Source: Lactobacillus isalae
GTDB taxonomy: Bacteria > Bacillota > Bacilli > Lactobacillales > Lactobacillaceae
DNA length: 64,000 nt
Reading direction: 5' to 3'
NCBI RefSeq assembly: GCF_947539375.1
Contig: NZ_OX443569.1
Coordinates: 1 to 64,000, forward strand
The notes below the pieces were generated by a model, which was not told the DNA's origin, searched no databases, and saw only the letters and a list, made by a program, of their open reading frames with translations. Shown here in pieces: positions 1 to 64,000 of the stretch; positions within the stretch are counted from its first letter, which is position 1, and each line of letters begins with the position of its first letter. The position numbers and the translations under genes were made by a program.

Positions 1-1984
1 AACAACTGAGACTAAGACCATAACTAGAACGATTATTGTTGAAAACCCAGATGGTAGTGAAACCCAAGTTGAACAAACAGTAACGTTTACCCGTCCAAAG
101 TATACTGATCCAGTGACTGGTGAAGTAACATACGGCAACTGGGATAAGTCATCAGGCATTTGGGATAAGTATAGTGCTCCAGAGATTCCAGACTACACTT
201 CAAATGAAGTATCAGAAGAAGAAGTAACGCCTAATACTAAAGATAAGACGGTGATTGTGAAGTACACAAAGAATCCAGCAATTGAAACAACTGAGACTAA
301 GACAGTAACAAGAACAATTATTGTCGAAAACCCAGATGGCAGTGAAAACCAAGTTAAACAAACAGTAATGTTCACGCGTCCAAAATATACTGATCCAGTA
401 AATGGCGAAGTAACATACGGTGAATGGGACAAACCTGCTGGTAACTGGGATAAATACAATGCTCCAGACATTCCAGGCTACACTTCAAATGAAGTATCAG
501 AAGAAGAAGTAACGCCTAATACTAAAGATAAGACGGTGATTGTGAAGTACACAAAGAATCCAGCAATTGAAACAACTGAGACTAAGACAGTAACAAGAAC
601 AATTATTGTCGAAAACCCAGATGGCAGTGAAAACCAAGTTAAACAAACAGTAATGTTCACGCGTCCAAAATATACTGATCCAGTAAATGGCGAAGTAACA
701 TACGGTGAATGGGACAAACCTGCTGGTAACTGGGATAAATACAATGCTCCAGACATTCCAGGCTACACTTCAAATGAAGTATCAGAAGAAGAAGTAACGC
801 CTAATACTAAAGATAAGACAGTGACTGTGAAGTACACAAAGAATCCAGCAATTGAAACAACTGAGACTAAGACGGTAACTAGAACAATCATTGTCGAAAA
901 TCCAGATGGTAGTGAAAACCAAGTTGAACAAACAGTAACGTTCACTCGTCCAAAATATACTGATCCAGTAAATGGCGAAGTGACATACGGCGACTGGGAT
1001 AAGTCTTCAGGCAATTGGGATAAGTATAGTGCCCCAGAGATTCCAGACTACACTTCAAATGAAGTATCAGAAGAAGAAGTAACGCCTAATACTAAAGATA
1101 AGACGGTGATTGTGAAGTACACAAAGAATCCAGCAATTGAAACAACTGAGACTAAGACAGTAACAAGAACAATTATTGTCGAAAACCCAGACGGTAGTGA
1201 AAACCAAGTTAAACAAACAGTAACGTTTACCCGTCCGAAATATACTGATCCAGTAAATGGCGAAGTGACATATGGCAACTGGGATAAATCTTCAGGCAGT
1301 TGGGAGAAATACAATGCCCCAGAGATTCCAGACTACACTTCAAATGAAGTAGCAGGAGAAGAAGTAACGCCTAATACTGAAGATAAGACAGTGACTGTGA
1401 AGTATACAAAGAATCCAGCAATTGAAACAACTGAGACTAAGACAATAACAAGAACAATCATTGTTGAAAACCCAGATGGCAGTGAAAACCAAGTTAAACA
1501 AACAGTAACGTTTACCCGTCCGAAATATACTGATCCAGTAAATGGCGAAGTAACATATGGCAACTGGGATAAATCTTCAGGCAGTTGGGATAAGTATAGT
1601 GCCCCAGAGATTCCAGACTACACTTCAAATGAAGTAGCAGGAGAAAAGGTGACTCCTGATACTGAAGATAAAGGAGTAAGGATTACTTACAGCAAACAAC
1701 AAAAATTAGAGCCAGAAAGACCTATGATTCCTTCTAAGAATGAAGATGATAAAAAGTCTGAAAAAATGCCACAGACTGAATCACTAGTTTCAAACAAGAA
1801 GCCCCATACTGTGCAAAAGAATGTAGGGAAAGAAGGAAACCAAGTAATGCAGGGTAACCAGAGAAATGATCATACATTACCTCAAACAGGTGCACATAAG
1901 GAAATGCTAGCTATCGTATCTGGAGCACTTGCAATAGGAATTGGATTACTTGGACTAAGTTCTAATAGAAAAAAGAAAAAATAG
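1..1984 (+). CDS. Mub-type mucus-binding LPxTG surface protein, 3' part
   Basis: The reading frame is open from base 2, so the gene starts upstream of the window. The visible part holds six tandem units of about 95 residues (285 bp), beginning near bases 2, 287, 572, 857, 1142 and 1427. Each carries a TRTI..ENPDGSE core, a FTRPKYTDPV segment and a GEVTYG.W motif, which fits the Mub B2-type repeat of lactobacillus mucus-binding proteins. After the repeats comes a hydrophilic lysine-rich spacer, then LPQTG, a hydrophobic segment and a KKKK tail. That is a complete sortase A sorting signal, so the protein should be covalently anchored to peptidoglycan. Role in mucin or host-glycan adhesion is inferred from the family. 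The N-terminal signal peptide and any other domains lie outside the window. Confidence 0.9.
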   Translation, partial: TTETKTITRTIIVENPDGSETQVEQTVTFTRPKYTDPVTGEVTYGNWDKSSGIWDKYSAPEIPDYTSNEVSEEEVTPNTKDKTVIVKYTKNPAIETTETKTVTRTIIVENPDGSENQVKQTVMFTRPKYTDPVNGEVTYGEWDKPAGNWDKYNAPDIPGYTSNEVSEEEVTPNTKDKTVIVKYTKNPAIETTETKTVTRTIIVENPDGSENQVKQTVMFTRPKYTDPVNGEVTYGEWDKPAGNWDKYNAPDIPGYTSNEVSEEEVTPNTKDKTVTVKYTKNPAIETTETKTVTRTIIVENPDGSENQVEQTVTFTRPKYTDPVNGEVTYGDWDKSSGNWDKYSAPEIPDYTSNEVSEEEVTPNTKDKTVIVKYTKNPAIETTETKTVTRTIIVENPDGSENQVKQTVTFTRPKYTDPVNGEVTYGNWDKSSGSWEKYNAPEIPDYTSNEVAGEEVTPNTEDKTVTVKYTKNPAIETTETKTITRTIIVENPDGSENQVKQTVTFTRPKYTDPVNGEVTYGNWDKSSGSWDKYSAPEIPDYTSNEVAGEKVTPDTEDKGVRITYSKQQKLEPERPMIPSKNEDDKKSEKMPQTESLVSNKKPHTVQKNVGKEGNQVMQGNQRNDHTLPQTGAHKEMLAIVSGALAIGIGLLGLSSNRKKKK

Positions 1985-2045
1985 AATTTAAGCACAGAAA
2001 ATATTCTAGAAGAGCCAGAAAGCATATAAGGTCTTTATAGATACT

Positions 2046-2092
2046 AAAAAGGAATTAAGCAGCTGAAAATAGTTGTTTAATTCCTTTTTTTA
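2046..2092 (+). terminator. Terminator after the mub gene
   Basis: An AAGGAATTAA arm and its complement TTAATTCCTT form a hairpin followed by a run of seven T. It lies about 60 bp after the surface protein stop codon. Confidence 0.8.
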
Positions 2093-2162
2093 CGTATAAC
2101 TGATAATTTAGTAACAGTAAGTAACTAAGTAAAAGTTCAACTCACATTAGAGGTAAAGGAAG

Positions 2163-2208
2163 AAAAAAATCATTCAGTTTGCTTTTGTTGCAATCTGAAT
2201 GATTTTTA
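2163..2208 (-). terminator. Terminator of pepC
   Basis: AAAATCATTCAG and CTGAATGATTTT form a long stem with A/T tracts on both sides, directly after the stop codon of the minus-strand pepC. It could also stop read-through from the plus strand. Confidence 0.8.
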
Positions 2209-2211
2209 TTT

Positions 2212-3561
2212 CTAATAATTATTAGCTAAAGCACCCATTGGATCCCAAGGAAGTAGTTGAATTGGATCTTTGCTTCCTTCATCAAAGGCTTTCTTTAAGT
2301 CATCACTTAAGAACTTCTTGTTGATAACAGCTTGGTAAACAAACTTATCAAACCAGCTATCACTCATTACAAAGTAACCTTTAAATCCAGGTTTTTCACC
2401 CCAAGAATTTTCAATCTTCCACTTGGTTGGCTTGCCATCTACTAAATCAACACCTGTAATAACCATTGCATGATCCATCATACTTTCGCCTGAGTCAAGC
2501 ATGTCAGCTTTAGACATTTCAAAGTCAACATCAAATAAGTCATCACGTTTGTATAATTCAGTATCAAGTAATCCAGCTTGACGTTCAGAGTCTTTAACAA
2601 CATTTGATCCAAACCAAACAACTTCACCATTTTTAAGTTGGGTGATAATCAAATCTTTCATTTCGTCAATTGGTAAGTTCAAGTGACGTACTTGACGTCC
2701 GCCTTCAACGTTTCCTAAATATTCAACAGAAAATACCTTGTGGAAAGGCTTGTCCTTAGTTGGGGCATTAATTGTGGAAATATATTGACTCAAATCCCAG
2801 TTAACATATTTCTTAAAGAAGTCTTGTGGGCTCAAGTCAGCATCTCTGTGATAGTTGCCATCGTCATCTTTGTATTCAAAATCAAATTTCTTAGGTGGAA
2901 CACCAAGAGAAATAGCTAGAATACGGTAAATTTCACGAAGCATTTCATTCTTACGTGCTTGAACTTCATCTTCGCTATTTTCATCTTGAACCATCTTACG
3001 TAATTCAAGACCATCTTTTCTAAGCAAAGTATTTAAAGTATCGTTTAAAGCACTAGAATTTGTTGCATTGGCAGTTTCTGGATAAACTTTCTTTGGAACA
3101 ATGCCGTATTTTTCAATAATTCCGCAAAGCATATCCCATTGACCACCATCTTGTTGAGGGGTTGCAAATAAGAAAGCAACTTTGCGATCGCCTAAGTCTT
3201 TATCAGCAGTGGCGATAACATTTTCAAAGAACCAGTTTGATTTTTCGAATTTATCCCAGAAGTTAGTATAGTTTTGAGATAATTCGAAGTCCTTAATTTT
3301 AAAGTTCTTTTGAATTGAATGACGCATGGTGTTTAAGGCACTGAACATCCAGCAACGACCAGATTGTTTTTGGTTAGCAACTTTACCAGTGTCAATTTCA
3401 ATTGAAAAAGTTGGATCTAAATCAATCTTAGTTTGTAAATTTTGACTAGCCTTGAAAATACCATTTTCTTGAGCAGCACGAGCTGCAATATGATTAGCTT
3501 TACTTGAGTTAAAGTCATTTTCGAAGTTATTAATAAGATCGTTTGTGATTTCCTTGCTCAT
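2212..3561 (-). CDS. pepC: Aminopeptidase C (bleomycin hydrolase family)
   Basis: This 449-residue protein is a cytoplasmic C1-family cysteine aminopeptidase that releases N-terminal amino acids from peptides taken up by the cell, an important step for proteolytic lactobacilli. The papain-like catalytic triad is visible: Cys70 in QSGRCWMFSALN, His364 in MDHAMVITGV and Asn385 in KIENSWG. The length matches PepC/bleomycin hydrolase, which forms hexameric barrels. No signal peptide is present. A purine-rich AAGGAGGA ribosome site precedes the start. It is monocistronic, with its own terminator, and is divergent from dut. Confidence 0.95.
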   Translation of the reverse strand: MSKEITNDLINNFENDFNSSKANHIAARAAQENGIFKASQNLQTKIDLDPTFSIEIDTGKVANQKQSGRCWMFSALNTMRHSIQKNFKIKDFELSQNYTNFWDKFEKSNWFFENVIATADKDLGDRKVAFLFATPQQDGGQWDMLCGIIEKYGIVPKKVYPETANATNSSALNDTLNTLLRKDGLELRKMVQDENSEDEVQARKNEMLREIYRILAISLGVPPKKFDFEYKDDDGNYHRDADLSPQDFFKKYVNWDLSQYISTINAPTKDKPFHKVFSVEYLGNVEGGRQVRHLNLPIDEMKDLIITQLKNGEVVWFGSNVVKDSERQAGLLDTELYKRDDLFDVDFEMSKADMLDSGESMMDHAMVITGVDLVDGKPTKWKIENSWGEKPGFKGYFVMSDSWFDKFVYQAVINKKFLSDDLKKAFDEGSKDPIQLLPWDPMGALANNY

Positions 3562-3743
3562 AGTATTCCTCCTTAATTAAAAAAAGCTTAATTATATTTT
3601 AGCTTAAATTAAAGATAGTCGTCTAGTAATTGAAAAAAGAATATCTGACCTAAAAAAATAAGTGCTTTTTTTCGTATATATAATCAGGGACATCTTACGA
3701 GAATTAACGTAAAATATAGGTCTAGGAAAAAGAGGGGAAAATA

Positions 3744-4295
3744 ATGAAAAAACGTGGTTTTGAAATAGTATCTAAATATCGTAATGCAGGTTTGCATCTG
3801 CCACAAAGACAAACAATTGCTAGTGCAGGCTATGATTTTGAGTGTGCACAAGATATAGTTTTGCCATCAATTTGGTGTATGAATTTTGTTAGAATTTTTA
3901 GGCTAATTAGAAATAGCCATGAGCTAAATGAACGAGACCTTGAATTAGCAGAAAAAGTTTTAAAGCCTTTTTTGGTGCCAACTGGAATTAAGGCTTACAT
4001 GCCAGAAGATGAAGTTTTGATTTTAGCTAATCGCTCTTCTAATACTTATAAGCGAAACGTTACTTTACCCAATGGGATTGGAGTAATTGATAGCGATTAT
4101 TATGATAATGAAAAAAATGAAGGCGAAATTTACTTCCAAATGATTAATTATGGAGTTCGACCTTTAAAGATCAAGAAAGGAGAACGAATTGGCCAAGGTA
4201 TTTTTATGCCTTATTTAAAAGCTGATGATGATAATCCAGTTCAAAGACAACGTCTTGGTGGATTCGGTTCTTCTGGAACAAGGAATGATAAATAA
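3744..4295 (+). CDS. dut: dUTP diphosphatase (dUTPase), enlarged form
   Basis: It hydrolyses dUTP to dUMP and pyrophosphate, keeping uracil out of DNA and feeding dTMP synthesis. The trimeric dUTPase motifs can be followed: ASAGYDFE near residue 28 (motif I), NRSS near 97 (motif II), a GVIDSDYY...GEI segment near 113-131 (motif III), ERIGQGIF (motif IV) and a C-terminal GGFGSSG (motif V, the flexible arm over the nucleotide). At 183 residues it is longer than the usual 145-150 because of an insert of about 35 residues between motifs I and II. Motif II has Asn where Gly is usual. The stop overlaps the start of radA by one base (TAATG), so the two are translationally coupled. Confidence 0.88.
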   Translation: MKKRGFEIVSKYRNAGLHLPQRQTIASAGYDFECAQDIVLPSIWCMNFVRIFRLIRNSHELNERDLELAEKVLKPFLVPTGIKAYMPEDEVLILANRSSNTYKRNVTLPNGIGVIDSDYYDNEKNEGEIYFQMINYGVRPLKIKKGERIGQGIFMPYLKADDDNPVQRQRLGGFGSSGTRNDK

Positions 4296-5674
4296 TGGCA
4301 AAAGTTAAAACACGTTATAAGTGTCGTAATTGTGGGTATATCTCTGCTTCTTATTTAGGAAGATGCCCAAACTGCGGTGCTTGGAACCAATTTGAAGAAG
4401 AGACACAAGAAGTAAAAAAAGTATCAACTAAGGCAACTGCCAGTCGATTGATGACTAAAGTTGGTAATAATGATCCAGTAAAATTAAACGAAGTAAAAGC
4501 TGAAAAGGAAAAAAGGATTGTAACACCTTTTGAAGAATTAAATCGAGTTCTAGGAGGCGGAATTGTTCCAGGTTCTTTAGTTTTAATTGGTGGAGATCCT
4601 GGAATTGGAAAATCCACCTTAATGCTCCAAATTACTGGTACTTTAGCTAAAGAACATACTGTTTTATACGTATCAGGGGAAGAATCTGCTAGTCAAATAA
4701 AGATGAGAGCAGATCGGTTAGGTGTTAGTGATAGTGGAATTTTGCTTTATCCTGAAACAAATATGCAAAATATTCGAGAGCAAATCGATGAAATTAAACC
4801 AGATTTCTTAGTAATTGATTCTATCCAAACAATGAATGAGCCATCTCTTGATTCAATGGTTGGTTCTGCTTCTCAAGTTCGTGAAGTAACAAGTGAATTA
4901 ATGAAAATTGCAAAGAATGATCAAATTACGACTTTTGTTATTGGGCATGTAACTAAAGAGGGGGCAATTGCTGGTCCTAAGATTATGGAACATATGGTTG
5001 ATACGGTTCTCTATTTTGAAGGCGACGGCCACCATTCATATCGAATTTTGAGGTCAGTTAAAAATCGTTTTGGTGCAGCTAACGAAATTGGTATGTTTGA
5101 AATGAAAAATGAAGGGTTAACTGAGGTAAACAATCCTTCTGCAATCTTTTTAGACGAGCGCTTGCCAAATTCGACTGGTTCGGCAGTCGTGGTCTCTCTT
5201 GAAGGAACAAGGCCACTTTTAGCTGATATTCAGGCTTTAGTTACTCCAACTGCCTTTGGATATGCTAAGAGAACAACTTCAGGATTAGATTTTAATCGTG
5301 TAGCACTTTTGTTAGCTGTTTTAGAAAAACGCGGCAACCTAATGCTCCAAAATCAGGATGCGTTTTTAACGGCCACAGGCGGAATAAAATTAAATGAACC
5401 AGCAATTGATCTAGCAATGTGTATGGCAGTTGCTTCTAGCTATAAAAATAAAGAAATTTCTTCAACAGATTGCTTTGTAGGCGAAGTTGGCCTGACTGGG
5501 GAAATTAGAAGAGTTAATCAAATTGAAACAAGAGTCAAAGAAGCCGCAAAAGTAGGTTTTAAGCGTGTTTTTATTCCAAAACATAATTTGAATGCGGACC
5601 TTATGAACAATCCTGATATTGAAGTAATTGGAGTAGCAAGTTTACCTCAGGCTTTAAAACTTGTTTTTAACTAG
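4295..5674 (+). CDS. radA: DNA repair protein RadA (Sms)
   Basis: RadA is a RecA-like ATPase that drives branch migration during recombination and transformation. The 459 residues show the full architecture: an N-terminal C4 zinc finger (Cys10, 13, 24, 27), a Walker A GGDPGIGKST near residue 100, the RadA-specific KNRFG motif near 256 and a C-terminal Lon-protease-like domain. It is coupled to dut upstream, a common arrangement in lactobacilli. Confidence 0.95.
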   Translation: MAKVKTRYKCRNCGYISASYLGRCPNCGAWNQFEEETQEVKKVSTKATASRLMTKVGNNDPVKLNEVKAEKEKRIVTPFEELNRVLGGGIVPGSLVLIGGDPGIGKSTLMLQITGTLAKEHTVLYVSGEESASQIKMRADRLGVSDSGILLYPETNMQNIREQIDEIKPDFLVIDSIQTMNEPSLDSMVGSASQVREVTSELMKIAKNDQITTFVIGHVTKEGAIAGPKIMEHMVDTVLYFEGDGHHSYRILRSVKNRFGAANEIGMFEMKNEGLTEVNNPSAIFLDERLPNSTGSAVVVSLEGTRPLLADIQALVTPTAFGYAKRTTSGLDFNRVALLLAVLEKRGNLMLQNQDAFLTATGGIKLNEPAIDLAMCMAVASSYKNKEISSTDCFVGEVGLTGEIRRVNQIETRVKEAAKVGFKRVFIPKHNLNADLMNNPDIEVIGVASLPQALKLVFN

Positions 5675-5755
5675 AAGATAGATTGAACTTTTGCTCGTTA
5701 AAAGTTACACTTAAATGGATGAATTTTAATAAAATTTGAAAGAGGCGCTTTAATT

Positions 5756-7255
5756 TTGGCAAAACAAAAAATCCGCGTTCGTTACGCACCAAGTCCAACA
5801 GGTCACTTGCACATTGGTAACGCACGTACTGCATTATTTAACTATCTATTTGCACGTCATAACAAAGGGACTATGGTCTTAAGAATTGAAGATACTGACC
5901 AAAAACGTAACGTTGAAGGCGGTTCTAAGTCCCAAATGGAAAACTTGCACTGGTTAGGTATTGACTGGGATGAAGGTCCTGATAAGGGTGGCGACTTTGG
6001 CCCTTATCGCCAATCAGAGCGTAAAGATATTTACAATAAGTACATTAAGCAATTAATTGACGAAGGTAAGGCTTACTACTCATACAAGACTGAGGAAGAG
6101 CTTGAAGCACAACGTGAAGAACAACGTGCGATGGGAATTGCTCCTCACTACACTTACGAATACGAAGGCATGACTGCTGATGAAATTAAGCAAGCTCAAG
6201 CAGATGCAGAAGCAAAAGGCTTAAAGCCAGTTGTTCGTATCCACATCCCTGAAAACAGAACTTATGCTTGGGATGATATGGTTAAGGGTAAGGTATCATT
6301 TGAATCTGATACTATTGGTGGCGATTTTGTTATCCAAAAACGTGACGGTATGCCAACTTACAACTTTGCTGTTGTAATTGATGACCACTTAATGGAGATT
6401 ACTCACGTTCTTAGAGGTGACGACCACGTAGCTAATACTCCTAAGCAATTAGTAGTATATGAAGCACTTGGCTGGGAACCACCTAAGTTTGGTCACATGA
6501 CTTTAATCATCAACTCTGAAACTGGTAAAAAGCTTTCTAAGCGTGATGAATCAGTTCTTCAATTTATTGAACAATATCGTGACCTTGGTTACTTACCAGA
6601 AGCAATGTTTAACTTTATTACTTTGCTTGGTTGGTCACCGGTAGGTGAAAGTGAAATTTTCTCACAAAGAGAATTGATTAAGTCATTTGATCCTAAGCGT
6701 TTATCTAAGTCACCAGCTGCCTTTGACCAAAAGAAACTTGAATGGATTAATAACCAATACGTAAAGAAGGCAGACCGTGATGTTTTACTAGATCTTGCTT
6801 TGAATAATTTACAAGAAGCAGGTTTAGTTGATAAAGAAATTTCACCTGAAAAGATGGAATGGGTTCGTCAATTAGTAAATATCTACGCTGTTCAAATGTC
6901 TTACACTAAGCAAATTGTTGATATTACTAAGATTTTCTTTGAAGAAGCTCCAGAATTATCTGATGCAGAAATTGAAGAAATTAAGAAAGACGATGCTCGT
7001 CCTGTAATTGAAGAATTCAAGAAACAATTAAATGCAATTCCTCGCTTTACTGCTGTTCAAGTGATGAACGCAATCCAAGCTACACGTCGCGAAACTGGCG
7101 TTAAAGGTAGAAAATTATTTATGCCAATTCGAATTGCTGCTACTCGTTCAATGGTGGGACCTGGTATTGGTGAAGCTATTGAATTGATGGGTAAAGAAAA
7201 AGTTAACAAGCACATCGATTTAACTTTGAAGCAATTAAGCGATTTAGGTCTTTAA
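5756..7255 (+). CDS. gltX: Glutamyl-tRNA synthetase
   Basis: It charges tRNA-Glu with glutamate; in Firmicutes the same enzyme usually also misacylates tRNA-Gln for the GatCAB route. The class I signatures are present: [11 protein letters not shown] near residue 13 and KLSKRD near residue 258. The 499-residue length is normal. Translation begins at TTG after a GAGGCG ribosome site; the next residues, [13 protein letters not shown], match the family N-terminus. A strong terminator follows. Confidence 0.95.
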
Positions 7256-7272
7256 TTATTTCGAATAAAGTT

Positions 7273-7300
7273 AAAGCTACGTGAAAGCGTAGCTTTTTTT
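7273..7300 (+). terminator. Terminator of gltX
   Basis: Perfect stem AAAGCTACG/CGTAGCTTT with a six-base loop and seven T. Confidence 0.9.
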
Positions 7301-7349
7301 GTTAGAATATATTAGGAAAATAAAAGTCATAAGTGAAAGAAGGATGACC

Positions 7350-8762
7350 ATGAAAGTCTTTAATACTTTAACTCGGCAAAAAGAAGAATTTAAGCCATTA
7401 GTTGCTGGTAAAGTAAGCATGTATGTTTGTGGGCCAACTGTTTATAACTATATTCATATCGGGAATGCCCGTAGCGTAATTGCATTTGATACAATTCGTA
7501 GATATTTTGAATATCGCGGCTATGATGTAAAGTATGTTTCTAACTTTACAGATGTTGACGATAAGATGATTAACGAAGCTCGTAAAGAACATACGACTGT
7601 GGGCGAACTTGCCGATCGCTATATTAAAGCTTTTATGGAAGACACAGAGGCATTAAATATTGAACCAGCTACGCTTCATCCAAGAGCTACCCATGAAATT
7701 CAAGAAATTATTGATTTTGTTCAGGATTTAATTGACAAGGGCTTTGCTTATGAAGTTGATGGGGATGTTTATTATCGTGCTAAAAAGTTTCCGAATTATG
7801 GTCAATTAAGCGATCAAAACATTGCTGAGCTTGAAGAGGGCGCTTCAGAACACATTAATGAAGAGGAACAAAATAAGAAGGAAGATCCAATTGATTTTGC
7901 TTTGTGGAAGGCTCAAAAAGAAGACGATGAAATTGCATGGGATTCACCATGGGGAAAGGGTCGTCCAGGCTGGCATATTGAATGTTCAGTAATGTCAACT
8001 AAATATTTAGGTGAGACGATTGATATTCATGGTGGTGGTCAAGACTTAGAATTTCCACATCATGAAAACGAAATCGCTCAAAGTGAAGCTAAAACTGGTC
8101 AAAAATTTGTTAATTACTGGATGCATAATGGTTTTGTAACTGTGGGTAAAAAGCAAGAGAAAATGTCTAAGTCCTTGCATAATTTTGTGACTGTTCATGA
8201 TATTTTAAAGCAGATTGATCCACAAGTTTTACGCTTTTATATGTCTAGTGTTCAATATCGTCGTCCAATTAATTATTCTGAAGATGGTTTAAAGCAAGCT
8301 GAGACTGTTCTTAAACGTTATCAAAATACCTTGCGTAATCTTGATGCTCGTTTAGAGGATAAGCAAGATACGCTTGAAGATAGTACATTAAGAGATAATT
8401 TAACTCAGGCAAAAGCTGAGTTCATTGAAGTAATGGATGATGACTTTAATGTTCAAAATGCTTTGAGTGTGATGTATGATTTAGCTTCTACTCTTAATAC
8501 TCATCTTCAAGCGGATAAGGTGGATAAACCAGCATTAAAACGTGCTAAAAAGATATTAATTGACTGGCTTGAAATCTTTGGCGTTAGTTTCAATGAAAAG
8601 CAAGCAGAAAATGATGATGAAATAGAAGCATTAGTTGCTCAACGTGATGAAGCTCGTAAGAATAAAGATTGGTCTGAAAGTGACCGTCTAAGAGACGAAC
8701 TTCAAGCTAAGGGAATTGTAATTGAAGACACTCCGCAAGGAACGAGGTGGCACCGTGCTTAA
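7350..8762 (+). CDS. cysS: Cysteinyl-tRNA synthetase
   Basis: It charges tRNA-Cys. Class I motifs are clear: [13 protein letters not shown] with the first zinc-ligand Cys near residue 28, ECSVMS and FPHHENE supplying further zinc ligands, and EKMSKS near 271. The start at 7350 (MKVFNTLTR) follows GAAAGAAGG and matches the family N-terminus; an upstream in-frame extension to 7299 runs through the preceding terminator region and is not credible. No T-box leader was seen. The gene overlaps mrnC by 8 bp and heads a cysS-mrnC-rlmB operon. Confidence 0.94.
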
Positions 8763-9198
8763 ACCAAAAGTACTAACAGAAAAAGATACCAATCCAGATG
8801 GCTTAGGACCACTTACTCTAGCTTATTTAGGCGATGGAGTATATGAAGTTTATATCAGACGTCACTTAGTTAAAGGCGGTATTGTAAAACCGCAAATGCT
8901 TCAAAGATATGCGACGCACTATGTTTCAGCTAAAGCGCAAGCTGCCCTGATTACCAAAATGCAGGACCTAGAGATGTTAGATGAAGACGAACTAGCAGCT
9001 TTTAAGCGGGGAAGAAATGCTAAAAGCCATACACATGCAAAAAATACTTCAATTAACACTTATAAGTTATCAACTGGTTTTGAAGCTATGTTTGGATATT
9101 TAGATTTACTAGGTAAAAAAGAACGTGTTGATAAGCTGGCAAGATGGTGCATTGACCAAGTAGAACAGGGAGGATTAGATAATTATGAGTTCAAATAA
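8755..9198 (+). CDS. mrnC: Mini-ribonuclease III
   Basis: MrnC is an RNase III catalytic domain without the dsRNA-binding domain; it matures 23S rRNA. The start is taken as GTG at 8755, eight bases after GAGGTGG, giving 147 residues. [14 protein letters not shown] near residue 21 holds the RNase III acidic signature and KRGRNAKSH is the second conserved patch. The gene sits between cysS and rlmB, its usual position in Firmicutes. Confidence 0.92.
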
Positions 9199-9940
9199 TG
9201 ATGAATTTGTGTATGGACGTCATGCAGGAATTGATTTTTTAAAGACGCAAGATGCTAATTTAATTAACAAAGTATTTTTGCAAAATGGCGTTCAGGAAGA
9301 ATTTGCTAATCAAGTTTATCAATTGGCACGTAAAAAAAATTTAGTTGTTCAAAATGCTCCTAAAAATAAATTGGATCAAATGGTTAACCATGAAAACCAT
9401 CAAGGATTAGTTCTGACGGTAGCTCCATTTGAATATGCAGATTTAGATGAACTTCTTGATAAGTTCGATCAAGAAGGAAAAGATCCGTTTATTTTAATGC
9501 TTGATTCAATAGAGGACCCACATAATTTAGGTTCAATCTTGAGAACTTGTGATGCAACAGGCGTTGATGCCGTAATTATCCCTAAGCGAAGAGCAACAGG
9601 CTTAACTTCAGTTGTTGCTAAGACTTCAACTGGTGCGATTGACTATGTGCCGGTTGCTCGAGTTAATAATTTAGTACAAACTACCAAAATGCTTAAAAAG
9701 CGTGGTTACTGGATCTTTGGAACTGCGATGGAAGGCGAAGATTATCGTAAGTGGAATGCCAAAGGTAAAACAGTGCTTGTTATTGGCAATGAGGGTAAGG
9801 GAATTTCACCGTTATTGTTGAAGCAAATGGACCAAACTTTAACTATCCCAATGGTAGGACATGTTCAATCTTTAAATGCTAGTGTAGCAACTGGTGTCCT
9901 ACTTTATGGGATGTTCAATAGTCGGCATCCAGAAAAATAA
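9185..9940 (+). CDS. rlmB: 23S rRNA (guanosine-2'-O-)-methyltransferase RlmB (TrmH/SpoU family)
   Basis: The SPOUT-fold methyltransferase has an N-terminal substrate-binding domain (VYGRHAGIDFL) and C-terminal trefoil-knot motifs: DSIEDPHNLGSILRTCDATG near 114, VIGNEGKGISP near 200 and SLNASVATGVLLY near 230. These fit 2'-O-ribose methylation of 23S rRNA by RlmB. The 251-residue length is normal. It overlaps mrnC by 14 bp. An exact rRNA position is inferred from the family only. Confidence 0.92.
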   Translation: MSSNNDEFVYGRHAGIDFLKTQDANLINKVFLQNGVQEEFANQVYQLARKKNLVVQNAPKNKLDQMVNHENHQGLVLTVAPFEYADLDELLDKFDQEGKDPFILMLDSIEDPHNLGSILRTCDATGVDAVIIPKRRATGLTSVVAKTSTGAIDYVPVARVNNLVQTTKMLKKRGYWIFGTAMEGEDYRKWNAKGKTVLVIGNEGKGISPLLLKQMDQTLTIPMVGHVQSLNASVATGVLLYGMFNSRHPEK

Positions 9941-10020
9941 AGTGCTAAGAAAACGCGCGCATAATTAACTGAAACTAATAGGTATTATTAGTAGGAATTG
10001 TTACTATTTAATTAGATGAG

Positions 10021-10058
10021 ACTACTGAATAGCTTTAAAACTATTCAGTAGTTTTTTG
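10021..10058 (+). terminator. Terminator after cysS-mrnC-rlmB
   Basis: Perfect 12-bp stem ACTACTGAATAG/CTATTCAGTAGT, eight-base loop and T tract. Confidence 0.9.
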
Positions 10059-10118
10059 TTGATGGCTCCAACAAGCGTTATGGCTTAATTTACGAAAGTA
10101 CATTGTAAAGTATTGAGT

Positions 10119-10167
10119 AGAGCAATAAAATAATAATGTTTTAAAACGAATAATAAATTATTGCTCT
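10119..10167. repeat. Inverted repeat upstream of the SigH-like gene
   Basis: AGAGCAATAA at 10119-10128 is the exact complement of TTATTGCTCT at 10158-10167, with further A/T pairing inside. No T run follows, so it is not a normal terminator. It lies in the 338-bp gap before the sigma factor, which otherwise holds only the rlmB terminator and the hairpin over the ribosome site. It may be a regulator site or a leader structure. Confidence 0.45.
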
Positions 10168-10224
10168 TGAAGAAGAAACATTTATTCTATACCTGTATCC
10201 TATAAACGCTAGTTCTCTTAGCAT

Positions 10225-10274
10225 GAAAATCTTCCTTTTTTATTCTGATTATCAAATAGAAAAGGAGGATTTTC
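10225..10274 (+). promoter_or_regulatory. 20-bp mRNA hairpin burying the ribosome site of the SigH-like gene
   Basis: Bases 10225-10244 pair with 10255-10274 over 20 positions, 18 Watson-Crick and two G-T, around a ten-base loop. The right arm contains the whole AAAGGAGG ribosome site (10261-10268) and ends four bases before the ATG. If transcribed, the structure would block initiation until it is opened. No T tract follows. Confidence 0.75.
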
Positions 10275-10278
10275 CAAA

Positions 10279-10836
10279 ATGGAAAAAATGGATGAAGTTT
10301 ATTTGATTAGACGAGTGAAGGAGAAACAAGATATGAAGGCTCTTCATGAACTCGTCACTCGGTATCGACCACTGATTAATGGAGCAAAACTTAATTTTTA
10401 TATCCGCCATTTTGACGAGGATGATTGGGAACAAGAAGCAATAATTATGTGCTATCAAAGCTGTTGTACTTATGATGAAAATAGGGCTGATAATTTTGGA
10501 GCTTACTATCGAACTAGATTTTATAATCATTTGAGATCGCTTTTAAGATATGAGTTAGCTAAAAAGCGAACGGCATTTAGTAAGTCCATTTCTTATGACA
10601 ATGTAGTACAGAAAAACTTAATTAAAGAAGAAGTTGAAGAGATGCATATCACGCCTCGAAAAGAAATGTATAAAAAGTTTATTAAGAAACTTTCTGAAAA
10701 AGAATTAATAGCCTTGAAAATTTTCTTAGGAGAATTAACGCTTGAAGAGGCGAGTAAGCAGACGAAGTATAGTCGCTACCAATTATTGCAGGCTAAGGCG
10801 CGCTGCAAATCTAAATTGCGGAAAGAGTTGTTTTAA
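10279..10836 (+). CDS. ComX/SigH-like alternative sigma factor
   Basis: The 185-residue protein resembles the SigH/ComX group of sigma-70-like factors that switch on late competence genes in streptococci and, in lactobacilli, remnants of them. It has a region-2-like segment (HELVTRYRPLINGAKLNFY, then DDWEQEAIIMCYQSCCTYDE, near residues 24-75) and a C-terminal region-4-like helix-turn-helix (LTLEEASKQTKYSRYQLLQAKAR near 150-175). It is alone between the rlmB operon and a small unknown gene. Its ribosome site lies inside a strong hairpin, suggesting translational control. The family call is by pattern; target promoters are not known. Confidence 0.72.
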   Translation: MEKMDEVYLIRRVKEKQDMKALHELVTRYRPLINGAKLNFYIRHFDEDDWEQEAIIMCYQSCCTYDENRADNFGAYYRTRFYNHLRSLLRYELAKKRTAFSKSISYDNVVQKNLIKEEVEEMHITPRKEMYKKFIKKLSEKELIALKIFLGELTLEEASKQTKYSRYQLLQAKARCKSKLRKELF

Positions 10837-10903
10837 ATTCGCATAGAATTGATAAAAAGACTATAATAATAACTGTAGAATTTATTTAGGAGGTAATTTT
10901 AAG

Positions 10904-11122
10904 ATGGCAGATGAAGTTATTAAGACAGAATTGTTAGACCGTCACATGAAGGAAGTTTTTGATTGGAGCGATTCTGACATGCCTGTTAGAGACGCACTAT
11001 GGGACTACTTTATGGAAAAGAATGGTAGAGATACCATGAAGACGGAAAGTGACATGCTTCCGTTCTTGAAAGACTCTGACGATAAGATCGAAGCCTTCGT
11101 CAACGAAAATCTTAAGAAGTAA
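10904..11122 (+). CDS. Small acidic protein of unknown function
   Basis: This 72-residue soluble protein is not recognised. It is strongly acidic in its second half ([16 protein letters not shown]) and has no membrane segment or cysteine. The AGGAGG ribosome site nine to ten bases before ATG is excellent, and codon use matches neighbouring housekeeping genes, so it is a real gene. It stands alone after the sigma factor and is followed by a terminator-bearing gap. Confidence 0.75.
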
Positions 11123-11180
11123 CATCACCTAAAACCAAAAATTCTACGCACAGTGGTCACGCATTGTTTGACCACCAAAG

Positions 11181-11209
11181 GAACAATCTCTAGGGATTGT
11201 TCTTTTTTT
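11181..11209 (+). terminator. Terminator after the small acidic protein
   Basis: GAACAATC and GATTGTTC form a perfect stem with a six-base loop, followed by seven T. Confidence 0.88.
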
Positions 11210-11245
11210 GTGAGAAAATATATTTTAAGAGAAAGGGGCGGCAAA

Positions 11246-12754
11246 ATGAACTATATTATTGGGATGGATATTGGAACCACAGCAAGCAAGGGTGTCTTGT
11301 ATCAAGAAGATGGAAAAAAGGTTGAAGAACTATCTATACCTTATCCCTTGATTCAGGAAAAAGTAGACCAGGCAGAAGAAGATCCACAAGTAATCTTTGA
11401 TGCTGTTCAAAAGATTATCTTTGACTTGAGTAAAAATGTTTCTGGTAAAATTAGTGCAATTTCATGGTCGAGTCAGATGCATAGTTTAATTGGTCTTAGT
11501 AAAGATAATCAACTATTAACTAACAGCATTACTTGGGCAGACAATCGTAGTAGAGACCTTGTGAATAAAGCAAAGAAAAGTGGATTAGCTAATAATATTT
11601 ATCAACAGACAGGGATGCCGCCCCATCCAATGGCTCCTGTGTATAAATTGCTGTGGATTCAAGAAGAAATGCCAGAACTTTTTGCACAGGTGAAAAAGTG
11701 GATTGGAATCAAAGAATATATTATTTGGCGTTTAACTGGCAAGATAGTCACCGATACAACTATGGCGGCTGGAACTGGCTTGCTTAATCTTTACACTTTA
11801 ACTTGGGATAGGAAATTACTTGATAAAATTGAACTAGATCCGAAAAAATTGCCAAGCATAGCTAAACCAGAAGATGTGGTTGGAAAAATAGAAGCAGAAT
11901 ATGTGCAAAAATTGGGTTTAAATCCTGAAACAAAAATTATTTTAGGAGCTAGTGATGGATATTTATCAACAATTGGTGTTGGTGTGTTAGATAAAAAATA
12001 CTTTGCCCTAAATGTTGGTACATCAGGAGCTATAAGAGCCATTGCACCTAAAGCAATAGTTGACTCAAAAAATCGCTTCTTTTGTTATCCAGTCGATAAA
12101 AGCCATTATCTTCTTGGTGGTCCGGTAAACAATGGTGGAATCGTCTTTGAGTGGGCTAGAAAAACAATTTTTGGGCCAGATCAAACTGCAGAAGATTTTA
12201 TTAATGTTGCTGAAACTGTTCCTGCAGGCAGTAATGGTTTAATTTTTCATCCCTACTTAGGGGGAGAGCGGGCGCCAATTTGGAATGCTCAAGCTCGTGG
12301 ATCTTTTATTGGATTAAGTCGAAACCATACTAAACCACAAATGGCGCGGAGTGTTTTAGAAGGTATTGTCTTTAATCTATTAGGTGCAGCCAGAGGCTTA
12401 CGCGAAAAAATAGGGGAACCAGAAGCCTTAAGAGTCACTGGCGGCTTTGTAAGAAGTGATTTTGTAAGGCAGTTAATTGCTGATATTTTTAATTTACCAG
12501 TAGTGGTAATTAAAAATGATCAAAGTGGAACTTTAGCAGCCATGTTTTTGGCACAATTAGGCTTGAAGAAAGAGAATAGCTTAGACAAAATAGTGAAAGA
12601 AATAGATGACAGTAAAGTCTACTTTCCAAATCCAAAAAATGTGCGGGTCTACCAGGATATAATTCCAATCTATCGAGAAGTAGAACACGATTTAGATCAA
12701 AGCTATGACAAAATAGCTCAGTTTCAGAAAAAATATCCTAAATTATTTGAATAA
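11246..12754 (+). CDS. gntK: FGGY-family carbohydrate kinase, probably gluconokinase
   Basis: The enzyme should phosphorylate gluconate (or a related sugar acid or ketose) using ATP. The start at 11246 follows GAAAGGGGCGG and gives MNYIIGMDIGTTASKG, the phosphate-1 motif; an in-frame extension to 11153 crosses the upstream terminator and is rejected. The 502 residues include the FGGY C-terminal core with SGTLAAMFLAQLGL near 457. Gluconokinase is favoured over xylulokinase by overall pattern, but substrate cannot be set from sequence alone. No gluconate permease is adjacent. Confidence 0.8.
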   Translation: MNYIIGMDIGTTASKGVLYQEDGKKVEELSIPYPLIQEKVDQAEEDPQVIFDAVQKIIFDLSKNVSGKISAISWSSQMHSLIGLSKDNQLLTNSITWADNRSRDLVNKAKKSGLANNIYQQTGMPPHPMAPVYKLLWIQEEMPELFAQVKKWIGIKEYIIWRLTGKIVTDTTMAAGTGLLNLYTLTWDRKLLDKIELDPKKLPSIAKPEDVVGKIEAEYVQKLGLNPETKIILGASDGYLSTIGVGVLDKKYFALNVGTSGAIRAIAPKAIVDSKNRFFCYPVDKSHYLLGGPVNNGGIVFEWARKTIFGPDQTAEDFINVAETVPAGSNGLIFHPYLGGERAPIWNAQARGSFIGLSRNHTKPQMARSVLEGIVFNLLGAARGLREKIGEPEALRVTGGFVRSDFVRQLIADIFNLPVVVIKNDQSGTLAAMFLAQLGLKKENSLDKIVKEIDDSKVYFPNPKNVRVYQDIIPIYREVEHDLDQSYDKIAQFQKKYPKLFE

Positions 12755-12756
12755 TC

Positions 12757-12802
12757 AAAAAGGGTAAATTGTATCACATTAGTACAATTTACCCTTTTTT
12801 TC
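12757..12802. terminator. Bidirectional terminator between the converging kinase and DXS-like genes
   Basis: GGGTAAATTGTA/TACAATTTACCC stem with A and T tracts on opposite flanks, so it can serve both converging genes. Confidence 0.9.
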
Positions 12803-12823
12803 TAATATAAATATGAATTTAAC

Positions 12824-14584
12824 TTATTTTAGGATTTTTAAAATGTCACTAACAAGTTGGTCTGGCATTAAATGATCGCGTTTATAGATAGATTCTTTTG
12901 GTTCATTATCAGTGTATTCTTTCTTTGCGCCATAGTTTTTGACCATCATCTTAGTTGGACCATAATAGCTTGCAACTTTTTGACCGAAACCACCATCAAT
13001 ACTGTTGTCTTCAAGAGTAACCACTAATTCGTGATCTTTTTGTAGATCATCTAAAGTATCTGTATCAAGGTGAGCAGCAGATTTTGGATTAATTAAAGTA
13101 GCGTTGATATTGTCTTTCTTTAGTAAATCAACTACTTTTTCACCTAATTGATAAAAGTCGCCTAAACCAATAATTGCTACTTTGGAACCAGGTTTGACAT
13201 CGTACTTGATAGTTGAATAGTCTTCGCTAATTGACTGACCTTCAGGGATTGGGTTAACTGGAGACTTAATTGCCACGGGATGCTTTCTTTGCTTAACTGC
13301 CCATTCAAGCATCGACTTTAATTCATTTAAAGTAGTAGGTGCTAAGTATTCCCAGTTTGGCCAATTTGCAACCATGTTATTATCAAAAATACCTAAGTGG
13401 GTTTTAGAAGCCGCAGTAATTCCGCCACCAGCTACAACCATCACAACTGGTAAATCATTAGCTGCAACATCGTGAGATAATTGGTCATAAGCACGTTGTA
13501 AGAAAGTAGAATTTTCAAATAAAACAGGAGTAATACCCTCTTTAACAGCACCGGCAGCAAAGGCAACAGATTCTTGTTCGGCAATTCCTACATCCTTGTA
13601 GTTCTTAGGATAATTATCTTTAATTTCACCTAAGCCAAAGACGCCTGGAATAGCAGCATTGATTGCAAGAATATTTTCTTGATTTTCAATGTGTTTCTTT
13701 AAAAAGTCTAGAATTACAGTACTTGCATTTGGCGTCTTGGCTGCAGGAACTGTAGGTTTATCAGTTTTAAGATCAAAAGGCAATACCCAGTGGTGACTCG
13801 CTTCGTTTTCAACCGCTGGTTCATAACCTTTACCCTTGAGAGTATTGATATGTAAAACGATTGGATGATCAATATCTTTAACTGCTTTGAAGGCATCGAT
13901 CATAGATTTAATATCGTTTCCTTGACCAACGTATTTATAGTCAAGCCCCATAGCTGTGAATGGGTTGTCTTCAGTTTGACCGTTTGACTCGCGCAGTTTC
14001 TTTAAGGCAGTAACTACACCACCAACATTATCGTCGATTGACATTTGGTTATCGTTAACGACAATGATTAAGTTGTGCTTTTCATCAGCTGCATTATTGA
14101 AACCTTCAAAAGCTAAACCGCCAGTTAATGAACCATCTCCAATTAAGGCAGTGATATTTTCGTGCTTGCCCATCATGTCCCGTGCTCTAGCCATTCCCGT
14201 AGCTAAGGCAACAGAAGTAGATGTATGACCTACTGCATAGTAGTCATATGGACTTTCATCAGGATTTGAGTAAGGAGTTACATCTTCATACTTATCTGGA
14301 TCAAGCCACGCATAAGCACGGCCAGTTAGCATCTTGTGTGGATAAGTTTGGTGAGAAACGTCCCAGATGATCTTATCCCTTGGTGCATCAAAAACATAAT
14401 GATAAGCAATTGTAGCTTCTACAATTCCAAGGTCTGGGCCTAGGTGTCCACCTTCTGCGGAGTCTTTTTCTAGAATTAAAGTTCTAATTTCACTAGCTAA
14501 TTGTTCTAGCTCTTTCAAGTTTAATTTTTTTAAATCTTTTGGACTTTCAATTTTGTTCAATAAAAATTCTGGATGTTTATTCAT
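12824..14584 (-). CDS. DXS-like thiamine-diphosphate enzyme (transketolase superfamily)
   Basis: The 586-residue protein follows the plan of 1-deoxy-D-xylulose-5-phosphate synthase: DVSHQTYPHK near 77, GDGSLTGGLAFEGFNN near 148 (Mg/ThDP loop), NDNQMSIDDNVGG near 180, and a C-terminal transketolase-like half with the cofactor-activating Glu in VGIAEQESVAFAAG. The DRAG..G.DG segment that forms the substrate pocket in true DXS is replaced by AGGGITAASKTHLGIFD, which lacks the conserved Arg. Lactobacilli normally make isoprenoids through mevalonate, so a different product is likely. The start at 14584 is set by GGGGTG six bases upstream; the GTG at 14593 lies inside that ribosome site. A terminator separates it from the MFS gene upstream. 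Confidence 0.8.
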   Translation of the reverse strand: MNKHPEFLLNKIESPKDLKKLNLKELEQLASEIRTLILEKDSAEGGHLGPDLGIVEATIAYHYVFDAPRDKIIWDVSHQTYPHKMLTGRAYAWLDPDKYEDVTPYSNPDESPYDYYAVGHTSTSVALATGMARARDMMGKHENITALIGDGSLTGGLAFEGFNNAADEKHNLIIVVNDNQMSIDDNVGGVVTALKKLRESNGQTEDNPFTAMGLDYKYVGQGNDIKSMIDAFKAVKDIDHPIVLHINTLKGKGYEPAVENEASHHWVLPFDLKTDKPTVPAAKTPNASTVILDFLKKHIENQENILAINAAIPGVFGLGEIKDNYPKNYKDVGIAEQESVAFAAGAVKEGITPVLFENSTFLQRAYDQLSHDVAANDLPVVMVVAGGGITAASKTHLGIFDNNMVANWPNWEYLAPTTLNELKSMLEWAVKQRKHPVAIKSPVNPIPEGQSISEDYSTIKYDVKPGSKVAIIGLGDFYQLGEKVVDLLKKDNINATLINPKSAAHLDTDTLDDLQKDHELVVTLEDNSIDGGFGQKVASYYGPTKMMVKNYGAKKEYTDNEPKESIYKRDHLMPDQLVSDILKILK

Positions 14585-14604
14585 ATTTTTCACCCCAATA
14601 TTAA

Positions 14605-14650
14605 TAAAAAAGCTTACTCATTTATTGTAAGTCAATGAGTAAGCTTTTAC
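14605..14650 (-). terminator. Terminator of the MFS transporter gene
   Basis: AAAGCTTACTCATT pairs with AATGAGTAAGCTTT around an 11-base loop; on the minus strand a T-rich tail follows. It separates the MFS gene from the DXS-like gene. Confidence 0.85.
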
Positions 14651-14681
14651 TAATATAAAGTTAGCATAGTAATCTATATGT

Positions 14682-15929
14682 TTAGTCTATACTTTCTTCT
14701 AATTCTTGAGAAACAGTCTGTCTTTTTAGGGTAAAGAATAGTGCAATAAAACTAAGAGCAAAAGCCGCTGAGTTAATTGCCCAACCGAAGTTATATGAGC
14801 CGGTTGTATCAAATAGCAGACCGTTTAAGTAAACAGAAGCAGACATTGCGAAAGCTCCAGTCATATTAATTACAGAAAGAATAGTACTATAATCTTTAGC
14901 CCCAAATTCTTCACGAATAAGGTAAGGAAGAGCAACTAAGCAAACACCTTGTCCCAATCCTAAGATAAATGCAGATGCAATTAGAGGCAAACTAGTCTTG
15001 AAGAAGATCTCGCCACTCCAGCCTAATAAACCAAATAAAGAGTATATTAATAGAGTTAGACGAGTGTTAAAGCGATCAAGCATAAAACCAATAGAAATTT
15101 TACCAGCGGCAGCTCCCAGCATTACTCCGGATACTACTGATGCACCAATTGTTAAAGGTAGTCCTTGACTAGTAATATGACCTGAAATATGTTGGACAGA
15201 ACCAGAAACAAATTGTAAAGCTAGCATGGCAAAGGCTAAAGCATAAAAGACTGGGGTCTTTAAAGCTGCTTTTAGGCTGATTCCAGTAGTTTCAAGAACC
15301 TTTTCTGGAATATTTCTAACTCTGCCATAAGCAGGATGTTTTTCATTTGGCTTTTCACGTAAAAAGAATGCCGCAGGAACTAAAATTCCAAGAATTAATA
15401 GACCCTCGCAAATAAAGCCACCTCTCCAGCCAAAATTGGTAATAATATTACCGATAATTGGGTTAAAGATAGTACCACCAAACGCGGAAACACCTAAAGC
15501 AATACCCATAACTGTTCCTAATTTTTCATTAAACCAATTACCTAATAGGACAGGGATTGATAAGGTAATAGCAATGGGCTGGCAAATTCCAATAATGACC
15601 CAGGCAATGTAAAAATGAGTTAAGCTTTGTGCTGCTGATAAACTCAACATAGCAATACCAATTGTGGCAAAGCAGAATGTTAAAAGCCAGCGTAAGTTGA
15701 GCTTGGTCATAATTTTACCAGCAAATAAAAGCGTAATAGCTGCTGCCGCATTTTGGAGGGTAGTCATTAAAGCAACGCTTGCTCGACCCACATGGAAACT
15801 TTTACTAATTGGTTCAAAGAAGAGACCGATTGTATTAACAATTAGTCCAAAACCAACTAAAGAGATCAAACATGAGGCAACAAAAACCCACCATGCAAAA
15901 AAATGCGAATTTTCTTTTTTCTTATTCAC
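14682..15929 (-). CDS. MFS transporter, OFA (oxalate/formate antiporter-like) family
   Basis: This 415-residue integral membrane protein has about 12 hydrophobic segments and a central hydrophilic loop near residues 195-220. The N-terminal WWVFVASCLISLVGFGLIVNTIGLF pattern region (about residues 14-38) and the early FEPISKSF..GRASV segment fit the OFA/monocarboxylate-type MFS carriers. The substrate is probably a small carboxylate; it cannot be named. A class III CoA-transferase, the enzyme partner of OFA carriers in oxalate users, is far away at 49.6 kb. No oxalyl-CoA decarboxylase is in the window. Confidence 0.8.
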   Translation of the reverse strand: MNKKKENSHFFAWWVFVASCLISLVGFGLIVNTIGLFFEPISKSFHVGRASVALMTTLQNAAAAITLLFAGKIMTKLNLRWLLTFCFATIGIAMLSLSAAQSLTHFYIAWVIIGICQPIAITLSIPVLLGNWFNEKLGTVMGIALGVSAFGGTIFNPIIGNIITNFGWRGGFICEGLLILGILVPAAFFLREKPNEKHPAYGRVRNIPEKVLETTGISLKAALKTPVFYALAFAMLALQFVSGSVQHISGHITSQGLPLTIGASVVSGVMLGAAAGKISIGFMLDRFNTRLTLLIYSLFGLLGWSGEIFFKTSLPLIASAFILGLGQGVCLVALPYLIREEFGAKDYSTILSVINMTGAFAMSASVYLNGLLFDTTGSYNFGWAINSAAFALSFIALFFTLKRQTVSQELEESID

Positions 15930-15995
15930 TTCTTTTCCTACTTTCTAGAATTGTAATCCAAGAAAAAATTATATCGGATTAGGTAATGAGAAGAA

Positions 15996-16021
15996 AAGAA
16001 AAAAGAATGCCTTAACATTCT
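15996..16021 (-). terminator. Short terminator after the polyprenyl synthase gene
   Basis: AGAATG/CATTCT with a six-base loop, followed on the minus strand by a T-rich tract. Confidence 0.6.
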
Positions 16022-16026
16022 CTTAA

Positions 16027-17079
16027 TTAATAACTACGTTTTAGTAAAATATTTGTTAACTCTTCAATTTGATTACGAGTTTCATTGTTAGGCCAGTGCT
16101 TTTGTAAATTACGTAGGGCCTTATCAGTATATTTATCAGCTAATTTTTGTGCTCTTTTTACGCCGCCCAAGTCATTAACCATTTTTTCAATTTCTTGCAG
16201 TTCATCTTGCGTTAAGTTTTGCCCTAATTTAACTAACTCATGTAAGCGTCCAGTCTGATCGTTTTGCAAGGCGAAAATTAGGGGACCAGAATAAATACCA
16301 TCTTTAACGTCAAGTAAAACTGGCTTTTTAAAGGTAGAGCTTGTAGTTGTATAGTCCAAAATATCGTCTCTTAGTTGAAAGGCTTGTCCAAGATATTCGC
16401 CAAACTTCTTAGCTTTTAATGCCTTAGTTACCTTAAGTCCACTTTCATAAGCTCCAATAAAACAAGATAAGCCAAATAAAACGCCAGTCTTGCCCTTAAT
16501 TTGATCTAAATATTCTTTTTCAGAGATGTCGATATTATAGGCATTATTATATTGCTCAGTTTCGCCAACTAAAATATTTTGCATTGTTTTTCCGTCAGCG
16601 ATTACGCTGTGCAGGCTTTGAGCATTTTCGCTTAACAGCGTTAGCGAAAGGGCAAATAAATAATCACCGGCATAAACGGCGATGTGTTTGCCGTACTTAG
16701 TTTGAATAGATGGACGACCATGCCGCATGCTAGATTCATCAATAATATCATCATGAATCAAAGTTGCATTATGAAGAGTTTCAATAGAAGTTGCTATTTT
16801 TTGAAGTTCATCATGTTTTTGATCAGCGTCAGGACCAAATGCACCAAAAAGCATTACACAAGCAGGACGAAGCATTTTTCCAGGAACAGCAAAAGTATCT
16901 TCTAGTGCTTGTCCTAATAGTCCTGGCACCTTATTAACGTGGTTTAAGATAATCTGATTAATCTCAATCATATCTTTTTGAACTTGAGGAAAGCGGTCCC
17001 AAAAACTGAATTTGCTCTTGATATCGTTTCTTTTTTCGGGAAGTGAATTTTGTGATGGATAAGCTGAATTTTCTAACAT
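16027..17079 (-). CDS. Polyprenyl diphosphate synthase (long-chain trans-prenyltransferase)
   Basis: It condenses isopentenyl diphosphate onto an allylic primer to build a long prenyl chain, as in HepT/IspB-type enzymes. Both aspartate-rich motifs are present: LIHDDIIDES near residue 112 and QLRDDILDY near 236, together with GKMLRPA near 67 and the Lys/Thr GKTG segment near 189. The first 35 residues are an unusual hydrophilic extension. Quinones are the usual product use; in lactobacilli without a full menaquinone pathway the exact role is uncertain. The gene is divergent from rpmG across a 421-bp gap. Confidence 0.85.
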   Translation of the reverse strand: MLENSAYPSQNSLPEKRNDIKSKFSFWDRFPQVQKDMIEINQIILNHVNKVPGLLGQALEDTFAVPGKMLRPACVMLFGAFGPDADQKHDELQKIATSIETLHNATLIHDDIIDESSMRHGRPSIQTKYGKHIAVYAGDYLFALSLTLLSENAQSLHSVIADGKTMQNILVGETEQYNNAYNIDISEKEYLDQIKGKTGVLFGLSCFIGAYESGLKVTKALKAKKFGEYLGQAFQLRDDILDYTTTSSTFKKPVLLDVKDGIYSGPLIFALQNDQTGRLHELVKLGQNLTQDELQEIEKMVNDLGGVKRAQKLADKYTDKALRNLQKHWPNNETRNQIEELTNILLKRSY

Positions 17080-17448
17080 AATAAAGTATTTAATTAAAAG
17101 GTAAAATGGAAAACCTTCGATAAATTAAAATCCTCCCAATCAGTTGAATATAAGGATAAGAGCAGTTAAAATTAAACGAAAATAAAGTAATAGAAGCAAA
17201 ATGTTATTTTTTTGCTGTTTTTGCAAATTTTAAAATCCAGAGGGTAGAAAATAAATAATTGTAAAAATTGCTTTATTATCAAGAGTTTATCTTCTTAACT
17301 GTGATTCAAAATTTGCGAATATCTTTATTTTTAATTAAAAAAGATCTTACAATATCTAATTTTACACTATCTGGAACTATTATTTAAAAGTAGATATTGA
17401 TTTTTTTAATAGCTATGATTAGATTATGCTTTACTTTTTAGATAGTAA
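17080..17448. other. AT-rich gap with no recognised gene
   Basis: The gap between the divergent prenyl synthase and rpmG genes holds no convincing ORF with a ribosome site. The only structure noticed is GCAAATTTT and AAAATTTGC, about 80 bp apart, which is too weak and too AT-rich to interpret. Confidence 0.5.
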
Positions 17449-17477
17449 TTGCTAAAATAGCTTTTTTTTGCTAAGAT
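17449..17477 (+). promoter_or_regulatory. Promoter of rpmG-secE
   Basis: TTGCTA, 17-bp spacer, TAAGAT, placed 24 bp upstream of the rpmG start. Confidence 0.6.
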
Positions 17478-17500
17478 AAATGCAGTTTAGGAGTGGTTTT

Positions 17501-17650
17501 ATGGCAGTAAAGAAAGCAGCTCTTGCATGTACTGTATGTGGCTCTCGCAACTATTCAATTGCAGCAAGCAAGAATAGAACGCAAAGACTTGAACTTAAGA
17601 AGTTTTGTAAGCATTGCGGGAAGCAGACTTTGCATAAGGAAACGAGGTAG
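17501..17650 (+). CDS. rpmG: 50S ribosomal protein L33
   Basis: A 49-residue protein, too short for routine ORF tables. It has both CxxC pairs of the zinc-binding L33 form ([13 protein letters not shown] and [15 protein letters not shown]), so it should need zinc. The ribosome site TAGGAG lies 8-9 bases before ATG. It is followed after 7 bp by secE, the normal Firmicute order. Confidence 0.93.
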
Positions 17651-17657
17651 GTAAGCG

Positions 17658-17828
17658 ATGTTTAAGTTTTTTAAGAGTGTTAATCAGACTATGGCAAAGG
17701 TATCATGGCCTACATGGAAACAAAATAGACGTGATACTGGTGTCGTAGTAATTAGCTCAATTTTATTTGGTGCTTACCTTGGATTGCTAGATTTATTATT
17801 TAGCTACTTAACGCAATTGTTCTTATAG
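17658..17828 (+). CDS. secE: Preprotein translocase subunit SecE
   Basis: A 56-residue single-span membrane subunit of the SecYEG channel. The conserved VSWPTWKQNRRDT segment near residues 15-27 precedes one hydrophobic helix (VVVISSILFGAYLGLLDLLF). The length is typical of the short Gram-positive form. It lies between rpmG and nusG as expected. Confidence 0.93.
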   Translation: MFKFFKSVNQTMAKVSWPTWKQNRRDTGVVVISSILFGAYLGLLDLLFSYLTQLFL

Positions 17829-17840
17829 TGACAGTATATG

Positions 17841-17849
17841 TGTTATAAT
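17841..17849 (+). promoter_or_regulatory. Extended -10 promoter ahead of nusG
   Basis: TGTTATAAT is a TGn extended -10 element with no good -35. It lies just before a hairpin, so nusG transcripts from it would pass through the attenuator-like structure. Confidence 0.5.
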
Positions 17850-17860
17850 TGAATTAGCTA

Positions 17861-17887
17861 AAAAGCCTCCCTTGGAGGTTTTTTTAT
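17861..17887 (+). terminator. Terminator or attenuator between secE and nusG
   Basis: GCCTCC/GGAGG stem with a three-base loop and a run of seven T. Since it lies between the extended -10 site and nusG it may act as an attenuator, as well as ending rpmG-secE transcripts. Confidence 0.7.
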
Positions 17888-17922
17888 TTGCATAAGGTAT
17901 TATTTTAAGGAGTTTAAAGACA

Positions 17923-18474
17923 ATGGTTGAAACCAGCGAAAAGAAATGGTACGTTTTACACACTTATTCTGGCTACGAAGAAAAGGTTAAGAAAGATTTA
18001 CTTTCTAGAGCCCAATCAATGGGGATGCAAAACTATATCTTTCGAGTAATTGTTCCTGAAGAACAAAAAACTGAAACTGTTCGTGGTAAGAAACAAGAAG
18101 TCGATGAAAAGGTATTTCCAGGATACGTTTTAGTAGAAATGGTAATGACTGACGAAAGTTGGTACGTTGTTAGAAATACGCCAAATGTTACTGGATTTGT
18201 TGGCAGTCACGGTGGTGGATCAAAGCCATCTCCTTTATATGATGAAGAAATTGAAAGAATTCTTCAATCTCAAGGCCAACCAGCAAAAGAACCACAAGTT
18301 GACTATGAAGTTGGCGAGACAGTAACTATTATCGATGGTGCATTTAGTGGCATGAGCGGTAAAATTACTGAAATTAACCCAGAAAAAGATAAACTTTATG
18401 TTTCAATTGATATGTTTGGCAGAGAAACAAATGCTGAACTTGACTATAACCAAGTAAAAGAATTTGATGAATAA
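17923..18474 (+). CDS. nusG: Transcription termination/antitermination factor NusG
   Basis: NusG binds RNA polymerase and links it to Rho or the ribosome. The NGN domain (WYVLHTYSGYEEKVK near residue 8, FPGYVLVEM near 65, VRNTPNVTGFVG near 85) and C-terminal KOW domain (VGETVTIIDGAFSGMSGKI near 128) are intact. 183 residues is standard. A good AAGGAG site precedes ATG. Confidence 0.95.
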   Translation: MVETSEKKWYVLHTYSGYEEKVKKDLLSRAQSMGMQNYIFRVIVPEEQKTETVRGKKQEVDEKVFPGYVLVEMVMTDESWYVVRNTPNVTGFVGSHGGGSKPSPLYDEEIERILQSQGQPAKEPQVDYEVGETVTIIDGAFSGMSGKITEINPEKDKLYVSIDMFGRETNAELDYNQVKEFDE

Positions 18475-18604
18475 TAAAGTCTAATTAACTATTGTCAATT
18501 TAACTAATTGCTGGTAGTATATTAGAGTATCTTTATTATTGTGGGAGGAGAAGAAGGAAAATTCTCCACTATAACCGCATCACGGAATCAAGGAGGTATT
18601 GACC

Positions 18605-19030
18605 GTGGCAAAGAAAGTTATTAACGTAGTTAAACTGCAAATTCCTGCTGGTGCAGCAACTCCTGCACCTCCAGTTGGTCCTGCATTGGGTCAAGCTGGA
18701 ATCAACATCGTTGGTTTCACTAAGGACTTCAACGCACGTACTGCTGATCAAAAGGGTATGATTATCCCTGTAGTTATTACAGTATATGAAGATCGTTCAT
18801 TCGAATTCATTACTAAGACTCCACCTGCAGCTGTTCTTTTGAAGAAGGCTGCTAAAGTTGACAAGGGTTCTGGTGAACCTAACACTAAGAAGGTTGCTAA
18901 GGTAACTAAGGACCAAGTTAAGGAAATTGCCGAAACCAAGATGAAAGATCTAAACGCTGCAGATATTGAAGCTGCTATGCGCATGATTGAAGGTACTGCT
19001 AGAAGCATGGGCTTCACTGTAGAAGACTAG
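18605..19030 (+). CDS. rplK: 50S ribosomal protein L11
   Basis: L11 forms the GTPase-associated centre with 23S rRNA. The start is GTG at 18605, eight bases after AAGGAGG, giving [16 protein letters not shown] and 141 residues, the exact family form. The conserved proline-rich [16 protein letters not shown] segment follows. The leader (18541-18600) and the gap before rplA share GTGGGAG-type segments that may be L1 autoregulation sites. Confidence 0.95.
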
Positions 19031-19127
19031 TGTTTTTAGGAACGTCGGATCGTTAATCAAAATTAACGAATCAAGGTGGGAGAGTTTGAGAAGACTCGTT
19101 TGACCACATTTTCAGGAGGATTTTTAC
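19031..19127 (+). promoter_or_regulatory. rplK-rplA intercistronic leader, possible L1 binding site
   Basis: The 97-bp gap contains a small AATCAAAATTAACGA hairpin region and a GGTGGGAGAG segment resembling the GTGGGAGGAG segment upstream of rplK. In many bacteria L1 represses this operon by binding such leaders. The assignment is by position and resemblance only. Confidence 0.35.
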
Positions 19128-19820
19128 ATGGCAAAGCATGGAAAGAGATATTTAGAAGCAGCTAAAAAAGTTGATTCAACTAAATTTTATTCAGTAGATG
19201 AAGCTATGAAGTTAGCAAAAGAAACTTCATACGCAAACTTTGATGCAACTATCGAAGTTGCATATAACTTAAGCGTTGACCCAAAGCAAGCAGATCAACA
19301 AATTAGAGGTGCATTGGTACTTCCAAACGGTACTGGTAAATCTAAGAAGGTTGTTGTTTTTGCTGAAGGTCCACAAGCTGACCAAGCTAAAGAAGCAGGT
19401 GCTGACGAAGTTGGTTCTGACGATTTAGTAGAAAAAGTTCAAAACGGTTACTTAGACTTTGACGTAGTTATTGCTACTCCAATGATGATGGCTAAAGTTG
19501 GTCGTTTAGGTCGTATCTTAGGACCTAAAGGTTTAATGCCAAACCCTAAGACTGGTACGGTTACTATGGACGTTGCTAAAGCTGTTGAAAATCAAAAAGC
19601 TGGTCAAGTTGAATACCGTGTTGACAAGCAAGGTTTAATCCACGCACCAATCGGTAAGGCATCATTTGACGCTGACAAGTTAGCACAAAACTTTGATGCA
19701 TTACGTGACGTTATTCTTCGTGCACGTCCTGCATCAGCTAAGGGTCAATACATCAAGAGTGTTGCTGTTTCTGCAACCTTTGGCCCTGGTATCCACTTGG
19801 ATCCATTAAACTTAGACTAA
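19128..19820 (+). CDS. rplA: 50S ribosomal protein L1
   Basis: L1 forms the mobile stalk at the ribosomal E site and represses its own operon in many bacteria. The 230 residues start with [10 protein letters not shown] and hold the signature [20 protein letters not shown] near residues 125-144. A perfect AGGAGG site precedes the start and a strong terminator follows. Confidence 0.95.
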
Positions 19821-19842
19821 TTATATAGTTGTTTAATTAAGC

Positions 19843-19875
19843 AAAAAGACTTCACAAATGTGAAGTCTTTTTTTG
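19843..19875 (+). terminator. Terminator of rplK-rplA
   Basis: Perfect stem AAGACTTCACA/TGTGAAGTCTT with two-base loop and seven T. Confidence 0.92.
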
Positions 19876-19951
19876 TACTAAGGTTGAAAGTACAATGAGA
19901 TTTTAGTTAGAATTAAACAATACGCTATTTTTAGAACAGGAGGTGAAGGAA

Positions 19952-20596
19952 GTGCTAAATTATATCTTTAGTATTTTACCTTCATTATTTTCCGGTGCTC
20001 GGTTAACTATTGAAATCTTTTTCTGGACTACAGTAGTTTCAATTCCTTTAGGCTTATTAGTTGCCTTTGGTTTACATTCAAATTTAAAGTTAGTTAAAGC
20101 TATTTTGAAATTTTATGTATGGATCATTCGTGGTACACCGCTTTTGCTTCAATTGATTTTTATTTTTTATGGCTTGCCAACTGTCGGAATAGTATTTCCA
20201 AGATATGAAGCTGCTTTAGTTGCTTTTATTATTAACTATGCTGCTTACTTTGCTGAAATTTTTCGCGGGGGACTCCAAGCTGTTCCAGTGGGCCAATTTG
20301 AGGCTGCTCAAGTGCTTGGCTTAAGTCGCTGGCAAACAATTAATCGCATTGTTCGTCCGCAGGTTGTTAAAATTGTCCTTCCTTCAATTGGAAATGAGTT
20401 GATCAATTTAGTTAAGGATTCCAGTTTAGTCTATGTAATAGGACTCGGTGATTTACTTCGTGCTGGAAACGTGGCAACGGCTCGTGATGTATCTTTAGTT
20501 CCACTTGTACTAGTGGGATGTGTATATTTAGTAATGACAGCAGTTTTAACGGCTTTATTACGAGTAGTGGAGAAGAAGAGCAATGTCTGGAAATAA
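19952..20596 (+). CDS. Amino-acid ABC transporter permease
   Basis: A 214-residue polar amino-acid permease of the HisM/GlnP type with about five membrane segments. The ABC-contact EAA loop is visible as EAAQVLGLSRWQTINRIVRPQ near residues 122-142. The start is GTG at 19952, which sits eight bases after AGGAGG; GTG at 19943 overlaps that site. It heads a three-gene importer (permease, ATPase, binding lipoprotein) with overlapping ends. Specific substrate is unknown. Confidence 0.88.
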   Translation: MLNYIFSILPSLFSGARLTIEIFFWTTVVSIPLGLLVAFGLHSNLKLVKAILKFYVWIIRGTPLLLQLIFIFYGLPTVGIVFPRYEAALVAFIINYAAYFAEIFRGGLQAVPVGQFEAAQVLGLSRWQTINRIVRPQVVKIVLPSIGNELINLVKDSSLVYVIGLGDLLRAGNVATARDVSLVPLVLVGCVYLVMTAVLTALLRVVEKKSNVWK

Positions 20597-21230
20597 AGTT
20601 TTAGAACTCAAAAATATCAGTAAAAGCTTCGGTACAAGGAAGATCATTGATAAGTTGAATTTGTCACTTGATCAAGGTGATATTTTAAGTATTATCGGTC
20701 CTTCAGGTGCAGGTAAAACAACATTACTGCGTTTAATTGCAGGACTTGAGACTGCTGATGGTGGAAAATTTATCCACAATGGGAAAGAATTTGATCCAAC
20801 TGACCGTAATAATCATTTGGTAGGAATGGTTTTCCAAGATTACAATCTTTTTCCTAATCTTTCGGTAATGGATAATATTACCTTAGCTCCAATTATGGTA
20901 AATAAAATAAGTAAATCGGATGCTGAAAAAGCCGCAGAACCTGTTTTAAAGCAACTAGACTTAGAAAAGTTTAAAAATCTATATCCTTATCAGTTATCAG
21001 GCGGACAAAAGCAACGTGTGGCGATTGCCAGAGCCTTGCAAATGAAGCCGGAAATCTTATGTTATGATGAACCAACTTCAGCTTTAGATCCGGAATTGGT
21101 TGGGAAAGTAAAAGATATTTTCTTAAAGCTTAAACAAACAGGAATGACGCAAGTCATTATTACTCATGACCATCAATTTGGAAAAGCTGTTGCTGATAAA
21201 ATATTAAAAGTTGAGCCAATAGAAAAATGA
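20583..21230 (+). CDS. Amino-acid ABC transporter ATP-binding protein
   Basis: This 215-residue ATPase has Walker A GPSGAGKTT near residue 36, Q-loop VFQDYNLFPNL near 82, signature LSGGQKQRVAIARAL near 133 and Walker B EILCYDEPTSALD near 155, all of the polar amino-acid uptake class. It overlaps the permease by 14 bp and the lipoprotein start by 4 bp (ATGA), showing coupled translation. Confidence 0.93.
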   Translation: MSGNKVLELKNISKSFGTRKIIDKLNLSLDQGDILSIIGPSGAGKTTLLRLIAGLETADGGKFIHNGKEFDPTDRNNHLVGMVFQDYNLFPNLSVMDNITLAPIMVNKISKSDAEKAAEPVLKQLDLEKFKNLYPYQLSGGQKQRVAIARALQMKPEILCYDEPTSALDPELVGKVKDIFLKLKQTGMTQVIITHDHQFGKAVADKILKVEPIEK

Positions 21231-22018
21231 TGAAAAAAATAATAAGACTTCTTGGTCTACTGATTATTGTAATTACTTCTGTTGGATTGGCAGGCTGTCA
21301 AAGACAAGCAAGCTCTTGGCAGAAAATTAAGGATCGTGGAACCTTAGTAATTGGTGTGGATGATAGTTTTGTGCCAATGGATTTTCGTCAAAAAAATGGT
21401 AAATTAGTTGGTTTTGATGTTGATTTAGCAAAAGCAGTATGCAAAGAAATCGGGTTAAAGCCAGACTTTCAAACTATAGATTGGTCGATGAAAGAAACAG
21501 AATTACGCAATGGAACAATTGATGTCATTTGGAATGGCTACACTAAGACAAAAGCGCGAGCAAAGAAAGTGGCTTTTTCACGTCCATATCTTGAAAACGA
21601 TCAAATTTTAGTGACGCGTAAAAAAGAACAGATAAATAATTATCGTCAAATGAATGGGAAGATTCTGGGAGTTCAAACTGGATCTTCAGGGGCCGATGAT
21701 TTAGATAATTATCCTAATGTTTTAAAAAAGCGTGTTAAGAGTACTATTTTGTACGATACTTATAACAATGCCTTCATTGATTTAAAAGCTGGTAGAATTG
21801 ATGGTTTATTGATTGATGGGGTATATGCAAATTATTATTTAGCTCATAGTAAGTATCAAAAAGAATTTAAGAAAGAAAAACTACCATATCCAAGCGAAAA
21901 ATTTTCAGTAGGAATAAATAAAAAAGATAAAATTTTAAAAGATAAGATTAATCAAGCTCTCGATCATTTAGAGAAGACCGGTGAGTTAAAGAAAATACAA
22001 CAAAAATGGTTTAATTAA
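21227..22018 (+). CDS. Amino-acid ABC transporter substrate-binding lipoprotein
   Basis: A 263-residue family-3 solute-binding protein. The signal peptide ends in lipobox LAGC, with the lipidated Cys near residue 24, so the protein should be tethered outside the membrane. DRGTLVIGVDDSFVPMDF near 35-52 and GKLVGFDVDLAKAV are the standard family-3 start. Substrate is likely a polar amino acid. A single polypeptide carries one binding domain, unlike fused SBP-permease types. Confidence 0.9.
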   Translation: MMKKIIRLLGLLIIVITSVGLAGCQRQASSWQKIKDRGTLVIGVDDSFVPMDFRQKNGKLVGFDVDLAKAVCKEIGLKPDFQTIDWSMKETELRNGTIDVIWNGYTKTKARAKKVAFSRPYLENDQILVTRKKEQINNYRQMNGKILGVQTGSSGADDLDNYPNVLKKRVKSTILYDTYNNAFIDLKAGRIDGLLIDGVYANYYLAHSKYQKEFKKEKLPYPSEKFSVGINKKDKILKDKINQALDHLEKTGELKKIQQKWFN

Positions 22019-22059
22019 AAAAGATATTGACGACTTATCTAATTTGGTGTAATATATTG

Positions 22060-22172
22060 TACAGTAAATTCTACCTAAGACTCGGGTGGCTAACGTGCCT
22101 TAATATCCCGCCGAGGCCAGAAAAACAAAGAGTTTTACAACTCCATGTCTTTTTGGCATGGAGTTTTTATTT
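22060..22172 (+). promoter_or_regulatory. L10-type ribosomal leader with attenuator upstream of rplJ
   Basis: The leader upstream of rplJ contains paired GC-rich segments (GACTCGGGTGGCTAACG and CCCGCCGAGGCC) and then a CTCCATG/CATGGAG hairpin followed by TTTTTATTT, an intrinsic terminator about 45 bp before the rplJ start. This layout matches the Gram-positive L10(L12)4 leader, in which the L10-L12 complex binds the nascent RNA and represses its own genes. Confidence 0.75.
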
Positions 22173-22216
22173 CGGCTGATAGAATTTATCTTAAAGTAAA
22201 TTTGGAGGTGAATTCG

Positions 22217-22717
22217 TTGAGTAAAGCAATCATTGCTAAAAAAGAAAAGCTTGTTGATGACTTTGCAGCAGAACTTAAGGAAGCTAAGGCTATCTTAGTA
22301 ATTGACTACTTAGGTTTAACTGTTGAAGAAGTAACTAACTTACGTAAGGATTTACGTGATTCTAACGTTAAGATGAAAGTTATCAAGAACACTTACTTAA
22401 AGCGTGCTGCTGAAAAGGCTGGTATCGAAGGTTTAGACGATACTTTTGTTGGTCCTACTGCTGTTGTTTACACTGCTGATGCAGAAGACATCACTGAACC
22501 AGCTCGTATTGTTTCTAAATACGAAGATGATATCGACGCATTATCAATTAAAGGTGGTATGCTCGAAGGTAAGGTTGCCAGCCAAGAAGAAATCAAGAAA
22601 CTTGCAGCTATTCCAGGTCGCGAAGGTTTACTTTCAATGCTTGTATCTGTATTACAAGCTCCAGTTCGCAACTTTGCATATGCTGTTAAGGCTGTCGCTG
22701 ATTCAAAAGACGAATAA
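22217..22717 (+). CDS. rplJ: 50S ribosomal protein L10
   Basis: L10 carries the L7/L12 dimers on the ribosome stalk. The start is TTG at 22217, six bases after GGAGGTG, giving MSKAIIAKKEKLVDDF and 166 residues; a longer frame from 22145 runs through the leader terminator and is not coding. Conserved AKAILVIDYLGLTVEE and VKMKVIKNTYLKRA segments are present. Confidence 0.95.
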   Translation: MSKAIIAKKEKLVDDFAAELKEAKAILVIDYLGLTVEEVTNLRKDLRDSNVKMKVIKNTYLKRAAEKAGIEGLDDTFVGPTAVVYTADAEDITEPARIVSKYEDDIDALSIKGGMLEGKVASQEEIKKLAAIPGREGLLSMLVSVLQAPVRNFAYAVKAVADSKDE

Positions 22718-22759
22718 TATTGTAAATTTACACATATCTAATTTCGGAGGAAACTTATA

Positions 22760-23122
22760 ATGGCTTTAGATACTGAAAAGATTATTGAAGATTTAAAAGG
22801 TGCTTCAATCCTTGAATTAAACGACTTAGTAAAGGCTATTGAAGACGAATTTGGTGTTTCAGCTGCTGCTCCAGTTGCTGCTGCAGGTGCTGCAGGCGCA
22901 GGTGCAGAAAAGACTGAATTTGACGTTGAATTGACTGATGTTGGTCAAGAAAAAGTTAAGGTTATCAAGGTTGTTCGTGACATCACTGGTCTTGGCCTTA
23001 AGGATTCTAAGGACCTTGTTGATGGCGCTCCTAAGAACGTTAAGGAAGGCGTTTCTGAAGACGAAGCTAACGACATCAAAGCTAAGCTTGAAGAAGTTGG
23101 CGCAACTGTTACTGTTAAGTAA
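22760..23122 (+). CDS. rplL: 50S ribosomal protein L7/L12
   Basis: The 120-residue stalk protein has the dimerising N-terminal domain, an Ala/Gly hinge near residues 33-50 and the C-terminal [22 protein letters not shown] factor-binding domain near 68-90. A GGAGG site precedes ATG and a perfect terminator follows. Confidence 0.96.
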
Positions 23123-23147
23123 TAACGTCTTAACTGAACACACTATT

Positions 23148-23185
23148 AAAAATGAGGACTCTATTTTACGGAGTCCTCATTTTTG
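23148..23185 (+). terminator. Terminator of rplJ-rplL
   Basis: Perfect stem AAAAATGAGGACTC/GAGTCCTCATTTTT followed by T-rich sequence. Confidence 0.92.
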
Positions 23186-23199
23186 TTTAGAATAAGATT

Positions 23200-24033
23200 A
23201 TGCTTAAGAAAAACTTTTATAAATGGTTTAAAGCCACTTTGGCTATTATTTCAATTGTACTAATTGTCTTGGACTTTGCAGCCATAATTGATATTAATGG
23301 TACTAATAGCAGGTGGTTTTGGCTTAACAATATTATTTTAATTATTCTAGCAATTGACTACTTTTATAGGCTATATCTTGCTAAAGATAAGGGTGTCTTT
23401 TTTAGAAATAATATTTTCGAATTACTAGCAATTATTCCTGTTGGAATTGCATTTAATTGGATGAAATTTGCTCAATTAGGGGATATTGGTCTGTATTTTA
23501 GGCTTTTGCGCTTAATCCGCTTGGCCGGATTAGTGGGAATGCTGAAGGATATTTTGCACACTCATGGTATTTTGTATGTAATATACTTTAGTATTGCATT
23601 TTTAATGCTGGGTTCAGTGGCAATTTCGATTACCGAACATGTTTCACTTGATCAAGCCTTTTGGTGGGCTATTACCACGGCAAGCACAGTTGGCTATGGT
23701 GATATTTCGCGTCATACAATTTCTCCGCAGTCTCTACTGGGAAAACTTGTGATTCTGGCGATGATTCTGATTGGAGTGGGAGTAATGGGAATCGTTACTA
23801 GTTCTCTTACTGCTTACCTGATGAGAAGAAATGAGGGTAAGGTTAGCATTAAAGATAAAAATGCGGAACTGACTCTCATTTTAGATAAATTAGATCGCTT
23901 AGAGGAGCAAAATAAACTTTTAGCTGAGCAAAATCAAAATTTACAGAAACAAATCCAGGAATTGAAGGCTGCTCATACTCCTAGTGAATGGAATAAGTTT
24001 AGAGACTGGATTGAAAAGAAAGAAAAAAGATAA
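23200..24033 (+). CDS. Voltage-gated-type potassium channel with C-terminal coiled coil
   Basis: The 277-residue protein follows the Kv plan: S1-S4 over residues 10-120, with an Arg-rich S4-like segment (YFRLLRLIRLAGLVG near 102), then pore helix and selectivity filter TTASTVGYGD near 158-167 and S6. It ends in a heptad-rich cytoplasmic helix (LDRLEEQNKLLAEQNQNLQK near 228-248) that likely tetramerises the channel. It should conduct K+ across the membrane. The gene stands alone between two terminators. Confidence 0.88.
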   Translation: MLKKNFYKWFKATLAIISIVLIVLDFAAIIDINGTNSRWFWLNNIILIILAIDYFYRLYLAKDKGVFFRNNIFELLAIIPVGIAFNWMKFAQLGDIGLYFRLLRLIRLAGLVGMLKDILHTHGILYVIYFSIAFLMLGSVAISITEHVSLDQAFWWAITTASTVGYGDISRHTISPQSLLGKLVILAMILIGVGVMGIVTSSLTAYLMRRNEGKVSIKDKNAELTLILDKLDRLEEQNKLLAEQNQNLQKQIQELKAAHTPSEWNKFRDWIEKKEKR

Positions 24034-24038
24034 AAATT

Positions 24039-24075
24039 AAAGCGTAAATTCAAAATACTGAATTTACGCTTTTTT
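24039..24075. terminator. Terminator between the K+ channel and the converging small membrane gene
   Basis: AAGCGTAAATTCA/TGAATTTACGCTT stem followed by T6. The stop codon of the converging minus-strand gene touches its edge. Confidence 0.88.
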
Positions 24076-24298
24076 ACATGGTTAAATAAAAATGTAAAAT
24101 AATCATGAATAATATATAGCAACCAGCAATGATAATAATTACCCAGCCAGCAGTCAACCAAAACCTAGCCCAAGTTTGACTATTAGTTGAAAGCACACGT
24201 CCAAACACAGCCTGATTGCCTTTTATGCGGAATCCCATCCATAAACAGAAAATTCCGATAATAATTGCTAAAATAAATATAGGAATAGAAATTGTCAT
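24074..24298 (-). CDS. Small two-span membrane protein of unknown function
   Basis: A 74-residue protein with two hydrophobic segments (about residues 3-24 and 47-70) joined by a basic loop (GFRIKGNQAVFGRVLS). On the minus strand, GGAAGAG lies about seven bases before ATG, supporting a real gene. I do not recognise the family. It converges on the K+ channel gene. Confidence 0.65.
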   Translation of the reverse strand: MTISIPIFILAIIIGIFCLWMGFRIKGNQAVFGRVLSTNSQTWARFWLTAGWVIIIIAGCYILFMIILHFYLTM

Positions 24299-24403
24299 TC
24301 TATCTCTTCCTTTCTGTAATCATTCTAATTATAAAGCTTTATAGAAAAAAGCAAAGCAGAATTGGTAAACTATAAAAGATAATTAAAAGAAGCGAGAATA
24401 ATT

Positions 24404-25015
24404 ATGACAAAGAAGAATCAGATGTATTTTGCGGCTAATCCAGATGCCAAGCATGATGAGCATTTAGTTGATTATCATATTGATGATATTGATTTGAAAT
24501 TTACGACTGATGCAGGCGTATTTTCAAAATTAAGAATTGACTATGGTTCTGGTGTATTAATTAAAAACATGAAAGACATAACTTTTCCAAAAGCTGGAAT
24601 ATTAGATGTTGGAACTGGTTATGGTCCAATGGGGCTTTTTGCGGCTAAATTTTGGCCAGAGCAAGAGGTTGATATGGTAGATGTAAATGAACGTGCCTTA
24701 GACTTAGCTAAAAGAAATGCACAGTTCAATCGAATTGATAATGTAAATATTTATCAGTCAGATATTTATGAACAAGTGGATAAAAAATATGGGCTAATTA
24801 TTACTAATCCACCAATTCGTGCTGGTAAAAAGGTAGTCGACCAGATTTTGTCTGAAGCCAAAGAACACTTGGTGGAAAACGGTGTGTTACTAGTTGTAAT
24901 TCAAAAGAAACAAGGTGCTCCAAGTGCTAAAAAATTAATGACAAAAGTATACGGAAATTGTGAGATTTTAGCTCGTGATAAGGGCTACTACATTTTAATG
25001 AGTACAAATAATTAA
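24404..25015 (+). CDS. Class I SAM-dependent methyltransferase, RsmC-like
   Basis: The 203-residue protein has the SAM-binding loop LDVGTGYGPMGLFAAKF near residue 67-83 and the NPPIRAG catalytic motif near 139, typical of RsmC/RlmG-type N2-guanine methyltransferases of rRNA. The early TTDAGVFSK...DYGSGVLI segment is also standard for the single-domain Firmicute form. The exact rRNA site is not proven. It is usually found near tadA in lactobacilli, as here. Confidence 0.85.
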   Translation: MTKKNQMYFAANPDAKHDEHLVDYHIDDIDLKFTTDAGVFSKLRIDYGSGVLIKNMKDITFPKAGILDVGTGYGPMGLFAAKFWPEQEVDMVDVNERALDLAKRNAQFNRIDNVNIYQSDIYEQVDKKYGLIITNPPIRAGKKVVDQILSEAKEHLVENGVLLVVIQKKQGAPSAKKLMTKVYGNCEILARDKGYYILMSTNN

Positions 25016-25089
25016 AAAAAAACAATAAAGGTTTATAATGAAAACGGATACAAAGTAGAGAAGAATACTTTGAAAGAAGTGAATTCATT

Positions 25090-25272
25090 ATGAAACTGTT
25101 TATTAATATTATTTTAGTCTTAATTGTTTTAGCTGGTTTGGGTGGAATGATTTATTTGTCAATTAATGGCAATAGATTTCTTGGAGCAGCTAGTTTAGCT
25201 ATGCTTTATTTTGTTGGATCAATTGGCTATTTTGTTGATTGTTATACGATTAAAAAACATGGTCGAATTTAA
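25090..25272 (+). CDS. Small hydrophobic membrane protein
   Basis: Sixty residues with two membrane segments (about 3-25 and 32-52) and a basic C-terminus (YTIKKHGRI). GAAAGAAGTG precedes the ATG by about 9 bases. No known family recognised. It lies between the RsmC-like gene and tadA, all on the same strand. Confidence 0.6.
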   Translation: MKLFINIILVLIVLAGLGGMIYLSINGNRFLGAASLAMLYFVGSIGYFVDCYTIKKHGRI

Positions 25273-25352
25273 ATAAAGAAGATCAAAAGACCTTTTTTAT
25301 TTTTTGTTTTATAACTATACATGAACAGCTTTTAAAATGAATTTCTTTACTT

Positions 25353-25379
25353 AAGCCAGTTAATTTAACTGGCTTTTTC
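25353..25379 (+). terminator. Terminator upstream of tadA
   Basis: AAGCCAGTT/AACTGGCTT stem with a T-rich tail. Confidence 0.8.
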
Positions 25380-25430
25380 TATTACAATTATATGAGTAAT
25401 ATTAAATTGGAGAAGATATCGAATAAGTAT

Positions 25431-25913
25431 ATGTTTAAAAAAAGTGATAAAGAAAAATATATGGAGTTAGCTTTTGCACAGGCAAAAAAAGCTGAAGATC
25501 AGGGAGAAGTACCTATTGGTGCAATTGTTGTGGACAAAGATGGAAATGTAATTGGTGAGGGATACAATAGACGCGAGCTTGATGAAGATGCCACCCAGCA
25601 TGCAGAAATGATTGCGATTAGAGAGGCTTGTAAAAATTTAGGTTCCTGGCGCTTGGTAGATTGTAGTTTATTTATTACGCTTGAGCCATGTCCGATGTGC
25701 AGCGGTGCAATTATTAATTCAAGGCTTGCGGAAGTTTACTATGGTGCTTTCGATCCTAAGGCGGGAGCTGCTGGAAGTGTAATTAATTTATTTGAAGTAG
25801 AAAAATTTAATCATCATCCTAAAGTTTTTGGCGGCTTATTTAAGGATCAAGCGGCACAAATGTTAAAAGATTTTTTCCGAGAAATTAGACGTAAACAAAA
25901 GCAAGATAAATAG
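25431..25913 (+). CDS. tadA: tRNA-specific adenosine deaminase TadA
   Basis: TadA converts A34 of tRNA-Arg(ACG) to inosine. The zinc centre is intact: HAEMIAIRE (His ligand and catalytic Glu) and PCPMCSGAI (two Cys ligands). Start choice is uncertain: ATG at 25392 gives 173 residues but has no ribosome site and follows the terminator closely; ATG at 25431 gives 160 residues, close to the family length, with GGAGAAG about 15 bases upstream. I use the latter. Confidence 0.88.
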   Translation: MFKKSDKEKYMELAFAQAKKAEDQGEVPIGAIVVDKDGNVIGEGYNRRELDEDATQHAEMIAIREACKNLGSWRLVDCSLFITLEPCPMCSGAIINSRLAEVYYGAFDPKAGAAGSVINLFEVEKFNHHPKVFGGLFKDQAAQMLKDFFREIRRKQKQDK

Positions 25914-25943
25914 TGGAAAAATAAATCAAAATACTGTATTATA

Positions 25944-26030
25944 GTTTGTGGGCAATGTCCGACCTCCAAATTGTGTCAGGACCGGAAGGTAGCAGCACTA
26001 AGGTTGCTTGGGCATGTGCCTTTTTTTGAG
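25944..26030 (+). ncRNA. ffs: Signal recognition particle RNA, small bacterial type
   Basis: The conserved SRP domain IV is present: GTCAGGACCGGAAGGTAGCAGCACTAAGG-type sequence spread over 25975-26002, with the GGAA tetraloop and the symmetric loop that binds Ffh. The outer GGCAATGTCC and GGGCATGTGCC arms pair, and T7 follows. It lies between tadA and dnaX, its usual place in lactobacilli. Ends are approximate. Confidence 0.9.
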
Positions 26031-26040
26031 AAAATAAACA

Positions 26041-26073
26041 GCTCTTAGCTCGTTTGAGCTAGGAGTTTTTTTG
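26041..26073 (+). terminator. Hairpin terminator between ffs and dnaX
   Basis: CTCTTAGCTC/GAGCTAGGAG imperfect stem with a GTTT loop followed by seven T, just before the dnaX ribosome site. Confidence 0.75.
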
Positions 26074-26089
26074 ATAAAGGAAGTGCAAA

Positions 26090-27895
26090 ATGGCTTATCA
26101 AGCGCTATATCGTAAGTGGCGTCCTAGGACTTTTGATGGAGTTGTAGGGCAGACAGCGATTACTGATACATTAAAAAATGCAATCAAGCGTGGCAAGATA
26201 TCACATGCTTTTCTATTCGCAGGACCACGTGGTACTGGTAAAACATCATGTGCTAAAATTTTTGCCAAGGCCTTAAATTGTACTAATCTGCAAGACGGAG
26301 AACCATGTAATGAGTGTGAAAACTGTCTTGCAGCAGATCAAGGAACAATGAATGATATTATCGAAATCGATGCCGCATCCAACAATGGTGTTGATGAAAT
26401 TCGAGATATCAGAGATAAAGTAAAATACGCCCCAACACAGGGTAAATATAAAGTCTACATCATCGATGAGGTTCATATGCTTTCAATGGGAGCATTTAAT
26501 GCCTTACTTAAGACGTTGGAGGAGCCGCCAGAGCATGTGGTATTTATCTTAGCTACAACAGAGCTTCAAAAGGTTCCAGCAACTATTATTTCTAGAACCC
26601 AGCGCTACAACTTCAAGCGGATTGATCAACATGATTTAATTGCTCGCATGACTTACATTCTTGGTCAAGAAAAGATTGACTTTGAAGAAAAAGCTCTTGA
26701 AGTAATTGCGCAAGTAGCTGATGGTGGAATGCGTGACAGTTTAAGTATCTTGGACCAGATCTTGTCTTATGATCAAGATAAGGTTAAGTACGAAGATGCT
26801 TTAAGAATAACTGGTTATGCGGCTCAAGAAAAAATTGAACAAGTGTTATTAAATTTACTTAATGGTGAAACTTCAGCAGCTCTTGAAATAGTTCATGGTC
26901 TCCTAAAAGACGGCGCATCAACTAAAAATATTTTAGACGAGTTGATTAGTTTAACTGTTAAAGGGATGCTGGCAATTAAGAGTAGTAAGGAAGAAACTTT
27001 TTTAACTGAGAATTATGCCTCTGAATTGGCTAAAATTCCAGAAGAAAAGTTTTATAATTTAGTTCAAGCAGCCAATACTGCTTTAAATGACTTACGCTAT
27101 ACCAATCAACAACAAATTCCACTTGATGTATTTGTAGTTCAGGTAACGCAAGGTACGACTCAAAATGAAACAGTAAAACCTAGTGCTGACGTTTCATCAG
27201 ATGTCGTTCAAAAATTAAAAACTGAAATTGATAATTTAAGTGGGCAGATTGCCGAATTAAGAAATAGACCGGTTCCAGCAACTAATAGAATTAGCTCAGA
27301 CTTTTCTGGAACCATTAAAACTGAGACTAGTCCTCGTCCAAAAAGGACTAATCAAGAAAATAAAACTGAACAAAAACCTAAACGTAGAAAGGCTAGTGCT
27401 AATAACCAAGCAGCCCAAGAAAATAATCGCCGTCAAGTTTATCATGTACTTGAAAATGCAACTAAACAGGACTTAAATATAGTCAAAGATATTTGGCCAG
27501 ACTTATTGTCTACCTTGAAAGTATCTCAAAGAGCCGTAATGGAAGTTTTAGATCCTGTGGCTGCAAGTCATGAGCAAATTGTTTTAAAATGTAAATATGA
27601 ATTATGGTTTGAGCGAGCAAATCAAGATGGAGATCTAATTTCTCAGCTTGAAACTGAAATTGCTAAGTTGACAAAGCATAATTATAGTATTGTTTTAGTT
27701 GCAGATTCTTCATGGTTGAAAGTACGGCATGATTTTGTGGCAAGTCATAAGGAAGAGTTACTTGCTAAAAAATTTCAAAGACTAGAAAAATCTGAACAAG
27801 AAACAAATGAGAATCAAATAGATCCAGAAGCAAAAAAGCAAGTTATTGATAAGGCAAAAGAACTTTTTGGCGATCTGGCACGAGTTAAAGATTAA
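26090..27895 (+). CDS. dnaX: DNA polymerase III subunits gamma/tau
   Basis: The clamp-loader ATPase has Walker A GPRGTGKTS near residue 45, a four-Cys zinc module (near 64-82), Walker B DEVHMLS near 126 and sensor 1 ATTE. A basic, low-complexity linker (KPKRRKASANNQ near 425) leads into the tau-specific C-terminal domain. At 601 residues this is full-length tau; no obvious frameshift site for gamma was noticed. It starts the dnaX-ybaB-recR-yaaL operon. Confidence 0.95.
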   Translation: MAYQALYRKWRPRTFDGVVGQTAITDTLKNAIKRGKISHAFLFAGPRGTGKTSCAKIFAKALNCTNLQDGEPCNECENCLAADQGTMNDIIEIDAASNNGVDEIRDIRDKVKYAPTQGKYKVYIIDEVHMLSMGAFNALLKTLEEPPEHVVFILATTELQKVPATIISRTQRYNFKRIDQHDLIARMTYILGQEKIDFEEKALEVIAQVADGGMRDSLSILDQILSYDQDKVKYEDALRITGYAAQEKIEQVLLNLLNGETSAALEIVHGLLKDGASTKNILDELISLTVKGMLAIKSSKEETFLTENYASELAKIPEEKFYNLVQAANTALNDLRYTNQQQIPLDVFVVQVTQGTTQNETVKPSADVSSDVVQKLKTEIDNLSGQIAELRNRPVPATNRISSDFSGTIKTETSPRPKRTNQENKTEQKPKRRKASANNQAAQENNRRQVYHVLENATKQDLNIVKDIWPDLLSTLKVSQRAVMEVLDPVAASHEQIVLKCKYELWFERANQDGDLISQLETEIAKLTKHNYSIVLVADSSWLKVRHDFVASHKEELLAKKFQRLEKSEQETNENQIDPEAKKQVIDKAKELFGDLARVKD

Positions 27896-27907
27896 GGAGA
27901 GAAAAAG

Positions 27908-28237
27908 ATGAGTAGAAGACCTAATTTTGGTGGTATGGGCATGGGCAACATGCAAGGATTAATTAAACAAGCTAAAAAAATGCAACAACAAATGGAAGCT
28001 GAACAAGCAAGTTTAGCTACTCAAGAATTCATTGGCAAGTCTGCTGATGATATGGTTGTAGCAACTTTTAGTGGCGACCGTCAATTAAAAGACTTAAAGA
28101 TTGATAAGGAAGCAATCGATCCAGATGATCCAGATATGCTTCAAGATTTAGTTATTGATGCTGTTAACAAGGGAATTAAGGCAGTTGATGATGCTACACA
28201 AGCATCAATGGGAAAATATACTAAAGGTTTGATGTAA
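27908..28237 (+). CDS. YbaB/EbfC family nucleoid-associated protein
   Basis: A 109-residue dimeric DNA-binding protein of the YbaB/EbfC family, recognised by the Gly/Met-rich N-terminus, the [12 protein letters not shown] helix and its place between dnaX and recR. It may have a role in nucleoid structure or RecR-linked repair; the function is family-level only. Confidence 0.92.
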
Positions 28238-28239
28238 TT

Positions 28240-28839
28240 ATGCAATATCCATTACCAATTGCACGTTTAATTGATAATTATATGAAGTTGCCTGGTATTG
28301 GTGAAAAAACAGCAACGCGGTTAGCTTTTTACACAATGGATATGCCTGAAGATGATGTGGAAGACTTTTCTAAATCATTAAAACAGGTGAAAGAAAATCT
28401 TCATTCTTGTTCTATTTGTGGAAATATCACAGAGAGTGATCCATGTGAAATTTGCCGAGATACAAACCGCGATCGCTCAACAATTATGGTTGTAGAGCAG
28501 CCAAAAGATGTAATGGCCTTTGAAGAAATGGGCGAATATAATGGCTTATACCATGTCTTACATGGAGTCTTATCTCCAATGGATGGTGTTGGCCCAGAAG
28601 AAATTAATATTAAGAGCCTAATTACTAGATTGCAAAAGCAAGATGACGTAAAAGAAATTATCTTAGCCTTGAATTCTAGTCCAGAAGGTGAAGCTACAGC
28701 TATGTATTTAGCTAAGTTAATTAAACCAGCTGGCTTAAAGGTAACGCGTCTTGCTGCAGGACTAGCTGTAGGTAGCGATATTGAATATGCAAACTCAATT
28801 ACTTTGAAGCGTGCTGTTCAAGGGAGAACAGATCTATGA
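28240..28839 (+). CDS. recR: Recombination protein RecR
   Basis: RecR works with RecO and RecF to load RecA on gaps. The 199 residues show the helix-hairpin-helix [16 protein letters not shown] near residues 16-31, a C4 zinc finger ([16 protein letters not shown] near 57-72) and the TOPRIM domain starting [10 protein letters not shown]. It overlaps the next gene by 4 bp (ATGA). Confidence 0.95.
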
Positions 28840-29072
28840 TTGGAAAACGTAATAAAGTAAAAAAAGCAGGCGATGAGCGACTATTAAAAATTGTGGCTCA
28901 ACTACAAAGACAGCTTGCTGAACAAAAAGTTTTTGATCAGACAACAATTGATTATTCATTTGATAATCGTGTTTTGAATAAAATTCTTCATGCAAAATTT
29001 ATTTTTTTATATGAAGAAGCAAGAAGAAGAAACACTAAATCTAGTACCTCATCAAGCGTGATTACTAGATAA
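28836..29072 (+). CDS. YaaL-like small protein (DUF2508)
   Basis: A 78-residue basic soluble protein directly coupled to recR by an ATGA overlap. Its position and the KNLL-type helical pattern ([20 protein letters not shown]) match the YaaL/DUF2508 group that follows recR in Firmicutes. Function unknown. Confidence 0.75.
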
Positions 29073-29076
29073 TGCG

Positions 29077-29101
29077 GTCCACCGATGGTGGACTTTTTTT
29101 G
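29077..29101 (+). terminator. Terminator of dnaX-ybaB-recR-yaaL
   Basis: Perfect GTCCACC/GGTGGAC stem, three-base loop and T7. Confidence 0.92.
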
Positions 29102-29179
29102 TGGGAAAATAAATGATCTTGAAAAAACAAGTCTGTCTTTCTTTTTTCTTTTACAGTACAATGCCAATTGGGGGTAGAC

Positions 29180-29821
29180 ATGAAAGGATATTTAATTACA
29201 TTCGAAGGCCCAGATGGGGCAGGAAAAACCACAGTCATTAACGAGCTTATCAAAAAATTGCCTAAAACAGTCCAAGAGAAAACAATTATTACGCGTGAAC
29301 CTGGTGGATCTAAAATTTCTGAAAATATTAGAACAATCATTTTAGATCCAGAAAATAAAGAAATGGACGACAGAACTGAGGCACTTTTGTATGCAGCTCA
29401 AAGAAGTCAACACGTTAGTGAAGTTATTCGTCCTGCTTTAGCAGCAGGAAAGATTGTTTTATCAGATCGTTTTATCGATAGTTCTTTAGCCTACCAAGGC
29501 GTAGGACGTGATTTAGGCGTTGAGGCTGTGAAGCAAATTAATAATTTTGGAACTGGTGGTCTCGAGCCTGATTTAACAATCTTTTTAGATTTAGATCCAG
29601 CAGTAGGTTTAGCTAGAATTGAAAAGGAACGTGCAGGACAAGAAGACCGCCTTGAACAAGAAAAATTAGCCTTCCATCAAAAAGTTTATGCAGGATATTC
29701 CGAGCTCTTAAAGCTATATCCTGATAGAATTAAGAAGGTAGATGCTAATTTGCCAATCGAGGATGTTGCAGCTAATAGTGTTAAAATAATAAGAAAACAA
29801 TTACCTGATATTTTTATGTAA
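29180..29821 (+). CDS. tmk: Thymidylate kinase
   Basis: It phosphorylates dTMP to dTDP. Walker [12 protein letters not shown] near residue 8, the DR motif in [13 protein letters not shown] near 95 and the LID-like [12 protein letters not shown] near 143 are present. Start 29180 follows GGGGGT by six bases and gives 213 residues; the TTG at 29168 overlaps that ribosome site. First gene of tmk-darA-holB-yabA-rsmI. Confidence 0.95.
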
Positions 29822-29834
29822 GGATTTGGTAAGA

Positions 29835-30161
29835 ATGAAACTTGTTTTAGCAATTGTTCAGGATAAGGACGCGGACGCACTAGCAAAGGAATTTATTCAA
29901 AATAATGTGCGCGCAACTAAACTAGCTACAAGCGGTGGCTTTTTAAAGGCAGGCAATACAACTTTTATTGTTGGTATTGAAGATGACCGAGTAAATGAAG
30001 TATTAGAAATTATTAAGAAGAGTTCGCACACAAGAGAGCAATATGTTTCTAATATGAATATGGATGCAGCGGGCACTTCCATGCTTGGTAAGCCTGTCCA
30101 AGTTACTGTAGGCGGAGCAACAGTCTTTGTATTACCAGTTGAGGAATTTAAGCACTTTTAA
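29835..30161 (+). CDS. darA: PII-like cyclic di-AMP receptor DarA (PstA/YaaQ)
   Basis: A 108-residue trimeric PII-like protein that binds c-di-AMP. The KLVLAIVQDKDADALAK start, TSGGFLKAGNTTFIVGIED (about residues 35-53) and VGGATVFVLPVEEF end match DarA/PstA, and the position between tmk and holB is diagnostic. It points to c-di-AMP signalling in this organism. ATG at 29835 is preferred over TTG at 29826. Confidence 0.92.
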   Translation: MKLVLAIVQDKDADALAKEFIQNNVRATKLATSGGFLKAGNTTFIVGIEDDRVNEVLEIIKKSSHTREQYVSNMNMDAAGTSMLGKPVQVTVGGATVFVLPVEEFKHF

Positions 30162-31018
30162 TGATTGATTTGAAAAATATAGGCCAAAAGCAGGCTGATC
30201 TTTTAAGGGATGCATATGTGAATAAAAAAGTTGCCCATAGTTATTTGTTTGTTGATCCAATGCAAAAAAAGGGACTTAATACAGCTTATTGGCTGGCTTG
30301 TCTTTTTAATTGTACGGGAGAAAATAAACCTGATGGGATTTGCAACAATTGTCAGCGAATTTTAGATGGAAATCATCCTGATGTTTTTTTGGTGAAACTA
30401 GAAGGAAAACAGACACTTTCTATCGATCAAATTCGTCCTTTAAAAGAAGAGCTGGCAAAGAGTCCGGTAGAAGGAAATCGTAGATTTTTTATCATTGAAA
30501 ATGCTGAAAAATTAACTTTAGCTGCAAGTAATGCCTTGCTTAACTTATTGGAAGAGCCAGTAGCGCCAGTAGTTACGATTTTAATAACTAATAATGAAAA
30601 TCAGATTTTACCAACGGTTAAGTCGAGAACTCAGATTCTTAATTTTTCTGATGAAAAAATTGATAGTAAAAGAGCACAGTTACTTGAATATGGCTTAACT
30701 GATGAAGAAATTGATGACCTTGGCGATACAAATAAGCTTGAGGAAGAAAGCAAGTATTTATTTCAAGAATTATTAGAACATAATGATTTGGCCCTGGTTC
30801 GCGTAAGCCAGATTAGCAGTCTTGCTACGAAGCCAGCAAGCCAAAAATTTATTTTTTATCAACTTAAGACTTTAGCCATGAAGAGTCTAACTAGTGGTGA
30901 AAAGTTAAGGGAAAGTGCATTTTTATTGGAGTTATTGATGACTGCTGATAAGATGCGAGCTAGTAATGTTAGTTTCCACAATACGTTAGATTATTTAGTA
31001 TTGAGTTTTGAACGGTAG
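30161..31018 (+). CDS. holB: DNA polymerase III subunit delta'
   Basis: The 285-residue clamp-loader subunit lacks a working Walker A, as expected for delta', but keeps the zinc-finger Cys pattern (CLFNCTGENKPDGICNNCQ near 47-65), the SIDQIRPLKEEL segment and the arginine-finger-like SRTQIL near 165. The start overlaps the darA stop by one base. Confidence 0.9.
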   Translation: MIDLKNIGQKQADLLRDAYVNKKVAHSYLFVDPMQKKGLNTAYWLACLFNCTGENKPDGICNNCQRILDGNHPDVFLVKLEGKQTLSIDQIRPLKEELAKSPVEGNRRFFIIENAEKLTLAASNALLNLLEEPVAPVVTILITNNENQILPTVKSRTQILNFSDEKIDSKRAQLLEYGLTDEEIDDLGDTNKLEEESKYLFQELLEHNDLALVRVSQISSLATKPASQKFIFYQLKTLAMKSLTSGEKLRESAFLLELLMTADKMRASNVSFHNTLDYLVLSFER

Positions 31019-31028
31019 GTGTTTTTGA

Positions 31029-31367
31029 GTGGATCCATTTTCACAATTTTCACAATTACAGCAAAATCTTCAGGCAATGACAAAAACTGTTGCCGGTCTG
31101 GAAAATGACATGCTTGAAGTATTAAAAGAAAATACAGAATTGAAGGTTGAAAATCAGCTATTAAGAGAAAAGATTAGCAAATTAGATGTAAATAAAGAAC
31201 CAGCTGAAAATAAGTCTCAAGCTGGCTTGAAGTCACTAAGAAACATTTATGATTCTGGCTACCATATTTGTAATATGTATTATGGTTCTCATCGTGAATC
31301 AGGCGAAGATTGTATGTTTTGCTTAGATATTCTGGATAATTTTGTAAATCACGGACAAAAGAAATAG
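31029..31367 (+). CDS. yabA: Replication initiation control protein YabA
   Basis: YabA links DnaA to DnaN and limits replication initiation in Firmicutes. The 112 residues contain an N-terminal leucine-rich coiled coil (about 1-55) and a C-terminal zinc cluster (YHICNMYYGSHRESGEDCMFC near 78-98). Start codon is GTG. Genomic position between holB and rsmI is canonical. Confidence 0.92.
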   Translation: MDPFSQFSQLQQNLQAMTKTVAGLENDMLEVLKENTELKVENQLLREKISKLDVNKEPAENKSQAGLKSLRNIYDSGYHICNMYYGSHRESGEDCMFCLDILDNFVNHGQKK

Positions 31368-31370
31368 GGG

Positions 31371-32234
31371 ATGAAGATGCAAGCGCAGAGTAGTTTTAAT
31401 GAAAAAGACAAGGGACGCCTCTATCTTGTCCCTACTCCGATTGGTAATTTAGAAGACATTACTTTAAGGGCGAAAAGAATTTTGACCGAAGCTGATTATA
31501 TTGCAGCTGAAGACACTAGAACTAGTGGAATCTTACTTGAAAAGATCGGTGTTCATAATAAGATGATTTCTTTTCACAAGTATAATTCAAAGGAACGCGC
31601 ACCAGAATTAATTAAGTTGCTTAAGGAAGGAAATACAATCGCCGAAATTTCTGATGCAGGGATGCCGGTTATTTCAGATCCAGGCTATATCCTAGTTCAA
31701 GAATGTATCAAAAATGATATTCCAGTGGTTTCGCTTCCGGGTCCATCGGCTTTTGCAACAGCTTTAATTGCATCAGGTTTTGATGCTCAACCATTTACTT
31801 ACTATGGCTTTTTACCACGTAAAAGCAGTGAGCAGAAGAAGTACTTTGAAATGATGAACACTGCGCGCGCTACTTCTATCTTTTATGAAGCACCACATCG
31901 TTTAAAGAAGACCTTGAAGACTTTGGCAGAAGTAATTAAGCCAGATCGAAAAATTGCCTTGGCTCGTGAATTAACTAAGATTCATGAAGAATATATCAGA
32001 GGATCAATCAGTGAAATTAATGAATACTTCACTGAAAACGATCCACGAGGTGAATTTGTGGTTTTAGTTTCTCCGAATGAAGAGGAAAAAAAGCAACTTT
32101 CTTGGGATGAACTAATCGAGCAAGTGGCTAACCGAGTTGAAGCAGGAGAAAGTAAAAAGGATGCCATTAAGTTAGTTGCTAAGGCTAATAAGGTATCCAA
32201 GAACGAACTCTATGATAAATATCATCAAAATTAA
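31371..32234 (+). CDS. rsmI: 16S rRNA (cytidine-1402-2'-O)-methyltransferase
   Basis: RsmI methylates the 2'-OH of C1402 in the decoding centre. The 287 residues hold LVPTPIGNLEDITLRA near 19, AEDTRTSG near 45, and ISDAGMPVISDPG near 95, the tetrapyrrole-methylase-type signature. It ends the tmk operon. Confidence 0.94.
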   Translation: MKMQAQSSFNEKDKGRLYLVPTPIGNLEDITLRAKRILTEADYIAAEDTRTSGILLEKIGVHNKMISFHKYNSKERAPELIKLLKEGNTIAEISDAGMPVISDPGYILVQECIKNDIPVVSLPGPSAFATALIASGFDAQPFTYYGFLPRKSSEQKKYFEMMNTARATSIFYEAPHRLKKTLKTLAEVIKPDRKIALARELTKIHEEYIRGSISEINEYFTENDPRGEFVVLVSPNEEEKKQLSWDELIEQVANRVEAGESKKDAIKLVAKANKVSKNELYDKYHQN

Positions 32235-32251
32235 TTGCATGGTGACTGCTA

Positions 32252-32986
32252 ATGGAAAAGATTTTTAAAGAAGAACATCAAGTTACTTACGGCGATTGTG
32301 ATGAAACAGGAAGAATCCAGCTTCCTAACTTAATTGAACATTTTATGAAAGTTTCAAACGATCAATTAACAGAAGGCGGCGCTGGAATTCATGATTTATT
32401 GAAGCAAAACTTAGGTTGGGTGGTAGTTGAATATCACCTTGATATTGATCGTTTGCCTGAAGCTGGAGAAAAAATTACTGTTACCACAAATGGTAGTGGG
32501 TATAATCGCTTTTTTGAATATAGAGATTTTGATATAATAGATTCTACTAACAAAAAGATAGTAGATGTAAAAAGTCAGTGGGTAATTTTAGATTTAAAAA
32601 ATCGCAAAATTACTGAAGCAGATGATCAAATGATGCAGAAATTTGGGAATCTATACTTGAAGCATATGCCGCGCTTTAAGAGATTGCGTCCCTTAAAAGC
32701 GTATAGCTCAAGTAAGAAATACACGGTTAGATATTATGATTTAGATACGAACCATCATTTAACTAATAGTGTTTACTTTGATTGGATGATTGATACCTTA
32801 CCAAGAGAGTTCTTGAATTCTCACACTGTCAAAAGTATTGATATTTCATTTAAAAAAGAAGTACAATATGGAGCTCGAGCTTTATCTGAGCTTATGCTTG
32901 ACCGAGATACATTGACTTCGTATCATTTGATTTCTAATCAAGGTGAAACTTCTGCTTTAGCTGAGATTGTTTGGAGAGAAAATTAG
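32252..32986 (+). CDS. Acyl-ACP thioesterase
   Basis: The 244-residue protein has two hot-dog halves: an N-terminal one (VTYGDCDETGRIQLPNLIEHF) and a C-terminal one (VRYYDLDTNHHLTNSVYFDW near 159-178), where the D-x-N-x-H pattern marks the plant-FatA-like active site. It should release free fatty acids from acyl-ACP. It follows rsmI by 17 bp and may be co-transcribed. Confidence 0.88.
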   Translation: MEKIFKEEHQVTYGDCDETGRIQLPNLIEHFMKVSNDQLTEGGAGIHDLLKQNLGWVVVEYHLDIDRLPEAGEKITVTTNGSGYNRFFEYRDFDIIDSTNKKIVDVKSQWVILDLKNRKITEADDQMMQKFGNLYLKHMPRFKRLRPLKAYSSSKKYTVRYYDLDTNHHLTNSVYFDWMIDTLPREFLNSHTVKSIDISFKKEVQYGARALSELMLDRDTLTSYHLISNQGETSALAEIVWREN

Positions 32987-32988
32987 AG

Positions 32989-33019
32989 GCATGACTTGTT
33001 AGAAAGTCGTGCTTTTTTG
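32989..33019 (+). terminator. Terminator after the thioesterase gene
   Basis: GCATGACTT/AAGTCGTGC stem (one G-T pair), T6 tail. Confidence 0.8.
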
Positions 33020-33035
33020 GAAGGTAGGGATGCCA

Positions 33036-33551
33036 ATGAAGACAGGAATAAAGAAAATAGATTTGCAGGGCTTAGTTACTCTGGCATTGCTAGTAGCAAT
33101 GAATGTTGTGCTACAAAAAATATCGTTTGGTCCAGCTACAGTAAAAGTAGGATTGGGATTTATTGGAAGTGTATTATTAGCTTATTATTTTGGACCTTTC
33201 TGGGGCGGAATTGGTGCAGTACTAAGTGATTTATTAAAATCAGCTGTTTTTGGCGTTGAAGGTGGATTTTTCCCAGGATTTATTCTTTCAGCAATAGTAG
33301 GGGTTGTGATTTATGCGATCTTCTTATATCAAAAACCAATTAAATGGTGGCGCATTATTGCTGCAACTTTATTAGTGACAGTAGTTGTTAATGTATTAAT
33401 GAATACATATTGGATTCATCTATTATATGGGTTAGATTTAAGAGCTGCATTTTTACAAAGAATATTGAAGGAATTAATTGTACCTTGGATTCAAATTGTC
33501 ATCCTTTACGTAATTTTAAATGCTCTACAACGTGTTAAAATAAAAAGGTAA
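33036..33551 (+). CDS. ECF transporter substrate-binding (S) component, folate-type
   Basis: A 171-residue membrane protein with about six spans. The early LVTLALLVAMNVVLQKISFG and VKVGLGFIGSVLLAYYFGPFWGG pattern, near residues 9-55, fits the FolT-like S components that pair with a shared EcfAA'T energy module encoded elsewhere. Start 33036 (MKTGIKKIDLQG) lies seven bases after AAGGTAGGG. Folate as substrate is the best guess by pattern. A short plus-strand frame (32996-33229) in another phase is a shadow. Confidence 0.75.
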   Translation: MKTGIKKIDLQGLVTLALLVAMNVVLQKISFGPATVKVGLGFIGSVLLAYYFGPFWGGIGAVLSDLLKSAVFGVEGGFFPGFILSAIVGVVIYAIFLYQKPIKWWRIIAATLLVTVVVNVLMNTYWIHLLYGLDLRAAFLQRILKELIVPWIQIVILYVILNALQRVKIKR

Positions 33552-33580
33552 CTTTGATAAGTGTTAAGGATAGAGTTTAA

Positions 33581-34306
33581 ATGAAGATATTAAGTATCAC
33601 GACTGCAACCAATCATTTGAGCGTAGCGCTAAATGATGGAGATAAAATTTTTGAAAAAAATGAAGAGGATCATCGTAATCATAGTGAACATTTAGATCCT
33701 TTAATTAATGAATTACTAAAAGAAAATAATCTTACTTTAAAAGATATCGACCGTTTCGCAGTAGCAGAAGGTCCAGGTTCTTACACTGGTTTGAGAATTG
33801 GAATTACAACTGCTAAAATGTTTGCTTCTATTTTAAATAAAGATTTAGTCGGAGTATCTACTTTGGCTGCGTTAGCTAATGAGGTAAATGACGGAGTGAT
33901 CGTAAGTGAATTAGATGCTCGTAATAAGAATTTCTTTGCTGGAGTTTATCGAAAAGTAAATGGCAAGCTAGAAAACTTGGTTCCAGATGGGCATTATCAT
34001 ATAGATGATTTAATTAACAAGGTTAAAGAGTTAAATTTACCTGATCAAGTTGTCTTTGTAGGAAGCCCCATTGATAAGTATCAGGATGAGATTGCTGAAT
34101 TGTTAGGATCAGATAACTTTAGGCAAGCTACAGGCGATAATCAAATTCATGCTGGAGAAATTGGTAAGTTAGCACTTAATAAGGAAGCAATTGATCCTGA
34201 TAAGATGGTGCCTAAGTACTTAAGACGTACCCAAGCAGAAATTGATTGGCATAATAAGACTGGAAAGGCATTTGGTCCAGATAGCGACTATGTTGAGGAA
34301 GTTTAG
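33581..34306 (+). CDS. tsaB: tRNA threonylcarbamoyladenosine protein TsaB
   Basis: TsaB is the non-catalytic ASKHA-fold partner of TsaD in making t6A37 of tRNAs. The NHSEHLDPLINELL segment near residue 33 and AEGPGSYTGLRIGITTAK near 64-81 are family hallmarks. 241 residues is normal. It overlaps rimI, giving the usual tsaB-rimI-tsaD set. Confidence 0.93.
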   Translation: MKILSITTATNHLSVALNDGDKIFEKNEEDHRNHSEHLDPLINELLKENNLTLKDIDRFAVAEGPGSYTGLRIGITTAKMFASILNKDLVGVSTLAALANEVNDGVIVSELDARNKNFFAGVYRKVNGKLENLVPDGHYHIDDLINKVKELNLPDQVVFVGSPIDKYQDEIAELLGSDNFRQATGDNQIHAGEIGKLALNKEAIDPDKMVPKYLRRTQAEIDWHNKTGKAFGPDSDYVEEV

Positions 34307-34847
34307 TTTATTTTTCCATCCAGAAGAAATTGACTTGAGTTTTTCGCCTTTTGCTTTGAGACTTGATAATCAAACTTATCAGATTATGAAGGCAAGCGAT
34401 GAAAATATTGCTGATTTGTTAGGCTTAGAGCAAGAGGTATATTTTGGTAGAACGCCATGGAGTCGATTTTCTTTTAAGAGCGAATTGAAAAAGCACGCCA
34501 ATTCTTTGTACCTTGTAGTTTATCAGAGGTCAACCTTGGTAGGCTTCATTGGTATGAGAATGCAGGCACAAGAGGGGCATATTACTAATATTGCTGTTAA
34601 ACCTGCTTTTCAAAGAAGAGGAATCGGCGAATTTTTGCTCAGGACGATGATTGAAATTGCTCAAAGAAATCATGCTGTTCAGATGACCCTAGAGGTACGA
34701 AGCGATAATTACAATGCGCAGAGCTTGTACCGTAAGATAGGATTTAGAGATAATTTTATTCGAAAGAATTATTATTTGGCTGAACATGCGGATGCCGTAA
34801 GCATGATTAAAAAGATAGCAGATAAAGAACAGGAAGAAGTAAATTGA
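34290..34847 (+). CDS. rimI: Ribosomal-protein S18 alanine N-acetyltransferase RimI-like
   Basis: The GNAT-fold acetyl-CoA site is visible in [18 protein letters not shown] near residue 108-125, and [19 protein letters not shown] near 132-150 is the usual RimI C-terminal motif. The start is taken at ATG 34290 inside the end of tsaB (185 residues); it lacks a strong ribosome site, so translation is probably coupled. The N-terminal 35 residues are longer than in compact RimI. Confidence 0.85.
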
Positions 34848-35890
34848 CAAAAAAAGATATTCGAATTTTAGCATTTGAAAGCTCATGTGATGAAACTTCT
34901 ACCGCCGTAATTAAAAATGGGCGTGAAATCGAAAGCTTAATTGTAGCTACTCAAATTAAAAGTCACCAACGTTTTGGTGGGGTAGTGCCGGAAGTTGCGA
35001 GTCGTCACCATATTGAAGTAATTACTCAAATTACTAAGGAAGCTTTGACTGAAGCAAACGCTACTTGGGATGATATTGATGCAATTGCAGTTACCTATGG
35101 ACCAGGTTTAGTTGGGGCATTACTAATTGGTGTCAGTGCCGCAAAAGCAGCTTCAATGGCAACTGGGATTCCGTTAATTGGCGTTGATCACATTATGGGT
35201 CATATTATGGCAGCACAATTAAAGGATGAAATTGAATATCCAGCACTGGCCTTGCAAGTGTCTGGTGGTCATACTGAAATTGTCTTGATGAAAGATCCGA
35301 TTCACTTTGAGATTGTGGGCGATACAAGAGACGATGCGGCTGGTGAAGCTTATGACAAGATTGGCCGTGTGCTTGGAGTTAATTATCCAGCTGGTAAGAC
35401 AATTGATGAGTGGGCACATAAGGGGAAGGATACTTTCCACTTTCCACGTGCAATGATGGAAGATGATGATTATGATTTTTCATTCTCAGGATTGAAGAGT
35501 GCCTTTATTAACACTTGCCATCATGCAGATCAAATTCATGAAAAGCTTGATAAGTATGATTTAGCTGCAAGTTTTCAGGCTTCAGTTGTTGATGTGTTGA
35601 GCCACAAAACAATTAGAGCGATCAAAGAATATAAGCCGAAGACATTTATCTTAGGCGGCGGTGTCGCCGCGAACCACGGCTTACGTGATAGATTGGCAGA
35701 GGAAATTGAAAAGTTGCCTGCTGATATTAAGCCAAAGGTGATTTTACCGGACTTGAAGCTTTGCGGAGATAATGCGGCAATGATTGGTGCTGCTGCATAT
35801 AACTTGTACGAGGCTGGTAAGTTTAGCGATGAGAATTTGAATGCAGATCCATCACTTGAGTTGCCATATGCAGAAAGCATGTTGAAATAG
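34844..35890 (+). CDS. tsaD: tRNA N6-adenosine threonylcarbamoyltransferase TsaD
   Basis: TsaD transfers the threonylcarbamoyl group to A37 of ANN-decoding tRNAs. The metal-binding HIMGH motif near residue 112, [12 protein letters not shown] near 11 and the [17 protein letters not shown] segment near 85 are intact. Translation starts at TTG overlapping the rimI stop by 4 bp. 348 residues is standard. Confidence 0.95.
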
Positions 35891-35901
35891 TAGTTATGAA
35901 G

Positions 35902-35932
35902 AGAGTCGAACAGGGATGTTTGGCTCTTTCTA
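35902..35932 (+). terminator. Terminator of tsaB-rimI-tsaD
   Basis: AGAGTCGAACA/TGTTTGGCTCT, 11 pairs including two G-T, with a GGGA-type loop and short T tract. Confidence 0.65.
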
Positions 35933-35971
35933 TTATTAATCCTAAGTCCCTTAAGTCCTTATTCTGCCGTT

Positions 35972-35993
35972 TTATAACAATTGTTGTTATAAT
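35972..35993 (+). promoter_or_regulatory. Inverted repeat over an extended -10 promoter
   Basis: TTATAACAA (35972-35980) and its exact complement TTGTTATAA (35984-35992) flank a TTG spacer. The right arm overlaps a TGTTATAAT extended -10 element (35985-35993) 39 bp before the downstream gene. A repressor bound there would block RNA polymerase. Confidence 0.6.
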
Positions 35994-36031
35994 TAAATAC
36001 GAAAGATAAATCGTCTTGAGGAGGAATTATT

Positions 36032-36655
36032 ATGAAAGATGAAGTTCAATCTCCACAAGAAGAAACTCCTAATACTTACTGGCGTTGGTTAGTAGAATCG
36101 TGGCGCTATCCTTTAGGCCACAATCCGGCAGAGAAGTGGTACGGAGTTATTACCTTACTAGGTGAAGATATTGTATTGTTTATTGGGTTAGCTATTGCAA
36201 GTAATTATATTGCTAACATATTTGATATTACTCTCATTCATCATGCATCCGGCTTTACCTTCTGGGCAATTGTAATCCTATTTGTTGTTCAGATTATTAC
36301 TATTCTTTGTTCAATGGTTGGACACTTATTCGTGTTTGGTAACACGGGTGGCTTTTGGCAATATGTTAATAAAGTTGCACAAGTAACTAACTGGAACTTT
36401 TGGATTGTAATTTGTGCTTTCTGTTTCTTAATCCTAAGTTTAAGCTCGGGATTACTTGGTTTTGGAGAAGCATTAGTTTGGATCTTTTATGCACTGTTTT
36501 CTTTAGGTTCATTCTTACTAGTTGTTTGTCCTGATCCTGGAACTGAAAAGATGATTCATGATCCATTCTGGGGCGCAGTAATTTATCTAGTGATGATTGT
36601 TGTCATCTATTCTATTATTTGGGGCTTAGCCTTTAGTATTATGATTAATCTGTAG
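36032..36655 (+). CDS. Multi-span membrane protein of unknown function
   Basis: This 207-residue protein has a charged, Pro/Glu-rich N-terminus (about 1-15), a Trp-rich segment (TYWRWLVESWRYPLGHNPAEKWYG) and then about five membrane segments. I cannot place it in a named family. A GAGGAGG ribosome site precedes ATG. It is a single-gene unit with an operator-like promoter and a strong terminator. Confidence 0.7.
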   Translation: MKDEVQSPQEETPNTYWRWLVESWRYPLGHNPAEKWYGVITLLGEDIVLFIGLAIASNYIANIFDITLIHHASGFTFWAIVILFVVQIITILCSMVGHLFVFGNTGGFWQYVNKVAQVTNWNFWIVICAFCFLILSLSSGLLGFGEALVWIFYALFSLGSFLLVVCPDPGTEKMIHDPFWGAVIYLVMIVVIYSIIWGLAFSIMINL

Positions 36656-36670
36656 CATTAATTATTTAGT

Positions 36671-36725
36671 AAAAAAGATGTTGATAAATCAGCGTTTAAA
36701 ACTGATTATTCAACATCTTTTTTTG
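36671..36725. terminator. Bidirectional terminator between the unknown membrane gene and CLC gene
   Basis: AAAAGATGTTGA pairs with TCAACATCTTTT with further pairing (AATCAG/CTGATT) inside, T7 tail on the plus strand and A-tract on the other flank. Confidence 0.88.
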
Positions 36726-36745
36726 TTTGGTTAGTATTAAATTGG

Positions 36746-38116
36746 TTATTCGGCATGCTTAATTTTAGGTAAGTTAGGTAACGTATGATAATCCATTTGA
36801 TTTCTCAAAGCTGCATAAATTGGCTTACCACCTAAGAGATCTAAAACAAAGTAAGCAATAAAAGTAGTAATTAACATTGGAAAAATCTGTTCAACTGAAC
36901 CTACCATTTCTGTTAAAAGCGTTAAAGCCGTGAACGGAGCCTTTTCAATAGCGCCAAAGTAAGCACACATTGAAGTGACGATAATAATGCCATAGCAGCG
37001 TTTTGGAGCGATGTTATAGTGAATCATAAGCACAGCAAATACAACGCCGAGAAGGGCTCCTAAAACGAGAATTGGCATGAAGATACCACCAGGAACAGAG
37101 GCCCCATAAGAAATCATTGAGAAGATAAAACGAACAACGAACCAAACAAGCGGTAATAGTACTAAACTTAAAGTTCCAGTCTGAATACTTTTCATAAAAA
37201 TAGGGTCAAATAAACTTGAAATAAAGTCGTGTGACCCACCAAGTAAGTTAGCATTCCATAAACCAATTGGAATTACGAGTAGAAGAGGGATAACACTATG
37301 GTAAATTGATGGAATTTTGGTAATCTTTTTATAAACCGGCTTAAGGCTTAATAGGCAGTATTGATATAGGTAGGCGAGTAAGCCTAGGACGACACCAATA
37401 ATTGCTACAAACCAATAAGAAGTAAGGGGCAACGGCTTATCTAAAGGAAGATAGAGACAAGGCTGAGTACCAAAGAAGCAGAGCGTCATTAGGTCTGATG
37501 ACATGGCAGCAGCTAAAGCAGTCAAAACTTCTTTGGGAGTGAAGTTAAAAGTTATTTCTTCTACTAAGAAAAGGACGCCGGCTAGTGGTGCTGAAAATGC
37601 TGCACTTAATCCGGCAGCTATTCCACATCCTTGTAGTCTTTTAAGATCATCGGGATCGGTATGGAAGAGATTTTCGCCAAAGGCTTGACCAATCATTGCT
37701 CCCATTTGAATACAGGGACCTTCCCGTCCTAAAAATAGGCCAGGACAAATAGCTAACAAGCCGCCTACAAACTTGCGCCATAGAATGCTCCACCAATTCA
37801 TCTTGTTTTCGTTCAGCATCACAGCTTCAACTTGTGGTACACCTGAACCAGTAATATTACTTAGAACAGGTTTAATAATTTTTCCCAGAATTAAAACAAT
37901 TAACAAAGTCGCAATAACATAAGGAACTAGATAAATTGGCTTTTGTCGCATTAGGGGATAGATGAAGAATAGAAATTTCATTGTATGGTCGATTATCCAT
38001 CTAAAGGTACCGACAATTAATCCGGTTATCATACCAATCATAATTCCCTGTAAGAAGATAAAGAAAAAATTTGATGTAAACGGCTTAGCCAGAACCTGTT
38101 TGGCAGTTTTGATCAT
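36746..38116 (-). CDS. CLC-family chloride channel or Cl-/H+ antiporter
   Basis: The 456-residue membrane protein has all ion-pathway motifs: GSGVPQVE near residue 91, GREGPCIQMG near 126 (with the gating Glu) and GGIFMPILVLGALLG near 344. It may help acid resistance or chloride balance. Whether it is a channel or an antiporter cannot be settled from motifs alone. Confidence 0.9.
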   Translation of the reverse strand: MIKTAKQVLAKPFTSNFFFIFLQGIMIGMITGLIVGTFRWIIDHTMKFLFFIYPLMRQKPIYLVPYVIATLLIVLILGKIIKPVLSNITGSGVPQVEAVMLNENKMNWWSILWRKFVGGLLAICPGLFLGREGPCIQMGAMIGQAFGENLFHTDPDDLKRLQGCGIAAGLSAAFSAPLAGVLFLVEEITFNFTPKEVLTALAAAMSSDLMTLCFFGTQPCLYLPLDKPLPLTSYWFVAIIGVVLGLLAYLYQYCLLSLKPVYKKITKIPSIYHSVIPLLLVIPIGLWNANLLGGSHDFISSLFDPIFMKSIQTGTLSLVLLPLVWFVVRFIFSMISYGASVPGGIFMPILVLGALLGVVFAVLMIHYNIAPKRCYGIIIVTSMCAYFGAIEKAPFTALTLLTEMVGSVEQIFPMLITTFIAYFVLDLLGGKPIYAALRNQMDYHTLPNLPKIKHAE

Positions 38117-38185
38117 TTCTTCGCCAGCTTTCTAAAAAAGAACTTACTCAGTTTAGTTTACATCAAATCATATAATAAGCTCATA

Positions 38186-38222
38186 TAAAAAAACGAAGTA
38201 TCCACTTAATATGAATACTTCG
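38186..38222 (-). terminator. Terminator of guaC
   Basis: CGAAGTAT/ATACTTCG stem with a 13-base loop; on the minus strand it is followed by seven T. Confidence 0.85.
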
Positions 38223-38240
38223 CCTCTCATGATTTAAATT

Positions 38241-39233
38241 TTATTTATCGCCATCAAAAATAGAAGATTTTACAATAACATAATCTACTACTCGAATTGC
38301 ACTTAAGTCTTTACCGCCGGCGTATGAAATAGAAGACTGTAAATCTTCCTGCATTTCACGCAAGGTATCTTTAATAGAACCACGGTAAGGAACCAACATT
38401 TGCTTTCCTTCAACATTGCGGTAGGCTCCCTTTTGAACTTCAGAAGCTGAACCCCAATATTGCTTATATCTCTTGCCATCAATTGTAATTAAGTTGCCAG
38501 GAGATTCTTCGTGTCCTGCAAAAAGCGAACCGATCATTACCATTGAAGCGCCAAAGCGGACAGACTTAGCAATATCGCCATTATGACGAATACCACCGTC
38601 GGCAATCAACGGTTTTCTAGCTGCCTTAGAACACATTCTAAGTGCTGCTAATTGCCAGCCACCTGTACCAAAACCAGTTTTTAACTTAGTGATACAAGCA
38701 CGTCCTGGTCCAACACCAACTTTAGTTGCATCAGCTCCAGCATTTTCTAATTCACGAACTGCTTCAGGAGTTGCAATATTGCCGGCTGTTAGGAAGGTAT
38801 CGGGTAACTTATCCTTAATGTATTTGATCATTTTGATGACGTAGTCAGAATGACCGTGCGCTACATCGATTGTAATATATTCAGGGAGAATACTTTCTTT
38901 AGCCAAGTAGTCGATAAAATCGTATTCACTATCTTTAATACCAACAGAAATTGAAGCAAATAAACCTTTATCATGCATCATGTTAATAAAGTCAGCGCGC
39001 TTTTCTGGATAAAAACGGTGCATTACATAATAGTAGCCGTTTTCTGCTAACCAAATAGCTAAATCATCATCAATTACGCTCTCCATATTAGCTGGAACTA
39101 CTGGAATCTTAAATGTTCGGCTTCCAAATTTTATGCTTGTGTCAGCCTCGCTGCGGCTCTTGATAATGCATTTATTCGGTACAAGTTGAATATCATCATA
39201 ATCGAAGGCTTCCATACTAAAGTAATTGCTCAT
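38241..39233 (-). CDS. guaC: GMP reductase
   Basis: It converts GMP to IMP with NADPH, recycling guanine nucleotides to the adenine branch. The 330-residue single barrel lacks the CBS domains of IMP dehydrogenase; [15 protein letters not shown] near 183-197 holds the catalytic Cys, and [12 protein letters not shown] near 11 matches GuaC. It is divergent from purA, sharing a promoter region with PurBox-like sites. Confidence 0.93.
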
Positions 39234-39335
39234 CTAATTTACCTCGTGCTTTTTAAAAACTACATGAGTTAATATACGGGGGTTGTTGGGTAAAGTCAAG
39301 AGCAAAAATGAATGTTTATTTTATTGATTATTAAA

Positions 39336-39348
39336 AATGTTCGGAAAT
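39336..39348 (-). promoter_or_regulatory. PurBox-like site 1
   Basis: On the minus strand ATTTCCGAACATT fits the Gram-positive PurR consensus AWWWCCGAACWWT at every position. It abuts the -35 of the purA promoter and lies in the shared guaC/purA control region. Confidence 0.7.
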
Positions 39349-39351
39349 CAA

Positions 39352-39380
39352 TTGACTATTAAGATATAGATTGTTAAACT
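39352..39380 (+). promoter_or_regulatory. purA promoter
   Basis: TTGACT, 17-bp spacer, TAAACT, ending 43 bp before the purA start. Confidence 0.65.
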
Positions 39381-39393
39381 AGTCTTCGGTTTT
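39381..39393 (-). promoter_or_regulatory. PurBox-like site 2 (imperfect)
   Basis: On the minus strand AAAACCGAAGACT matches 11 of 13 consensus positions. It lies just downstream of the purA -10, so binding there would favour repression of purA. Confidence 0.45.
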
Positions 39394-39423
39394 AAGAAAA
39401 TGATTTTTATGAGGTGAAATCAA

Positions 39424-40713
39424 ATGACAGCAATAGCAGTTGTAGGTAGTCAATGGGGCGACGAAGGAAAGGGTAAAATTACCGATTTCTTAAGTAAAGA
39501 TGCAGCAATGGCTGTACGTTCAAATGGTGGTAACAATGCAGGCCACACAATTGAAATTGGAGATAAGACTTTCAAGATGCGCCTAATTCCATCTGGAATT
39601 TTTGCTGCTAAGAAGGGTGCTGTAATTGGTAATGGTGTAGTTATCAATCCAGAAGTAATGTTCGGAGAATTAGACAACCTTGAAAAAGAAGGTATCGACA
39701 TTAGTGGCTTAAAGATTTCTAATCGAGCACACGTAATTATGCCTTACCACATTTTGCAAGATACTTATCAAGAAGAAGCTAAAGGTGACAAGAAGATCGG
39801 AACTACCAAGAACGGTATTGGTCCTTGTTACATGGATAAGGCTTCAAGAATTGGTATTCGCGTTTGTGATTTACTTGAAAGAGATACTTTTGAAGAAAAA
39901 TTACGTACTAATTTAGCTGAAAAGAATGCTTTGTTTACTAAGGTTTATAACAAACCTGCACTTAAGTTTGAAGATATTTTTGAAAAGTATCTTGAATATG
40001 GTCAAAAGATGAAGAAATACGTTACTGATACTTCAGTAGTGGTAAATGAAGCTTTAGACAATGATGAAAAAGTCTTATTCGAAGGTGCGCAAGGTGTAAT
40101 GCTTGATATTGATGAAGGAACTTATCCATATGTAACTTCTTCAAACACTATTTCAGGCGGAATTGCTTCTGGTATTGGAATGGGTGCTAACCGCTTAAAT
40201 ACTGTAATTGGTGTCTGCAAGGCTTACACTACTCGTGTTGGTGAAGGTCCATTCCCAACTGAATTATTAGATGAAGTTGGCGATCGCATTCGTGAAACTG
40301 CGCATGAATATGGTACTGTTACTGGCCGTCCACGTCGTGTTGGTTGGTTTGACTCAGTAGCTCTTCGTCACGCAAAGCGTGTTGCTGGTATCAATGCCTT
40401 AAGTTTGAACTTATTAGATGTATTTTCTGGTTTTGACAAGATTAAAATTGCTACTGCTTATGAACTTGATGGTAAGAAGATTGACTACTACCCAGCAAGT
40501 TTGAAAGAATTATACAGATGTAAGCCTGTTTATGAAGAATTACCAGCTTGGGATGAAGATATTACTAATGTAAAGACTTGGGAAGACTTACCAGAAAACG
40601 CTAAGAAGTTCTTGAACCGCGTTTCTGAATTAGTTGGTGTTCCTTTAGTTACTGTTTCAGTTGGTCCAGATCGTGAACAAACTATTGTTTTGAAAAATCC
40701 TTGGGAAATGTAA
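39424..40713 (+). CDS. purA: Adenylosuccinate synthetase
   Basis: It joins IMP and aspartate with GTP, the first step from IMP to [15 protein letters not shown] near residue 8 is the P-loop motif and [16 protein letters not shown] near 129 is the IMP-binding signature. 429 residues is standard. It is followed after 3 bp by purB. Confidence 0.96.
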
Positions 40714-40716
40714 TTT

Positions 40717-42012
40717 ATGCTAGAACGTTATACTCGTCCCGAAATGGGCAAAATTTGGTCATTAGAAAATAAATACGCCGCTTGGTTAAAAGTTGAAATT
40801 GCAGCAACTAACGCTTGGGCAGAGCTTGGTGAAGTACCAGCCGAAGATGCTAAGAAGATTGCTGATAATGCTTCTTTTACAGTAGAACGCGTTAGTGAAT
40901 TAGAAGCAATTACTCACCACGATGTAGTTGCTTTTACTAGAACAGTTTCCGAAAGTTTAGGTGAAGAAAAGAAGTGGGTTCACTTCGGCTTAACTTCAAC
41001 CGACGTTGTGGATACTGCACAAGGCTATATCTTAAAGCAAGCTGACGAAATTATTCTTAAAGATTTAGAAGCTTTAAAAGAAACAATTGCAGATAGTGCT
41101 CGTAAGTACAAGTACACTGTTGAGATGGGAAGAACTCATGGTGTTCAAGCAGAACCAACTACTTTTGGTTTAAAGTTGGCTCGGTGGTATGCAGAAATTA
41201 ATCGTGACATTGAACGCTTTAAGGCTGCTGCTAAAGATGTTGAATCTGGTAAGATTTCTGGAGCTGTTGGTACTTTTGCTAATGTTCCACCAGCAGTTGA
41301 AACTAGCGTTTTAAAGCAACTAGGTTTAACTCAGCAACCAGTTACTAGTCAGGTTTTGCCAAGAGACTTACATGCATACTATATTGCTACGATTGCTTTA
41401 ATTGCCACAAGCATTGAAAATTGGGCAACAGAGATTCGCGGTTTGCAACGTAGTGAAATTCATGAAGTTGAAGAACACTTTAGAGCTGGTCAAAAAGGCT
41501 CTTCTGCAATGCCTCACAAGCATAATCCAATTGGTTCAGAAAACCTATGCGGTATGGCTCGAGTAATGCGCGGCTTTATGGTGCCAGCTTATGAAGATGT
41601 AGCTTTATGGCATGAGAGAGATATTTCTCATTCAAGTGCTGAACGTGTGATTTTACCTGATGCAACAATTGGAATTGATTACATGTTGAACCGTTTTAAC
41701 AGAATTTTGACTAACCTCGATGTTTTCCCAGAAACAATGCTTAAGAATATGGACCGTACTTATGGTTTGATTTATTCACAACGCGTGCTTTTGAAGTTAA
41801 TTGATGAAGCAGGCTTATCACGCGAAAAAGCTTATGACATGGTTCAAAAATTAGCTAATAAGTCATGGCAAGAACAAACTTCATTTAGAAAGCTAATTGA
41901 AGATAGTGAAGTTATGAATTACTTGTCTGAAGATGATTTAGATGATGCATTTGATTATCATTATCACTTGAAGCATGTTGATGAGATTTTTGAAAAATGT
42001 GGTTTAGATTAG
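40717..42012 (+). CDS. purB: Adenylosuccinate lyase
   Basis: It releases fumarate from adenylosuccinate and SAICAR. The fumarase-superfamily signature GSSAMPHKHNPIGSEN lies near residues 262-277 and the general-acid region HFGLTSTDVVDTA near 88. 431 residues. It forms a purA-purB pair, with a hairpin terminator after it. Confidence 0.96.
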   Translation: MLERYTRPEMGKIWSLENKYAAWLKVEIAATNAWAELGEVPAEDAKKIADNASFTVERVSELEAITHHDVVAFTRTVSESLGEEKKWVHFGLTSTDVVDTAQGYILKQADEIILKDLEALKETIADSARKYKYTVEMGRTHGVQAEPTTFGLKLARWYAEINRDIERFKAAAKDVESGKISGAVGTFANVPPAVETSVLKQLGLTQQPVTSQVLPRDLHAYYIATIALIATSIENWATEIRGLQRSEIHEVEEHFRAGQKGSSAMPHKHNPIGSENLCGMARVMRGFMVPAYEDVALWHERDISHSSAERVILPDATIGIDYMLNRFNRILTNLDVFPETMLKNMDRTYGLIYSQRVLLKLIDEAGLSREKAYDMVQKLANKSWQEQTSFRKLIEDSEVMNYLSEDDLDDAFDYHYHLKHVDEIFEKCGLD

Positions 42013-42022
42013 GATAGAAACT

Positions 42023-42070
42023 AAAACGTTTTGTTGGATATAATTATGTCTGACAGAACGTTTTTTATTT
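42023..42070 (+). terminator. Terminator of purA-purB
   Basis: Imperfect stem AACGTTTTGTTGGA/TCTGACAGAACGTT with T6ATTT tail. It covers the upstream part of an in-frame extension of the next ORF, which supports the later start of that gene. Confidence 0.75.
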
Positions 42071-42093
42071 TGGGGAGAGGAAAATATAAATAT

Positions 42094-42924
42094 ATGACAA
42101 TAGGTGAGGCATTAAAAGAAGAGCAAAATCAGCTTGGCTTGACTCATGAAGAAATGGCGGCAGGAATTATTGCTAAGGGAACATATTCAAAATTAATAAA
42201 TGGAAAAATTGAGATTCAGAGTAATCTTTTGATTGCATTACTTTTAGAACATGATATCGATATTAGCAATTTCTTTAACAAAGTAAAGAATACATATACT
42301 TCAAAAGAAAAACAGTTGGCAATAGAACTCTCACAAAAAATGGGTTTAGCAGTTAATAATCACGATTGTGTATTAGCTGAAGACATTTTAGAAAAAATTT
42401 TGCTCTTAGAAAACCATAAATATTTAAAATACCGGGCGATTATTGCAACGGCTTATTTAGAAAATAAAGTATCATTTTTAAGTGAAAATTTTAAAAAAGA
42501 GGTTTTAGTTGCAATAAATTCAAATTCCAACTGGATAAAAAATCCAGGTGCATTGCGTTTACTTTCGACAGCACTAGTGGTCTTAGATCCGGAACAAGTA
42601 GAAAATGAAATGGAACTATTTTTTTTAAAACTTAGGAGAAGAAATAATTATTCGGAAAGTGTAAAGGAACGATATGCAATGCTTTGTGATAATTATTTAC
42701 ATTGGAGATTTGATTACAGGAAAAAAGTGTTTGATAAAAAGAATATCGATTCTGCATTACAATTTCTTAATGATTTAGATTCTAGTCCACACTTAATGGT
42801 TTATAAATTATCTAAAAAATATTATCAGTATCTTTTTAATAATCAAATTGACTTAGCAAAAAAGATGAAAATAGATTTGTTAGATATGGGATGTATTGCA
42901 GGCGTTACAAATTGGCCTGTATAA
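42094..42924 (+). CDS. Rgg/GadR/MutR-family transcriptional regulator
   Basis: The protein has an N-terminal XRE-type helix-turn-helix (TIGEALKEEQNQLGLTHEEM, then YSKLINGKIEIQSNLLIALL, residues about 2-55) and a long helical C-terminal domain of about 220 residues, as in peptide-sensing Rgg/ComR proteins. The start is set at ATG 42094, after GGGGAGAGG, giving 276 residues; the frame upstream lies in the purB terminator. Such regulators bind short hydrophobic peptides encoded nearby, and a 12-codon ORF with a Trp-Trp pair follows directly. It probably controls the operon from 43.0 kb. The region is notably AT-rich. Confidence 0.82.
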   Translation: MTIGEALKEEQNQLGLTHEEMAAGIIAKGTYSKLINGKIEIQSNLLIALLLEHDIDISNFFNKVKNTYTSKEKQLAIELSQKMGLAVNNHDCVLAEDILEKILLLENHKYLKYRAIIATAYLENKVSFLSENFKKEVLVAINSNSNWIKNPGALRLLSTALVVLDPEQVENEMELFFLKLRRRNNYSESVKERYAMLCDNYLHWRFDYRKKVFDKKNIDSALQFLNDLDSSPHLMVYKLSKKYYQYLFNNQIDLAKKMKIDLLDMGCIAGVTNWPV

Positions 42925-42970
42925 AAAGGCTTGATTGTTTCTTATTTGAAACGAATCAAGCCTTTTATTT
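42924..42970 (+). terminator. Terminator of the rgg-like gene, possible operator
   Basis: AAAAGGCTTGATTGTTTC pairs with GAAAC, a bulged G and AATCAAGCCTTTT over 18 bp around a TTATTT loop, then ATTTTT. It ends the regulator transcript. As DNA it is a long inverted repeat centred about 35 bp upstream of an extended -10 element, where an activator site would be expected. Confidence 0.8.
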
Positions 42971-42976
42971 TTGTGA

Positions 42977-42985
42977 TGATAATAT
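42977..42985 (+). promoter_or_regulatory. Extended -10 element before the 12-codon ORF
   Basis: TGATAATAT is a TGn extended -10 with no recognisable -35, because that position falls in the terminator stem. This is typical of activator-dependent promoters. Transcription would begin near 42992, just before the AAAGGAG ribosome site. Confidence 0.45.
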
Positions 42986-43018
42986 TGAAGATGAAATTTT
43001 TAGTAAAGGAGTAAAAAG

Positions 43019-43057
43019 ATGGATTGGTGGACAACATTACCTATTATTACAGCATAG
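43019..43057 (+). CDS. 12-residue peptide MDWWTTLPIITA, candidate pheromone or precursor
   Basis: AAAGGAG (43005-43011), seven bases, then ATG and a 12-codon frame ending TAG. The peptide is hydrophobic and carries Asp-Trp-Trp. The same DWW trio occurs in the ComS/XIP pheromones of streptococci that act on ComR, an Rgg-related regulator. The ORF lies 95 bp after an Rgg-type gene and 25 bp before an ABC exporter. It has no secretion signal of its own. It could be a signalling peptide, the precursor of a tiny modified peptide, or a translated leader. No protein evidence is available. Confidence 0.6.
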   Translation: MDWWTTLPIITA

Positions 43058-43081
43058 AAAATAGAAAGTGGAAAAATTACT

Positions 43082-44044
43082 ATGGATGAGCTAATAGAAG
43101 TGCATAATATTTACAAAGTATTTCATACAAAAAATAGTGATAAAACCGCAATTAATGGAATATCTTTTACGATAAAATCTGGAGAAATTGTAGGATATAT
43201 CGGAATGAATGGCGCAGGAAAAAGTACAATGATTAAAATAATGTGTGGAATTTTGACGCCAAGTAAGGGAGAAGTAAAGATTGATGGTATTATTCCATAT
43301 GAGTCTAGAATACGAAACGCAAAAAATATAGGAGCAGTTTTTGGTCAACGTAGTCAATTATGGTGGGATTTACCAGTGATTGATAGTTTTAAGCTATTAA
43401 AAAGTTTATATAAAATTTCGAATCGTGAATTTGCTAGAATATTAAACTATTTTGATGATTTATTTGGCATTTCTAATTTATACAATTCTTTAGTTAGAAC
43501 ATTGTCATTAGGAGAAAGAATGAAGGCTGATATCGTGGCCAGTATGCTTCATAATCCCAAAATATTATTTTTAGATGAACCGACAATTGGATTAGATTTT
43601 CAGGCAAAAAATAAAATGAGGGAGGCAATTTTAGATATAAATAAAAGGTATGGTACAACAATTATACTGACAACGCATGATTTAAACGATATTGAGACTT
43701 TATGCAAAAGAATTTTAATTATAAATTCTGGCAAAAAAATATACGATAATTCTATGGAAAAGCTTAAGACAAAATATGGAAATTATAAATTGTTAGAATT
43801 TAGTAATTTAACTGATTGTAAATTTAATAAGCTTATTTCTATATTAAACAAAAACAAAATATCAGTTAGTGTGGCAGAAAGAAACAAAGTAAAAGAGATT
43901 ATTTTAAAAAAAGATCAAACGAATTTTGCTAAAGTGATGGAAATAATAGGAGAAATTGATGATTCGCTCAATGTAGAATTAAGAAACTATCCTACGGAAG
44001 AAATTATAGAGAGAGTCTATAAAGATAATGAAACTAAAAAATAA
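43082..44044 (+). CDS. ABC-2 exporter ATP-binding protein
   Basis: A 320-residue ATPase with Walker A GMNGAGKSTM near residue 40, an FGQRSQLWWDLP Q-loop near 89, signature LSLGERMKADI near 141 and Walker B ILFLDEPTIGLD near 161. The FGQRSQLWWDLP motif is typical of exporters whose permeases belong to the ABC-2 (DUF990-like) group, as here. A C-terminal domain of about 90 residues follows. It starts the enzyme and exporter part of the accessory operon and overlaps the next gene by 17 bp. Confidence 0.9.
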   Translation: MDELIEVHNIYKVFHTKNSDKTAINGISFTIKSGEIVGYIGMNGAGKSTMIKIMCGILTPSKGEVKIDGIIPYESRIRNAKNIGAVFGQRSQLWWDLPVIDSFKLLKSLYKISNREFARILNYFDDLFGISNLYNSLVRTLSLGERMKADIVASMLHNPKILFLDEPTIGLDFQAKNKMREAILDINKRYGTTIILTTHDLNDIETLCKRILIINSGKKIYDNSMEKLKTKYGNYKLLEFSNLTDCKFNKLISILNKNKISVSVAERNKVKEIILKKDQTNFAKVMEIIGEIDDSLNVELRNYPTEEIIERVYKDNETKK

Positions 44045-44855
44045 AATGTCTTCCATAAAAAGTTATTATTTTTTTTCCTTAGCTGAATTAAAACAAAATT
44101 ACTTAGCTTATAAATCTCGGTTTATGTTATGGGTATTTGCAAATACGATTGTATTATTAGTCCAGTTATTTTTATGGTTAGCAATATATAATAATGCTTC
44201 TACTGCAACCATTAACGGATTCTCTAAAATGGAAATTTTAAATTATTGCATTATATCTAAAATAATTGAGGCATTTACCTATGTATCTTTTGAAGCTAAA
44301 GTTGCCAAAGATTTGGATAATGGAAATATTACTATGAATCTTATAAAACCAATAAATTATAGAGTAGAACTTTTTTTTCGGGCATTTGGAAGTATATTGG
44401 GATCTATTGTTTTATTTGTTCCCGTATATGTATTAATTTGGCTTATAGTAAATAAGTTTAAAGTTTATTTTTGTGGATTACAAAGTTTGCTTTTTTTTAT
44501 AAGTCTTATCAATGCATTCCTTTTAAATTATTTTATTTGTTTAATATGTTCTAGCTTTCTAATAAAGACTATAAAATCTAAAGGGATATATTTCTTAAAG
44601 TTAACTATTATTAATTTTTTGTCGGGTGCATTTTTTCCATTAGCTTTCTTGCCTTTTAAGGTACATCAAATAATAAATTTTTTGCCATTTATTCAATTAA
44701 GATCAGTTCCAATTGAGATATTCATGAGGCGCATTATTGGAAAAGAAATTTTTATCAACTTTTTTATATCAATTTTTTGGATCTTTATTTTTTATCAACT
44801 AAGTAGTTATTTGTGGAATAGACAGTTAAAAAAACTGGAATCTTTTGGTGGGTAA
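44028..44855 (+). CDS. ABC-2 type permease 1
   Basis: The 275-residue protein has six membrane segments and fits the ABC-2/DUF990-type permeases that work in pairs with the preceding ATPase class. The NYLAYKSRFMLWVFANTIVLLVQLFLWLAIY stretch (split at about residues 24-54) is a typical first-helix region. Codon use is strongly AT-biased. Start could also be ATG 44046. Confidence 0.85.
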   Translation: MKLKNKMSSIKSYYFFSLAELKQNYLAYKSRFMLWVFANTIVLLVQLFLWLAIYNNASTATINGFSKMEILNYCIISKIIEAFTYVSFEAKVAKDLDNGNITMNLIKPINYRVELFFRAFGSILGSIVLFVPVYVLIWLIVNKFKVYFCGLQSLLFFISLINAFLLNYFICLICSSFLIKTIKSKGIYFLKLTIINFLSGAFFPLAFLPFKVHQIINFLPFIQLRSVPIEIFMRRIIGKEIFINFFISIFWIFIFYQLSSYLWNRQLKKLESFGG

Positions 44856-44859
44856 TCTA

Positions 44860-45636
44860 ATGAAAAAAATGTTTTATTTGACTAAGTATAACTTTAAAAT
44901 TTTTATTACACATAAAATTGATTTTTTTCTTAATGTACTGAATATATTTATAAATCAGATAGTAACGTTAACTTTTATATATATCACAATTAAAAACTTA
45001 CCTAGTTTAAATGGATGGAAAATAAATGAGTTAGTTTTAATTTATGGATTATATTTAATAAATAAGGGATCTGCTGATTTTTTTTCCGCTGGAATATATA
45101 ACTTAGAAGAATATATTCAGGAAGGATTTTTAGATTCGTTAATGATTAGACCTTGTCCAATTCTATTACAGATATTTTCTACGCAATTTGATTTTTTCCA
45201 ATTAATAAATATCTTTTTAGGCTGGGGACTGATAAGTTATTATTTTTTGTTAGACATAAAAAAATTTAATATTTATGCCGTACTGATTATTTTGTTGTAT
45301 CAGTTTATATCTGTATTATGTATTTTTTTTCTAAAAGTAATGACAATGTCAATAGCTTTTTGGACACAAACTGGGTATCCAGTAACTAGTTCAATTGATA
45401 ATTTGTCAGCGTTTGCTAAATATCCCTTGGATATATATAACACATTTATAAGTTCTTTTCTTACTTTTATTTTTCCGTATGCATTTATTTCATTTTATCC
45501 AGCAATATTAATTCTTAATAAAAGCAACAATAAAAAAATTTTATTGTTAACCATGATGATTACCGTATCAGTAATTATTATTTCATCAATAGTTTGGAAA
45601 GTGGGGCTAAAACGTTATGAAAGCAGTGGACACTGA
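44860..45636 (+). CDS. ABC-2 type permease 2
   Basis: 258 residues with about six membrane segments, starting KKMFYLTKYNFKIFITHKIDFF. Start ATG 44860 is set by GGTGGG seven bases upstream; an in-frame TTG at 44845 overlaps the previous gene. Together with permease 1 and the ATPase it makes a complete heterodimeric exporter. The substrate is unknown; the following enzyme genes suggest a small modified molecule. Confidence 0.85.
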   Translation: MKKMFYLTKYNFKIFITHKIDFFLNVLNIFINQIVTLTFIYITIKNLPSLNGWKINELVLIYGLYLINKGSADFFSAGIYNLEEYIQEGFLDSLMIRPCPILLQIFSTQFDFFQLINIFLGWGLISYYFLLDIKKFNIYAVLIILLYQFISVLCIFFLKVMTMSIAFWTQTGYPVTSSIDNLSAFAKYPLDIYNTFISSFLTFIFPYAFISFYPAILILNKSNNKKILLLTMMITVSVIIISSIVWKVGLKRYESSGH

Positions 45637-46378
45637 CAGGATAACATTAATTAAGGAAATGAAAGATTTTTCTTTTAAGCAAGATAATAAAAAGATAGAG
45701 AAGTTATGTTATGACTTGCTTGGTAAAGAAAACATCATATTAATTCATTATATAGGTAGTATTGCCTATCATTTAAAGTCTAATTCGGGTGATTACGATG
45801 TTATGGTAATTACTAAAAAACATGTTAATTTAAAAAATGTTTCTAGAAGTGATAATAGTTTTCAGCTTGTGTGTCTGAAAAATTTGAAATTTATTTCTAA
45901 ACTTGATCTATTTGTTGTTGATTTTGAAAATGCTATTAAAATTCATAATTTAAGAAGTGATACGAGTAGCTATATAAGAAATTTTATTGATAGCACATTA
46001 AGCTTAAATGATACACTTATTTTTGAAAATGAAAATTTCAAAAGAGAACTGCAAATTTATAAAAATTTGAACATTGAAAGTAAAATTGTTCCATATTATA
46101 AACATATAATTAGATATTACAAAAAACTCATATATGTAGTTTCACCGGGGAAATTTAGAAAACATGAACATCATATTTTTAGATTTTTAGATAATTTTTC
46201 TTACTTTTTGAAAAATGGTTATTATTCTCATGTTGCGTATGGAGAGCATTTTAATATAATGCTAGATTTTAAATATTCATCACAAAAAGAATATCAATAT
46301 TATTTACCTTTACTAGAAGAAGCTTTAAGTAAACTGGAAAAGATGGTGAATAACTATGCAAGAAATACAAAAAATTGA
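45617..46378 (+). CDS. Predicted nucleotidyltransferase-fold protein
   Basis: The 253-residue protein has a Pol-beta-type motif near residues 46-64: HYIGSIAYHL, then SGDYDVMVI, i.e. G-S followed after nine residues by D-x-D. A third acidic residue may be the Asp in KLDLFVVDF near 98. This fits a minimal nucleotidyltransferase that moves a nucleotide onto a protein, RNA or small molecule. The C-terminal half is helical with His-rich segments (KHEHHIFRFLD). It overlaps permease 2 by 20 bp. I do not recognise a specific family. Confidence 0.6.
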   Translation: MKAVDTDRITLIKEMKDFSFKQDNKKIEKLCYDLLGKENIILIHYIGSIAYHLKSNSGDYDVMVITKKHVNLKNVSRSDNSFQLVCLKNLKFISKLDLFVVDFENAIKIHNLRSDTSSYIRNFIDSTLSLNDTLIFENENFKRELQIYKNLNIESKIVPYYKHIIRYYKKLIYVVSPGKFRKHEHHIFRFLDNFSYFLKNGYYSHVAYGEHFNIMLDFKYSSQKEYQYYLPLLEEALSKLEKMVNNYARNTKN

Positions 46379-47282
46379 TAAAATTATATCTATAATTTTA
46401 AAGACAGTAAATATAGAGTACTTTCAAAAAGTTTTAATGAATTATAAACCACGTGAGCTTGTCTATACTTCTTTTGATGGAGATTATATGCATTATATTT
46501 TAGATATGCATAAATTCTGTATGCGAAAAAATTTAATCCCATTAAATCCTGAATCTGCGTTAGGATATTATGTTTCTACTATTAGTCACGGAGGAAGTAA
46601 AATTCCAGTTATGCTAGATTGTATATCACTGGCATTATTATGTGAAAACTTTTTCGTATTTAATCCTAAAAACAAGAAAATGCCAGAGGGAGTAATAGCA
46701 GAAATAATATATTGGAACAAGGTTCATAACAAAAATATTGATATTTATGATTTTTTTGATGGATGTTTTGCAGCAAAAGAATTTTCTCATAAAATTATAT
46801 CTAATCAAAATTTGAAAGAAATAAAATTGAATCCAGAAAACAAGACTCAAATAAAAAATAGACTTTTGAGTTTAATAGACAGAGAAAAAATAAAATATGG
46901 GTATACTGTAGCTAGTTTTTATAATTTTAAACATATAGATTGGGTTCGTGCTTTTTGTTATTCTAATAATATTTGTCCTGTTTCGCCACAGAGTATATTA
47001 GAAAATAGTTTATATCGTATGATGTATTCGAATAATTTGCAATATTTATATGATAGAATAACTTTGTTAAAAAAGACAGATCGTCTATATTTTTTTACTA
47101 ATATTAATAATATAGATGAAGAAATAAAAAAATTAGATTATTTTTCTAAATTGGAGTTATTGTACTGGTATTTTAATAAAGATAGAAAAAATATAAAAAT
47201 TGTAAATTGGGCTGACATTGATGTTCCTAAATATAAGCGAAAAGACTGGGCTATTACTGATTCGGAAAGAGTTGGGAGATAA
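46356..47282 (+). CDS. Protein with two nucleoside 2-deoxyribosyltransferase-like halves
   Basis: 308 residues that read as a tandem duplication. Half 1 (about 30-140) runs from VYTSFDGDYMHYILDMHKFC through LIPLNPESALGYYVS to AEIIYWNKVHNKNIDIYDF; half 2 (about 185-298) runs from YTVASFYNFKHIDWVRAFCYS through ICPVSPQSILEN to LELLYWYFNKDRKNIKIVNW. The pattern, a Y-x-x-x start, P-x-[NS]P, and a Glu ahead of an aromatic pair and a final strand, resembles the NDT/DUF4406 Rossmann-like fold, where that Glu is the nucleophile. Both halves keep a Glu. A nucleoside or nucleotide substrate is inferred. It overlaps the previous gene by 23 bp. Confidence 0.5.
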   Translation: MQEIQKIDKIISIILKTVNIEYFQKVLMNYKPRELVYTSFDGDYMHYILDMHKFCMRKNLIPLNPESALGYYVSTISHGGSKIPVMLDCISLALLCENFFVFNPKNKKMPEGVIAEIIYWNKVHNKNIDIYDFFDGCFAAKEFSHKIISNQNLKEIKLNPENKTQIKNRLLSLIDREKIKYGYTVASFYNFKHIDWVRAFCYSNNICPVSPQSILENSLYRMMYSNNLQYLYDRITLLKKTDRLYFFTNINNIDEEIKKLDYFSKLELLYWYFNKDRKNIKIVNWADIDVPKYKRKDWAITDSERVGR

Positions 47283-47825
47283 ATGTTTGAGGTAGAAAAG
47301 AAATATAGAATTAAAAATTTAACATCTTTTATTGAAAATTGTAAAAAGAACAAAATAGTTTTTTTAGAAAAATATATTGAAATAGATAAAATTTTTGTAA
47401 ATAGTGAGATAAAGGACTTTAATTTTAAGAAGGGAACTGCCGTTACTCGAATAAGAAAAGTAGAGGGAAAAGATAATTTTATTACTTTAAAGCGAAAGTT
47501 AAGTGACGTTAATTCTTTAGAATTGGAAACTAAGATAGAAGATATCGCGGTAATGGAAAAAATATTATATGAATTGGGATTACATGAATTAGTTACAGTA
47601 CATAAGACTAGACAGAAATCGCAGTTAGAAAATATAAATATTTGTTTAGATAATGTGGATAAGATAGGTTGGTTTGTAGAGTTAGAAATATTGATTAATA
47701 ATAAAAAGAATGTTTTGGAAGCACAACAAAAAATTGACAATTTGGCTGCTCAATTAGAATTATATAAAGATAACATTGAAACTAGAAAATATGATGTATT
47801 AGTATTTGAAAAAAATGATAGATAA
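47283..47825 (+). CDS. CYTH-domain (triphosphate tunnel) protein, CyaB/ThTPase-like
   Basis: The 180-residue protein begins MFEVEKKYRI, the ExExK signature of the CYTH superfamily, and shows the alternating charged strands of the eight-stranded tunnel: TRIRKVEGKDNFITLKRK near 59-76, ELETKIED near 82, and LDNVDKIGWFVELEI near 124. Members hydrolyse or cyclise triphosphorylated substrates (inorganic triphosphate, thiamine triphosphate, ATP to cAMP). Substrate is unknown here. Its ATG follows the previous stop codon without a gap. Confidence 0.75.
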   Translation: MFEVEKKYRIKNLTSFIENCKKNKIVFLEKYIEIDKIFVNSEIKDFNFKKGTAVTRIRKVEGKDNFITLKRKLSDVNSLELETKIEDIAVMEKILYELGLHELVTVHKTRQKSQLENINICLDNVDKIGWFVELEILINNKKNVLEAQQKIDNLAAQLELYKDNIETRKYDVLVFEKNDR

Positions 47826-48561
47826 TAACTTAAAAAAACAATTAGAGCATTTAAATGAAATATATAAATCAGGTCACTGGGGAAGTGATATGCCAGAGGA
47901 TACACGTCCTCAAAATTTAGATCCTAATTCTGAAGTAAATGCTATTTTTTATACATTGCCAACTGCTTTAGACTATCAACGAAATTCTAATACCTTGTGG
48001 AAAAGTGCTACCGCTACTTTTGAAGATAATGAGACTAATTTTGTATTTAATCCACAAGACGTGGTAAATAAAGATTTTACTGAAGTACAGGCAGCTTTAA
48101 CTAAATATAGTTTGGCTTTGCAGAAAAATAAGCAGACACAAATTTGGATTAAACTTTGTCAGACTTTAGATAATAATTTCAATGGAAAAGTAACTGATTT
48201 TTTTGCTTATTTTGACAATGATATTAAAAAAGTTCGTCATTATATGCAGGTAGAGAAGAAAAAGGATTTTCCATACCTGTCTGGTAAAAAATTATGTAAT
48301 TACTGGTTGTATGTGATGTATCTGTATACAAATCTGCCTTTGATTAATACTGATAAAATTTATATTGCTACAGATCGTCATATTATTAGAGCTACGCATA
48401 AACTTGGGCTGATTACAGATGAAGAATTAGAAAGTACAAAAGTACAGGATTATGTAATAAAAGCTTGGATTGAAGCGATAAAGGGTACCAATTATATACC
48501 TATTGATTTTCAATCTGCCCTTTGGTTATGGGCAAGGAATGGGTTTAAAGAAGAATTGTAA
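47815..48561 (+). CDS. HhH-GPD glycosylase-like protein
   Basis: 248 residues. Near residue 165 to 205 the sequence reads YLSGKKLCNYWLYVMYLY, then IYIATDRHIIRATHKLGLI. A Lys-rich helical hairpin followed by D-x-H-hydrophobic-x-R-x-x-x-x-LG is the pattern of HhH-GPD glycosylases, where that Asp activates the sugar C1'. N-terminally, LPTALDYQRNSNTLWKSA is also glycosylase-like. It could cut an N-glycosidic bond in DNA or in a nucleoside-type product. Start is ATG 47815 (or TTG 47806), inside the CYTH gene end. Confidence 0.55.
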   Translation: MIDNNLKKQLEHLNEIYKSGHWGSDMPEDTRPQNLDPNSEVNAIFYTLPTALDYQRNSNTLWKSATATFEDNETNFVFNPQDVVNKDFTEVQAALTKYSLALQKNKQTQIWIKLCQTLDNNFNGKVTDFFAYFDNDIKKVRHYMQVEKKKDFPYLSGKKLCNYWLYVMYLYTNLPLINTDKIYIATDRHIIRATHKLGLITDEELESTKVQDYVIKAWIEAIKGTNYIPIDFQSALWLWARNGFKEEL

Positions 48562-48579
48562 TATTAAAGAGAGAACATC

Positions 48580-49029
48580 ATGAAACATGAACATTCAGCA
48601 GGCGCGATTATCTGGCGCAAGCAAAATAACGAAATCCAATATTTATTAATTCAAAGTCAGCCTTATAAGCAATTTAAGAGTGCATGGGCTTTTTCAAAAG
48701 GACATCTTGAAGCAGGAGAAACAGCGCAAGAAGCTGCAAAACGAGAAATTTTTGAAGAAGTAGGTTTAAAGCCTGAATTTAATTTTGATTTTGGTGAAAG
48801 TTATTCATATCAAGTTACTTCAGAAATTGAAAAGACTGTAACTTTATTTTTAGCAAAATACAATCCTGATCAGAAAATAAAACATCAAGAAAGTGAAATT
48901 AGGCAGACTGCTTGGCTAAACTATGAAGATGCGCAAAAAAGAATTAGAGAGCAAAACTTTAAGGAATTTAGTTTTGAAGATTTATCTTTGATTTTAGCAA
49001 AAGCCAATACTTATTTAGTTAACTATTAG
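48580..49029 (+). CDS. NUDIX hydrolase, Ap4A-hydrolase-like
   Basis: The NUDIX box is complete: GHLEAGETAQEAAKREIFEEVGL near residues 40-62 (23-residue pattern G-x5-E-x7-REUxEExGU). The N-terminal EHSAGAIIWRKQNNEIQYLLIQ and 149-residue length match bis(5'-nucleosyl)-tetraphosphatases of the asymmetric type. It follows the glycosylase-like gene by 18 bp with an AGAGAG site, so it may be the last operon gene, or an older resident. Codon use is less AT-biased than upstream genes. Confidence 0.85.
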   Translation: MKHEHSAGAIIWRKQNNEIQYLLIQSQPYKQFKSAWAFSKGHLEAGETAQEAAKREIFEEVGLKPEFNFDFGESYSYQVTSEIEKTVTLFLAKYNPDQKIKHQESEIRQTAWLNYEDAQKRIREQNFKEFSFEDLSLILAKANTYLVNY

Positions 49030-49105
49030 GAATAAAAGGTGTCTCCCCCCCTTAATTTATTTCTATTTTTTAGTTTTGAAGTAACTGCATAAGAAAATTC
49101 AAAAG

Positions 49106-49134
49106 TAGACAATAACTAAAAGAAATTATATAAT
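49106..49134 (+). promoter_or_regulatory. Promoter of the antitoxin-like small RNA
   Basis: TAGACA, 17-bp spacer, perfect TATAAT. Expected start near 49141. Confidence 0.75.
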
Positions 49135-49140
49135 AGCAAA

Positions 49141-49233
49141 AGCAAAGGAGTTAGTGACTGCTACTCACTAACTCCAATCGTAACTTAAGTATGACTGTGT
49201 TGCTAGCTAATCCTTGTGATTAGCTTTTTTTTA
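49141..49233 (+). ncRNA. Small RNA, candidate antitoxin of a type I toxin-antitoxin locus
   Basis: A compact transcription unit of about 92 nt: promoter, an 11-bp hairpin (GGAGTTAGTGA/TCACTAACTCC, 49147-49175), and a terminator (AGCTAATC/GATTAGCT then T8, 49205-49232). Its 3' end overlaps the end of a converging 32-codon hydrophobic ORF. Its TCACTAACTC segment can pair with TTAGTGA and GAGTTAG in the opposite transcript, near that ORF's ribosome site. This is the layout of par/Fst-type loci. Confidence 0.65.
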
Positions 49234-49318
49234 TTATTGCGTAAGCTTTTGCAATACGTATGGCACAAGTACCAAGAGCACCTAAGATAATGCTTACTGC
49301 AATAGCAAAAGAAATCAC
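49220..49318 (-). CDS. 32-residue hydrophobic peptide, candidate type I toxin
   Basis: Minus-strand frame starting GTG at 49318, with GGAGAG about 12 bases upstream. The peptide has one membrane segment (ISFAIAVSIILGALGTCAIR) and a basic tail (KAYAIIKKS), the usual build of Fst/Ldr/holin-like toxins. Its stop codon lies in the shared terminator hairpin of the converging small RNA. A minus-strand promoter (49438-49466) lies upstream. No clear sequence match to E. faecalis Fst was seen, so the family is uncertain. Confidence 0.55.
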   Translation of the reverse strand: MISFAIAVSIILGALGTCAIRIAKAYAIIKKS

Positions 49319-49437
49319 TTGGCAGTCTAACTCTCCAGTCTACCCAATTATGCATAAGCTTCCACCGCCGTAACTTAAACTATTTGAGGGGTGTGTAGCC
49401 ATGCTAAAAAGTCACTAAGTTCTAACAGGAGCTACCT

Positions 49438-49466
49438 GTTATATTGAACCTAACGTTATTCTACAA
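49438..49466 (-). promoter_or_regulatory. Promoter of the toxin-like transcript
   Basis: On the minus strand, TTGTAG, 17-bp spacer, TATAAC. The resulting transcript would carry a leader of about 110 nt before the 32-codon ORF. Confidence 0.55.
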
Positions 49467-49547
49467 AAAAATTTTTGTATAAGATACACCAGTAGGAAGA
49501 AAAGGACTACTTCTACTGAATTATTTACTTTAAATCTTGACAAGTTC

Positions 49548-49577
49548 AAAGCCGTCGATATCAAATGGCTTTTTATT
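49548..49577 (+). terminator. Terminator-like hairpin upstream of the CoA-transferase gene
   Basis: AAAGCC/GGCTTT with a loop of about 13 bases and TTTTTATTT. What it ends is unclear: perhaps read-through from the NUDIX gene, which lacks a terminator of its own. The rest of 49467-49638 shows no gene. Confidence 0.5.
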
Positions 49578-49638
49578 TCGCATATTTTTATCTAAAATAA
49601 GACTTGAATACAGTTAAAACAAGAAAGTGTACATAAAA

Positions 49639-50826
49639 ATGTCAGAACCAAATTATGCAAAGCTAGAAGCAAGTAATCCTCATTTAGATAAGGATAAGCC
49701 ATATCCATTAGCAGGGATCTTAGTTGTGGACTTCACTCATGTCTTGTCAGGTCCAACTTGTACAAGAATGCTTGCCGATGCAGGTGCACGAGTAATCCAC
49801 ATTGAGAGAAAAACCGGGGATGATACCCGACACATGGGACCATACATTGCGGATGGTTCAAGTGAATATTTCAGAATCTGCAATGCAGGAAAAGAATCAA
49901 TTGCCTTAGATTTGAAAGATCCAAAAGATCATGCTTTAGTCGAAAACATGATTGCTAAGGCTGATATAGTTGTAGAAAACTTCCGTCCAGGTGTTATGGC
50001 GCGTTTAGGTTTTGCTCCAGAAGAAATGGTGAAAAAGTATCCTAAATTAATTTTTGCATCTGTTTCTGGATTTGGACAATATGGCCCTTGGTCAAAACAA
50101 GCAGCTTATGACACAATTATTCAAGCTGTTTCTGGTTTGATGGATGCTACAGGTGAACCAAACGGCAAGCCAACACGTGTTGGAACTTCAGTTTCTGATG
50201 TTGTTGCTGGAATTATGGGATATAGTGCAATTACCACTGCCTTAGTAGCAAGAGAGCGAACAGGAAAGGGTACAACTGTAGATGTTTCGATGCTAGATTC
50301 TACCTTCTCTTTAATGGTGCAAGACCTAATGATTGCTCTTGGGCCACATGAAGTACCACACAGAATTGGCAATCGTCATCCTGATATGTATCCGTTTGAT
50401 ACTTTTGATTGTCAAGATCAGCCAATTGCCATTTGTTGTGGAAATGATCATTTATGGGGATTATTATCTAATGCATTAGGGCATGAAGAATGGATTAATC
50501 AAGCAGATTTTAAGACAAATGATTTGCGTGAGAAAAACTGGCAAGAAGTTAAGAATGCGATGCAAGCTGTGCTTAAAACTAGGACTGCCGCAGAATGGGA
50601 TGAAATTTTGCATAAAGCAGGGGTGCCAGCTGGCTTAGTTTTGAATGTGGATAAGACTAGACGCCTTGATCAAATTATTGAGCGCGGGATGGTTAAGACG
50701 CTACCCGATGGTAATGAAGTTTTAGGTTCGCCACTTAAATATGGAACTTGGAATTCATATGGTTTACAAAAAGATGCACCAAAACTAGACGAACAAGGTG
50801 AGCAGATTCGTAAGGAATTTGAATAA
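49639..50826 (+). CDS. Class III CoA-transferase (CaiB/BaiF/Frc family)
   Basis: A 395-residue family III CoA-transferase that moves CoA between carboxylic acids. LAGILVVDFTHVLSGPTCTRMLADAGARVIHIE near residues 22-54 (interrupted here for length) and KLIFASVSGFGQYGPW..QAAYDTIIQA with the catalytic Asp near 160 are family hallmarks. Start ATG 49639 is preferred over GTG 49627. In oxalate-degrading lactobacilli such genes pair with oxalyl-CoA decarboxylase; none lies beside this one, so the donor and acceptor acids are unknown. Confidence 0.85.
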   Translation: MSEPNYAKLEASNPHLDKDKPYPLAGILVVDFTHVLSGPTCTRMLADAGARVIHIERKTGDDTRHMGPYIADGSSEYFRICNAGKESIALDLKDPKDHALVENMIAKADIVVENFRPGVMARLGFAPEEMVKKYPKLIFASVSGFGQYGPWSKQAAYDTIIQAVSGLMDATGEPNGKPTRVGTSVSDVVAGIMGYSAITTALVARERTGKGTTVDVSMLDSTFSLMVQDLMIALGPHEVPHRIGNRHPDMYPFDTFDCQDQPIAICCGNDHLWGLLSNALGHEEWINQADFKTNDLREKNWQEVKNAMQAVLKTRTAAEWDEILHKAGVPAGLVLNVDKTRRLDQIIERGMVKTLPDGNEVLGSPLKYGTWNSYGLQKDAPKLDEQGEQIRKEFE

Positions 50827-50837
50827 AAATAAACATG

Positions 50838-50880
50838 AAAAAAGATCAAGATTTTCTATTTTTTGAGAATCTTGATCTTT
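50838..50880. terminator. Bidirectional terminator between CoA-transferase and ABC-F genes
   Basis: AAAAGATCAAGATT/AATCTTGATCTTTT stem with a 14-base loop and A/T flanks. Confidence 0.9.
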
Positions 50881-50884
50881 TACT

Positions 50885-52816
50885 TTATTCAAATTCATCT
50901 AGTGCTTCTAAGGCATTTTCCCAGTCATTATTTGCCTGGTCCAATTGCTCTTGAACAGCAGATAATTTTTCTTGTAGTGGTCCAAGCTTTTCAAATGAAG
51001 CGGCAATATCTGGATTTGCCATTTCAGTTTGGATTTCTTGTTCTTCTGCCTCTAATTTTTCAATTCTAGCCTCGGCATCGCTAACTGCACGTTCTAGTTT
51101 TCTCTTTTGAGAATCGCGTGCCTTTTGTTCTTGGTAAGATAGTTTACCTTTATTTTGACTAGCCGATGAAGTAGTTTCAGTTTCTGCTTTTTGTGCTTCC
51201 GCTTCTTGAGCAGCTGCAGCTTGCTTAGCCTTTTCATCTAAATAGTAAGAATAATTACCATTATAGATCTTAGCATGACCGTCGCGAACAGAAATAATCT
51301 TGTTAGCTAATTCATTAATGAAATAACGGTCGTGAGAAACAAAGAGCAGGGTGCCGTCGTAATTATCTAAAGCTTCTTCAAGCACTTCTTTAGCTTCAAT
51401 ATCTAAGTGGTTGGTAGGTTCGTCCATTAATAAGAAATTGTCTTTTTCAAGAGACAAAACAGTTAGAGTAAGTCGAGCTTTTTGACCACCAGATAATTGA
51501 CCAACTGTTTTATCAATATCTTCGGCAGTGAATAAGAAAGAAGCCAAAATAGAGCGAACGTCTTTTTCAGGCATTGTCTTGTGACGGTCCCAAATCGTAT
51601 CAAGAACGGTTTTTGAAGGATCTAAACTTTGGAGTTCTTGGTCATAATAACCAATGTCTAAACTTGCGCCATATTTAATTGAACCATCTTTTGGTTTTAG
51701 CTTTTTCATAATGGTTTTGAGTAGGGTAGACTTACCAATTCCGTTAGGTCCGATAATAGCAACACGGTCATTCTTATTAACTTGGAAGTCAATATCAGAA
51801 ACCATTACTTTATCAGGATAGCCGATAGTCAGATCCTTAGCGATTAGTACTTCTTTTCCAGAAGGACGTTCGCTAGTGAAGTTAATACGAACTTTTTGTT
51901 TATGCTTAGGTGGCTTAATTCGCTCCATCTTGTCTAAAACCTTACGTCTACTTTGAGCACGTTTAGTAGTTGAAGCACGAACTAAGTTCTTTTGGATGAA
52001 TTCTTCTTCTTTTTTGATCTTTTCTTGTTGCTTTTCATAAGCAGCTTCTTGCTGGCTATCCATCAATTCACGTTCTTTAACGTATTGGCTGTAATTACCC
52101 TTGAAAGTAGTCAGCTTGCCAAAGTTTAATTCAAAAATTTGATTAGCTAAGTGATCTAAGAAGTACTGGTCGTGAGAAACAGTAATAATTGCGCCTTGAT
52201 AGTTTTTCAAGAATGCTTCTAACCAATCTAAAGTGTCTAAGTCAAGGTAGTTAGTAGGCTCGTCAAGTAATAATACTGGTGGCTTTTGCAAAAGCAATTT
52301 AACAAAAGCAAGTCTCGTCTTTTCACCGCCAGAAAGGGTGCCAATTACCTTATTCCAAGTATTTTCCTTAAAATTAAATCCGTTAAGAATACTCTTAATT
52401 TCAGCTTGGTAGGTAAAGCCGCCTTCTTGTTCAAAGTTGTAAGCTAATTGATCATAACGCTTGAGCAAGTCTTCATCTTCTGGATGGTCGGCAATTTGCT
52501 CTTGCATTTTGGTGATTTTTTTATTTTTTTCAATTAAATCATTAAAAACAGTAAGCATTTCATCCCAGATTGTTTTGTCTTCATCGAGACCATTTTCCTG
52601 GGCGATGTAGCCGACTTTTAATCCCTTATTAATAGTAAATTGACCACTCGTTGGTTCTTGTTGACCAGTCATGATCTTTAATAAGGTAGTTTTCCCAGCT
52701 CCGTTAGGTCCGACAAGACCGATTCTGGCATTGTCAGGAACCGAGAAAGAAATGTTACTGAAGATAGTATTGCCTCCAAAACGTTGTTCGAGGTCTTGAG
52801 CTTGTGCAATAATCAT
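50885..52816 (-). CDS. ABC-F family ATPase, YdiF/Uup-type
   Basis: 643 residues with two ATPase domains and no membrane segment. Domain 1: GPNGAGKTTLLK near 36, LSGGEKTRLAF near 165. Domain 2: GPNGIGKSTLLK near 358, LSGGQKARLTL near 445. A charged linker near 250-310 and a C-terminal coiled coil (about 560-640) place it with YdiF/Uup rather than antibiotic-resistance ABC-F proteins. It probably acts on stalled ribosomes. Single gene, divergent from rex. Confidence 0.9.
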   Translation of the reverse strand: MIIAQAQDLEQRFGGNTIFSNISFSVPDNARIGLVGPNGAGKTTLLKIMTGQQEPTSGQFTINKGLKVGYIAQENGLDEDKTIWDEMLTVFNDLIEKNKKITKMQEQIADHPEDEDLLKRYDQLAYNFEQEGGFTYQAEIKSILNGFNFKENTWNKVIGTLSGGEKTRLAFVKLLLQKPPVLLLDEPTNYLDLDTLDWLEAFLKNYQGAIITVSHDQYFLDHLANQIFELNFGKLTTFKGNYSQYVKERELMDSQQEAAYEKQQEKIKKEEEFIQKNLVRASTTKRAQSRRKVLDKMERIKPPKHKQKVRINFTSERPSGKEVLIAKDLTIGYPDKVMVSDIDFQVNKNDRVAIIGPNGIGKSTLLKTIMKKLKPKDGSIKYGASLDIGYYDQELQSLDPSKTVLDTIWDRHKTMPEKDVRSILASFLFTAEDIDKTVGQLSGGQKARLTLTVLSLEKDNFLLMDEPTNHLDIEAKEVLEEALDNYDGTLLFVSHDRYFINELANKIISVRDGHAKIYNGNYSYYLDEKAKQAAAAQEAEAQKAETETTSSASQNKGKLSYQEQKARDSQKRKLERAVSDAEARIEKLEAEEQEIQTEMANPDIAASFEKLGPLQEKLSAVQEQLDQANNDWENALEALDEFE

Positions 52817-52983
52817 AATTATTTTTCTCCTAGTGCTTATTTTAACATAGTGAATGTTTTAAATTTTATGAAAATATTATCTTTGTGAAAATTGTTTCTT
52901 GATTTATCCTTAAAGAATGCCTATTATTAGTTTGATTAGTAAATATTTCACATTCGTATTTTATAAAAGAAAGAGGCCTCTTA

Positions 52984-53628
52984 ATGGATGAAATTAAGAT
53001 TCCTAAGGCTACTGCTAGACGCTTGCCACTGTATTATCGCTATTTGATCTTTTTAAATGATGAAGGAAAAGAAAAAGTTTCTTCAACTGAACTTGCTGAA
53101 GCAGTTCAAGTTGACAGTGCTTCAATTCGTCGTGATTTTTCTTACTTTGGTGCCTTAGGTAAGCGTGGCTACGGGTATGATGTTAAGAACTTGCTTAATT
53201 TCTTTAAAAAGATTTTGAACCAAGATACTTTAACTAACGTTGCCTTAGTAGGTGTTGGTAATATGGGACATGCGCTTTTGAATTACAACTTCAAGCGTAC
53301 TAATAATATCAGAATTAGCGCCGCTTTTGACATTAATCCTGAAATTACTGGAACAATTATGTCAGGTGTGCCAGTTTATGATATGAGTGAAATGAAGAAA
53401 CAGCTTCGTGAACAACAAATTACGATTGCAATCCTTTGTGTACCGCAAACGGCAGCGCAAAAGACTGCAAATGAAATGTTTGATGCTGGTATAAAAGGGA
53501 TTATGAACTTTACGCCGCTTCGTTTATCTGCACCTTCAAGCGTCCGTGTTCAAAATGTCGACTTGGCAACCGAACTTCAAACCTTGATTTACTTTTTAGA
53601 CTCAGATAAAGGTAAGAACAAAAAATAA
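52984..53628 (+). CDS. rex: Redox-sensing transcriptional repressor Rex
   Basis: Rex reads the NADH/NAD+ ratio and represses fermentation genes. It has an N-terminal winged helix ([24 protein letters not shown] near 39-62) and a Rossmann domain ([15 protein letters not shown] near 89). 214 residues is typical. Monocistronic, followed by a perfect terminator. Confidence 0.94.
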
Positions 53629-53648
53629 TTTACTATTAATATGAGTTT

Positions 53649-53679
53649 TGCACAAGCTTAGTTAGGCTTGTGCATTTTT
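53649..53679 (+). terminator. Terminator of rex
   Basis: Perfect TGCACAAGC/GCTTGTGCA stem, eight-base loop, TTTTTC. Confidence 0.9.
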
Positions 53680-53766
53680 CGTACTCTTTTATTTGTAATC
53701 AGATAGGAAATAATTTTAAGATAGATGAGCATAGAATTTTTTTAGTTTAGAAATAAGGTAGATAAA

Positions 53767-54333
53767 ATGATTAAAAAGATTGCAGTTTATTGTGGCGCAC
53801 GGTCAGGTAATCGTCCTGAATACGCAAAGGCTGCTTATGGATTTGGTCAAAAAATGGCAGACCACCAGATTGAGCTAGTCTATGGTGGCGGTAAGTTTGG
53901 TTTGATGCGAGCAGTTGCGGACGGCGTTTTAGAAAATGGTGGTATTGTTCACGGCATTATTACTGAAGAATTAAAAGATCGTGGAGCAGCTTATGAAAAG
54001 GTACAAGATTTTCGTGTAGTTCCAAGTATGGATAAGCGAAAAGATACGATGATGAACTTGGCTGATGGGATGGTTGCTCTTCCTGGCAGTATTGGTACTT
54101 TAGAGGAAATAAGTCAGGCTATTTCCTGGACTGCTATTGGCGATAATGCTAAACCAGTTGCTTTTTATAATTATGCTGGCTTTTATAATTATTTAGATAA
54201 GTTGCTGAAGCGTATGAACCAGGATGATTTTTTAGAAAATATCTATTTAAATGCTGTCTATTTTGAAACTGATTTTGATAAAATTTTGCGGTTTATGGAA
54301 AATTATCAGGCTCCTGCTTATCGCAAGTACTAA
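53767..54333 (+). CDS. LOG-family protein (TIGR00730-type nucleoside phosphate phosphoribohydrolase)
   Basis: 188 residues. The LOG family cuts the base from AMP-like nucleotides (cytokinin-activating type in plants, broader in bacteria). YCGARSG near 8, VYGGGKFGLMRAVAD near 38-52 and the active-site loop LPGSIGTLEEI near 104 are visible. The usual PGGxGTxxE reads PGSIGTLEE here, a Gly to Ser change. The catalytic Arg and Glu are kept. Confidence 0.85.
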   Translation: MIKKIAVYCGARSGNRPEYAKAAYGFGQKMADHQIELVYGGGKFGLMRAVADGVLENGGIVHGIITEELKDRGAAYEKVQDFRVVPSMDKRKDTMMNLADGMVALPGSIGTLEEISQAISWTAIGDNAKPVAFYNYAGFYNYLDKLLKRMNQDDFLENIYLNAVYFETDFDKILRFMENYQAPAYRKY

Positions 54334-54378
54334 TTAGACAAGTGACGAAACTATTATTTCATGCTAGAATCAAGTTAG

Positions 54379-54394
54379 ATTTGTTATAACAAAT
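54379..54394. promoter_or_regulatory. 16-bp palindromic operator before the GntR gene
   Basis: ATTTGTTATAACAAAT, a perfect palindrome 17 bp before the GntR-family start codon. An identical 16-mer lies upstream of the PTS gene at 55171. Confidence 0.85.
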
Positions 54395-54410
54395 TAGGTG
54401 GTGAGTAGAA

Positions 54411-55121
54411 GTGAAAGAAATTCCGAAATATTTGTTAATTGCAGATAAGATTAAGCATGAGATAAAAACCGGAGAATATAATCCTAACGATCAATTACCA
54501 AAAGAGTTTGATTTAGCAAATGCGTATAACGTAAGTAGAATCACAATTCGTAATGCTTTGAGCGAACTAGAAAGACAAGATTTAATTTATCGTATACAAG
54601 GTGCTGGTACGTTTGTAAAAGATACTGAAATTTCTAGTGCGGTTAACTCAGATAGGTTAGAATTAATTAACTTAAAGAAATATAAGCTAAAAGTAACAGA
54701 TTTTGAAGTCGGTCAAGTTAATGAAAAAATTACTAAGGCTCTAGAACTTCAGCCTTACGATATTGTTTATACAGTTAGAAGAGCTGCTTTGAATAAGCAA
54801 GATGTTGTTGCTTTTCAAAAAATTTGCATTCCTGCTAAGATAATTCAAGGAATGAATATGGAAATGCTTGAAAGTTCAATTTATCCTTTAATTAGCCAAA
54901 AAATTGGTCTTAACCCTAAAAAAGCAGTTCGTGATATTTCCTTAGTACATGCAGATAATGACTTAGTTAATAAAAATAAAGTTCAAGACAAGGTTGAAGA
55001 TAAGGAGCCTTTATTAAAGTGGCTACAAAAATCTTATTTAGAAAATGGCAAACCTTTTGAATGGAATGAGACATATTATCGTATTAGTAAGTTTTCAATC
55101 AAAGAAGCAATAATCTTATAA
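54411..55121 (+). CDS. GntR/HutC-type transcriptional regulator
   Basis: 236 residues with an N-terminal GntR winged helix (EIPKYLLIADKIKHEI near 3, FDLANAYNVSRITIRNALSELE near 30-51) and a C-terminal UTRA effector domain. GTG start after TTAGGTGG. The two matching palindromes, one at its own promoter and one at the downstream PTS promoter, indicate that it controls itself and the PTS-esterase genes, released by a sugar or sugar phosphate. Confidence 0.9.
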   Translation: MKEIPKYLLIADKIKHEIKTGEYNPNDQLPKEFDLANAYNVSRITIRNALSELERQDLIYRIQGAGTFVKDTEISSAVNSDRLELINLKKYKLKVTDFEVGQVNEKITKALELQPYDIVYTVRRAALNKQDVVAFQKICIPAKIIQGMNMEMLESSIYPLISQKIGLNPKKAVRDISLVHADNDLVNKNKVQDKVEDKEPLLKWLQKSYLENGKPFEWNETYYRISKFSIKEAIIL

Positions 55122-55155
55122 AGACAATCATTTAAAATTGATTGTCTTTTTTTGT
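55121..55155 (+). terminator. Terminator of the gntR gene
   Basis: AAGACAATCA/TGATTGTCTT, eight-base loop, T7. Confidence 0.9.
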
Positions 55156-55170
55156 TATATCAACTATTGA

Positions 55171-55186
55171 TTTGTTATAACAAATG
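55171..55186. promoter_or_regulatory. 16-bp palindromic operator before the PTS genes
   Basis: Identical to the 54379 site. A weaker copy (TTGTTATATCAA, 55154-55165) lies 17 bp upstream centre to centre roughly, which may allow cooperative binding. Confidence 0.85.
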
Positions 55187-55235
55187 TACTAATATAAAAA
55201 TGTAAGCGATTTCTATAAAGGGAAGAGGAAAAAAG

Positions 55236-56636
55236 ATGAAAGACTTTACTAAATCATCTGGATGGAAAAAGTTTCAAAACGGCTTTGTCAGAGTCGCTGG
55301 AAAAATTTCTGGAAATAGGTTGTTGTTAACCTTACGTGATACGTTTGTTCTTGTTGCAGCCACAACTATGATTGCAGGTTTTGCAATTATGATTCAAAAC
55401 GTAATTATTGATCCAATGAATGGACTGATCTTTGGTAAACAAGGTTTAGGATTAGGAAAACTAATCGCAGGCTCATGGAGTAGTTGGGAACAAAGCGGTT
55501 TTTATAACGGTTTAAAGACAATTGCTAATTTAATTGCCTTAGTTTCTAATGGTACTTTAAATATTTTTGCTTTATTGCTAGTAGTCATTTTCTCATATGA
55601 AGTTTCAAGAAAATTCTTTACGGATAAAGCGGAGCACATGACTGATGTTTTGTTTGGATTAGGTGCTTTCTTCATTTGTATTCCTTGGAATTTTCAATAT
55701 GCGATTCCTAACACTAAGAAAACGGTCAATGTTTTAAACTATATTGATACTCAATATTTAGGGACTCAAGGTGTGTTTGCTGCTATTTTAATTAGTGGAT
55801 TTGCAGTTTGGATCTATAACAAGATTGCTCAAAAGAATATTACGATTAAATTGCCAGATTCCGTTCCACCAGCAGTTGCACAAAGTTTTTCTTCATTAAT
55901 TCCTGGTTCAATTACTTTAGGTATTTTTATTGTGTTAACTGGAATTAGTACTGCATGTACTGGAAAAACAATGCCTGCTTTGTTCTTATCAGTTTTACAG
56001 GCTCCAGCATTAGCAATTTCAAGAACAGGTGCGTTTGCTTTTGTTTCTCAATTTACTTGGAGCTTACTTCAATGGTTTGGTATTCACCCAAGTTCAATTT
56101 GGGGCGCAATCTTTGGAATGACCTGGACGATTAATGACACCCAAAATATGTTGGGACAAGCTCACCATATTTTTTCAACTTTATTCATGAATTTCTCAAC
56201 TATTGCTGCTGGTACTTTTTCACTTTCACCAGTTCTAGCAATTTTGATCGCTTCGAAACGTGTTGGTGCTAGAAAGATTACTAAGATTGCATTGTTACCA
56301 GCAATCTTTAATATTTCTGAACCAATTACTTTTGGTTTACCAATTGTTTTGAATCCAATTTACTTTATTCCATTTGTTTTGTCTCAACCAATCGGTTTCT
56401 ATATTGGTTTGTTCTTCACCAAAATTGGTTTTATTGCACCAATTGTAAATAATGTCCCATGGACTGTGCCAACGCTTTTATCAGGCCTGCTTTATACTGG
56501 GAATATTCGCGGTGTGATTGTTCAAGCAATTTGTCTAACTGTTACAACGCTACTTTATATTCCTTTCGTAAAAATTGACAACAAATTAAACGCAGAGAGA
56601 ATTGCCATGGACGAGATGGATCGGGCTAATTCTTAA
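55236..56636 (+). CDS. PTS EIIC component, lactose/cellobiose family
   Basis: 466 residues, about ten membrane segments. LRDTFVLVAATTMIAGFAIMI near 29-49 is typical of the start of CelB-type EIIC, and FNISEPITFGLPIVLNP near 355-371 is the sugar-site signature (the NxxE motif). It imports and, with EIIB and EIIA, phosphorylates a beta-glucoside-like or oligosaccharide substrate. It is separated from its EIIB gene by an esterase gene. Confidence 0.9.
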   Translation: MKDFTKSSGWKKFQNGFVRVAGKISGNRLLLTLRDTFVLVAATTMIAGFAIMIQNVIIDPMNGLIFGKQGLGLGKLIAGSWSSWEQSGFYNGLKTIANLIALVSNGTLNIFALLLVVIFSYEVSRKFFTDKAEHMTDVLFGLGAFFICIPWNFQYAIPNTKKTVNVLNYIDTQYLGTQGVFAAILISGFAVWIYNKIAQKNITIKLPDSVPPAVAQSFSSLIPGSITLGIFIVLTGISTACTGKTMPALFLSVLQAPALAISRTGAFAFVSQFTWSLLQWFGIHPSSIWGAIFGMTWTINDTQNMLGQAHHIFSTLFMNFSTIAAGTFSLSPVLAILIASKRVGARKITKIALLPAIFNISEPITFGLPIVLNPIYFIPFVLSQPIGFYIGLFFTKIGFIAPIVNNVPWTVPTLLSGLLYTGNIRGVIVQAICLTVTTLLYIPFVKIDNKLNAERIAMDEMDRANS

Positions 56637-56647
56637 GAGGAAAAACT

Positions 56648-58189
56648 ATGAAACTTAATCAAAATTTATTAGCAGACATTTTTCAAGACGGGATGGTTTT
56701 TCCACGCAATAAAGATTTTAAAGTTGGTGGATATATTGACCCTAATCAAGCAGTAGAAGTTGAATTTGATCAAAAAAATTATTTAACTAAGAGTGATGCT
56801 CATGGTATGTGGCAAGTTATTTTGACAGCAGTGAGTGAAACATCTGTAAAAAAATTAATTGTTAAAAGTAATAATGAAAGTCAGACAATTTCTGATATAA
56901 AATTTGGACGTGTATATTTATTAGGTGGTCAATCTAATATTGAATATCGATTAAAGGATGAAGAGCATTATCAAAAAATATCTTCCGATTTAAAGTCAGG
57001 AAAATATCCGAATTTGTATTATTACAACGTTCCTCAAGTTGACTATATTAATTCTAAAACCGGTGAAGTAAAACCTAAGAATTTACAGCTAGAAAGTTGG
57101 CATCATATTAATGAAAATAATGCTGGAATGGTTTCAGCAATTGGATTTTATATGATGATGGCTTTGCGGGAAAGTGGTATTAAAGAACCTCTTGCAGTTG
57201 TAGATTGCTTTAAGGGCGGAACGTCAGCTAGTGTCTGGATTAAAGAAGCAGATTTAGCAGGTGAAACTGAATTAAAAAAGGCTTTTTTAGATAAGTATTA
57301 TGAAACAATTGCAGGCAAAAGCTGGGAAGATTTTGACCGTGAAACTAAAGCGTATAATCTAACAGTAGAAAAGCATAATCAAGATCTGGCTAAGTATCTA
57401 AAAATGCATCCTGATACAAGTTTAAGCACAGCTAAAAATATCGTTGGACATACCCCTTGGCCACCACCATATCGTCCAGATTTGTATACTAGACCAAGTG
57501 GTTTAAATGAAACAATGCTTAAGCAAATTGAATTTGGCGTATTTAATCAAATGATCTGGTATCAAGGAGAAAACGATACAGATCGAGCAAAATATTATGA
57601 TAAACTTTTGCCTCTTTTACTTCATACTTGGCGTCAAACTATACATGATCCATCGTTACCAGTTAAACTAATTCAATTACCGGGATATGCAGATTATCCA
57701 GGTGATTCAGGAGCTAAAATTCGTCAAACGCAATTACAAGTTGCACGCACAATTCCACAAGTTGATTTAATATCATTTATTGATGGCGGAGAAGAGCATA
57801 ATATTCATCCTACTAATAAAAAAATTATGGGGATGCGATTAGGTAAAATCGTTGCTGGCAATGATTATGCTGGAACTCCTTATGTGAATAAGATGGAAGT
57901 TCAAAGTAAAGGTGAAAAATATAGATTAATTTTTAATGTTGTTCGTTGTCAAAGGCTACATTTAGAAAAAGAGACATATCTAAAGATTAGTTATTTTGAT
58001 AAAAAAGTTGAACAAATAAAGTTAAGTAGTGATAATTTTCAGAAGAATAAGCTGATTATTGATTTAGATGAATTACCTCAAGAAGTAAGTTATGCATATG
58101 AAAATTATTCTCATCATATTGGTCTATATAATGAACTAAATTATCCACTTTCTCCTTTTAGAATTAATTGTGTAAAGAAGGCATTATAA
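56648..58189 (+). CDS. SGNH-type acetylesterase (sialate O-acetylesterase-like)
   Basis: 513 residues. LLGGQSNIEYRL near 96-107 holds the nucleophilic Ser in the GQSN block; IWYQGENDTDRAKYYDKLLP near 301-320 is the conserved WYQGE segment; GEEHNIHPTNKKIMGMRLG near 380-398 supplies the catalytic His. This matches the SASA-type (PF03629) esterases. No signal peptide is visible, so it should act inside the cell on an imported, acetylated sugar. It lies between EIIC and EIIB, with short spacings on both sides. Confidence 0.85.
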   Translation: MKLNQNLLADIFQDGMVFPRNKDFKVGGYIDPNQAVEVEFDQKNYLTKSDAHGMWQVILTAVSETSVKKLIVKSNNESQTISDIKFGRVYLLGGQSNIEYRLKDEEHYQKISSDLKSGKYPNLYYYNVPQVDYINSKTGEVKPKNLQLESWHHINENNAGMVSAIGFYMMMALRESGIKEPLAVVDCFKGGTSASVWIKEADLAGETELKKAFLDKYYETIAGKSWEDFDRETKAYNLTVEKHNQDLAKYLKMHPDTSLSTAKNIVGHTPWPPPYRPDLYTRPSGLNETMLKQIEFGVFNQMIWYQGENDTDRAKYYDKLLPLLLHTWRQTIHDPSLPVKLIQLPGYADYPGDSGAKIRQTQLQVARTIPQVDLISFIDGGEEHNIHPTNKKIMGMRLGKIVAGNDYAGTPYVNKMEVQSKGEKYRLIFNVVRCQRLHLEKETYLKISYFDKKVEQIKLSSDNFQKNKLIIDLDELPQEVSYAYENYSHHIGLYNELNYPLSPFRINCVKKAL

Positions 58190-58501
58190 ATGAAAAAGAT
58201 TTTACTTTCTTGTGCTGGCGGTTTTTCAACATCACTTTTAGTTAATAAGATGAAGGAAGCTGCTAAAGCAGAAGGAAAAGAATATGAAATTAAAGCTGTT
58301 GCAGCAGCTCAAGTAGAAGATATTATTGAAAAAGATGCACCAGATTGTATTTTGATTGGACCACAAATTAAGTATATGGAAGATCAACTTAAGTCTGATG
58401 CTAATAAGCATCATATCCCATTAGAAGCTATTGGTATGCAAGATTATGGCACAATGAATGGTAAAAATGTAATTGCTCAAGCTGAGCGATTACTGGGATA
58501 A
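58190..58501 (+). CDS. PTS EIIB component, lactose/cellobiose family
   Basis: 103 residues; KKILLSCAGGFSTSLLVNKM carries the phosphorylated Cys8. The fold and length match CelA/LacB-type EIIB. It starts one base after the esterase stop. No EIIA is nearby, so a shared EIIA must be encoded elsewhere. Confidence 0.92.
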   Translation: MKKILLSCAGGFSTSLLVNKMKEAAKAEGKEYEIKAVAAAQVEDIIEKDAPDCILIGPQIKYMEDQLKSDANKHHIPLEAIGMQDYGTMNGKNVIAQAERLLG

Positions 58502-58509
58502 AGCTTAAA

Positions 58510-58557
58510 AGAAGTATGAAACAAGATTCCCCCTCTTGATTCATACTTCTTTTTTTG
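58510..58557 (+). terminator. Terminator of the PTS-esterase operon
   Basis: AGAAGTATGAA/TTCATACTTCT with a 19-base loop and T7. Confidence 0.88.
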
Positions 58558-58661
58558 ACCGCTTAGAACTTTAAAATGACCACTTGGTTACTTTCACTAG
58601 ATTTTAATCTTACATCCATGTTTAATATAATTATCGAAAATGAAACAAGGAAGTGAGAATT

Positions 58662-59120
58662 GTGAAAGTTAAGCTTGAACTTGATCCAGATCAAAAAGAA
58701 TCCGAGGTAACCATTCATGCTAGGCAACTAACACCAGAAATAGAAAGAATTTATCATCAACTTCAAGCGGATTCAGATCATCCTGATCAAATTGAAGGGA
58801 TGATGGACCATACTTCCTATTATTTAAGTATTAACGATATTCTCTTTTTTGAAACAGATGCTAAGCAAGTAATGGCGCATACAACTAGGAATGCATATTT
58901 TGTTAAGTACAAATTGTATGAACTAGAAAACTTATTAAGTGGACAATTCATGCGAGTATCGAAATCGACAATTTTAAATTTAGATCAAATTTATGCTGTT
59001 ACTAAGTCGATTTCTAATTGTCAGATTAAGTTTCATGATTCGTATAAAACTGTCTATGTTTCTAGAAGATATTACCGAGATTTGAACGAGAGATTAAAAG
59101 AGAGAAGGGCATTATCATGA
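58662..59120 (+). CDS. LytTR-domain DNA-binding regulator
   Basis: 152 residues. The C-terminal LytTR domain (about 45-148) shows INDILFFETDAKQVMAHT, FMRVSKSTILNLDQI and the terminal SRRYYRDLNERLKE. No receiver domain is present. Start GTG 58662 follows AAGGAAG by eight bases; the upstream GTG 58653 is inside that region. It overlaps the next, membrane gene by 4 bp. Such LytTR plus membrane-protein pairs are common in lactobacilli and probably respond to envelope state. Confidence 0.85.
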   Translation: MKVKLELDPDQKESEVTIHARQLTPEIERIYHQLQADSDHPDQIEGMMDHTSYYLSINDILFFETDAKQVMAHTTRNAYFVKYKLYELENLLSGQFMRVSKSTILNLDQIYAVTKSISNCQIKFHDSYKTVYVSRRYYRDLNERLKERRALS

Positions 59121-59875
59121 GAAAGGCCAGTTTTGGAAGAGTTCTTTGGGGATTAGGCTTGCTTGCGGCAGCTGCATTTTTAGTTTTAGATCAGCTCCAC
59201 TTGATGCCACTAGAATTAGGCTTTTGGGCAATTTTTTGGACGGTAGTTTTTGGAGCAACTTTGATTACATCATTAGTTAATAAAAGTTTAGGAGGCAGTA
59301 TTTTTTCAATTGCATTCTTATTAATTATTTATGCAAAACCACTTCATATTGAACAGATTGTTCCTTGGACAGTGCTTTTAGCTGCATTTTTAATTTGGGG
59401 AGGGCTGAGACTGATTTTCAAAAAAAGCTGGAAGCCGACTGTGATTATCAATGGCGAGAAGGTTGACGCTAATTGGTCAGACTTGAAGGCTCCACATAAG
59501 TTTAAGGCTGAGCATGTTTTTTCGGACACAACTAGTTCAGATAGTGGTGACAATATTGTAATTAGTGAAAAGATGTCTTCTACTGCACGTTATGTTCATT
59601 CACAACATTTAGAAACGGTGACTGTGAATGTTTCAATGGGGGATGTTGATGTATATCTTGATTCAGCTAAGCCTGCTGGGGATGAAGTAATTGCTAATAT
59701 TAATATGTCGATGGGAGATCTGAATTTCTATATTCCAACTTCTTGGCGAGTTGATAATCGACTTGAACGGAAATTTGTCGATTTCACTATTGATGGTGAT
59801 CAACCAACAAATGGTCCAATACTAGTGCTTCAAGGACGTGCTAATATGGGAGATATTACCGTTAAAAGAGTTTAG
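59117..59875 (+). CDS. LiaF-like membrane protein
   Basis: 252 residues. Four membrane segments in the first half (about 8-110) are followed by a soluble beta-rich domain with VNVSMGDVDVYLDSAKP and INMSMGDLNFYIP repeats, typical of the LiaF C-terminal (DUF2154/toastrack) fold. It may gate the coupled LytTR regulator. The function is family-level inference. Confidence 0.8.
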   Translation: MRKASFGRVLWGLGLLAAAAFLVLDQLHLMPLELGFWAIFWTVVFGATLITSLVNKSLGGSIFSIAFLLIIYAKPLHIEQIVPWTVLLAAFLIWGGLRLIFKKSWKPTVIINGEKVDANWSDLKAPHKFKAEHVFSDTTSSDSGDNIVISEKMSSTARYVHSQHLETVTVNVSMGDVDVYLDSAKPAGDEVIANINMSMGDLNFYIPTSWRVDNRLERKFVDFTIDGDQPTNGPILVLQGRANMGDITVKRV

Positions 59876-59920
59876 AATAGAACTCTAATTTGAAGTAAAA
59901 ATTAATTTGCTGTAAAATAC

Positions 59921-59949
59921 TTGTAGTAAACAAATACTTGTAGTACATA
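59921..59949 (+). promoter_or_regulatory. Promoter of the second antitoxin-like RNA, with 13-bp direct repeats
   Basis: TTGTAG, 17-bp spacer, TACATA. The 13-mer AATACTTGTAGTA occurs at 59916-59928 and 59933-59945, a 17-bp period that places copies over both promoter elements. Confidence 0.5.
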
Positions 59950-59952
59950 AAA

Positions 59953-60074
59953 AGAGAGCTACTGGGAATAGCTCTCTAAAGTACAAGCCGCTAAAAGTGC
60001 GGTGGTAAAGATTAATTGCAAACTAAAAAGTCGCTATCAAACTCGACCAAAAGTTATGGAGCGGCTTTTTTTTG
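59953..60074 (+). ncRNA. Second candidate antitoxin small RNA
   Basis: A unit of about 120 nt starting with a 9-bp hairpin (AGAGAGCTA/TAGCTCTCT, 59953-59977) and ending with AGCGGCTT and a T8 tract; AAGCCGCT at 59985 can pair with that AGCGGCTT, or form a local CCGC/GCGG hairpin. Its end almost touches the stop codon of a converging 50-codon hydrophobic ORF. It resembles the 49.1-kb locus in layout. Confidence 0.55.
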
Positions 60075-60080
60075 TTTGCT

Positions 60081-60233
60081 CTATTTTTTCTTCCACAAAT
60101 CGTGGAAAGCCTTTATCAGTCGTTTTACAGCTTTTGCTAACTCCGTTAAATCTTTTGCAAGTTTTATTAAAACAAGAACAAGACAATCCAAGAGACTGAC
60201 TAAAGCAATGACAGTGCCAAGTAAGGCCACCAT
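60081..60233 (-). CDS. 50-residue membrane peptide, candidate type I toxin
   Basis: Minus-strand frame from ATG (CAT at 60231-60233), preceded at about 13 bases by AAAGGAAG. One hydrophobic segment (VALLGTVIALVSLLDCLVLV) is followed by an amphipathic basic helix ending AFHDLWKKK. This is the holin-like or Hol-Tox type I toxin build. It converges on the small RNA above. Longer frames overlapping it (60037-60267 minus, 60002-60199 plus) have poor composition and are shadows. Confidence 0.6.
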   Translation of the reverse strand: MVALLGTVIALVSLLDCLVLVLIKLAKDLTELAKAVKRLIKAFHDLWKKK

Positions 60234-60331
60234 CAAGCAAAGTGTACTTCCTTTCAGCAAGAATCAAGGCAATAGGTGTTACACCATTGGCATCATCTCC
60301 TCAAACAAATATCTAAGTAAATTAGCACTTT

Positions 60332-60358
60332 TTAGCACTCGAGTAAGAAAAGTGCTAA
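60332..60358. promoter_or_regulatory. CIRCE element 1
   Basis: TTAGCACTC, nine bases, AAGTGCTAA: the HrcA operator with one mismatch. It lies upstream of the groES -35. Confidence 0.9.
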
Positions 60359-60375
60359 TTTTTACGTCTAAATAC

Positions 60376-60404
60376 TTGCTTTTCTTTTATAAACAATGTA
60401 CTAT
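60376..60404 (+). promoter_or_regulatory. groESL promoter
   Basis: TTGCTT, 17-bp spacer, TACTAT, lying between the two CIRCE elements. Confidence 0.7.
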
Positions 60405-60416
60405 CGTAATTGTAAG

Positions 60417-60443
60417 TTAGCACTTATGATATATGAGTGCTAA
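60417..60443. promoter_or_regulatory. CIRCE element 2
   Basis: TTAGCACTT, nine bases, GAGTGCTAA: one mismatch in the left arm. It lies at or just after the expected transcription start, the classical repressing position for HrcA. Confidence 0.95.
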
Positions 60444-60484
60444 GTAATGTAATTATAGATTAAATATGTACAGGAGGGACTAAC

Positions 60485-60769
60485 GTGTTACAACCAATTG
60501 GTGATCGCGTGATCGTTAAAGTTAAAGACGAAGAAGAAGAAAAAGTTGGAGGCATTGTCCTGGCTTCTAACGCTAAAGAAAAGCCTCAAATGGGCGAAAT
60601 CATTGCTGTAGGAACTGGTAAGCGCAACGCAAACGGCGACTTAATTCCTATGTCAGTTGAAAAAGGTGAAACAGTATTCTTTGATAAATACTCTGGCACT
60701 AACTTGAAGTACGAAGGCGAAAAGTATTTAGTACTTCGTGAAAGCGACTTATTAGCTGTCGTTAAGTAA
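60485..60769 (+). CDS. groES: Co-chaperonin GroES
   Basis: 94 residues forming the lid of Gro[28 protein letters not shown] and the mobile loop region are canonical. GTG start, with GGAGGGA upstream. Under HrcA control by two CIRCE elements. Confidence 0.97.
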
Positions 60770-60779
60770 TTAAATTTGA

Positions 60780-62432
<1,653 letters not shown>

Positions 62433-62468
62433 TTTAGAATTTAGTTACATTTAATAATTAAATAGACT

Positions 62469-62510
62469 AAAAACATCTCGTAATTTAATTGATTACGAGA
62501 TGTTTTTTTG
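62469..62510 (+). terminator. Terminator of groESL
   Basis: AAACATCTCGTAAT/ATTACGAGATGTTT perfect 14-bp stem, T7. Confidence 0.93.
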
Positions 62511-62549
62511 CATAAATTATTAAATGATTAATTTTAAAATAAGTTTATA

Positions 62550-62558
62550 TGATATAAT
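62550..62558 (+). promoter_or_regulatory. Extended -10 promoter of the leader ORF and ABC exporter
   Basis: TGATATAAT, a perfect TATAAT with TGn extension, about 20 bp before the leader ribosome site. No clear -35. Confidence 0.6.
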
Positions 62559-62592
62559 TTAATAAAAATATTATATTTAGGAGGATGAAAAG

Positions 62593-62643
62593 ATGATTAC
62601 GGTAGTATCAGACGCACATCAAAATATACAAATCACTAGATAA
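62593..62643 (+). CDS. 16-residue leader peptide ORF
   Basis: AGGAGG (62579-62584), eight bases, ATG, then 16 codons ([16 protein letters not shown]) and TAA-TAG double stop. The ribosome site is as good as that of groES. Three bases after the stop a hairpin begins that ends against the ribosome site of the ABC gene. It is probably translated as a regulatory leader or a small peptide. Confidence 0.55.
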
Positions 62644-62645
62644 TA

Positions 62646-62691
62646 GATGAACGGAAAATAATTAAATTTCATTTTGTTAAATCCGTTCATC
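62646..62691 (+). promoter_or_regulatory. Hairpin between leader ORF and ABC exporter gene
   Basis: GATGAACGGA and TCCGTTCATC form a perfect 10-bp stem around a 26-base AT-rich loop. The last stem base is followed at once by GAGGAGG (62692-62698), the ribosome site of the exporter. No T tract, so the likely effect is on translation or RNA stability. Confidence 0.65.
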
Positions 62692-62702
62692 GAGGAGGCA
62701 AA

Positions 62703-64000
62703 ATGAAACATTTACAAAAATTAAACCAATACTTCAAAGAATTAACTAGAACTTATCGTCTGTTCTTCAAATCAGCCCCTTTAGTTGCCACGTGTGTCTT
62801 ATTACTTGCGCCGCTTCAAGCAGTAATTCCTCTACTTGCTGTGGCAGCGGGGCAAAAGGTAATTGATCAAGTTACTAATCATTCACCATTTATGGAAATG
62901 ATCATTGTCTGGATTGTAGCTACTGCGTTTCAACAATTTTTACCATCCCTTTCGACAATGGTTCAAGGAGTTCTAACTGATAAATTAACAGGTTTTATCA
63001 ATATTAGCTTGATGAAAAAATCGGCGGACTTACAATCGATCAGTATTTTTGATGACAGTAAGTATTTTGACGATTTACAAATGCTCAGAGATGATGCAAG
63101 CTGGCGTCCAGTTAATTTAATTGTTTTTGGTGTATCGGTTTTGCAATCATTTCTAACGCTAGCTTTTATGTTAATTTATCTGGCACGATACAATTGGTGG
63201 CTAGCTTTGCTTTTATTAGTAGTCATGGTACCACAAAGTATTTCTTACTATCGTATCCAACAACAGTCATTTGAAACAATGGTTGAAAGAAGCAAGAACG
63301 CTAGGTATTTGCACTACTACAGTGGACTATTGCTTGATCGCAGGGATGCTAAAGAAGTTAGACTTTTTAATATGTTTCAAAAGATCATTGAAAAGTATAT
63401 AAGCTTATTTGAACAAACTAAAAGAGATGTTAATCAAATTCGTAAAAAGCAACTTGCGACTAGTTCACTGTTTGTTGTATTAACTGTCGGAGTGTTTGGC
63501 TATGGTTTTTATTGGTTTACTAATTCAGTAAGAATAGGTGCATTAGAAGTTGGCGTCTTATTGATGTTTGTTTCAGTGATCGGCTATATTTCTACTAGCA
63601 TGGCGCGAGTAGTGGAAGATAGTAGTTTGCTATATGACTCATTGTTGTGGATTGAAAAATACTTTAATTTTCTTAAGTATCAAGATAATTTTGAAAATGG
63701 TACGCAAAATTTCCCCGATGATTTCGAGAATCTTAACGTTAAGAATTTATCCTTCACTTATCCATTTTCTGATACTGAGATTTTGCACAATGTTAGTTTC
63801 TCAGTTAAAAGTGGAGAAAAAGTTGCAATTGTTGGAGAAAATGGGTCGGGAAAGTCTACTTTGGTAAAATTATTAATGCGTTTTTATGACCCGACTAATG
63901 GAAAAATTTCTGTTGATAACTATGATTTAAAAGACATTAATATTTTCGACTTGCATAAAAATCTATCAGCTACTTTTCAAGATTTTTCTCGCTTTAAATT
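62703..64000 (+). CDS. ABC exporter (membrane-ATPase fusion), 5' part
   Basis: The frame is open from ATG 62703 to the window end, 432 codons seen. An N-terminal six-span membrane domain (first span near residues 20-42, [21 protein letters not shown]) is followed by the ATPase domain with Walker [17 protein letters not shown] near 377-392 and Q-loop [11 protein letters not shown] at the edge. It is a half-size, homodimer- or heterodimer-forming exporter, multidrug or peptide type. The signature motif and Walker B lie outside the window. A shadow frame at 63634-63867 lies within it. Confidence 0.85.

Follow-up and report, generated by a model that had tools for sequence, protein, structure and literature searches.

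The window, that is, the whole 64,000-nucleotide stretch of Lactobacillus isalae DNA that was analysed, carries between 42094 and 49029 a run of nine open reading frames, all on the + strand like every other feature given here, and the positions, overlaps and gaps recorded for them in the first-pass annotation were all borne out. From the ABC ATPase gene onward, the genes are spaced by a 17 bp overlap, a 4 bp gap (if the second permease starts at ATG 44860), overlaps of 20, 23, 0 and 11 bp, and an 18 bp gap. The AT-richness noticed earlier is likewise real, with a GC content of 23–31% per kilobase against 35–39% in both flanks. A terminator-like hairpin in the site scan (49205–49225) may end the composite unit, and the scan gave no other terminator-like site on the + strand between 42931 and 49205; an Rfam scan of the 42–49 kb region (41900–49700) returned no match.

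Most of this run is an insertion. Homology breakpoints against cassette-free relatives, together with low GC that is also visible gene by gene, delimit an AT-rich cassette of 5.7 kb at about 42089–47823: homology stops at 42088 on the left side and restarts at 47824 on the right. The cassette holds, in order, an HTH regulator, a 12-codon ORF, an ABC ATPase, two permeases, a nucleotidyltransferase (NTase)-like protein, a tandem NDT-like protein and a CYTH protein; it is foreign-looking and probably horizontally acquired, and its insertion point coincides with the start codon of the HhH gene in a resident HhH-GPD–NUDIX pair, the ribosome-binding site of the resident HhH gene now lying upstream of the regulator gene. 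The purB terminator hairpin (42023–42064) overlaps a promoter-like TAGAAA-18-TATAAT (42015–42044) in the site scan, and this 42015–42064 element is resident sequence that cassette-free relatives retain; the relatives L066 and L067 align up to 42088. The order purB-HhH-NUDIX without the cassette was found in four of the eight HhH-bearing relatives examined, and HhH and NUDIX are thus resident genes; a single origin of the whole set was not confirmed. A target duplication is not claimed because the flanking direct repeats are only 8 bp AT-rich matches. In relatives, the interval also holds other genes, including one pair that was read as toxin–antitoxin-like.

The resident pair reads as clean-up genes for DNA and nucleotides. 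The HhH-GPD-like glycosylase (47815–48561; 248 aa from ATG 47815) scores below the Pfam cut-off (17.8 vs. 26.2 bits) and is not among the own-genome HhH-GPD matches at E ≤ 0.001. Lys159 and Asp187 lie at the expected motif positions, and there is a weak profile link to the EndIII-like family; the catalytic-position Lys is present in 6/6 and the Asp in 5/6 aligned sequences, and a phage search with this protein gave no match. The NUDIX hydrolase (48580–49029) has a full Nudix box, exceeds the curated cut-off, and is found at the same place in cassette-free relatives at 82–93% identity. It could be supposed that an unrelated cassette landed in a variable spot by purB and that HhH and NUDIX are bystanders. 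The greater age of these two genes and the other tenants of the interval in relatives agree with this, but hitting an HhH-GPD gene by chance is unlikely because the genome has one other above the cut-off, among about 2000 genes by estimate; moreover, the cassette end overlaps HhH by 11 bp and the same gene types occur together again in independent loci. Chance neighbourhood is considered quite unlikely.

The three exporter genes were named correctly in the first-pass annotation and, like CYTH and NUDIX, exceed curated cut-offs: the ATPase (43082–44044; PF00005, E 6e-25) is followed by permease 1 (44028–44855; PF06182, E 2e-21) and permease 2 (44845–45636, start TTG 44845 or ATG 44860; PF06182, E 2e-42). 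Homologues of permease 2 were found in 67 of 295 genomes of the order, its own included, and since exporter homologues are common across the order, above all in streptococci, the exporter is no marker of the system. The NTase-like protein (45617–46378) has an intact GS-x9-GDYD motif with LDLF further on, and its family score is below the cut-off (PF01909, E 0.018), which makes the call weaker than first stated; a single-sequence structure model was set aside as poor (pLDDT 41). Its homologue search matched 2 of 395 genomes of the order, its own included, and the other match (G333, E 6e-4), in a secreted-looking protein, was judged to be chance. The CYTH protein (47283–47825) carries the ExExK motif (EVEKK) and reaches 89.9 bits with the cyaB model (class IV adenylate cyclase) against the NCBI cut-off of 57.95 bits; both a cyclase and a triphosphatase fit, and among its relatives of solved structure is an archaeal triphosphate tunnel metalloenzyme. 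Solved-structure sequence searches with permease 2, the NTase-like protein and the regulator gave nothing credible.

The regulator (42094–42924; 276 aa) has an HTH match below the cut-off (PF01381, E 2e-4). It is Rgg-like in architecture only, a weaker call than first stated, as neither Pfam Rgg_C nor the NCBIfam Rgg models match it, whereas Rgg_C is matched at E 2e-50 by L041:6310-7200. It shares 35–41% identity with regulators found in other parts of the genus. Between the regulator and the short ORF lies a strong hairpin with a T-rich tract after it (42924–42966; −22.9 kcal/mol, z −7.5), a putative terminator (or operator) that is absent from the consensus terminator scan. The 12-codon ORF MDWWTTLPIITA is confirmed at 43019–43057, preceded by the Shine–Dalgarno sequence AAAGGAGTAAAAAG, and is a candidate leaderless signal peptide; short ORFs so preceded arose in 286 of 5000 shuffles, and those containing WW in 2 of 5000. 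The DWW of MDWWTTLPIITA resembles XIP peptides. The peptide was observed in one genome: a pattern search of 251 family genomes gave five other matches, four of them starts of long ORFs and one a frame of 8 codons nested within a longer frame. Control by a peptide, as first proposed, is not supported in that form, there being one short ORF, an HTH protein unrecognised by Rgg models, and no similar short ORF behind any of seven homologous regulators in relatives (0/7). With an HTH regulator next to so short an ORF, the arrangement resembles the Rgg/ComR–short peptide switches but lacks their Rgg_C match. Leaderless signal peptides are known, including SIP of RopB (PMC6565748). The regulator and the 12-residue peptide might together switch the unit on.

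The tandem NDT-like protein (46356–47282) had no match above the cut-off in family libraries, and the NDT-like call is instead borne out by a structure model (pLDDT 87) whose best solved match is a 2′-deoxyribosyltransferase; "tandem" also fits because the secondary-structure order recurs once. A solved-structure search with the sequence profile gave nothing credible, and a plasmid search and a viral-contig scan gave no match. Foldseek, run with the model on the PDB and on viral sets, likewise found nothing at E ≤ 0.001; the assignment is based on a second-look structure aligner and residue conservation, by which the protein is predicted to have an NDT-type Rossmannoid fold. D88 and G112-x3-E116 are unchanged in 18/18 aligned sequences, D88 and E116 being probably catalytic by position; other invariant motifs of the homologues are YTS-x-DGD, DC and VPK. 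With solved nucleoside 2′-deoxyribosyltransferases (7o62, 6qai), the protein shares the fold of residues 33–158 and the G-x3-E motif, but it differs in having 12–13% identity, two repeats and extra N-terminal helices.

Homologues of the NDT-like protein are rare, and their linkage to DNA glycosylases is repeated: an HhH-GPD glycosylase gene is beside, near or fused to the NDT gene at 16 of 19 loci outside the window, with a guanylate-kinase-like domain at 13/19 and Maf at 11/19. A further NDT match (L011 in G125, E 2e-4) was judged to be chance, as its lipoprotein-like frame has stops inside the match; of the alignments it was kept in A1 only, and neither A2 and A3 nor the counts include it. 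The majority of the NDT homologues found lie outside any exporter cluster and have a DNA glycosylase as partner. In Streptococcus mitis and Companilactobacillus, exporter clusters combine NDT, HhH and NTase-like proteins with CYTH or NUDIX. The earlier idea of an operon that is rare and foreign-looking and joins nucleotide-type enzymes to an exporter is supported, with the same enzyme types in exporter clusters elsewhere, though it is really a cassette before two resident genes. No paper on such gene combinations was found in the open-licence literature, in agreement with the statement that no described system has this gene set. A 265–276 aa protein of L026/L029 was dropped as a known N-hydroxylase candidate, having no Pfam or NCBIfam support, and for a hydroxylaminopurine lead the literature gave no paper joining all elements.

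In a biosynthetic reading, which goes back to the first-pass annotation, an antimicrobial or signal derived from a nucleotide would be built or trimmed by NTase, NDT and CYTH and exported under peptide control, with HhH and NUDIX as self-resistance or uninvolved. The exporter genes come first in the unit, biosynthetic-looking PPDK/PEP-utiliser and PqqD-like proteins are also present in the S. mitis and Companilactobacillus clusters, and in L095 a related exporter adjoins an AMP-binding enzyme. However, the cassette has only three enzymes and no obvious scaffold-forming gene, and kinship of its NTase with those of the two clusters was not shown (hhalign E 0.27 over 26 columns, motif only). That most NDT homologues are exporter-less and glycosylase-paired argues for base-analogue clean-up or self-protection rather than building, so that "builds or trims a molecule" is not supported as stated, and a biosynthetic operon is judged unlikely. 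Anti-phage defence against modified bases, in which an NDT-fold (or TIR-like NADase) protein and a DNA glycosylase would act on phage nucleotides, is a further explanation. DNA glycosylases can be anti-phage, and Brig1/Brig3 act on phage DNA, but these enzymes belong to the UDG superfamily (PMC11078745, PMC13160076). The structural matches of the NDT model that rank next include TIR and STING-TIR folds, a CAP12-TIR protein lies near an NDT–HhH fusion in L012, and NUDIX matches the PADLOC candidate PDC-S07 (E 1e-12); yet PADLOC, run on five of the nine proteins, matched none of NTase, NDT and CYTH and gave HhH no more than a JetA match (E 0.006), and an exporter fits poorly. Defence is rated improbable.

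The reading favoured here, held with somewhat less than even confidence, is that the acquired regulated cassette and the resident HhH-GPD–NUDIX pair work as a single unit that lets the cell live with a nucleotide or base analogue. Insertion at the HhH start codon would have brought eight genes into one unit and, more tentatively, put the resident pair under the peptide switch of the cassette. The NDT-fold protein may act on a deoxynucleotide analogue by cutting or transferring its N-glycosidic bond, HhH may take the same base out of DNA, NUDIX and CYTH may remove or prevent the triphosphate form of the analogue, and the ABC exporter may pump the analogue or a product out; NTase and NDT are possibly makers of the compound in the same strain. 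DNPH1 is an hmdUMP N-hydrolase, and DNPH1 and the SMUG1 DNA glycosylase both act on hydroxymethyl-dU. The proposed unit would follow this logic of pool (DNPH1) and DNA (SMUG1) with an exporter added, as self-protection of a producer or of an exposed cell. DNPH1 is NDT-related and has a conserved Asp and then Glu in the same order (spacing 24, and 28 here), and in both cases an enzyme of the nucleotide pool goes with a DNA glycosylase, same-base action being known there and genetic linkage alone here. Unlike that pair, the cassette system is bacterial, with tandem NDT domains, an exporter and a regulator, and the linked glycosylase is HhH-GPD, outside the family of SMUG1. Similarly, in AlkZ-family self-resistance, a DNA glycosylase is carried with exporter and biosynthesis-type genes (PMC9040887); AlkZ, however, belongs to HTH_42 and has bulky genotoxin adducts as its targets, whereas here HhH-GPD occurs with NDT and nucleotide hydrolases.

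More speculatively, and with a probability that is low without being negligible, the linkage may mark a prokaryotic module, as yet without a name, that polices one base analogue in pool and DNA by means of an NDT-fold N-glycosidase paired or fused with HhH-GPD, in many cases joined by a guanylate-kinase-like domain and a nucleotide pyrophosphatase, and which lactic acid bacteria packaged with exporters and a switch into analogue-making or -resisting operons. The linkage is also a handle, since the base cut by the glycosylase should equal the base released by the NDT-fold enzyme. If the pairing is functional, bacteria would have a guard of their own, working at two levels, against one specific base analogue, and the versions with exporters would point to undescribed nucleoside-type compounds of commensal and food lactic acid bacteria.

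The nine open reading frames that run from the regulator to the NUDIX gene, and their spacings, agree with the first-pass annotation, as does the AT-rich composition of the run, with GC of 23–31% per kilobase inside and 35–39% outside. The ABC ATPase, both permeases (PF06182), the CYTH protein and the NUDIX hydrolase are confirmed by family models; the nucleotidyltransferase (NTase) and HhH-GPD calls match their models but fall short of the curated cut-offs, and for the NDT-like protein no family model gives a match over its cut-off. The gene run stands, but it is made of two parts: because of cassette-free relatives, the edges in DNA alignment (left 42088/42089, right 47823/47824) and the confinement of CYTH (1 of 75 genus genomes) and NDT (1 of 41 relatives) to the window's own genome, its 5′ part, from regulator to CYTH (42089–47823), is an insertion, followed by a resident HhH-GPD-like gene (47815–48561) and NUDIX gene (48580–49029). 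HhH occurs in 19/75 genus genomes, the own genome included, and its surroundings were read in 8 of the other 18; the order purA-purB-HhH-NUDIX without the cassette is found in G124, G042, G041 and G445, G006 has HhH-NUDIX-frc with different upstream genes, and three genomes carry HhH at other places (L070–L072). A further genome, G011, has purB-NUDIX without HhH. The cassette sits at the HhH start codon; what was the HhH ribosome-binding site now lies before the regulator, and the CYTH gene shares 11 bp with the rebuilt HhH start. Between purB and frc, gene content differs among relatives (L066:7692-11930, L068:8971-13991, L040:8115-9455), with small pairs that on reading resemble toxin-antitoxin genes, as well as regulators and other genes.

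Between 42931 and 49205, a consensus scan gives no terminator-like site on the + strand (the z −7.5 hairpin ahead of the 12-codon ORF is absent from its list), so transcription is expected to read through the cassette into HhH-NUDIX. Adjoining the NUDIX gene end at 49029, positions 49030–49626 form 597 bp without an ORF of at least 60 aa, in which the scan places one terminator-like hairpin on each strand, together with a promoter close to consensus (49106–49134).

The regulator, previously called Rgg-like, matches only an HTH model and has no Rgg_C match, unlike a true Rgg in a relative (E 2e-50), with which its profile alignment covers the HTH alone (88 columns). The 12-codon ORF (MDWWTTLPIITA, 43019–43057) has a good ribosome-binding site and lies downstream of the strong z −7.5 hairpin; shuffled intergenic sequence gave an SD-preceded short ORF in 286/5000 cases and one with WW in 2/5000. 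Its DWW resembles XIP pheromones. In a pattern scan, its start motif occurred in 6/251 family genomes, own included; of the other five, four mark the beginnings of long ORFs, and the fifth, in L080, is a frame of 8 codons nested within a larger frame. A short-ORF search behind seven homologous regulators (L041, L066–L069) turned up nothing similar, just a single 5-codon candidate, which counts against the proposed peptide control.

Linkage elsewhere was counted with small HMMs built from members in 19 non-window NDT loci (18 listed NDT homologue loci plus L102); as the seeds come from the same loci, the counts describe these loci and are no independent test. An HhH-GPD gene is present in 16/19, EndIII-like in L012–L017, L019–L024 and L028 (in L012 as an NDT fusion), and AlkA/OGG-like in L029, L102 and, at a distance of 3.3 kb, L026; none was found in L018 (contig 5.8 kb), L025 or L027 (second copy, L026 genome). 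Those of L012, L013, L016 and L102 exceed the Pfam cut-off, as do those of L026 and L029, scored on their L007 and L009 copies; among the EndIII-like members scanned (L012, L013, L016, L024), that of L024 falls below it. A guanylate-kinase-like domain occurs in 13/19 loci, fused to NDT in seven (L013, L014, L015, L016, L017, L019, L022), and Maf in 11/19; in L017 and L019 some 0.1 kb separates NDT from a CYTH gene upstream, and the L026 cluster has CYTH as well. Additional genes include an ExoIII-type enzyme (PF03372) in L024, and MazG-like and cytidylate-kinase-like neighbours in L025. In a Clostridia MAG (L012:8242-14360), the NDT-HhH fusion adjoins a guanylate-kinase-like protein, and this locus also holds an Fpg-type glycosylase, a CAP12-TIR protein and what reads as a methyltransferase-like protein. 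L102:8967-10693, from a Bacilli genome of another family, shows the linkage at its simplest, as a bare two-gene NDT-HhH pair with no kinase, Maf or exporter cluster.

Lone ABC ATPase matches 5.8–8.9 kb away (L016, L023, L102) were excluded from the exporter-cluster count. The Streptococcus mitis cluster L029 (7092–16801; this contig is also L009, and L010 comes from a second genome) contains PPDK-like, NDT, HhH, NUDIX, ABC, CAAX protease-like, NTase-like and PqqD-like genes, and that of Companilactobacillus metriopterae, L026 (1956–10753), contains CYTH, PqqD-like, CAAX protease-like, NTase-like, HhH, PPDK-like and NDT genes, plus a 400 aa transporter, assigned to MFS by reading alone, and a flavodoxin by reading. 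For the PPDK-like protein of L029, the top-scoring model is that of the prodigiosin ligase PigC, at a score far below cut-off. Both clusters look biosynthetic and are candidate undescribed biosynthetic clusters; they unite NDT, HhH, NTase-like genes and an exporter independently of the window. The NTase similarity between window and clusters is by motif and is unsupported by profile comparison.

Openly licensed literature yielded nothing combining NDT with guanylate kinase and HhH-GPD, nor on an NDT-glycosylase gene neighbourhood, clusters of deoxyribosyltransferase, CYTH and ABC transporter, or glycosylase self-resistance in nucleoside antibiotic clusters with Nudix. Glycosylases are known in self-resistance (AlkZ family, PMC9040887) and in defence (Brig1, Brig3; PMC11078745, PMC13160076), but these belong to families other than the window's HhH-GPD.

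That the genes are chance neighbours would fit the variability of the insertion spot; against this, the own genome holds one other HhH-GPD over cut-off, so landing on one by chance is unlikely. The profile link between the resident HhH and the NDT-linked glycosylases is weak (E 5e-4, probability 32%). In two other genus members, a UDG-superfamily gene directly precedes a ~57% identical resident-HhH homologue (L070:6365-7866, L071:6420-7922), a possible two-glycosylase pair. From all of this, we tentatively put clean-up and export of a base analogue first, at somewhat less than even odds, followed by biosynthesis as a less likely reading, with chance neighbourhood unlikely and defence improbable.

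Under clean-up and export, the NDT-fold enzyme would cut N-glycosidic bonds in free nucleotides and the glycosylase the same bond in DNA, a pairing that makes sense provided that the two share a target base. This logic accommodates NTP pyrophosphatases (Maf, MazG-like, NUDIX) and a CYTH of triphosphate type, but not readily the guanylate-kinase-like domain; the cassette has neither a glycosylase nor a pyrophosphatase of its own but has landed on a resident glycosylase–NUDIX pair. In humans, hydroxymethyl-dU is the shared target of DNPH1 and SMUG1, and loss of DNPH1 makes SMUG1 excision harmful; the pool enzyme may therefore double as protection from the cell's own glycosylase.
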